DNA from: Eubacteriales bacterium
GTDB lineage: Bacteria; Bacillota; Clostridia; Christensenellales; Aristaeellaceae
Direction: 5' to 3'
Assembly (NCBI GenBank): GCA_029218505.1
Contig: JAQXRL010000095.1
Coordinates: 1 to 33,984, forward strand
DNA: 33,984 bases
The stretch's first letter is position 1; the number at the start of each line of letters is the position of its first letter. The translations under genes were made by a program, and so were the position numbers. The notes below the pieces were generated by a model that did no database searches, was not told where the DNA came from, and saw only the letters and a list, made by a program, of their open reading frames with translations. This document shows positions 1 through 33,984 of the stretch, in pieces.

Positions 1-616
1 CGCCCGTTGCGCCTGTCGCGCCCGTTGCTCCTGTTGCTCCTGTTGCTCCCGTTGGGCCGGTCGGGCCGGTCGGGCCGGTTGCGCCCGTTGCACCCGTTGC
101 ACCTGTTGCGCCTGTTGCACCTGTTGCACCAGTCGGGCCAGTCGGGCCGGTTGCACCCGTCGCGCCTGTTGCACCTGTTGCGCCTGTTGCGCCTGTTGCG
201 CCTGTTGCACCCGTCGGGCCGGTCGGACCGGTTGCGCCTGTCGGGCCAGTCGGGCCGGTTGCGCCGGTTGCTCCCGTCGCGCCGGTTGCGCCCGTCGGGC
301 CAGTCGGGCCTGTTGCGCCGGTCGGGCCCTGGATCCCCTGGAGCCCCTGAACACCCTGCGGGCCGGTCGGACCAATGGAACCGGTCGGGCCGATTGCGCC
401 GGTTGCACCCGTCGGACCCGTCGGACCCGCCGGGCCAGTCGCACCTTTCGGGCCGGTCGGACCCGTCGGGCCGACAATACATACACTGGAACATGGCGGT
501 TGACAGCATAAAGGACATGCCGGTTGACAATGTGCAGGGCATGGCGGTTGACAACACAAAGGATTATTTACATTTGCACAATGAATGTCATTGCGCGATT
601 TACAAAAGTTATTCAT
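1..616 (-). CDS. Collagen-like Gly-X-Thr repeat protein with Cys-rich N-terminus (3' end outside window)
   Basis: Reverse-strand translation from ATG at 616: [79 protein letters not shown]..., then uninterrupted G-A-T/G-P-T triplets to the window edge. RBS GAAAGGAG at about 623-630. Absent from the ORF track because it runs off the edge. Confidence 0.9.
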
Positions 617-825
617 AATTGGCTCCTTTCACCCTTCAATAGCGGATTCTGTCTTCTTTCGTTCCATATCATCCTATGCTATTGTGGCGTGGAGGTGAAC
701 GCGAGCCTTTCTGTAACAGCAATGGCCGCCGCCATGTGCGGGAGACATAACGGTTGTTTTCGTCGAATTTTTTCCTGAACGGGGCGCTTTTCCGATGTTT
801 TTTCGTTGTTTGCCGTTGCCGATTG

Positions 826-848
826 AAAAAGCGCCAAGCGATGGCGCT
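826..848 (-). terminator. Rho-independent terminator of the minus-strand dapA-like operon
   Basis: Minus strand AGCGCCA-TCGCT-TGGCGCT followed by TTTTT; arms 830-836/842-848. Confidence 0.7.
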
Positions 849-992
849 GCTGCGCGTCGTGACACTGCACGGCGCAAGACACACAAGGGAAAAGCACGAT
901 TGCATACAAATGCCTTCCGCCACGGTTTCTTGATCCGTTGCGAAAGGCATTGCACTTACAGAAGCTTTGAACAAGGCACGGAATGCAGGCTT

Positions 993-1919
993 CTACAGCT
1001 TCCCGATTTCTTCCAGAATCTTGCGGGTTACGGCCAGTTCCTCCTTGGTCGCCGGCGCCAGCGGCAGGCGTGCCGGCCCGAGCTGGAGACCCGTTACCCA
1101 CTCGATCGCCGGGCGCATCAACGAATTGGGCAGCAGACGGCCGTTCTGGCCAGTAGACTTGCAGAAGCGATACATCGGTACAAACAATTCCTTGGCGCGA
1201 GCATTGTCTCCCCGGGCAAAGGCCGCGAAGATTTCTCGAATTTCATGGCCAAAGATATGGGCGCCGCCGCTCACCAACCCCATGGCTCCTTGCACGATGG
1301 TGGGCAACAGCATTACGTCGTCTCCATTATACACGGCAAAGTCGGGATCGATGTCCTGCGTGGCAAGGAAGAAATCCGTCACTTGCGTGGGATTGACGCC
1401 CGCCTCGTCCTTAATCGCAATAATGTTGGGAATTGAGGCCAATCGCCGCACGGTTTCCGCTTCCAGGTTTACGCCCACAAAAATCGGTATGTTGTACAGC
1501 ATGATGTTGGCCTTTGTGTTTTCCGCAACCTTTTTATAATGTAAATACAGACCTTCCTGCGTGGGTTTATTATAAAACGGGCAAACCACAAGGCACAGCT
1601 CAATGCCCAAATCCACGGCTTTGTTGGTCAAGGCAATGGTCTCCACCGTAGATGCGCAACCAGTGCCGGCAATCACGGGTTTGCGTCCGTTTGCCGCTTT
1701 TACCGCGGTTTCCATTAGCTTCACGCGTTCCTCAAAACGCAGCAGCGACGCTTCGCCGGTGGTGCCCGTCACAATCAGCGAATCACACAGATCCTTTTCC
1801 ACGACATACTCAATCAGTTCAGCATAGCGTTCATAATGGACGCTTTCATCCTCGTTGTAGGGAGTAATTAGAGGCAGCAAAATCTGACCATACTTTTGCA
1901 CAAACGAATTCATCTTCAT
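993..1919 (-). CDS. DapA/NanA-family (dihydrodipicolinate synthase-like) aldolase
   Basis: 308 aa; LLPLITPYNEDESV, VTGTTGEASLLRFEER, IAGTGCASTVETIALT, MLYNIPIFVGVNL, AIKDEAG motifs of the class I aldolase DapA superfamily. Confidence 0.9.
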   Translation of the reverse strand: MKMNSFVQKYGQILLPLITPYNEDESVHYERYAELIEYVVEKDLCDSLIVTGTTGEASLLRFEERVKLMETAVKAANGRKPVIAGTGCASTVETIALTNKAVDLGIELCLVVCPFYNKPTQEGLYLHYKKVAENTKANIMLYNIPIFVGVNLEAETVRRLASIPNIIAIKDEAGVNPTQVTDFFLATQDIDPDFAVYNGDDVMLLPTIVQGAMGLVSGGAHIFGHEIREIFAAFARGDNARAKELFVPMYRFCKSTGQNGRLLPNSLMRPAIEWVTGLQLGPARLPLAPATKEELAVTRKILEEIGKL

Positions 1920-1937
1920 ATCCCCCGTTTTTTTGAT

Positions 1938-2807
1938 TTAGGCTTCAAATGCTTCGCGAATACGACGTTTTTCTTCCTCGGGCAATGTGGTGATGGGGCT
2001 TCGGCACTGCCCCATATCCCGTCCCAAAACGCGAAGAGCATATTTCATGCGAATCGGAAACTGATTTCCCGCAAGGCACATCCATTTTTTGTATAGCGCG
2101 TTTTGAATCTTCATGCCGCCTGCATAATCGCCCTTTTGCGCGCATTGCCACATCGCTCTGCTCTCCTTGGGAAACATGGACAGAATTGCAGAAATGCCGC
2201 CGGCGGCCCCCAACGCAAAGCAGGAAAAGATCATTTCATCGGTGGCTGCAAAGACCCTCGCTTCATCGCCCACCTCCAGCAAATCGGCATAAAGCGCTTG
2301 AATGCCGCCCACCGACTGTTTGATTCCCATCACATATTCCGTGCCGCGCACAAGGCGATGGAACAGCGCAGGCGAAATGGTATTCTGCGGAATGACATTG
2401 TAGATAATGATGGGCAACCGCACTTCTTCCGACAACGTCTTATAAAAATGATACATTCCCTCTTCATTGGGCACCAGCACGTTGTATGCCGTGGGCGTTA
2501 CCATAATGGCATCTGCGCCCGCTTTTCTGGCCGCAAGGCCTGTTCGCACGGCGTCTCTTGTGCAGGCACGCATAACTCCGCAAATCACCGGCTGGTCTTT
2601 GCCCACATAATCTTTTGCAATGCCAATAAGGCGCGCAAGCTCTTCGTCCCGCAGCGTCGGTCCTTCTCCCGTGCTGCCGCCAACACTCAGTCCATCTGCG
2701 CCGTTGTCCATGCAAAACCGCATTTCCCGTCGGATCAGATCTTCCTGAATTTCCCCTTGCTCGTCAAACGGCGTAACGATTGGCGGCAGGATTCCAGAAA
2801 ACTTCAT
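1938..2807 (-). CDS. DapA/NanA-family aldolase (second paralogue)
   Basis: 289 aa; GILPPIVTPFDEQGEI, LSVGGSTGEGPTLRDEE, PIIIYNVIPQNTIS, GIKQSVGG motifs. Confidence 0.9.
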   Translation of the reverse strand: MKFSGILPPIVTPFDEQGEIQEDLIRREMRFCMDNGADGLSVGGSTGEGPTLRDEELARLIGIAKDYVGKDQPVICGVMRACTRDAVRTGLAARKAGADAIMVTPTAYNVLVPNEEGMYHFYKTLSEEVRLPIIIYNVIPQNTISPALFHRLVRGTEYVMGIKQSVGGIQALYADLLEVGDEARVFAATDEMIFSCFALGAAGGISAILSMFPKESRAMWQCAQKGDYAGGMKIQNALYKKWMCLAGNQFPIRMKYALRVLGRDMGQCRSPITTLPEEEKRRIREAFEA

Positions 2808-2931
2808 GGTTCTCCTCCTAAACTGCGTCTAATTCCAAACAATTCCGCTGATTCTCTTTCCGCAATGGGCGCACAAGGACATCGTCCGCCAAGCATGCGC
2901 AGGGTTTCGGACAGACGATTCCCATTGTCCG

Positions 2932-4026
2932 TTACAATTCCCGTGCCGTCACCACGGCCAGCATCGCGTCATTGTTGTTTCCTCCGTTGCCCGGCTGGCT
3001 TTCATAGGAATATCCCAAATAGAGTTTTTCTCCAATCTGTCTTGCATATGGATAGCTCAACGCCAACCGGCGATTTTGCGATTCCAACAGGGAACCTTCA
3101 TCCACAATATACAGTTTGCAAAGAGAAAATCCGCCCTTCTTTCCAACGCCCAGCAGCAATCTGCCCCGATCGCGGGGAGCGCCCGCAACAGATTCGTTGA
3201 ACACCAGATATGGCCGGCCATCGTCCAACACGCCGCAGAAGGGTTTGGTGGTCGCCATGGGCAGGTTGGAAACTTTGCAGGGCCCGAAGCTTCTGCCATA
3301 ATCCTCGCTCAGCGCCACGACGGCGTGATATCTTCCTTCCGTCAAGATCGTTTCGTTCCGCATGACCGCAAGCACGCGGTTTCCGATGACCCATGCGCCC
3401 GCCTCCGTCAGCACTTCCCCGTCGGTATCGGGTTTGACCACATCCCAATGGAGAAAATCCTCGCCATGACTGATCGCCAAGGCGCCAAGCCACGCATGGT
3501 CGCAACCGGCAATGATCCAATTCCCATCGTCCATGCGCGTCGGCATGCCCAGCGGCCAGAAGTCCTCCGCTACGATTCCCATTGCGCGCCATTCTCCGTC
3601 TGCGTATCGCCATGCTTCCATTTGCAGGTTGCGAAAATGCAAACTACGATGCCCTTTTTTCGTCACGATGCCTTCTCCCAGGCCCAGAAAGCGCGGGCCG
3701 AAACACCACAGTTCCTCCCCATGGTTCAAAAACACGCTGTGGCTATTGGCATAATTCCTGGGATGTGCAATTGGTTCGACCTTTGACCAACTCCTGCCCT
3801 GATCCTCGCTCCAACGCATCAGCAGCTGCTCTGTGATGGAATTTTCCAAAGAATCGTTAAAGGCAAAGCAGACGCCCAGACGTCCCTGATGCTGCGTGAC
3901 CGCCACTCCATGCAGAAAATGTGTCGCGCCCGTTTCTTTTGCCGTTTCGAACACCCGATGATATTCGATATTTTGGGGACGGGTCAGCGCCGAAGCGCCG
4001 ACCCCCTTTTCCAGCAGTTCAAACAT
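2932..4026 (-). CDS. BNR/sialidase-fold protein (exo-alpha-sialidase-like), no signal peptide
   Basis: 364 aa; Asp-box-like motifs SEDQGRSWS and SEDYGRSFG, beta-propeller-like composition; N-terminus MFELLEKGVGASALTRPQ has no Sec signal. Confidence 0.7.
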   Translation of the reverse strand: MFELLEKGVGASALTRPQNIEYHRVFETAKETGATHFLHGVAVTQHQGRLGVCFAFNDSLENSITEQLLMRWSEDQGRSWSKVEPIAHPRNYANSHSVFLNHGEELWCFGPRFLGLGEGIVTKKGHRSLHFRNLQMEAWRYADGEWRAMGIVAEDFWPLGMPTRMDDGNWIIAGCDHAWLGALAISHGEDFLHWDVVKPDTDGEVLTEAGAWVIGNRVLAVMRNETILTEGRYHAVVALSEDYGRSFGPCKVSNLPMATTKPFCGVLDDGRPYLVFNESVAGAPRDRGRLLLGVGKKGGFSLCKLYIVDEGSLLESQNRRLALSYPYARQIGEKLYLGYSYESQPGNGGNNNDAMLAVVTAREL

Positions 4027-4041
4027 CGGTTTTCTTCCTCG

Positions 4042-5520
4042 TTACTGGTTGATCTTCTCGTTGTACCAACGAATGTAATCTTCGCCGCCCATGGCGTTGT
4101 ATTCCTGGGTCATAACTTCGAATTCCACATCCGGATCCACCGTCAAATCTGTCAGGATCTTAATGATGTGCGTATCCAACAGCCCGTTGAGCGCGGAGGT
4201 ATCGCCCTCATAGACATACGGAAAATCTGCCGCCGGACGCACATACGGCGTGTACTTTTCAAAGCCATCCAACACCAGCGGATCCGCATTGCGCTTATAG
4301 ATATCATGCCAATAGACGACGTAATACAATTCGCGGCCGGACTGGTTGATCGTTTCCTCGTCGCATTCGATGTCATAGTAATTGCCGTTCTCGTCCTCGT
4401 CCCATGTCACGCCTTTGGGGCCGAACGTAACCAATTCGCTGCCTTCCTGCGTGGCAAGGAAATCAATAATTTGCATAATGACGTCCTTATGCTCGCTCTC
4501 TTCGAAGATCAGCAGCTGAAAACCGCCCAACGCAACGCCGCTGGGGCTGGCCGTCAGATTCGGCCATATGGCTTCATAGCCATCCGCAGCAAACAGCGGA
4601 AGCGTCACCGTGTTTTGATGCGGAACGTTGGCCGTAAATGTGTTCCACCACGCCGAAGTGCTGCCCGTTTGCGTCAGATACCATTGCTCGATTCCGAAAT
4701 GATCCAAGCTCTTTTTTTCCAAATAGCGATCGCGCGTATCGGAGATGAATTCAGGATCGACAACGCCCATCTCATATAGTTCGCGCAAATACTTCATGGC
4801 AGCCAGCGCGTTGTCTGTCAATTGCCAGGGCAGATATGTGCCGTCCTCATGCAACGTCCAATCTTTGGTAACGCCAAAGAAGCCAAGCACAACGGTCAGC
4901 GTGTCTCCATAGCCTCCATTCAGCGCGCCGCCCAATGCATAGGTATCGTCCACGCCATCGCCATCCGGATCATCAAAGGTAAACGCACGGCAAACCTCGG
5001 AAAACTCATCCAACGTGGTGGGCATTGTCAAATTCAGCGCGTCCAGCCAGTCCTGCCGGATGGTAAGAAACGTCTCCGTCACATTGCCCGGCCGGCAAGG
5101 AATGGAATAACGTTCGCCATCCACCCAAAGCCATTTGTCCTCTTCCCGTTCCGCCAGAATGTCCTGGCCATAGGTTTCCAACAGCTCGTTTAACGGCGCA
5201 AGCACACCGTCCTCCGCCAGAAGCGGAACTTCCGCCTGAATGGTGCTGCTGCTGGCTTGCCATTCCATCATATCCGGATAATCTCCGGAAGACAGAATCA
5301 CGGAGCAGGCTTCGCCATAGCCTTCCGAAGGGAGAATTTCCCATTTGATCTTGACATTGAACTTCTCTTCGATGATCTGTTTGACCTGATTTTCTTCATA
5401 CGCATTCCCGCGGCGGCGCGTGATAAAATGAAGTTCGGCAGGTCCTTCGGCGGACGCGGCTGGAATCAGCGACAGCAGCATGCTCAAAACGAGCAACAAG
5501 ATGAGGTACCTCTTTTTCAT
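4042..5520 (-). CDS. ABC transporter extracellular solute-binding protein (family 1, LplA-like)
   Basis: 492 aa; signal peptide MKKRYLILLLVLSMLLSLIPAASAEG; followed by two LplB/LplC-type permeases in the same operon. Confidence 0.88.
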   Translation of the reverse strand: MKKRYLILLLVLSMLLSLIPAASAEGPAELHFITRRRGNAYEENQVKQIIEEKFNVKIKWEILPSEGYGEACSVILSSGDYPDMMEWQASSSTIQAEVPLLAEDGVLAPLNELLETYGQDILAEREEDKWLWVDGERYSIPCRPGNVTETFLTIRQDWLDALNLTMPTTLDEFSEVCRAFTFDDPDGDGVDDTYALGGALNGGYGDTLTVVLGFFGVTKDWTLHEDGTYLPWQLTDNALAAMKYLRELYEMGVVDPEFISDTRDRYLEKKSLDHFGIEQWYLTQTGSTSAWWNTFTANVPHQNTVTLPLFAADGYEAIWPNLTASPSGVALGGFQLLIFEESEHKDVIMQIIDFLATQEGSELVTFGPKGVTWDEDENGNYYDIECDEETINQSGRELYYVVYWHDIYKRNADPLVLDGFEKYTPYVRPAADFPYVYEGDTSALNGLLDTHIIKILTDLTVDPDVEFEVMTQEYNAMGGEDYIRWYNEKINQ

Positions 5521-5572
5521 GGGATTCCTTCCTTTCTTTTGGTGGATATTTTCAGCCGGATGCTTTCCGGCC

Positions 5573-6448
5573 TTAGCCCTTCAACGCGCCAATCATTACG
5601 CCCTTTTCAAAAAACTTCTGCAAAAACGGGTATACGCAAATGATCGGAATCACCGAAACCGTCAGCGTCGCCATCTTTAACGTGGTTGGCGTCAGATCGC
5701 TTGCGCTGAAATCGCCAGCCAACTCCTCTGTGGACGAACTGGAGATCATTTCCCGCAAAATCAGCTGCAACGGGCGGCGTTCTGGCGAACGAATGTATAG
5801 GATGGCGCTGAAATAACTGTTCCAGTATCCCACCGCATAAAACAGCGTCATGGAGGCAATCACCGCCATGGAAAGCGGCAGCATAATGCTGAAAAACGTT
5901 CTGTACTGCCCTGCGCCGTCTATAAACGCCGACTCCTTGAGCTGTTCCGGCACGCCTTCAAAAAAGTTGCGCACAAGAAACACATAGAACGGATTGATCA
6001 GCACGGGCAAGATCAGAGACCAGAGAGAATCCAGCAATCCCGCCGAGCGAACAACATAATAGGTCGGCAGCATACCGCCGCTAAACAGCATGGTGAAATA
6101 CACCAGAAACGAAATCACCCTGTGCCCGGCTACATGACAGGACAGCGGATAGGCAAACAAGAGCGTCGCCAGCAGGCTGAAAAAGGTTCCTCCGATTGCC
6201 AGAAACAGCGTGTTGCCATATGCCGTATAGATGTCCGGATCCTGGAGCACGTTTTTAATGGCTTCCAATGTAAAGCCCTGCGGCCACAAGATTGCGCCCT
6301 TGCCAATGACCGAAGAATAAGAAGAAAGGGAATATACGACCACATACCAAAATGGATAAAACATGATAAAGCCCGTCAGCGTCACCATAATATAACACAG
6401 GATCTGCCCCGCCGTGAGAGGCTTTCTTTTTTTCTTCTTCGTCACCAT
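5573..6448 (-). CDS. Carbohydrate ABC transporter permease (LplC/YtcP-like)
   Basis: MVTKKKKRKPLTAGQILCYIMVTLTGFIMFYPFWYVVVYSLSS...; EAA-loop region EQLKESAFIDGAGQYRTFFSIMLPLS. Start at 6448 gives a short ATGGTGA overlap with the upstream permease stop (6442-6444), so the track start at 6481 is probably too long. Confidence 0.88.
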   Translation of the reverse strand: MVTKKKKRKPLTAGQILCYIMVTLTGFIMFYPFWYVVVYSLSSYSSVIGKGAILWPQGFTLEAIKNVLQDPDIYTAYGNTLFLAIGGTFFSLLATLLFAYPLSCHVAGHRVISFLVYFTMLFSGGMLPTYYVVRSAGLLDSLWSLILPVLINPFYVFLVRNFFEGVPEQLKESAFIDGAGQYRTFFSIMLPLSMAVIASMTLFYAVGYWNSYFSAILYIRSPERRPLQLILREMISSSSTEELAGDFSASDLTPTTLKMATLTVSVIPIICVYPFLQKFFEKGVMIGALKG

Positions 6449-7350
6449 AACCGACCCTCCCCGCTTCTTTGGGACAGCCAATTCACGATCAGCACCAGAA
6501 TCAAACTAATTGTCGATTGGAACAATCCCATCGCCGCGCCAAACCCGTATTCCGCATTGACATATCCTCGCTGATAAGAATATGTTCCAAGAATTTCGCT
6601 GACCATGTAAACGCTGCTGTTTTGCATGACCAGAATCTGTTCAAAGCCAGCATCCATGATGCCGCCAATGCGCAGGATGAACATCGTCAACACAGTCGGC
6701 CAAATGGCCGGAAACGTGATATACAGCGTCTGTTGGAAGCGATTCGCTCCCTCTATGGCCGAAGCTTCGTATAGATCCGGATTGACGGACGACAGCGCCG
6801 CCATATAGATGATCGTGCCCCAACCCGCATTTTTCCAGATATCGCTCAAAACCAACACGCCGCGGAATTTGTCCGGATTGATCAGACAGTCGATCTTCTG
6901 CCCCGTTATCTGCGCAAAGACGCCGGAGGACGAACTGAAGAATGTGTTCACCAGCGACGCAACGACGATCCATGAAATGAAATGCGGCATATATACGATC
7001 GTTTGCATCAGTTTCTTGTACGGTCTGCATCGAATTTCGTTCAGCATCAGCGCCAGCAGAATCGGCGCCGGAAACCCCACGATGATCTTATACAGGCTGA
7101 TCACAATCGTATTTTTCAGCACCAATGGAAAAAACGCGGATTCAAAAACCTTCTGGAAATTGAGCAAGCCCACCCATTCGCTTCGCAAAAAGCCCCTTGC
7201 CATTCGGAAGTTCTGAAAGGCCATGACGATTCCATACATCGGGACATACTTGAAGATGATAAAAAACAATGCTCCGGGAAGCAACATACCGTAAAGAGGA
7301 ATATCTCGTTTCAGCCGCAATCTCAGTTTGCCGCCTTTCGTAACATTCAC
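6442..7350 (-). CDS. Carbohydrate ABC transporter permease (LplB/YteP-like)
   Basis: 302 aa; KRDIPLYGMLLPGALFFIIFKYVPMYGIVMAFQNF; EASAIEGANRFQQTLYITFPAIWPT. Confidence 0.9.
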   Translation of the reverse strand: MNVTKGGKLRLRLKRDIPLYGMLLPGALFFIIFKYVPMYGIVMAFQNFRMARGFLRSEWVGLLNFQKVFESAFFPLVLKNTIVISLYKIIVGFPAPILLALMLNEIRCRPYKKLMQTIVYMPHFISWIVVASLVNTFFSSSSGVFAQITGQKIDCLINPDKFRGVLVLSDIWKNAGWGTIIYMAALSSVNPDLYEASAIEGANRFQQTLYITFPAIWPTVLTMFILRIGGIMDAGFEQILVMQNSSVYMVSEILGTYSYQRGYVNAEYGFGAAMGLFQSTISLILVLIVNWLSQRSGEGRLW

Positions 7351-7382
7351 CGCCGTCCTCGCCTCGCTTCAAAATCGTATGA

Positions 7383-7393
7383 TTGTCTGACAA
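7383..7393. promoter_or_regulatory. Candidate FadR/GntR-type operator
   Basis: TTGT-CTG-ACAA palindrome matching the TNGTNNNACNA style of FCD-family GntR operators; lies at or just after the predicted TSS of the transporter promoter. Confidence 0.6.
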
Positions 7394-7400
7394 CAATTGA

Positions 7401-7429
7401 ATTATATCACCGCATTTTTTCCATGTCAA
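7401..7429 (-). promoter_or_regulatory. Sigma-A-type promoter of the ABC transporter/aldolase operon
   Basis: Minus strand TTGACA (7429-7424), 17-bp spacer, TATAAT (7406-7401). Confidence 0.85.
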
Positions 7430-7585
7430 TACTCTTATTCCATGATTTAACCTATTAGCTTCGCTTTTTATGTGAATATTTTTATTAACATTATGATTTG
7501 GATTGCGTTTTGCTTTGTTTTTTGCGTCCGAATTTCAATTTCGTCATACAATTTTGTATTTCTCGATACGTTTATCGTTTCCGCC

Positions 7586-7614
7586 TTGACACCGTCCGAA
7601 TTTTCATAGATAAT
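7586..7614 (+). promoter_or_regulatory. Sigma-A-type promoter of the GntR regulator
   Basis: TTGACA (7586-7591), 17-bp spacer, GATAAT (7609-7614). Confidence 0.75.
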
Positions 7615-7650
7615 ATTCTCAGCAAGAAATGAAACACTCCACATTAAAGG

Positions 7651-8349
7651 ATGAGTATTATGGTCAAAAAACCTTCTGTCGTCGATCAAATCGTTGAAAA
7701 TCTCCGGGATTTTCTGAAATCGGATGTACTGACAATCGGACAAAAGCTGCCCAGCGAAACAGAATTGGCGCATCGATATGGGGTTGGCCGTTCCACCATT
7801 CGTGAAGCGCTTCGTCTTTTGCAGGCGCAGGGATTTGTGGAACTGCGCCCCAATGCCGGGGCCTTTTTGTCCAGCAAAGAGCCGGACAGCACCAAGGCCA
7901 TTCACTGGATTGCCGAGCACGGCGAAGATGTATTGGACGTTATGGAGATTCGTTACAGCATCGAAGGCATTGCCGCACGCATGGCTGCCGAACGCGCAAA
8001 GGACGAGGATATTTACTGCCTTTTTGGCATTCAGACACTGATGGAGCAAGCCTGTGCCGCGGACGATTCCATGAACCTCGCTCTATATGACGAGGCCTTT
8101 CATGAAGCCATCGCCCGGGCAACACACAATCAACTCATGTGCAATCTGGTAGCACAGCTATCCACTGCGTGCGCCAACTTTCGCGGCAAAACCTTTCTTG
8201 CCCATAAAGGAAACGCAGCATGTGCCGCGCACGCGGCAATTCTTCAAGCGATTCGCGCCCATGACGGCGTTGCTGCGCAACAAAAAATGGAAACTCACAT
8301 GCGTGAAAACTACGAACTTGCTAAAGCTTACAATGAACAAAAAGATTAA
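7651..8349 (+). CDS. GntR family transcriptional regulator, FadR/FCD subfamily
   Basis: 232 aa; wHTH IGQKLPSETELAHRYGVGRSTIREALRLLQAQGFVELRPNAGAFL followed by an FCD-like helical domain. Confidence 0.93.
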   Translation: MSIMVKKPSVVDQIVENLRDFLKSDVLTIGQKLPSETELAHRYGVGRSTIREALRLLQAQGFVELRPNAGAFLSSKEPDSTKAIHWIAEHGEDVLDVMEIRYSIEGIAARMAAERAKDEDIYCLFGIQTLMEQACAADDSMNLALYDEAFHEAIARATHNQLMCNLVAQLSTACANFRGKTFLAHKGNAACAAHAAILQAIRAHDGVAAQQKMETHMRENYELAKAYNEQKD

Positions 8350-8364
8350 TCCGTTTCGGATATC

Positions 8365-8530
8365 GCATTCAGCGCTTTGTCCGGCGCTGAAAAAGCCTGC
8401 AAGACGAGGAAGCAAGACTGCAAATGAGGGAGCTTGCACAGACGTAAGGGACGGAAATTTGCCGTTGAAGCGGACGAAGGAAGCAAAAATTCCTGCCGGT
8501 TCAATTTGCGCAGCAGGAATTTTTGCGTTT
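8365..8530 (+). ncRNA. Candidate structured RNA / 3' UTR element ending in a terminator
   Basis: Purine-rich non-coding stretch with several local inverted repeats (TTCAGCGC/GCGCTGAA at 8368-8375/8384-8391; TGCAAG...CTTGCA; ACGG...CCGT) ending in the 8483-8526 terminator hairpin. No family assigned. Confidence 0.3.
8483..8526. terminator. Bidirectional rho-independent terminator
   Basis: 14-bp perfect stem GCAAAAATTCCTGC (8483-8496)/GCAGGAATTTTTGC (8513-8526), with A-tract and T-tract flanks. Confidence 0.75.
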
Positions 8531-8551
8531 GCGGGGTTTGTCAGAGGTCTG

Positions 8552-8580
8552 ACGCAGATCTCCTGAAAGGAGATCTGCGT
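8552..8580. repeat. Perfect 13-bp inverted repeat with 3-nt loop
   Basis: ACGCAGATCTCCT (8552-8564) GAA AGGAGATCTGCGT (8568-8580); no adjacent T-run. Confidence 0.9.
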
Positions 8581-8757
8581 GACAATGATTGCGGGCTTTC
8601 CGCGATATCAGGGCATCGCACCAATGGATTCGATCCATGGCGGAAATCTTCTCACAATTCGGCGGCGAACTGCCGTTTCTTCTCCGAATGTGCCAGCCGG
8701 ACACACCCTTGGGGCCGCCTCCTTTTCTGAAATGCGCGCATATCGCCGCTGCAACAT

Positions 8758-9732
8758 TCAATTTTGCCGGTAGATCTGTTCGCCGCGCACCAGCGGATAG
8801 CGAACAAGACTCGCCCCGTCCAGTTGCTCCTGATGCATATCCACCGCCGTAATCTGATGGTTATCATACGTGGTATAGTAATATACGCCGCGATCCGCAT
8901 TGCAGCAGGATGTGTACAGGGTAATTTCATATTTGCCGTCGCCTAAATCGCAGCAGCCGCGCTGCTGGTCCACGGAGCCAAGAATATGAAAAAACTGGCT
9001 GACGCTCTCTTCTTCCGCGTCCCCGGATCGGGAATTTAACTTTGTAAACGCGACGCGGACAAAGCGGGATTGGGAGGACAGATCGCCCGGAATGCCAATT
9101 CCACCCATGCCGCGGCTGTAACGGCACAGGGATAGTTTCTCCGAAAACGTGTTTTGCGGATCTCGTGGCGACACATGCATGTAGTTATTCAGTTGAAACA
9201 TCTGCATGGGAAAGGGCGGATTGTTGGTCAGCACACCGACAGGATTGTCATACACCATGACGCCGCTTTCCACGGCTTCCACCGTAATCGCTTCGTTGCG
9301 GTCGGCAATCAGCCAATGCAATTGGGCCACCGGCAGCTGGGCGCTAAAGGGAAGGTTCACCACGCAAATGCGCGCAAGCAGATCGCGCGCTTGCGCCACC
9401 GAGTCACATTGGCCAAGAATCCAGGGAATCAGTTCGTACTGGGCAATGTTGTCCTTCTGCGGATCCGGTTCGCGATACACAGCATTCCCCACAAAATTCA
9501 AACCGGCCATGCAAAGCCCTTTTTCATTTGCCGCATCGTAATACAAAGGATATCCATCGGCAACATGGGCCATGCCAATCAGCGCATAATGATGCTTCAT
9601 TTCCCCCATGCACCGCAGCGGAAACGGATAATCCCGCGGAACAATGGTTACCTCATCTCCGTAAGAAAACTCGTAATCCAACGTTCTTCCAAAATAAAAA
9701 TCTTTTGTCCGATAAGTCGCAGCCGTACACAT
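8758..9732 (-). CDS. Choloylglycine hydrolase family protein (bile salt hydrolase / penicillin V acylase-like Ntn hydrolase)
   Basis: MCTAATYRTKDFYFGRTLDYEFSYGDE, GLNFVGNAVY, LTNNPPFPMQ, GIPGDLSSQSRFVRVAF. Start at 9732 places the catalytic Cys at position 2 and spaces the GGGG RBS about 7 nt upstream; the track start (9738) would place it at position 4. Confidence 0.9.
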   Translation of the reverse strand: MCTAATYRTKDFYFGRTLDYEFSYGDEVTIVPRDYPFPLRCMGEMKHHYALIGMAHVADGYPLYYDAANEKGLCMAGLNFVGNAVYREPDPQKDNIAQYELIPWILGQCDSVAQARDLLARICVVNLPFSAQLPVAQLHWLIADRNEAITVEAVESGVMVYDNPVGVLTNNPPFPMQMFQLNNYMHVSPRDPQNTFSEKLSLCRYSRGMGGIGIPGDLSSQSRFVRVAFTKLNSRSGDAEEESVSQFFHILGSVDQQRGCCDLGDGKYEITLYTSCCNADRGVYYYTTYDNHQITAVDMHQEQLDGASLVRYPLVRGEQIYRQN

Positions 9733-9812
9733 CGTCATACCCCTTTCCTTTTTCTTGCGCGCTCCGTTTCGCCAAACCTGCGCGGCCTTGCCTGCAAACG
9801 CTGTTTGCGCTT

Positions 9813-9841
9813 ATTCTAGCACAAAGATCAGGATCTTTCAA
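9813..9841 (-). promoter_or_regulatory. Predicted promoter of the Ntn hydrolase gene with a dyad in the spacer
   Basis: Minus strand TTGAAA (9841-9836), 17-bp spacer, TAGAAT (9818-9813); perfect palindrome AAAGATC-AG-GATCTTT at 9823-9838. Confidence 0.6.
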
Positions 9842-10027
9842 GGGAACAGGAATCTCCCGAACCAAACGGCAGCCCGCTTGCCCTCCATGCGCCTCAAATC
9901 CTGCATGTTCTGCATGTTGCAAAAACAGATATTCAAGGCGGCATCCTTTCATACTGCACGCTGAACGCAAATCCATCTTCATTCAGAATTCATAACATAT
10001 TTGTCACAATAATGTCTCCAAAACAGT

Positions 10028-10044
10028 ATTGACCTTTTTTGACC
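10028..10044 (-). promoter_or_regulatory. Candidate CtsR operator overlapping the hsp20 -35 box
   Basis: Minus strand GGTCAAA-AAA-GGTCAAT versus CtsR consensus RGTCAAA-NAN-RGTCAAA (one mismatch, last position). Confidence 0.75.
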
Positions 10045-10057
10045 TTCGCACTATAAT
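10029..10057 (+). promoter_or_regulatory. Sigma-A promoter of the hsp20 gene
   Basis: TTGACC (10029-10034), 17-bp spacer, TATAAT (10052-10057). Confidence 0.85.
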
Positions 10058-10187
10058 ATAGGCATCGTTTCGAGAGAGGCGAAGCGGCCCAAGACCACAA
10101 AGAAGCACGACCTGCAAAGGCCAAAATGCGACCCTACATAACTGGCAATGTTACCAGCGGTGCAAGGCCAAATGAATGGAGGTTTGC

Positions 10188-10652
10188 ATGATGAGCACTT
10201 ATCTTCCCACTGTTTTCGGAGAAAACCTGATGGACGTTTTTGATGATTTCGACCGCAATTTCTTCCGTGGATTTGGCAATGTTGATCGCGCCCTGTACGG
10301 CAAGCATGCGCAGAACATGATGAAGACCGACGTCAAGGAAACGGAAGAGGGGTACGAGGTAGACGTTGAGCTACCCGGGCTGAAGAAGGACGACATTCAT
10401 CTGGAGCTGAACAACGGTTATCTGACCATCACGGCGGAGAAATCCCTCGAGAAGGACGGCGAAAGCAAGAAGGGCAAGATGCTCCGTCAGGAGCGTTATG
10501 CGGGCGTGATGCAGCGCAGTTTCTACGTAGGCGAGCAAATTACGGAAGAGGACATCAAGGCTTCTTACGTAAGCGGTGTGTTACATCTGCTGCTCCCGAA
10601 GAAGGACGCGTCCAAAGTCCCCGAAAAGAAGCAGATTCTGATCGAGGGCTAA
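10188..10652 (+). CDS. Hsp20/alpha-crystallin small heat-shock protein
   Basis: MMSTYLPTVFGENLMDVFDDFDRNFF...MKTDVKETEEGYEVDVELPGLKKDDIHLELNNGYLTITAEK; start at 10188 has GGAGG at 10178-10182 (track start 10176 overlaps the RBS). Confidence 0.95.
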   Translation: MMSTYLPTVFGENLMDVFDDFDRNFFRGFGNVDRALYGKHAQNMMKTDVKETEEGYEVDVELPGLKKDDIHLELNNGYLTITAEKSLEKDGESKKGKMLRQERYAGVMQRSFYVGEQITEEDIKASYVSGVLHLLLPKKDASKVPEKKQILIEG

Positions 10653-10659
10653 CCCAATG

Positions 10660-10690
10660 CCCCGCTGGAGAAATCCAACGGGGTATTTCG
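10660..10690 (+). terminator. Probable terminator of hsp20
   Basis: CCCCG-c-TGG AGAAAT CCA-a-CGGGG followed by a modest T-rich tail. Confidence 0.5.
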
Positions 10691-10743
10691 TGTTTCAACA
10701 AGGGCCGGAACAAATTTCGCGCGGCAGAAAGGCGGAAAACACG

Positions 10744-11478
10744 ATGTTCTTTTTTGCTCCCCTGTTTGCAATGCCATTCTATACCCTGATGATTCTCTAT
10801 GTGCTGGCGGCTGTGCTTCCTGCAATCTTTCTGATGCGGTATGTATACCGTCAAGATCATATTGAAAAGGAGCCGCGTTATCTTCTGGCCAGCCTTGTGT
10901 TGAGAGGCGTTGCCGCCGCGCTGGCAGCCATTGTGTTGGAAATTCTGGCCAAAGCGCTTTTGGATGCATGGGTTGCTCCAACGAATCCAAAGTATACCAT
11001 ATTGCTGGCGTTCCTGGGCGTGGCTGCGGTAGAGGAAGGCACGAAATTCTTTTTTCTTTACCGGCGCACCTGGCGCGACCCGAATTTCAATTTCCGATAT
11101 GACGCGATTCTCTATGCTGTTTTCGTTTCGCTGGGCTTTGCCGCCTTTGAAAACGTGAAATACATCTTCAATTATGGATTGTCCATCGCCCTTTCCCGTG
11201 CCATTCTTGCGGTTCCGGGGCATATGGGCTTTGCGGTGTTCATGGGCATTTTCTATGGCCGCGCAAAGCTGCGCTTTGATTGCGGCGACCGAAATGGATG
11301 CCGGGGAAACCTGGTGCTGAGCTATCTTGCTCCCGTTCTGCTGCATGGTGTTTACGATTCCTGCTGCATGTCCGGCACAACGCAATCCACGCTGATATTC
11401 ATTCTGTTTGTCATTGTAATGTACATCTCCGTCTTTGCATTGATCAAACATGAATCGCGAACGGATACGCCCGTCTGA
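10744..11478 (+). CDS. PrsW-family intramembrane metalloprotease
   Basis: Multi-TM; motifs VEEGTKFFFLY, FAAFENVKYI, VPGHMGFAVFMG, LLHGVYDSC typical of PrsW-like proteases. Confidence 0.88.
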   Translation: MFFFAPLFAMPFYTLMILYVLAAVLPAIFLMRYVYRQDHIEKEPRYLLASLVLRGVAAALAAIVLEILAKALLDAWVAPTNPKYTILLAFLGVAAVEEGTKFFFLYRRTWRDPNFNFRYDAILYAVFVSLGFAAFENVKYIFNYGLSIALSRAILAVPGHMGFAVFMGIFYGRAKLRFDCGDRNGCRGNLVLSYLAPVLLHGVYDSCCMSGTTQSTLIFILFVIVMYISVFALIKHESRTDTPV

Positions 11479-11525
11479 TTGCTCCCCGGAGGAGATCTTC
11501 CGAATTTCGCAAGCCGAATCATTGT

Positions 11526-11548
11526 CCCCTGGCGAAGCCAGGGGTTTT
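11526..11548 (+). terminator. Terminator of the prsW-like gene
   Basis: CCCCTGGC-GAA-GCCAGGGG-TTTT. Confidence 0.85.
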
Positions 11549-11768
11549 CATTTGTGTTCAATACCATCTGCGCAGGCCTGTCCGTTCCGTCCGCGAAAGG
11601 CGGGCCCTTCTGCCTTCTTCCCACCGGCGCCGTATTCTGCTGTTTTCGTTTTATTCTTTCCCAGGGCGCTTCGATGCCCATGCCACGATATTCGCAATTC
11701 TATTTCGCGCAGAATGTACCGTCTGACCTCTTTAGAACCGCTGGCCTGCCGGTGGTTTTCTGGATGCA

Positions 11769-11808
11769 AAACAGGACGAAGCCGCGACGCTTCGTCCTGT
11801 TTGTTTTG
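11769..11808. terminator. Strong hairpin between convergent prsW-like gene and livF
   Basis: 14-bp perfect stem AAACAGGACGAAGC (11769-11782)/GCTTCGTCCTGTTT (11789-11802), T-rich downstream. Confidence 0.7.
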
Positions 11809-11881
11809 CGTGTACCTTGCCGGGATCCATCCGAAGGCGAAAACCGTCTTCCTTGCCCCTGCCCTGCTGGGAAGTTCCGCG

Positions 11882-12604
11882 TCACTTCCGGGCGCGGCCC
11901 AGATACGCATCCCGCACCTTGGGATTGTTCAACAATTCCATGCCGCCGCCGGACATGGTAATGCGTCCGGTTTCCATGACATAGCCGTAATTTGCACATT
12001 TGAGCGCGGCGTTGGCGTTTTGCTCGATGAGCAGAATCGTGATTCCCTGCTGGGAGAGCCGCCGGATGATGGCGAAAATATCCTTTACCACCAGCGGCGC
12101 CAGGCCCAAGGACGGTTCATCCATCATCATCAGCTGGGGCCGGGTCATCAGCGCCCTGCCCACGGCCAGCATTTGCTGTTCGCCGCCGGAGAGCGTGCCG
12201 GCCAGCTGCCATTCCCGCTCCTGCAAACGCGGAAACATGGAATACACATATTCGATGTCCTGGCGGATTTGCGCGTCATCCTTGCGCAGATATGCGCCGA
12301 TTTTCAGATTTTCCAAAACCGTGAGATTGGAAAACACCCGCCGGCCCTCCGGAACCAAGGCGATGCCGGAAGCCACGATTTTTTGCGTATCCAGCTTTGT
12401 TATGTCCTTGCCCTGAAATTCGATTTTCCCGGCGGACGGCTTGACCAGGCCGCTGATGGCGCGCAAGGTTGTGGATTTGCCCGCGCCGTTGGCCCCGATG
12501 AGCGTCACAATGGAGCCCTTTTCCGCCACTTCAAACGAAACGCCCTTCAGCGCCTCGATTCCGCCATAGGATACCTTCAGGTTTTCCACCTTCAGCAGGC
12601 TCAT
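11882..12604 (-). CDS. livF: Branched-chain amino acid ABC transporter ATP-binding protein LivF
   Basis: 240 aa; Walker A GANGAGKST, signature LSGGEQQMLAVGRALM, operon context. Confidence 0.95.
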   Translation of the reverse strand: MSLLKVENLKVSYGGIEALKGVSFEVAEKGSIVTLIGANGAGKSTTLRAISGLVKPSAGKIEFQGKDITKLDTQKIVASGIALVPEGRRVFSNLTVLENLKIGAYLRKDDAQIRQDIEYVYSMFPRLQEREWQLAGTLSGGEQQMLAVGRALMTRPQLMMMDEPSLGLAPLVVKDIFAIIRRLSQQGITILLIEQNANAALKCANYGYVMETGRITMSGGGMELLNNPKVRDAYLGRARK

Positions 12605-13440
12605 TGATCGTCCACCCCCAGATATGCCGCAATTACGGCGGGATTGTCCTGAATTTCGGCGGGCGTTCCATGGGCAATGCGCTTGCCAAAATCAATGACG
12701 TATATGCGGTCCGAAATATCCATTACCAGGTTCATGTGGTGCTCAATCAAAAACACCGTTAAATCAAACTTTTCCTTGATGCTGCGAATGAAATCGCTCA
12801 GCTGCTCCGTCTCCTGAGGATTCATTCCGGCGGCGGGTTCGTCCAGCAAAAGCAGCTTCGGCTGCGTCGCCAGCGCCCGGGCAATTTCCAGATGCCGCTG
12901 CTTGCCATAGGGCAGAGAAGTGGCCAATTCATCCTTGCTGTCCGCCAGTCCCACGATTTCCAACAGCGCCATCGTCTCTTCCCGCATGCGCTTTTCTTCC
13001 GCATGATTCAGCCGCAGCGTTGCGGTGAACACATTGCTGGTGCGCCGCAAATGGGTTGCGATCAGCACGTTGTCAAACACCGTCTGCGTCTTGAACAGAC
13101 GAATGTTCTGAAACGTGCGGGCAATGCCCATGCGGGTAATTTTGTCCGGCGTCGGGTTGATTACCTTGGGAAATTTGCCCAGGTTTCCCCCGGCATACAG
13201 CTTCTTCATCTTGCCCTGAGGGTGATTCATCACGATGCACTTGTCCTGAAAATACACCGCGCCGTTCGTCGGCTCATATACGCCCGTTACGCAGTTGAAC
13301 GCCGTGGTCTTGCCCGCGCCGTTGGGGCCGATCAGCGCCACGATTTCTCCCTGGTTCACTTCCAGAGACAGGTCGTTTACCGCCACCACGCCGCCAAACT
13401 GCATGGTAACGTTCTCAATGCGCAATACATTGCCGCTCAT
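12601..13440 (-). CDS. livG: Branched-chain amino acid ABC transporter ATP-binding protein LivG
   Basis: 279 aa; Walker A GPNGAGKTT, GIARTFQNIRLF, EHHMNLVMDISDRIYVIDFGKRIAHGTP. Confidence 0.95.
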   Translation of the reverse strand: MSGNVLRIENVTMQFGGVVAVNDLSLEVNQGEIVALIGPNGAGKTTAFNCVTGVYEPTNGAVYFQDKCIVMNHPQGKMKKLYAGGNLGKFPKVINPTPDKITRMGIARTFQNIRLFKTQTVFDNVLIATHLRRTSNVFTATLRLNHAEEKRMREETMALLEIVGLADSKDELATSLPYGKQRHLEIARALATQPKLLLLDEPAAGMNPQETEQLSDFIRSIKEKFDLTVFLIEHHMNLVMDISDRIYVIDFGKRIAHGTPAEIQDNPAVIAAYLGVDDQ

Positions 13441-14498
13441 TTGATCGCCTCCTTGGGCAGTTTCCTGCGGCGAAACAGATCCGGCAGTTCTTTATCGCCC
13501 ATAATGCCCTTCCGATAAAACAGCACCACCACCATGATCACAACGGAAAACACCACCATCCGGAAGCCGGAACGCAAAAGCGGCACCTGAACGCCAAACA
13601 GGAACTGTTCCGTATCCAGAAAACGCAGCCACCATTCCGAGCAGGCGATAAACAGAAAGCTGGCCAGCACCGAACCGGTGATGGAACCCATGCCGCCGAT
13701 GACCACGATCAGCAAAATTTCATACGTCATGGCCACCTTGAAGGTGCTGGCCTGCACGCTGGCCTGATACATGGCCAGCAACGCGCCGCCCACGCCCGCA
13801 AAAAACGAGGAAATCACAAACGCCAGCTGCTTATGCCGCGCCAGATTGATGCCCATGGCCTCCGCGGCAATCTCGTCGTCCCGAATCGCCTTGAACGCCC
13901 GCCCATACGTAGAATTCATCAGCAGCACGATCAGGAACAGACACACCGCCACCACCGCGAAGGGAAACAGCACGGACGAAAACGTGGGAAATTTGCGCAG
14001 CAAATTCGATCCGTTGGTAAGCGGGCCGAACTTGTCATATTGCACCAGCGCCCGCAGAATTTCCGCGAAGCCCAGCGTGGCAATGGCCAGATAATCGCTC
14101 TTCAGCCGCAGCACCGGAAGCCCGATCAAATACGCAAACAGCGCCGCCATCAGCCCCGCCAACAGAATTGCCGCAAAGACCGGCAGCGCAAACTGCACGA
14201 TTCCGCCTTCATAATACTGATACACCGCCATTCTCTGCGCCACGGGAATGGTGGTGATGGCATATGTATACGCGCCGATCAACATAAATCCTGCCTGGCC
14301 CAGGGAGAACAACCCCGTAAAGCCGTTGAGCAAGTTCATGGATACCGCCAGGAGCGCGTAAATCACGCCCTTTTTCAGCACGGTAAACAGCATGGTGGAC
14401 TTGGGCAGCGTGTTTTCCAGCACCCACAGCGCCACAAACAGCACCGCAATGAGCGCCCCATACAGCATCAGCTTTGTCGCCTTTTTCACGCAAATCAC
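13437..14498 (-). CDS. livM: Branched-chain amino acid ABC transporter permease LivM
   Basis: 353 aa; LLNGFTGLFSLGQAGFMLIGAYTYAI; SDYLAIATLGFAEILR; RAFKAIRDDEIAAEAMGI. Confidence 0.95.
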   Translation of the reverse strand: MICVKKATKLMLYGALIAVLFVALWVLENTLPKSTMLFTVLKKGVIYALLAVSMNLLNGFTGLFSLGQAGFMLIGAYTYAITTIPVAQRMAVYQYYEGGIVQFALPVFAAILLAGLMAALFAYLIGLPVLRLKSDYLAIATLGFAEILRALVQYDKFGPLTNGSNLLRKFPTFSSVLFPFAVVAVCLFLIVLLMNSTYGRAFKAIRDDEIAAEAMGINLARHKQLAFVISSFFAGVGGALLAMYQASVQASTFKVAMTYEILLIVVIGGMGSITGSVLASFLFIACSEWWLRFLDTEQFLFGVQVPLLRSGFRMVVFSVVIMVVVLFYRKGIMGDKELPDLFRRRKLPKEAIK

Positions 14499-15404
14499 CT
14501 ACACCTTCTCGGAGAGCTTTTCGCCGAAGAGGCCCGTAGGCTTCACGACGAGAATCACAATGAGCAGCGCAAAGGTAAACGCGTCCGAAAACGTGGAATA
14601 CCCCAGCGCCTTGATGATATTTTCACAAATGCCAATGATGAACGCGCCCACCACCGCGCCGGGAATGGAGCCGATTCCTCCAAACACCGCCGCCACAAAG
14701 GCCTTCAGGCCCGGCATTGCGCCCACGGTGGGCGTTACGGTGGCGTAATTCGTGAAATACAGCATGGAGCCCACCGCCGCCAGAAACGAGCCGATGATGA
14801 ACGTCATGGAAATGACGGAGTTGATCTTGATGCCCATCAGCTGCGCCGTTTCAAAATCCTTGGACACCGCCCGCATTGCCATGCCGATCTTTGTGTGCTT
14901 GATCAGCATCACCAGCACAACCACCAGCGCAATGGTCAAAAACGGCGTAATCAAGGTCACCATCTTCGTGGTCGCGCCGCCAATGGTGACGGAATTGCTG
15001 ATAAAGGGAATCACCGGGTACAATTTCGCCAGGCCGCCGGTGACATACCATGCCAGATTTTGCAACAGATAGGACACGCCGATGGCGGAAATCATTACCG
15101 ACATGCGCGGCGCCGTTCGCAGGGGCTTATATGCCACCCGCTCCACGGTAAATCCCAGCAGCACCGTCAGCACGATTACCAGCGGAATCGCGACATACAA
15201 CGGCATCGCTGCGGCAATATACACCATAAAAAAACCCGCAATGGTGAAAATATCGCCATGGGCAAAATTGATCAAACGCAAAATGCCGTACACCATGGTA
15301 TATCCCACGGCGATCAGGGCGTATTGACCGCCCACCGAGATCCCCGCCAGGATATACGGCAGGTTCCTGCCGATAAATTCTCCAATCCCGCTGAAAAATT
15401 CCAT
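14499..15404 (-). CDS. livH: Branched-chain amino acid ABC transporter permease LivH
   Basis: MEFFSGIGEFIGRNLPYILAGISVGGQYALIAVGYTMVYGILRLINFAHGDIFTIAGF. Start trimmed to 15404 (GGGAGG about 7 nt upstream); the track start at 15485 lies across the intergenic hairpin. Confidence 0.95.
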   Translation of the reverse strand: MEFFSGIGEFIGRNLPYILAGISVGGQYALIAVGYTMVYGILRLINFAHGDIFTIAGFFMVYIAAAMPLYVAIPLVIVLTVLLGFTVERVAYKPLRTAPRMSVMISAIGVSYLLQNLAWYVTGGLAKLYPVIPFISNSVTIGGATTKMVTLITPFLTIALVVVLVMLIKHTKIGMAMRAVSKDFETAQLMGIKINSVISMTFIIGSFLAAVGSMLYFTNYATVTPTVGAMPGLKAFVAAVFGGIGSIPGAVVGAFIIGICENIIKALGYSTFSDAFTFALLIVILVVKPTGLFGEKLSEKV

Positions 15405-15471
15405 ACGCGAGCCTCCCAAGCAAAATTGTCGGCGCGGCAACCGGTCGCTGTCCTGTCCCGCGCCCAACGAA

Positions 15472-15501
15472 GCGGAGCGCGGCAAAACGTCCGCGCTCCG
15501 C
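15472..15501. other. GC-rich stem-loop between livJ and livH
   Basis: GCGGAGCGCGG (15472-15482)/CCGCGCTCCGC (15491-15501), 8-nt loop, no T-run. Confidence 0.75.
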
Positions 15502-15517
15502 CAAAGTTTCGCGACGC

Positions 15518-16687
15518 TTACTTCGCGATCTGGGTGGTGGTGAGGAAGGTGAAGGCATAGGCTTCGCCGTCCGCTACTTTGATGTACGCAATGTCTTTCT
15601 TGGCGTCGCCGTTTTCGTCAAACTCGATCAGGCCCGTGACGCCCTCCAGGGAAACGCCCGGCAGCGCCGCCGCAATGGACGCCGCGTCCACCGCGCCCGC
15701 CAGCTTGATGGCCTCCACGGCCGTCATGTACGCATCATAACCCAGCGCGGAAACCGCCGCCACGATGTCGTTGCCGCCGTTGTTGGTCATCTTGTCCGGA
15801 TTCGCGTTCAGCCATGCCTTGAAGCCGGAAACAAAGTCCGCCGCCAGGGTGCTGGCCTCGGTGTCGCTTTCATCGAAGAACGTGGAAAGATATACCTTCA
15901 ATTCCGTGCCCTTCACCGCGTCCAGAATTACGGAGGATTCCCAGGTATCGCCCGCGCAGAAGGGGATTTCCAGGTTCATGGAAGCCGCCTGGCCCAGAAT
16001 CAGGGACGCCGCCGTGGTGGAGCTGGGGCTGAAGATCACGTCCGCGCCCGCGTTCACCGCGTTGGCCAGATATGCGGAGAAATCAGAGTTGCCTTCCGGG
16101 AAGGTTTCCGCCACGATGGTGCCGCCCAGCTTTTCAAACGCCTTGGTGAAATAGTTCACCAGACCCGCCGAATAGTCGTCGCCCAGCTGATACAGCGTGT
16201 ACGCCGTCTTTGCTTCCAGCTTGCTGGCGGCAAAGTTGGCCATTACCTCGCCCTGGAAGGGATCCGTGAAGCAAATGCGCCAATACATGGCGTTGCCCAG
16301 CGTCACGCCCGGGTTCGTGCAGGAGCAGCCGATGGCCGGCACGCCCGCGTCCTCAAAGATCGGCGCGGCCGCCATTGCGGCGCCGGAGCCATAGGTGCCC
16401 AGCACCACGGCCACGTCCTGGCTCACCAGCGTCTGTGCCGCCGAGGGCGCCTTGTCCGCCGTCGTCTGGTTGTCTACTTCGTACAGTTCGATTTCATATG
16501 TAACGCCGCCCACTTCCACCGTGGGGCACAGTTCGTTTGCATAGCGAATGCCCAGGGTTTCCTGCTTTCCGCCGGCGCCGTTATCTCCGGATGCCGGTTC
16601 AAAGATTCCAATCTTGATGGTTTCCGCCATCGCGCTTGCAGACACGATGAGCATCAGGGCCAGACATAGCGCCAGGATTTTCTTCAT
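15518..16687 (-). CDS. livJ: Branched-chain amino acid ABC transporter substrate-binding protein LivJ/LivK-like
   Basis: 389 aa; signal peptide MKKILALCLALMLIVSASAMAE, IKIGIFEPASGDNGAGGKQETLGIRYA; first gene of the liv operon. Confidence 0.93.
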   Translation of the reverse strand: MKKILALCLALMLIVSASAMAETIKIGIFEPASGDNGAGGKQETLGIRYANELCPTVEVGGVTYEIELYEVDNQTTADKAPSAAQTLVSQDVAVVLGTYGSGAAMAAAPIFEDAGVPAIGCSCTNPGVTLGNAMYWRICFTDPFQGEVMANFAASKLEAKTAYTLYQLGDDYSAGLVNYFTKAFEKLGGTIVAETFPEGNSDFSAYLANAVNAGADVIFSPSSTTAASLILGQAASMNLEIPFCAGDTWESSVILDAVKGTELKVYLSTFFDESDTEASTLAADFVSGFKAWLNANPDKMTNNGGNDIVAAVSALGYDAYMTAVEAIKLAGAVDAASIAAALPGVSLEGVTGLIEFDENGDAKKDIAYIKVADGEAYAFTFLTTTQIAK

Positions 16688-16712
16688 AATGGAGTCCCTC
16701 CTCTAAGAATAT

Positions 16713-16729
16713 GCATGTATTATACATGC
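16713..16729. promoter_or_regulatory. livJ promoter -10 embedded in a 17-bp palindrome (candidate operator)
   Basis: GCATGTA-TTA-TACATGC; minus strand TTGCTT-17 bp-TATAAT with TATAAT at 16724-16719. Confidence 0.65.
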
Positions 16730-17041
16730 GCTGCCCAAAAAAAGCAACCAGCCCCGAAATTATTTCCTCAAAATTTACAATTTCAAAATTGAATGTAAAT
16801 ACTTATACGGTCTTTTTTTGCATTCGTATTTTCCTCCGCCAACACCTGTCCGCGCATGCTGGAATTTTCCAGTTCCGGCAAAAACAGGCCGCGCATGCAT
16901 AAATATACATTATGAACGCATGCGGCGCAAAAAGTCATGATTTCATCAAAGCTTTCTACTATATTCGGCGGAAATGGAATGATATACTATGGAGGGGTTG
17001 TGTACATCACGCCTACAACCTGAGCAAACGGGAGGGACAAG

Positions 17042-18616
17042 ATGCAATTTGCGGAGATAATCAAAAACGCCTTTTCGGCGATGAACGGCATAACCAACGC
17101 GTTGGTATATCTGGCGATTTGCGCGCTGTTCGTTCTGGGCATCGTGAAATGCGTGGCGCCGGTGATCAGCACCAGGGGCATGCTCAGGCGGGCTGCCAGA
17201 TTGATCCGGCAGGGCAACAACGCCAAGCACAGTTGGCAGGAAGAGAAATTTCTGGGCAAAGGCGCGCTGTTTCCTCATTGGAGCGAATACTTAAACAACC
17301 TGTTTTTTGCGGACGGAGAATACCATAACGCCAGCAACGTGGAGGATTACATCAACGAAGAAACCGTCATTTACGGCCCGGGCCGGCAAGCCTTTGCGGA
17401 CGCGATTCCCGGGCTGCTGGTCTCGTTGGGATTTCTGGGCACGCTGATCGGTCTGGCCCAAGGCCTGTCCGGTTTCGACATGACGGATTCCTCCGCGGTG
17501 CAGGCTTCGATTGTCACGTTGATTCCCGGCATGCGCTATGCCTTCACCACATCCATCGTGGGCGTGGTTTGTTCCATTGCCTTCACGTTGATTTCCCGGT
17601 CCGTAAACGGTTCCACGCAGCACGCGTTGAAGTCGTTTTATGGCGCCATGAGCCGTTACGCCGGCGTTTTGAGCGTAGATCCCATGACGCAGATCGCCAT
17701 TTACCAACAGGAACAGACCGCCTTGATTCAAACCATGGCCAAGGATCTCAACGGCGCCTTTACCCAGCACATGGCGGAGGCCATGGCGCAAACGGTGGAG
17801 CCCATCCACCAGAGCTTGAAGAATTTCATCACCGTTTCCACCAAAGAACAGATGCGCCTGCTGGACGCGGTTGCCCAGCGCTTCGTGGACAGAACCGAGG
17901 AAATGTTCCAGGGAGAATTGCAGGGCCTTTCCGACGTTTTGAGCCAAACCAGCCGCCGCCAAAGCGAAGCCTTCCAGGCCGTGGACGAATCCATGCGCAA
18001 AGCGCGGCAGGTTTTGGAGTCCGTGGAGAAAATCGGCGCCTCCGCGGAGGAACTTTCCGACACGTTCAACGCCTATATAAAGAGCCTTTCCGCCAACCAG
18101 AGTCAGGTTGACGACGCATACGTGCGGATCTCCGGCAATGTGGAGCGCATGGATTTGATTTCCCGGCAGCAAACCAGTTATCTGAAAGCCGTTTCCTCCA
18201 TGCAGGCGGGCATTGCCAAGTCCATGGACGACATGCGCCAAAACCTGGCGGAATACACGCAAGCCGTATCCAACCAGCAGGCGTCCGCCAGCGAAACCCT
18301 TTCAAAGACCGCGGCAGATTTGCGGCAGGCCGGCAGCGAAATTGCCCATATGCACGCAAAGACCGCCGAATCCATGGATCGGGAGCTGAAGGATACCCTG
18401 GATGCCTTCGCCGAATACGCCACCCAATTCAACAAGCGGGTGGATTATCTGGCCAGTTCCATCGCCAATTCCCTGTCCCAGTTGCCGCGGGCCGTGGATG
18501 ATACCTCCGCGCAGCTGCTGGATCAGGTGGATCGCCTGGGCGCAACGTTGCGGGACGCGCAGCGCGCGCTGGACGACGCCGTGGACAGAATGTATAATCC
18601 TCGCGCAAACGTATAA
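17042..18616 (+). CDS. MotA/TolQ/ExbB-like motor subunit with long C-terminal helical tail (ZorA-like)
   Basis: 524 aa; IPGLLVSLGFLGTLIGLAQGLSGFD and SIVTLIPGMRYAFTTSIVGVVCSIAFTLI (TM3/TM4 of the MotA/TolQ fold), then about 330 aa of predicted helix. RBS GGGAGG. Confidence 0.88.
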   Translation: MQFAEIIKNAFSAMNGITNALVYLAICALFVLGIVKCVAPVISTRGMLRRAARLIRQGNNAKHSWQEEKFLGKGALFPHWSEYLNNLFFADGEYHNASNVEDYINEETVIYGPGRQAFADAIPGLLVSLGFLGTLIGLAQGLSGFDMTDSSAVQASIVTLIPGMRYAFTTSIVGVVCSIAFTLISRSVNGSTQHALKSFYGAMSRYAGVLSVDPMTQIAIYQQEQTALIQTMAKDLNGAFTQHMAEAMAQTVEPIHQSLKNFITVSTKEQMRLLDAVAQRFVDRTEEMFQGELQGLSDVLSQTSRRQSEAFQAVDESMRKARQVLESVEKIGASAEELSDTFNAYIKSLSANQSQVDDAYVRISGNVERMDLISRQQTSYLKAVSSMQAGIAKSMDDMRQNLAEYTQAVSNQQASASETLSKTAADLRQAGSEIAHMHAKTAESMDRELKDTLDAFAEYATQFNKRVDYLASSIANSLSQLPRAVDDTSAQLLDQVDRLGATLRDAQRALDDAVDRMYNPRANV

Positions 18617-18655
18617 TTTTACGTTCATTCTTCGTGAAAGAAAGCAGGTGAACAT

Positions 18656-19678
18656 TTGCGAAGCATGCGGAAAATTTCCCGACAGGGGTATCGGCCTTCC
18701 GGCGGAGAAAACAGCTTCTGGCTTAGCTTTTCCGACTTGATGAGCGCCCTGCTCCTGATCTTTATTCTGATCATGTTCTACATCATGTATCAGTATTTTG
18801 ATATGTATGAAATCTCCATGGCCGAAATTGCCCGGCAGCAGTTTGATCTGGATCAAGCCAATTCGGAACTGGCCAGCCAGCAGGAAAAGCTGACCCAGTC
18901 CGAACAGCAAATGATCGCCCAGCAGATTCGCCTGGACGCCGCCCAGAAGGATTTGGAGGATGCGGAAGCGATTTTGTCTTCCCAACAGGAAGAATTGAGC
19001 AAAGCGCAGTCCATGCTGACGGAAAAGGAAAATGAAATTGCCGCGCAACAGGAAGCGCTGGACGCGTTGAGCATCCAGTTGGGGCAGCAGCAAACCCAAA
19101 TTGCGGACCAGCAGCAGCAATTGGACAACCAACAGCAGCAAATTGAAGCCCTGGTAGGCGTGCGCACGAAAATCATTTCGGCGCTGTCTCAAGCGCTGCG
19201 CAGCGCCAACATCAACGCCATCGTGGACGGAGACACCGGCGCCATCACGCTGGAAAGCGACGTGTTGTTTTCCACAGGACAATCCACGCTGTCCGCGGAA
19301 GGCAAGCAGAAAATCGACGAATTTCTTCCCGTGTATCTGAACGTGCTGTTCTCTCCGGAATATTCCAGCTATATTTCCGAAATCATCATTGAAGGACACA
19401 CGGACACGACGGGCAGCTATCTGATGAATTTGAAACTGTCCCAGGACCGGGCGCTGGCGGTGGCCAGTTATGTGCTTTCGGACACATATGCCGGCATTAC
19501 CGCCGACCAGAAAACCCGGCTTCGGCAAATTTCCACCGCCAACGGCCGATCCTTTAGCGACGTTATTACGGTGGACGGCCAGGAAGATCGGGAAGCTTCC
19601 CGGCGCGTGGTGTTCAAATTCCGCCTGACCGACGAGCAGATGATTCAGCAGATGCAGCAAATTTTGGAAGCAAATTAA
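18656..19678 (+). CDS. OmpA/MotB-like motor subunit (ZorB-like) with long extracytoplasmic coiled-coil linker
   Basis: 340 aa; FWLSFSDLMSALLLIFILIMFYIMYQYF single TM with conserved Asp; Q-rich coiled coil about residues 50-175; C-terminal OmpA-like ESDVLFSTGQSTLSAEGK...IIIEGHTDTTGSYLMNLKLSQDRALAVASYVL. Probable TTG start (18656) behind AGGTG; alternative ATG at 18665. Confidence 0.88.
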   Translation: MRSMRKISRQGYRPSGGENSFWLSFSDLMSALLLIFILIMFYIMYQYFDMYEISMAEIARQQFDLDQANSELASQQEKLTQSEQQMIAQQIRLDAAQKDLEDAEAILSSQQEELSKAQSMLTEKENEIAAQQEALDALSIQLGQQQTQIADQQQQLDNQQQQIEALVGVRTKIISALSQALRSANINAIVDGDTGAITLESDVLFSTGQSTLSAEGKQKIDEFLPVYLNVLFSPEYSSYISEIIIEGHTDTTGSYLMNLKLSQDRALAVASYVLSDTYAGITADQKTRLRQISTANGRSFSDVITVDGQEDREASRRVVFKFRLTDEQMIQQMQQILEAN

Positions 19679-19698
19679 CATCAGGAAAAGGAGATATC

Positions 19699-20235
19699 AT
19701 GCTCTACCTTCGCAGATTTGTCTGGTTTGTGGCCAAATGGCTTCTGGGCGTCACCATTGCCCTGGGCGTTTTGGTTTGCGCATTTTATATGTGCCTGAAC
19801 ACCGCGAACATCTATATCGTCTTGAACGACGGGCTGGAAAAACGCGTGGACGTCATTCTCACCCAGGATGACGCACAGGAATTGAACAATTACTTTCACC
19901 ACGACTTTCTGAACGCCGATCCCGCGCTGGCAGGCGCCTTCAACGGTTCTTCCGTATATTCGGATTATGTCATCAGCGACTTCGAATACAAGCTCACCAT
20001 CGAACGGCTTTGGGCGTGGCCATGGGATGAATACGCCACCTGTTCCGTGGTGGAACGCGTGCCCCGCATTGAAGGCAAGGTTCGTTCTTCCCGGAAAAAC
20101 GAAGTCTCCGCGGAAATTCCCACCTGGCAGGGCGGCCGGTATGATTTGACGTTGGTGCGTTCCGGCGGAAAATGGAAGATCATCGGCATGCAGCAAACGG
20201 CCATCCTGATGGAGGCCGAAACCGAAGCCGAATAA
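19699..20235 (+). CDS. Small single-pass membrane protein, possibly with an NTF2-like extracytoplasmic domain
   Basis: 178 aa; one N-terminal TM, then a soluble domain ending GGRYDLTLVRSGGKWKIIGMQQ; RBS AAAAGGAG, 20 nt after the ZorB-like gene. Confidence 0.75.
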   Translation: MLYLRRFVWFVAKWLLGVTIALGVLVCAFYMCLNTANIYIVLNDGLEKRVDVILTQDDAQELNNYFHHDFLNADPALAGAFNGSSVYSDYVISDFEYKLTIERLWAWPWDEYATCSVVERVPRIEGKVRSSRKNEVSAEIPTWQGGRYDLTLVRSGGKWKIIGMQQTAILMEAETEAE

Positions 20236-20322
20236 ACCCATTCCCCGGATGGCGCCCAGTCGGATTTGGCGGCAGGTTCGTCAAGTCCGATCTTTTTCCG
20301 GAAAAACAAAGGAGGAATTCCC

Positions 20323-21411
20323 ATGGCGCGAATCGTTGTGGGCATGTCCGGCGGAGTGGACAGCTCCGTGGCGGCGCTGCTTGCCCATCGGCAGGGACAC
20401 GACGTCATTGGCGTATTCATGAACAATTGGGAAGAAAAGGATGATCGCGGCGTTTGCACTTCCCAGCGGGACTGGGATGACGTGCGGCGGGTATGCGACG
20501 TCATCGGAATTCCCTATTATTCCGTAAACTTCGCCAAGGAATATCGGGAACGCGTATTCGCCCACTTTTTGGAAGAATACCGGCGGGGACGCACGCCCAA
20601 CCCGGACGTATTATGCAACCGGGAGATCAAATTCAACGTCTTTTTGGATTTTGCCCAATCCCTAGGCGCAGAAAAGCTGGCCACCGGGCATTTCGCGCGC
20701 CTGGGCCGGCAGGGAGACGAATATCAATTGCTGCGCGCGCCGGACGAAAACAAGGATCAGACGTATTTTCTGTACATGCTGGGGCAACGCGCCCTGTCCA
20801 ACGCCATGTTCCCGGTGGGCGGCATGCACAAGGCAGAGATCCGAAACGTCGCCCACGAGGCAGGCATTCCCGTGTTCGACAAAAAGGATTCCACGGGGGT
20901 TTGCTTCATCGGCGAACGCAATTTTCGGGAATTTTTGTCCCATTATCTGCCCGCCACGCCGGGAAAGATGGTCGACACCCATGGCAACGCGGTGGGGGAG
21001 CACATGGGCCTGATGTACTATACCCTGGGGCAGCGCCGCGGACTGGGCATCGGCGGCAGCGGCGACGGCCGGCGCTGGTTCGTGGTGGAAAAAAACCTGC
21101 GGGACAACGTGCTGGTGGTGGATCAAGGCGAAGATTCGCCGCTGCTGTATTGCCGCCAGGCTCTGTGTTCCCAGGCGACCTGGATCGCCGGACATCCGCC
21201 CGTGGAAGAGGGCGTTCCCATGCCCTGCAAGGCGCGAATGCGCCATCGCCAGCCCTTGCAGGACGCTGTTGCCACCATCCTGGGCGATCAGGTGCAAATT
21301 TTCTTTCCCACGCCACAGCGCGCCGTTACGCCAGGGCAATCCGCCGTGCTGTACGCGGACGACGTTTGCCTGGGCGGCGCTATCGTGGATGAAACCCGAA
21401 GGGAGATTTGA
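20323..21411 (+). CDS. mnmA: tRNA 2-thiouridylase MnmA
   Basis: MARIVVGMSGGVDSSVAALLAHRQGHDVIGVFMNNWEE; PNPDVLCNREIKF; KKDSTGVCFIGERNFREFL; YYTLGQRRGLGIGG; RBS AAAGGAGG. Track start (20266) too early. Confidence 0.97.
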   Translation: MARIVVGMSGGVDSSVAALLAHRQGHDVIGVFMNNWEEKDDRGVCTSQRDWDDVRRVCDVIGIPYYSVNFAKEYRERVFAHFLEEYRRGRTPNPDVLCNREIKFNVFLDFAQSLGAEKLATGHFARLGRQGDEYQLLRAPDENKDQTYFLYMLGQRALSNAMFPVGGMHKAEIRNVAHEAGIPVFDKKDSTGVCFIGERNFREFLSHYLPATPGKMVDTHGNAVGEHMGLMYYTLGQRRGLGIGGSGDGRRWFVVEKNLRDNVLVVDQGEDSPLLYCRQALCSQATWIAGHPPVEEGVPMPCKARMRHRQPLQDAVATILGDQVQIFFPTPQRAVTPGQSAVLYADDVCLGGAIVDETRREI

Positions 21412-21437
21412 TTCCCCCTCCGGGTTTGTTTTTTCCG
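21392..21437 (+). terminator. Terminator overlapping the mnmA stop codon
   Basis: AAACCCG-A-AGGG/CCCT-C-CGGGTTT followed by GTTTTTT. Confidence 0.8.
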
Positions 21438-21478
21438 ATTTTTTTTGCGATATATCCACGATAATTCCAGAAAACCAG

Positions 21479-21508
21479 TTGTGTATTCCAGGAAATCTAT
21501 GGTATAAT
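21479..21508 (+). promoter_or_regulatory. Predicted promoter of the coiled-coil membrane protein gene
   Basis: TTGTGT, 18-bp spacer, TATAAT (21503-21508). Confidence 0.55.
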
Positions 21509-21560
21509 TGCGATTAGATATACATATTCAAAAATGAATCCATGTTGGGAGGCTGTTCTT

Positions 21561-23150
21561 ATGGATCGGAAAACCAGAACCTGGCTGATTGTGCTGGTAG
21601 CGCTTTTGATTGCGGCAATCACAGGCGGCGTGGTCTTCAAAAGCCAGCTCTCTGCCGCAGAGGCAAAGCTGGCCTCCGCGCAGGCTCTGGAACAGGAAAG
21701 CGCCCAGGCTGTTGAAGCGTTGCGGGCGGAAATGGACGAGAAACAGCAGGCATTGGACGAGCAAACCGTTTCCAATGCCGCATTGAGCGAACAAATTGCT
21801 CAATTGCAGGCCGAAGCAGAAAGCCTGCAATCCCAGATCGACAAAAAGCAGCAGGAATTAGAAGCGCAGATTGATTCCAATGCGGCCGAAAGCGAAGCCT
21901 CACAGGCGCAGTTCGCCGCCGCACAAGAGGAAATCGCGATGCTGAAAGCCCAGGCGGAACAATCTCAAACGCAAATTGACGAACTGACGGACAAGTTGGC
22001 GCTGCAGGACGCTTACGCGCAAGCGCTGGAAGCGCAGTTGGCGCAGGAATCCGCCGCTTCCGAAACGTTGCGCCAGGACTTGGCCCAAAGCCAAGCCGAC
22101 GTCGCCAGCCTCACCGCTTCCTTGCAGGAATTGGAGCCCGTTACCGAGGAAAACAAGGCGCTGATCGCATCGCTGGAATCGGAACTTCAGCAGGCATACG
22201 CCTCTCTGGCAACCCTGGAAGCGCAAATCGTACAGCCTACGCCTGACGCCACGCCTGCGCAGACCGCCGCCATTTCCAAAACATGGGCCCGCGGCGCGCG
22301 GCAGCTGATCTCCATTCAGGAGCGCATGGCAGCCCTGCTTCACAGCGACGACGAGGAACTCAGCGACGCAAGCAAGCTGGAGGGCCTGGCGCAGCTGCTG
22401 ACGGAGCTAAAAGCCTGCGTCGCCGCCCTTACCGCCGACCAGGAGACTGCGCCCGCGCCGGACGACGCCGCGCTGGAAGCACAGCTTTCCGCCGCCAATG
22501 ACGTTATTGCCAATTTGCAGCAGCAAATTCAGGCAGGCGACGCCACCATCCGTTCCTTGGAAGAACAAATTGCCCAGAACGCCCAGGAACAGGAAACCCT
22601 GAAGCAGGAAATTGCGTTGGCGCAACAGGAACAGGCCAAGACCGCGGAACAAGAGGCCGCCATCGCGGACATGAACAAGGAATTGTCCGCGCTGAACGAT
22701 ACGGTATCGCTTTTGCAGAACAGCCTGGATGCGGAAAAAGACACCGTGGCCCAGCTGCAGACCCAATTGGAGGCGGCTCTGGCGCAATATGAGCGCGTTC
22801 TGGCCGAATTGCGCGCCTATCGCATTTCCCGCGAATTGGCCGCCGGCGAAGCATACACCTCCACGGAAACCGTCAACGCCATTACCATTGCCAAGGACGG
22901 CGTTACAGGCATTTGGAAGTTCACCAACATGGCCATCAGCGGTCACGACGTGGTGTTGGAAATCATCATGGACGATCAGGTGCTTTACACATCCCAGCCC
23001 ATCGCTCCAGGCGAATCCATCGACACCATCGTGCTGAACGCGCCGCTGGCCACCGGAACTTACGATGCCATGGTATTCACCAAGACATATGCCGCGGATG
23101 GCTCCTACCAGAGCGGCACTCGCACCCCCATTACCCTGATTGTGGAATAA
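21561..23150 (+). CDS. TM-anchored coiled-coil protein with C-terminal Ig-like/beta domain
   Basis: MDRKTRTWLIVLVALLIAAITGGVVF, then about 400 aa of Ala/Gln/Glu-rich coiled coil, then VNAITIAKDGVTGIWKFTNMAISGHDVVLEIIMDDQVLYTSQPIAPGESIDTIVLNAPLATGTYDAMVFTKTYAADGS. RBS GGGAGG. Confidence 0.85.
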   Translation: MDRKTRTWLIVLVALLIAAITGGVVFKSQLSAAEAKLASAQALEQESAQAVEALRAEMDEKQQALDEQTVSNAALSEQIAQLQAEAESLQSQIDKKQQELEAQIDSNAAESEASQAQFAAAQEEIAMLKAQAEQSQTQIDELTDKLALQDAYAQALEAQLAQESAASETLRQDLAQSQADVASLTASLQELEPVTEENKALIASLESELQQAYASLATLEAQIVQPTPDATPAQTAAISKTWARGARQLISIQERMAALLHSDDEELSDASKLEGLAQLLTELKACVAALTADQETAPAPDDAALEAQLSAANDVIANLQQQIQAGDATIRSLEEQIAQNAQEQETLKQEIALAQQEQAKTAEQEAAIADMNKELSALNDTVSLLQNSLDAEKDTVAQLQTQLEAALAQYERVLAELRAYRISRELAAGEAYTSTETVNAITIAKDGVTGIWKFTNMAISGHDVVLEIIMDDQVLYTSQPIAPGESIDTIVLNAPLATGTYDAMVFTKTYAADGSYQSGTRTPITLIVE

Positions 23151-23157
23151 TCTTCTC

Positions 23158-23189
23158 GGAGCCGCCCTGTTCTGGGGCGGCTCCTTTTT
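23158..23189 (+). terminator. Terminator of the coiled-coil gene
   Basis: GGAGCCGCCC (23158-23167) tgttctg GGGCGGCTCC (23175-23184) TTTTT. Confidence 0.92.
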
Positions 23190-23274
23190 GGCACTTGTTC
23201 TGCCATATTTCTAAATCATTTTCGATATCGTCGTTTTCTTTCGCGCCGAATTGCGCAATTCATCCATATATTTC

Positions 23275-23303
23275 TTGAATTCGCATCAAAATCATGCTAT
23301 AAT
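23275..23303 (+). promoter_or_regulatory. Sigma-A promoter of the SDR/ROK unit
   Basis: TTGAAT, 17-bp spacer, TATAAT (23298-23303). Confidence 0.75.
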
Positions 23304-23367
23304 TTCTCGCAGAGGGAAATACTTTCCAAAATATCTTTCAGAATCAAGCATTACAGGAGGAATATTC

Positions 23368-24144
23368 ATGGGCATCTTGGAAAAAATGCGCCTGGACGGC
23401 AAAAAAGGATTTGTCACCGGCGGCGCGCGAGGAATCGGGAAATGTGTCGCTACGGCGCTGGCGGAAGCCGGCTGTGACATTGCCATTGTTGACATGGACA
23501 TCGCCGAGGCCGAAAAGAGCGCGCTGGCAATCCGGGAAGCCACGGGCCGGGATGTGTTTGCCATTTGCTGCGACGTCACCAATCCGGAGGATGTGAACGC
23601 CATGGTAGACGCGGTTCTGGCGCGGTTTTCCCGCATCGACGTAGCGTTTTGCAATGCCGGAATCTGCGTAAATGCCCCGGCGGAGGAAATGACCTTTGAC
23701 CAATGGAAAAAGGTCCTGGACGTAAACCTCACCGGCGTATTTTTGACGGCGCAGGCGGCGGGCAAGGTCATGCTGCGGCAAGGCAAGGGCTCCATTATCA
23801 ACACCGCGTCCATGTCCGGCCACATCGTAAACGTGCCGCAGCCCCAATGCGCGTACAACGCATCCAAGGCTGGCGTCATTCAATTGACCAAATCCATGGC
23901 GGTGGAATGGGCCACCCGTGGCGTTCGCGTAAACTGCATCAGTCCAGGATATATCGGCACGGAACTGATTACCGCCCGCGCGGATTTGGTTCCCCTGATC
24001 GAGCAATGGAATTCCATCGCGCCCATGCACCGCCTGGGCAAGCCCGAGGAGCTTCAAAGCATCGTGGTGTATCTGGCCGGAGACACCTCCAGTTTCACCA
24101 CCGGAAGCGATTTCGTAATTGACGGGGCTTTCACCTCCTTCTGA
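23368..24144 (+). CDS. SDR family NAD(P)-dependent oxidoreductase
   Basis: MGILEKMRLDGKKGFVTGGARGIGKCVATALAEAGCD...; CNAGI; YNASKAGV; RBS AGGAGG. Confidence 0.93.
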   Translation: MGILEKMRLDGKKGFVTGGARGIGKCVATALAEAGCDIAIVDMDIAEAEKSALAIREATGRDVFAICCDVTNPEDVNAMVDAVLARFSRIDVAFCNAGICVNAPAEEMTFDQWKKVLDVNLTGVFLTAQAAGKVMLRQGKGSIINTASMSGHIVNVPQPQCAYNASKAGVIQLTKSMAVEWATRGVRVNCISPGYIGTELITARADLVPLIEQWNSIAPMHRLGKPEELQSIVVYLAGDTSSFTTGSDFVIDGAFTSF

Positions 24145-24186
24145 CCCATCCCGGCTGTGCCGGCAAATCTTTTGCAGGAGAGAACC

Positions 24187-25320
24187 ATGCTGGAAATGGA
24201 AAACGGCGGCAGGGACATCCGCCAGCGCAACAAAAAACGCGTGCTGGATTACATCTTTCGGAACCGCAAGGCGACAAAACAACAATTGGTGGATGCGTTG
24301 GACATGAGTCTGCCCACCGTGCTGCAAAACGTCAAAGAACTTTCCCGGGAAGGGTTGATCGCCACAGACGGGTATATGGATTCCACCGGCGGCCGCAAGG
24401 CCGCCGCCATTACCCCGATTCCACAGGTGCGTTTTGCCGTGGGCGTGGAAATTGCCCGGCAATCCGTAACGCTGGTGTTGGTGGATCTTTGCGGCGACGT
24501 TCAGCGGTTTGCGCAGCAGCGCTTCCCTTTCGCTTGGGAGGACGCCTATTTTCAGGCGCTGGACGCCATGATTCAGGAATTCGTGCGGGAATCCGGCGTT
24601 TCGGAACAGCGGGTTCTGGGCGTGGGATTTGCCTTGCCCGGGCCTGTGAGCCATGGACAGCATACCATCACATCCTCTATCACGCTAAACGCATACAACG
24701 CGCCCACCGCGCCCTTCGCCAGAAGCGTTCCCTATCCATGCGCCTTTGTTCACGACGCCGACGCCGCCGGGCATTCCGAAGCCCACGCCCGACAGGATCT
24801 GCGCAGCTTTGTGTACCTGCATCTGTCCCATTTGGTGGGCGGCACGGTCGTCGTGGACGGCGAACCTTTCTGCGGCGTCCACAACCGCAGCGGCGAATTC
24901 GGCCATATGCGCCTGTATCCCCACGGAAAAACATGCTATTGCGGCAACGACGGCTGCGCCGACCCTTACCTTTCCGCCGACGTGTTGGCGCAGGGAATGG
25001 AAAACGGCCTAAGCGGCTTTTTCGCCCGCCTGGAAGCCGCCGATCCTGCCTGCGTACAGCGCTGGCACGAATATCTGGATTCCCTGGTAATTCTGGTGAA
25101 CAACCTGAACATGGTGTTCGACAACCCCGTGGTGCTGGGCGGCGCCGTGGGCGCTTTCCTGACGCCATGGATGGCGGAAATCAACCGCCGCGCCTCTGCC
25201 ATCAACCTGTTCGCAGACGGCGATTACGTTTACCCATGCGCAAGCGGGCCGCACGCCGCCGCACTGGGCGCCGCGCTGATGCACATTGACCGCTTCTTCC
25301 GCCAGTACCCCAACCGATAA
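24187..25320 (+). CDS. ROK family transcriptional regulator
   Basis: N-terminal wHTH (IRQRNKKRVLDYIFRNRKATKQQLVDALDMSLPTVLQNVKELSREGLI) plus ROK domain with Zn motif CYCGNDGCADPYLS; RBS AGGAGA. Confidence 0.9.
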   Translation: MLEMENGGRDIRQRNKKRVLDYIFRNRKATKQQLVDALDMSLPTVLQNVKELSREGLIATDGYMDSTGGRKAAAITPIPQVRFAVGVEIARQSVTLVLVDLCGDVQRFAQQRFPFAWEDAYFQALDAMIQEFVRESGVSEQRVLGVGFALPGPVSHGQHTITSSITLNAYNAPTAPFARSVPYPCAFVHDADAAGHSEAHARQDLRSFVYLHLSHLVGGTVVVDGEPFCGVHNRSGEFGHMRLYPHGKTCYCGNDGCADPYLSADVLAQGMENGLSGFFARLEAADPACVQRWHEYLDSLVILVNNLNMVFDNPVVLGGAVGAFLTPWMAEINRRASAINLFADGDYVYPCASGPHAAALGAALMHIDRFFRQYPNR

Positions 25321-25373
25321 ATTTTTTTCTTCGCTCGCTTTCCGGGATTTCCAGCAAGGATTTTTGTAATCTT

Positions 25374-25393
25374 CCCGGACGCATCCGGGGTTT
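25374..25393 (+). terminator. Possible terminator after the ROK gene
   Basis: CCCGGA-CGCA-TCCGGG followed by GTTTC; weak T-tract. Confidence 0.35.
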
Positions 25394-25574
25394 CACCATG
25401 CTTCGCGGCCATGTTTCCACAGCTTTCCAAAATGTGTTTCTCAATTTGCGCCCTTTTTCGGCTTTGACCATGGCGCATGCTGCCTTCCCGCGTTTTTGTC
25501 CCGCGCATTTCACCGCGCATTGGCGCATATCGTAATGTGCATCCAATTTCAGCGGTGAAAGGAAGGTTGGTATC

Positions 25575-25928
25575 ATGAAGCGATGGTTTTCCCTGTTTCT
25601 GGCGGTATGTCTGGCGGCTGCATGCATCAGTATGGTTTCGGCATCCGCAGAGAGACTTGCGGCTTTGTCTCAAATCGCGGTGGACAAGCCCGAAGCGGAG
25701 ATCTGTCTGCCGGACGCCGGCTCCGGCGAATTTGCGCCTGAACCGGCGAACGCCTGTTGGAACCAAACCGTTTCCAACGCGCAACCCACCCAACGCAAGA
25801 TACCCATTTTCACTTCCGCGGCAAAGAACCCCTTGCCTTTCCGTTCCTCAAGGATGGACAAGCCACGGGTTGTTCTCCTGCCCAGAGGGTCTCCCACGCA
25901 GATATGCCATGCCGGCAGAGCACCCTAA
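25575..25928 (+). CDS. Small putative secreted protein (signal peptide) of unknown function
   Basis: 117 aa; MKRWFSLFLAVCLAAACISMVSASAERL signal peptide and RBS GAAAGGAAGG; C-terminal half has no recognisable fold and could be out of frame or decayed. Confidence 0.4.
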   Translation: MKRWFSLFLAVCLAAACISMVSASAERLAALSQIAVDKPEAEICLPDAGSGEFAPEPANACWNQTVSNAQPTQRKIPIFTSAAKNPLPFRSSRMDKPRVVLLPRGSPTQICHAGRAP

Positions 25929-26125
25929 ACACATTTTTCACAGGCCGCGTTTTTGAAAAAGACCGGGCATCATTTGACAAATCCTCCGGCACATCCCGGA
26001 AATATGCGGCAACCCCTCATAGGTTTTCTCAATTTCACGCCCCTGTTTTAACAGAATCCATCATTTTTCCGTTGCGATGCTCTGTTTTTCGCGTTACATA
26101 TGCATCATTTATCCCAATTTTCGCA

Positions 26126-26154
26126 TTGACATTTGCGTTTCGGGGCTATATAAT
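26126..26154 (+). promoter_or_regulatory. Consensus sigma-A promoter of the dehydrogenase operon
   Basis: TTGACA (26126-26131), 17-bp spacer, TATAAT (26149-26154). Confidence 0.88.
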
Positions 26155-26277
26155 ATGGAACGACAATTTCCATCCTGTCCCAACGGGGGCGCATGCCCGC
26201 AAGCGCAATGCATAGACGGAAGCCGAAGAAAAGTGCATATCCACCAACAGCGAAAAATCGCCGAAAGGAGCATACCG

Positions 26278-27312
26278 ATGGTCAACAGAACTTTCTATCA
26301 AACCGGAATTCGCCGCATGGAGGCCGGCGAAGCACCCATGCCCACGATGGGCGACGAGGATGTATTGGTAAAAATTCAAGCGGTCGGCATTTGCGGATCG
26401 GACCTGCATTACTATGACAAGGGAAGAATCGGAGCTTTCGCGGTAAAATACCCCTTCATTCTGGGCCACGAGGCCGCCGGTGAAATTGTTGAGGTGGGCA
26501 AGAAGGTGCGCCATCTGAAGGTCGGCGACCGCGTGGCCATGGAACCGGGAATCCCCTGTTATCATTGCGAAATGTGCCTGTCTGGCCATTACAACCTGTG
26601 TCCGGACGTGCGTTTTTGGGCAACGCCGCCCTACGACGGCTGTCTGATGGATTATGTGGCGCATCCTGCCGCCTTTTCCTTCAAGTTGCCGGAAAACGTA
26701 TCCTGCAAGGAGGGCGCGCTGATTGAGCCGTTGGCCATCGGCCTGAACGCGGCCAAGACCGGCGGCGTTCAGCTGGGCGACACGGTGGTCATCTTTGGCT
26801 CCGGCTGCATCGGTCTGGTTACGCTGTTGGCCAGCAAGGGCTATGGCGCCAGTCTCGTAATCGTCGTGGACGTGTTGGAAAAACGGCTTGCCACCGCCCA
26901 GCGCATGGGCGCGGAAACCCTGAATTCCCGGAATTGCGACGCCGTAGCGGAAATCATGGCCATGACCGGCGGCAAAGGCGCGAACGTGGTGATCGATTGC
27001 TGCGGCATCAGCCAAACCGTTCGCCAATCCCTGCAGGTTGCAGCCCCGGCGGGCTGCGTGGTGCTGGTCGGCTTGGGCGAGGACGAGATCAACGGACTGC
27101 CGATGGGCCTTTTGTCCACCAAGGAGCTCACCGTACGCTCCATTTTCCGATATAAGAATCTCTATCCCACCGCCATCAACGCCGTTGCCAGCGGTTCCAT
27201 CGACATTCGCCAAATCATTTCCCATACATTCCCCTTTGAGCAGACCCCGCAAGCCTTTGAGGAATGCATTGAAAACGTTCGGGACATCGTCAAGGGCGTC
27301 ATCCTGTTTTAG
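26278..27312 (+). CDS. Zn-dependent medium-chain dehydrogenase (sorbitol/xylitol dehydrogenase-like)
   Basis: VGICGSDLHYYDKGRIG, GHEAAGEIVEVG, MEPGIPCYHCEMCLSGHYNLCPDVRF, FGSGCIGLV; RBS AAAGGAGC. Track start (26077) precedes the promoter. Confidence 0.92.
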   Translation: MVNRTFYQTGIRRMEAGEAPMPTMGDEDVLVKIQAVGICGSDLHYYDKGRIGAFAVKYPFILGHEAAGEIVEVGKKVRHLKVGDRVAMEPGIPCYHCEMCLSGHYNLCPDVRFWATPPYDGCLMDYVAHPAAFSFKLPENVSCKEGALIEPLAIGLNAAKTGGVQLGDTVVIFGSGCIGLVTLLASKGYGASLVIVVDVLEKRLATAQRMGAETLNSRNCDAVAEIMAMTGGKGANVVIDCCGISQTVRQSLQVAAPAGCVVLVGLGEDEINGLPMGLLSTKELTVRSIFRYKNLYPTAINAVASGSIDIRQIISHTFPFEQTPQAFEECIENVRDIVKGVILF

Positions 27313-27327
27313 AAAGGTGCGTTACAT

Positions 27328-28356
27328 ATGAAGGGGAATTTCTTTCTGGGCGCGCACAGCTTCGAATTGCGCGATTTTGACCCCGGCATGCCCGGCCCCG
27401 GCGAAGTGCTGATTCGCAACATGGCGGCCGGCATTTGCGGCACGGACGTGCACATCTATCACGGAAGCAAGGGTTCCGCGGACGTGATTCCGCCGGTGGT
27501 GCTGGGGCATGAATATTCCGGCGTCGTGGAGGCCGTAGGCGAAGGCGTCGTCACCGTCAAGCCCGGCGACTGCGTTACCGTAGATCCCAACATTTATTGC
27601 GGCACATGCCGCTTTTGCCGCAACGGACAAAAGCAGTTTTGCGAACGCATGGGCGCCATTGGCGTAAACCGAAACGGCGGTTTTGCCGAAAAAAGCGTCG
27701 TTCCCCAAAGTCAGGCGTTCGCCATGAACCCCGAAATCGGCTTCGAGGCCATGGCCATGGCCGAACCGCTGGCCTGCTGTATTCACGGAATCGAGCAGGT
27801 CGCCATTGGTTCCGGCGACCTGGTTTGCGTGGTGGGCGGCGGCGCCATCGGGCTGTTGCTGATGCAATTGGCCCGTCTGCGGGGCGCGGCGCAGGTGATC
27901 GTCAGCGAACCCGTGGCTGCGCGGCGGGAAATCGCCATGTCCCTGGGCGCCAGCGGCGCCATCGATCCCACAAGCGGCAGCGTAAACGATCAGCTGGAGG
28001 CGCTTACCGGCCGCCGCTGCGCCGACGTAATCCTGGAAGCCGTGGGCAAGACCGTCGCCACGCAGCAGGCCTTTGACTTGGCCGACCGGGGCGCAAGGCT
28101 GTTGCTGTTCAGCGTGCCGGAACCGGACGCCACCTTCCAGCTGCCCATGTTCAAGCTGTTTCAACATGAACTGAAAATCTATGGTTCCTTCATCAACCCC
28201 GACAGCCATCTGCAGGCCGTGAATCTGCTCAACGCCGGCAAAATTCAGGTTGCCCCCATGATTACCCATCGCTATCCCTTGGCCCAATTGGAGGACGCCA
28301 TCCAGATGCAGATGTCCGCCCAGTCCATCAAAGTGTTGGTGTTGCCCCAACAATAG
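27328..28356 (+). CDS. Zn-dependent medium-chain dehydrogenase (second)
   Basis: AGICGTDVHIYHG, GHEYSGVVEAVG, DPNIYCGTCRFCRNGQKQFCERM, VGGGAIGLLLMQLA. Confidence 0.92.
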   Translation: MKGNFFLGAHSFELRDFDPGMPGPGEVLIRNMAAGICGTDVHIYHGSKGSADVIPPVVLGHEYSGVVEAVGEGVVTVKPGDCVTVDPNIYCGTCRFCRNGQKQFCERMGAIGVNRNGGFAEKSVVPQSQAFAMNPEIGFEAMAMAEPLACCIHGIEQVAIGSGDLVCVVGGGAIGLLLMQLARLRGAAQVIVSEPVAARREIAMSLGASGAIDPTSGSVNDQLEALTGRRCADVILEAVGKTVATQQAFDLADRGARLLLFSVPEPDATFQLPMFKLFQHELKIYGSFINPDSHLQAVNLLNAGKIQVAPMITHRYPLAQLEDAIQMQMSAQSIKVLVLPQQ

Positions 28357-28388
28357 CGCCGCAAAACGAGTTCGTTTCGGCATTTCAC

Positions 28389-28429
28389 GGACAAAGAGCG
28401 CCGGTCTCCCCAAGGCGGGAGGCCGGCGC
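28389..28429. repeat. Hairpin repeat copy 1 (terminator-like on minus strand)
   Basis: GGACAAAGAGCGCCGGTCTCCCCAAGGCGGGAGGCCGGCGC; 13-bp stem 28398-28410/28417-28429. Confidence 0.88.
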
Positions 28430-28626
28430 CATACTGTCGAAAAACGCAGGGATAACACGGGAGGGCATCGGACCGCTCAAATTCCAATCGTGGCCGGCGG
28501 CGTGCACGGCAACCACGGGCGCTGATTTTGCGGCCGGAATCCGCAGGATCTCAACAAAATCCGGAGAATGGGGCCGTGGCGGGGGAGATTGCTTCCCCGT
28601 CCACCAGCTTGTCAATAAGTCTTTTT

Positions 28627-28667
28627 GGACAAAAAGCGCCGGTCTCCCCAAGGCGGGAGGCCGGCGC
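28627..28667. repeat. Hairpin repeat copy 2 (probable glf terminator, minus strand)
   Basis: GGACAAAAAGCGCCGGTCTCCCCAAGGCGGGAGGCCGGCGC, one mismatch to copy 1; minus strand hairpin followed by TTTTTGTCC. Confidence 0.88.
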
Positions 28668-28718
28668 ATCCTTTTGGTCCCCGAAGAAACCCAAACAGGG
28701 TTTGGACCGGAAAGCGCG

Positions 28719-29822
28719 TTACATAAGACAGCGGCGAGCATCATCCATGGCGCGGCGAAGCACGTCGTCCATGTCGAAATACTGATACAAGCCCAGGCGT
28801 CCGCCCAACAGCAGATGTGGATTTTGAGCGGCCAAACCGGCATAACGCCGGTACAGCGCATTGTTTTTCTCGTCGTTCACGGGATAATACGGCTCGCTGC
28901 CCCGATGCCACTGGGCGGGATATTCCCGGGTGATCACCGTATGGGGTTGATTTGCGGGTTCAAAGTGCTTATGTTCAATGATGCGGGTATAAGGCACCTC
29001 ATACTGGGTGTAATTTACCACGGCGCAGCCCTGATAGTTTTCCATTTCCAGCGTTTCTGTTTCAAAGCGCAGGCTGCGGAACTCCAACGGACCATAACAG
29101 AAATCAAACAGCGCATCCGGCGTGCCCGTATAAATCACCTTGTCCGCCAGGGCGTTTAATTCGGCCCGGTCTTTCAAATAATCCACGCCCGTCTTGACCA
29201 CCACGCCGTCCAGCATCTTTTGCACCAGCCGCGTATAGCCGCCAATGGGAATTCCCTGATAACGGTCCGAAAAATAGTTGTTATCATAGGTAAAGCGCAG
29301 GGGCAGCCTGCGAATAATGAACGCAGGCAGTTCGCTGGCTTTACGTCCCCATTGCTTTTCCGTATATCCCTTCACCAATTTTTCATAAATATCCCGGCCC
29401 ACCAGCTTCAGCGCCTGCTCCTCCAGGTTTTTCGGTTCCCCAATCTGTTCCCGCTCCACCTGCGCGCGAATGACGGCCTGCGCCTCTTCCGGCGTTTTTA
29501 CGCCCCACAGCGCATGGAATGTATTCATGTTGAAGGGCATATTATAAATTTCATCGCCATAGCGCGCGATGGGCGCGTTTGTAAACCGGTTAAACGTCGC
29601 AAATTGATTCACAAAATCCCACACATCGGCGTCGTCGGTATGGAAAATATGCGCGCCGTAGCGATGCACATGAATGCCTTCCACGTCTTCCGTATACACA
29701 TTGCCGCCAACCTGCTGCCGTTTGTCGATGACCAGACTCTTTTTTCCGCGCCTGCGCGCTTCCCAGGCAAACGCCGCGCCATACAGTCCCGCGCCGACAA
29801 TCAAAAAATCATATTGCGCCAC
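28719..29822 (-). CDS. glf: UDP-galactopyranose mutase
   Basis: QYDFLIVGAGLYGAAFAWEARRRGKKSLVIDKRQQVGGNVYTEDVEGIHVHRYGAHIFHTDD; GYTEKQWGRKASELP; DNNYFSDRYQGIPIGGYT. GTG start at 29822 behind AAAGGAGG is better placed than the track start at 29849. Confidence 0.96.
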   Translation of the reverse strand: MAQYDFLIVGAGLYGAAFAWEARRRGKKSLVIDKRQQVGGNVYTEDVEGIHVHRYGAHIFHTDDADVWDFVNQFATFNRFTNAPIARYGDEIYNMPFNMNTFHALWGVKTPEEAQAVIRAQVEREQIGEPKNLEEQALKLVGRDIYEKLVKGYTEKQWGRKASELPAFIIRRLPLRFTYDNNYFSDRYQGIPIGGYTRLVQKMLDGVVVKTGVDYLKDRAELNALADKVIYTGTPDALFDFCYGPLEFRSLRFETETLEMENYQGCAVVNYTQYEVPYTRIIEHKHFEPANQPHTVITREYPAQWHRGSEPYYPVNDEKNNALYRRYAGLAAQNPHLLLGGRLGLYQYFDMDDVLRRAMDDARRCLM

Positions 29823-29957
29823 ATACAACCCTCCTTTGCGGCATTCCAAGCAAATTTTTCATCTTCGCGTTTCACACTATACCATATGTATGTGCGCGTT
29901 GCAAGCATCTTTTTTGAAAGATGCCCGCAAGGCAGACAGGGCTTTTGCGAAAACGTC

Positions 29958-29987
29958 GTGACACGAATTGCCCTTTCGTGTTATAAT
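29958..29987 (+). promoter_or_regulatory. Predicted PPTase promoter with a perfect dyad in the spacer
   Basis: GTGACA (29958-29963), 18-bp spacer, TATAAT (29982-29987); inverted repeat ACACGAA (29961-29967) N7 TTCGTGT (29975-29981). Confidence 0.6.
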
Positions 29988-30023
29988 TTTCATGGCATTT
30001 TGCAAAAGCACGGAGGCTGCAAC

Positions 30024-30647
30024 ATGAAGGTTTTCGTCTGCGCGGTAGATCTTTGCGGTTTGGAATCCAATCTCATGGGTTGGACACCCCTTTTGTCCGA
30101 CACGCGCAAGGAAAAACTGGCGCGCATCACCCATCCCGCCGTCATTGCCCAGTCCATTGGCGCAGAATTGGCGTTGATCGGCGCGCGTTCCATGGCCTCG
30201 CCCCAGTTTGCGCCCCCCGACGCCTATGTTTATGCTGCTTCCGGCGCGCCGATTCGTTCGGACGGATTGCAGATGAGCCTTTCCCACACGCCCGGCATGG
30301 CGGTTTGCGCCCTGGCCGACGCGCCCGTGGGCATAGACATCGAAGCGCCCCGCCCGATTCCGGAATCTCTGGCCCGGCGCGTTCTCGCCCCGGAGGAATG
30401 GCGGAACTATCAAACGGCCGCAAACAAAAGCGCCTGCTTTCTCGCCTATTGGACGCAAAAGGAAGCGGCGTTCAAATGCGCCGGCATTGAGCCGCAGTTG
30501 CGCACCCTGCGCCTGCCCGCAGGCAGAATCTTGTCCGTTGCCGCGAAGGATGCAAGCCAAATCGTATTTCAGCTTCGCGCATATCAATCTTTTCGTCCCG
30601 TTTTCCCCCGGTTTTTGCATGGCGCGCCTTCCGAGGATATGATATAA
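30024..30647 (+). CDS. 4'-phosphopantetheinyl transferase (Sfp type)
   Basis: MKVFVCAVDLCGLES...MSLSHTPGMAVCALADAPVGIDIEAPRPIPESLARRVLAPEEW...FLAYWTQKEAAFKCAG; canonical VGIDIE and WTQKEAAFK motifs. Track ORF (29220) is overextended antisense to glf. Confidence 0.9.
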   Translation: MKVFVCAVDLCGLESNLMGWTPLLSDTRKEKLARITHPAVIAQSIGAELALIGARSMASPQFAPPDAYVYAASGAPIRSDGLQMSLSHTPGMAVCALADAPVGIDIEAPRPIPESLARRVLAPEEWRNYQTAANKSACFLAYWTQKEAAFKCAGIEPQLRTLRLPAGRILSVAAKDASQIVFQLRAYQSFRPVFPRFLHGAPSEDMI

Positions 30648-30671
30648 TACAGTCAAAGGGGGAAATGCACC

Positions 30672-32006
30672 ATGGCATCCTTGCGAATCTATCCGAAATC
30701 CGTGCATGGCAACGTTTCCATGGCACGAGACGAAAGCGGTCGGGACGTTTTGTTGGCGGCGGGGGAAATCCGGCCCCTGGATCACGAGGCGGCGGCGTTT
30801 TTGCGGGAAAAATTCCCCTTTACCGCGCCGGTTCCGGTTCTGAGCAGACCGCGCACCATCGGCGTCGGCGACCGGCTTGGAATCGCCACGCCGGGACACA
30901 TCCGTGTCTTTGAGGAATATGACGCCACGCCCGTTCTGGCCCAGCAATCCATTCGGGAATTGAACCTCACCGGACGCACATACGCAGACGTATTGGACAG
31001 CGTCACCTTCGCGGTGTTTCGCGAGGATTTTCAGCGGGGATTTGGCGCGGACGGCGATCATCTGAAGCGATTTGAGGATGTGGAATCCGCCCTGAAGCTG
31101 GGCTACACCATGATCACGCTGGACTGTTCCGAACACATTCACACCGGCGACGCTTTGGCGGAAATCCCCCAGGAGCTCCGCGACCGATACCTGGGCAAAC
31201 AATTTGACATTGGCGAAGGCATCTCGCTGCGCTTTGAGGAATCCGATTTGGCAAAAATTTTGCACATTTACGGGGAAGCCATTGATTTTGCCGCCGCCGT
31301 CTGGAAGGAATTTTACGAAAAACGCCGGGCCAAGGCGGATTTTGAGATTTCCATCGACGAAACCGCCACGCCCACCACGCCCTTGCAGCACTTCTTCGCG
31401 GCCAACGAGCTGACCCTGCGGGGTGTTCGCATGGCCACCATGGCTCCGCGCTTTTGCGGCGAATTCCAGAAGGGCATCGACTACATCGGCAACCTTTCCC
31501 AATTCGATGAAGAGATGCGAATACACGCCGCCATTGCCCGGCATTTTGGATACAAGCTGTCCATCCATTCCGGATCCGACAAATTTCGCGTATTTCCCGC
31601 CATTGGCCGCCACACGCAAGGCGTGTTCCACGTCAAAACCGCCGGCACCAACTGGCTGGAAGCCATGCGCATCGTGGCCGAGCACGATCCCGCGCTCTAT
31701 CGTGAAATTCATACATACGCGCTTTCCGCGTTCCCGGAAGCCACAAAGTATTACCACGTCACCACCAACCTTGCGCAAATTCCCGACGTCAACGCCATGG
31801 GCGACGCCGCGTTGCCGGAACTGTTCGACATGAACGACGCCCGCCAGCTGATTCACATCACCTATGGCCTGATTTTGAACCACGGAGACTTCCGAACCCG
31901 CCTGTACCGGCTGTGGGATGAGCGTTCCGAGGAATACGCTCAGGCGCTTCAGCGCCACATTGGCCGGCATCTGTCCACCCTGGGCGTGCCGAAACGCAGC
32001 GAATAA
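30672..32006 (+). CDS. uxaE: Tagaturonate epimerase (UxaE family)
   Basis: 444 aa; ISIDETATPTTPLQHFFAANELTLRGVRMATMAPRFCGEFQKGIDYIGN, HFGYKLSIHSGSDKFRVFPAIG. Confidence 0.88.
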   Translation: MASLRIYPKSVHGNVSMARDESGRDVLLAAGEIRPLDHEAAAFLREKFPFTAPVPVLSRPRTIGVGDRLGIATPGHIRVFEEYDATPVLAQQSIRELNLTGRTYADVLDSVTFAVFREDFQRGFGADGDHLKRFEDVESALKLGYTMITLDCSEHIHTGDALAEIPQELRDRYLGKQFDIGEGISLRFEESDLAKILHIYGEAIDFAAAVWKEFYEKRRAKADFEISIDETATPTTPLQHFFAANELTLRGVRMATMAPRFCGEFQKGIDYIGNLSQFDEEMRIHAAIARHFGYKLSIHSGSDKFRVFPAIGRHTQGVFHVKTAGTNWLEAMRIVAEHDPALYREIHTYALSAFPEATKYYHVTTNLAQIPDVNAMGDAALPELFDMNDARQLIHITYGLILNHGDFRTRLYRLWDERSEEYAQALQRHIGRHLSTLGVPKRSE

Positions 32007-32035
32007 AATTCATATATATAATAGGAGGAGATTTC

Positions 32036-33091
32036 ATGAAGTACGATCTGATCACCGCAACCAGCATGGGCGTGCGCATTACGCCCATGTTCCGTCAGCC
32101 CGTAGGCATCGGCAACACATACACCATGCAGGCCACCAGCGCCGAAAGCAACGTGCTGAATGTGGCGGCTTCTTTGGGAATGAACACCAAGGTGCTCACC
32201 GCGTTTGTGGAAGGCAGCCCCATTGCCGCGTTCATCAAAGGCGAATTGCGCCGCCGCAACATCGGTTACGAAGGCCCCGAAGTCAAGCAAGGCGGCCCCT
32301 GGGGATATCGCCATCAATTCAACATTGCGGATTCCGGATTCGGCATGCGCGGCCCCAGGGTGCACAATGACCGCGCCGGCGAGGTTGGCCGCACGCTGAA
32401 GGCCCAGGACTTTGATTTGGAGAAGATCTTTGCCCAGGAAGGCGCCCGCATGATGCATATTTCCGGACTGTTCGCGGCGCTGTCCCCGGAAACCGGCAAG
32501 CTGTGTCTGAAACTGAGCGAATACGCCAAGCAGCACGGCACCAGGATTTCCTTTGACCTGAACTATCGCGCATCCTTCTGGGAGGGCCGGGAAGCCGAAC
32601 TGCGGGATATTTTCTCCCAGATTGCCGCCCGCGCGGACGTGCTCATTGGCAACGAAGAGGACTTCCAGCTGGCCTTAGGCATTCAAGGACCCGAAGCCGG
32701 CGGCAAGGACCTGTCTTCCAAAATCGAATCCTTCAAGGAAATGATCGGCCGGGTAAAGGCCGTGTATCCGGGCGCGTCCACCTATGCCACCACCTTGCGC
32801 CAGGTCATCAGCGCCAACACCCACATGTGGGGCGCAATTATGCTCCATGGCGACGAATGGTATGTGGAACAGCCCCGGGAAATCAACGTATTTGACCGCA
32901 TCGGCGGCGGAGACGGCTTCGTGGCCGGCATGCTGTACGGCATTCTCAAGGGCTGGGAGCCGGAAAAATGGATTCGCTTCGGTTGGGCCACCGGCGCAAT
33001 GGCGGTCACCATGGCGGAAGACTATGCCACGCCCGCAGACGAGGAGCAGGTGTGGTCCGTATGGAAGGGCAACGCCCGGGTAAAACGATAA
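32036..33091 (+). CDS. PfkB family sugar kinase (candidate 2-keto-3-deoxygluconate kinase)
   Basis: 351 aa; ISFDLNYRASFWEGREAELRDIFSQIAARADVLIGNEEDF, FDRIGGGDGFVAGMLYGIL; RBS AGGAGGAG. Confidence 0.88.
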   Translation: MKYDLITATSMGVRITPMFRQPVGIGNTYTMQATSAESNVLNVAASLGMNTKVLTAFVEGSPIAAFIKGELRRRNIGYEGPEVKQGGPWGYRHQFNIADSGFGMRGPRVHNDRAGEVGRTLKAQDFDLEKIFAQEGARMMHISGLFAALSPETGKLCLKLSEYAKQHGTRISFDLNYRASFWEGREAELRDIFSQIAARADVLIGNEEDFQLALGIQGPEAGGKDLSSKIESFKEMIGRVKAVYPGASTYATTLRQVISANTHMWGAIMLHGDEWYVEQPREINVFDRIGGGDGFVAGMLYGILKGWEPEKWIRFGWATGAMAVTMAEDYATPADEEQVWSVWKGNARVKR

Positions 33092-33113
33092 AAAAATCAG
33101 GAGGAACAGCAGG

Positions 33114-33984
33114 ATGAAAAAAGCAGATATCGGCCTGATCGGCCTGGCTGTAATGGGGGAAAACCTGGCGCTGAACATGGAATCCAAGGGCTTTACCGTG
33201 GCGGTATTCAACAGAACCACCAGCCGCGTTACCGAATTCATCGAAGGCCGCGCCAAGGGCAAGCATTTCATCGGCACATATTCCATTCAGGAATTGGCGG
33301 ACAATTTGGAAAAGCCTCGCAAGGTCATGATGATGGTCAAGGCCGGCGCGCCGGTGGACGCCTTGATCGAACAACTGCTCGCCGTACTGGAGCCGGGCGA
33401 CATTATCATCGACGGCGGCAATTCCCACTTCCCGGACACCATTCGCCGCACCGAATACGTGGAAAGCAAGGGCTTGCGTTACATCGGCACCGGCGTTTCC
33501 GGCGGCGAGGAAGGCGCGCTCCATGGTCCCAGCATGATGCCCGGCGGTTCCCCCGAAGCATGGCCTTATGTTAAGCCCATCTTTCAATCCATCTGCGCCC
33601 ACGTCAACGGCGAACCTTGCTGCGATTGGGTGGGCGAAGGCGGCGCGGGCCACTTCGTGAAAATGGTGCACAACGGCATCGAGTACGGCGACATGCAGCT
33701 GATTTGCGAAGCATACCAGCTCATGCGCGATGTGCTGCATATGACGCCCGACGAGATGAGCCGCGTGTTCGCCGATTGGAACCAGGGCGAATTGGACAGC
33801 TACCTCATCGACATCACCACCCAGATTCTCGCCCGCAAGGACGAGGACGGCGCGCCCCTGGTAGACAAAATTCTGGATACCGCCGGTCAAAAGGGCACCG
33901 GAAAATGGACCGCAATCGCCGCTTTGGACGAAGGCGTTCCCCTTACGCTCATCGGCGAAGCCGTGTTCGCCCGCTGCCTGTCCG
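33114..33984 (+). CDS. gnd: 6-phosphogluconate dehydrogenase, decarboxylating (truncated by window end)
   Basis: MKKADIGLIGLAVMGENLALNMESKGFTVAVFNRTTSRVTEFIEG...IIDGGNSHFPDTIRRTEYVESKGLRYIGTGVSGGEEGALHGPSMMPGG. Not in the ORF track because it runs off the edge. Confidence 0.97.
   Translation, partial: MKKADIGLIGLAVMGENLALNMESKGFTVAVFNRTTSRVTEFIEGRAKGKHFIGTYSIQELADNLEKPRKVMMMVKAGAPVDALIEQLLAVLEPGDIIIDGGNSHFPDTIRRTEYVESKGLRYIGTGVSGGEEGALHGPSMMPGGSPEAWPYVKPIFQSICAHVNGEPCCDWVGEGGAGHFVKMVHNGIEYGDMQLICEAYQLMRDVLHMTPDEMSRVFADWNQGELDSYLIDITTQILARKDEDGAPLVDKILDTAGQKGTGKWTAIAALDEGVPLTLIGEAVFARCLS

What the first reader, a model, noticed from the sequence alone, without database searches (positions are those of the whole stretch)
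17042..20235. Zorya-AB-like ion-motor operon without recognisable Zorya effectors
Seen: a MotA/TolQ-fold protein with about 330 aa of helical C-terminal tail, immediately followed by an OmpA/MotB-like subunit with a single TM carrying SFSDLM, then a small TM protein 20 nt downstream. Established: Zorya defence uses ZorA (MotA-like, long intracellular tail) and ZorB (OmpA-like stator) plus cytoplasmic effectors (ZorC/ZorD or ZorE). Here the next genes are a small membrane protein and mnmA; no helicase, nuclease or ZorC-like ORF is visible. Inference: a stand-alone PMF-driven 5:2 motor, with the third gene as a possible novel partner; it could act in envelope maintenance, signalling or defence.
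Basis: partly seen in the sequence, partly recalled or inferred. Interest (0 to 1): 0.82.

Follow-up and report, generated by a model that had tools for sequence, protein, structure and literature searches.

The report
Housekeeping cousin of Zorya defence motor
A large family of unflagellated gut Clostridia carries, as a nearly universal single-copy gene set, an ion-driven membrane motor related to the anti-phage Zorya motor but without its DNA-attacking parts, so the motor probably serves the cell envelope rather than phage defence.

Summary
ORFs A (524 aa, MotA/ZorA-like, ~320-aa helical tail), B (340 aa, one TM with Asp27 in SFSDLM, long linker, OmpA-type domain) and C (178 aa, one TM) are real genes. 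Zorya ZorA and ZorB are the nearest known relatives, not flagellar MotAB or ExbBD, but curated Zorya cut-offs are missed. There is no Zorya effector beside the genes, and no ZorC-type protein in 150 genomes of the same family.

New here: the pair is a core gene. B occurs in 141 of 150 family genomes (83 of 86 good ones) and is nearly always their only MotA/ExbB-type motor, in bacteria without FlhA (0/60) or Omp85 (0/60). Its Asp/Thr/Ser ion site is invariant. B is followed directly by a small TM protein in 78 of 79 readable loci: in 47 an NTF2-like one (the window's C), in 31 an unrelated Ig-like one. Most genomes carry both, the unlinked one elsewhere.

C is not exclusive to the motor: 65 genomes of other families in the order have it, mostly beside dus-greA-lysS.

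Best reading: a Zorya-type 5:2 motor kept for envelope work. The motor is well supported; what it does is inferred.

The parts
17042..18616 (+). A: ZorA/MotA-like wheel subunit, 524 aa: TM/pore domain about 1-200, then a helical cytoplasmic tail. Pore residues Thr134 (codon 17441-17443) and Ser171 (codon 17552-17554).
   Evidence: Pfam MotA_ExbB 25.1 bits; PADLOC ZorA1 87.8 bits; PDB 8qyk ZorA E 4.8e-8 over 102-203; T134/S171, aligned to E. coli ZorA T147/S184, in all 70 family sequences with a residue at that column
18656..19678 (+). B: ZorB/MotB-like axle subunit, 340 aa: TM with Asp27 (codon 18734-18736), Gln-rich linker about 46-168, OmpA-type (peptidoglycan-binding) domain about 170-338
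   Evidence: OmpA 40.7 bits; PADLOC ZorB1 233.5 bits; PDB ZorB 8qyd_F E 7.3e-21, 8vvi 2.6e-18, 8vvn 3.9e-12; Asp in all family loci
19699..20235 (+). C (C-I): N-terminal TM helix plus extracytoplasmic NTF2-like domain, 178 aa
   Evidence: AlphaFold2 mean pLDDT 87; Foldseek NTF2-like 2r4i E 2.7e-4, probability 1.00; directly after B in 47 of 79 readable loci
20323..21411 (+). mnmA, neighbour only, in one sub-clade; not part of the module
   Evidence: tRNA_Me_trans 264 bits; mnmA in 29 of 81 loci (80 plus window), one sub-clade only
21534..23150 (+). E: N-terminal TM, long coiled-coil-like region of variable length, conserved C-terminal domain; possible accessory, sub-clade only
   Evidence: family of 26 loci including the window; stays next to A-B-C where mnmA is missing in L026 and L029

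Best explanation
A and B form a peptidoglycan-anchored, ion-driven 5:2 motor that descends from, or is sister to, the motor of clostridial type I Zorya. In this family of Gram-positive-type Clostridia it is a fixed, vertically inherited housekeeping machine without Zorya effectors. Proposed mechanism: ions pass between B-Asp27 and the A-Thr134/Ser171 ring (inferred from invariant residues and known structures). The B dimer is held to the cell wall by its OmpA-type domain across the linker, and the pentamer of A turns with its long cytoplasmic tail. The motion acts on, or reports on, the state of the wall. Two single-pass membrane proteins with extracytoplasmic domains (C, NTF2-like; and an Ig-like protein, C-II, encoded elsewhere in this genome) dock on or regulate the motor outside the membrane. 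Shown by computation: the genes, their conservation, the ion-site residues, core distribution, linkage and missing effectors. Inferred: 5:2 assembly, rotation, docking of C and C-II, envelope role.
For: Nearest known proteins are ZorA/ZorB. Close B relatives outside the family include true clostridial type I Zorya loci L167 and L168 (A-B-ZorC-ZorD, 39% identity in the OmpA-type domain), which lie on short branches near the family in the B tree (deep order unresolved). Ion-site residues are invariant. Core: B 141/150, MotA_ExbB 140/150, mostly single copy; A, B, C distances track mnmA (r 0.88, 0.85, 0.89; none of 500 permutations as high). No effector: flanking genes vary and no helicase, nuclease or ZorC family recurs among the clusters listed; ZorC family 0/150 with positive controls ringing. 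No flagellum or outer-membrane marker: FlhA 0/60, Omp85 0/60, controls ring. A small TM gene lies directly after B in 78 of 79 readable loci, 47 NTF2-like and 31 Ig-like, while other neighbours change. Both small proteins occur in most genomes (140/150, 130/150).
Against: No experiment and no complex model. C occurs in 65 genomes of other families, mostly with dus-greA-lysS, where B was seldom found, so it has some role without this motor; the same may hold for C-II, whose wider spread was not tested. C-II relatives in genomes where C-I is the linked gene match only moderately (46-94 bits) and could be paralogues. Deep branches of the B tree are unresolved, so descent from Zorya rather than the reverse is not shown. 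A fixed defence system is not excluded.
Confidence: 0.6

Rival explanations
1. It is a real but unrecognised Zorya-type anti-phage system whose effector is encoded in trans or is one of the small proteins; it became fixed in the family.
For: A and B are closest to Zorya subunits; Zorya effectors are known to vary (ZorC/D, ZorE, ZorF/G; PMC8565338, PMC11890865).
Against: Near-universal, mostly single-copy vertical inheritance; no conserved nuclease, helicase or ZorC partner in linkage or, for ZorC, in 150 genomes. The linked partners are predicted extracytoplasmic, not DNA-acting.
Confidence: 0.15
2. A and B are a motor, but C is only a housekeeping passenger that came to lie in the operon and does not take part.
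For: C is widespread in the order without strong B homologues, mostly in a dus-greA-lysS cluster.
Against: C stays directly behind B in 47 loci while the other neighbours change. In the other clade another single-TM extracytoplasmic protein has taken exactly the same slot.
Confidence: 0.25
3. A-B is an ion channel or wall-tension sensor that signals inward through the A tail without doing mechanical work on the envelope.
For: The A tail ends in a stretch that is conserved better than the middle of the tail (about 455-515), as expected for a cytoplasmic docking or signalling site.
Against: Known relatives with the same Asp/Thr/Ser site are rotary 5:2 machines or are thought to be (PMC9389320, PMC11890865). 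Nothing here separates sensing from work.
Confidence: 0.2
4. It is a flagellar MotAB or an ExbBD/TolQR system.
For: Shared MotA_ExbB fold.
Against: FlhA 0/60 and Omp85 0/60; three rather than four hydrophobic segments in A; B has an OmpA-type domain; best hits are Zorya.
Confidence: 0.03

Closest known systems
Zorya type I ZorA/ZorB (E. coli 8qyd; Shewanella 8vvn) and clostridial type I Zorya (L167, L168)
   Same: A: MotA-like core, same Thr/Ser pore residues, long helical cytoplasmic tail. B: W-x-S-x-S-D-L-M-type transmembrane motif and homologous OmpA-type domain.
   Different: No ZorC or ZorD; near-universal core gene; long Gln-rich linker in B; followed by a small NTF2-like or Ig-like TM protein; below NCBIfam Zorya cut-offs.
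Zorya type II ZorA/ZorB (8vvi; Psychrobacter and Vibrio plasmid loci L184, L187)
   Same: Same fold and ion-site residues.
   Different: Separate clade in the B tree; ZorE HNH effector absent next to A-B.
Flagellar MotAB
   Same: 5:2 motor superfamily, Asp in the B TM, OmpA-type domain in B.
   Different: No flagellar export gate in the family; A has three hydrophobic segments and a long tail.
TolQR-Pal / ExbBD-TonB
   Same: A is a MotA_ExbB protein; a third single-TM protein in the operon is a possible functional parallel to TolA/TonB.
   Different: No outer-membrane marker; B has its own OmpA-type domain; predicted folds of C and C-II are NTF2-like and Ig-like.
Clostridial A-B-TPR modules (L174, L175, L177, L180, L181)
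   Same: ZorAB-like pair with an unrelated third gene directly after B.
   Different: Third gene is a soluble-looking protein, TPR in those with a Pfam hit; B only 23-25% identical to the window's.

Membership tests
Zorya anti-phage system | ZorA: MotA-like pore plus long cytoplasmic tail | tested here: met
Zorya anti-phage system | ZorB: TM Asp plus peptidoglycan-binding OmpA-type domain | tested here: met
   (sequence homology; binding itself not tested)
Zorya anti-phage system | Curated NCBIfam ZorA/ZorB cut-offs | tested here: not met
   A 74.8 vs 100 and 54.6 vs 700; B 88.6 vs 400 and 57.7 vs 400 bits
Zorya anti-phage system | Effector genes in the operon: ZorC+ZorD, ZorE, or ZorF+ZorG | tested here: not met
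   No recurring helicase, HNH or ZorC-like neighbour family in 80 loci; ZorC family 0/150 while G560 and G527 ring. ZorD, ZorE, ZorF and ZorG were not searched genome-wide.
Zorya anti-phage system | Patchy distribution typical of defence systems | tested here: not met
   141/150 genomes, 83/86 good ones, 47/50 genera
Zorya anti-phage system | Protection against phage | not testable with these tools
   needs an experiment
5:2 ion-driven motors (superfamily) | Acidic residue in B TM facing Thr/Ser ring of A | tested here: met
   Asp in B of all family loci; T134 and S171 in all 70 A sequences with a residue there; the facing geometry is inferred from homologues
5:2 ion-driven motors (superfamily) | A5B2 stoichiometry and rotation | not testable with these tools
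   only single-chain prediction was available
Flagellar MotAB | Flagellar apparatus in the same genomes | tested here: not met
   FlhA (PF00771) 0/60, controls ring
ExbBD / TolQR | Outer membrane | tested here: not met
   Omp85 (PF01103) 0/60, controls ring
NTF2-like superfamily (protein C) | NTF2-like fold | tested here: met
   AlphaFold2 pLDDT 87; Foldseek top hits NTF2-like, E 2.7e-4; predicted model only

The most novel reading that the evidence does not exclude
A further working class of 5:2 motor: a Zorya-type motor serving as an essential or near-essential envelope machine of Gram-positive-type bacteria, acting through two different single-pass extracytoplasmic partners, each of which took the same operon slot in a different lineage.
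Probability: 0.35. Interest if true: 0.82.

Novelty: new variant of a known kind. Interest (0 to 1): 0.64.

Why it matters
ZorAB is known as a defence machine, and 5:2 motors with a known job serve flagella, the outer membrane, gliding/secretion or phage defence. A core ZorAB-like motor in bacteria that show none of these implies an unknown, widely kept job for ion-driven motion at a Gram-positive-type wall. It also raises whether Zorya was built from a housekeeping motor or the reverse, and warns that a ZorA/ZorB hit alone should not be annotated as phage defence.

Tried and rejected
Flagellar or Ton/Tol assignment: rejected (best hits are Zorya). Complete Zorya: true clostridial Zorya loci (L167, L168) show what that looks like, and the window lacks it. 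Homology between the two third genes: none found (hhalign) and different predicted folds. C as a dedicated motor subunit: my own reading, withdrawn when one search showed C in other families. Hidden further components beside unlinked C or C-II: none recurring apart from housekeeping genes. Heptad periodicity of the B linker: no stronger than shuffles, so a coiled coil there is not shown. Promoter/terminator scan: nothing decisive; a terminator-like hairpin at 20259-20291 may separate C from mnmA. Direction of descent between Zorya and this motor: B tree unresolved.

Full report
Observation. The three ORFs are as described. A (17042-18616) has a MotA_ExbB domain above Pfam's cut-off, and its last 300 residues hold 3 Pro and 8 Gly, with strong 3.5-3.6 periodicity in hydrophobicity. 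B (18656-19678, TTG start) has one TM with SFSDLM (Asp27) and an OmpA-type domain. C (19699-20235) starts 20 nt after B and has no family match above cut-off. mnmA and a coiled-coil TM protein (E) follow.

Nearest relatives. PADLOC ranks ZorA1 (87.8 bits) and ZorB1 (233.5 bits) first. PDB sequences give E. coli ZorA over residues 102-203 (E 4.8e-8) for A, and E. coli, Sulfuricurvum and Shewanella ZorB for B (E 7e-21, 3e-18, 4e-12). The latter two are the Zorya II and I structures of PMC11890865. NCBIfam's Zorya cut-offs are all missed.

Ion site. PMC11890865 describes the ZorB Asp packed against a ring of Ser/Thr of ZorA. In my alignment the equivalents are A Thr134 and Ser171, opposite E. coli ZorA T147 and S184 (that these two are the E. 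coli pore residues is from memory; the alignment is). Both are present in all 70 family sequences with a residue there, and the B Asp is present in every family locus examined. A useful contrast is the f73 pair, where B lacks the Asp and A has Ser/Ala.

Distribution. In 150 genomes of the window's family (unnamed handles; related GenBank records include Candidatus Pullichristensenella, Faecivicinus and Excrementavichristensenella) B is found in 141, in 83 of the 86 that are at least 90% complete and at most 5% contaminated, and in 47 of 50 genera. MotA_ExbB is found in 140 and is almost always single. In 187 sampled genomes of other families of the order only three have a strong B match. In the class, other ZorAB-like pairs occur: true type I Zorya with ZorC and ZorD (L167, L168), pairs with a TPR-type protein, and short pairs without a third gene. 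In 21 loci with mnmA alongside, A, B and C distances correlate with mnmA distances at 0.88, 0.85 and 0.89 (none of 500 permutations as high), which fits vertical inheritance; these loci are a sub-clade and mnmA is linked there.

Linkage. In 80 loci from GenBank species genomes the gene directly after B was classed: 47 NTF2-like (C-I, the window's type), 31 Ig-like (C-II), one neither (L049), one cut by the contig end (L033). Flanking genes vary, and no helicase, nuclease or ZorC-like family recurs among the clusters listed. hhalign finds no relation between C-I and C-II. AlphaFold2 gives C-I pLDDT 87, a long N-terminal helix plus an NTF2-like domain, and C-II pLDDT 92.7, a TM helix plus an Ig-like beta-sandwich. 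Positive charges before the TM place both domains outside the cell (inference).

Both small proteins together. Profile searches find C-I in 140 and C-II in 130 of the 150 genomes, usually one copy each. In the window's genome C-II is at G000:C62:32973-33440, away from A-B. In the three-contig genome G024, A-B-C-II lies at 2.53 Mb and C-I at 0.44 Mb. Unlinked copies have no recurrent neighbours other than housekeeping genes such as polA or dus.

A correction. C-I also occurs in 65 genomes of other families of the order, where B was seldom found; in most fetched loci it lies beside dus and often greA and lysS. That is probably its older place, so C-I was drawn to A-B in one clade and C-II in the other. 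This lowers the claim that C is a motor subunit. It leaves the observation that two unrelated membrane-anchored extracytoplasmic proteins occupy the same slot behind the motor in different lineages, which I read as functional coupling (inference, about 0.6).

Negative tests with controls. ZorC family (EH_Signature) 0/150, with G560 and G527 ringing. FlhA 0/60 and Omp85 0/60, with controls ringing. So there is no sign of a flagellum, an outer membrane or ZorC. ZorD, ZorE, ZorF and ZorG were checked only as neighbours.

Phylogeny. The B tree groups C-II-linked B proteins (99/69), type II Zorya (100/91, the Prevotella pair just outside) and TPR-linked B proteins with two relatives (97/87). Clostridial type I Zorya, f73 and the family's two groups meet at an open node, so the direction of descent is not resolved.

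Mechanism and verdict. The most likely reading is a wall-anchored 5:2 ion motor of ZorAB type kept as housekeeping equipment, with C and C-II as extracytoplasmic partners and an envelope role. Motor nature is strongly supported by homology and invariant ion-site residues; the non-defence reading by distribution and missing effectors; the envelope role and the partners are inferred. In the papers I could search I found no description of such a core, effector-less ZorAB system, but most subscription journals are not in that library.

Noticed in passing
L164-L166 (genomes G676, G540, G595): ZorAB-like pair with the ion site lost (no Asp in B, Ser/Ala in A), followed by a weakly EH_Signature-like protein, between aroE and type IV pilus genes in three related genomes: an ion-dead Zorya-like remnant or a new use.
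   Followed up: partly
L174, L175, L177, L180, L181: ZorAB-like A-B-TPR-type three-gene modules in several other clostridial families; not described in the papers read.
   Followed up: partly
window 21534-23150: E: N-terminal TM, coiled-coil-like region of variable length (487-734 aa overall), conserved C-terminal domain; stays beside A-B-C even where mnmA is absent (L026, L029).
   Followed up: partly
L185 (Prevotella plasmid NZ_CP091789.1): ZorAB-like pair followed by an unknown protein and an FtsK-type translocase.
   Followed up: no
G016:C59, G086:C331, G003:C129, G111:C25: Second, diverged B copies inside much longer open frames (562-810 aa) in a few genomes of the family, some with a second MotA-like match.
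   Followed up: no
L243-L262: C-type NTF2-like TM protein, beside dus and often greA-lysS, in many families of the order: an unannotated order-wide envelope protein.
   Followed up: partly
window 11882-16687, - strand: Ordinary branched-chain amino-acid ABC transporter cluster (two ATPases, two permeases, binding protein), judged from the translations.
   Followed up: no
L186 (MT837639.1): Unverified 'Bacteriophage sp.' faecal contig of 6.5 kb with a B-like ORF (38%); may be bacterial DNA.
   Followed up: no
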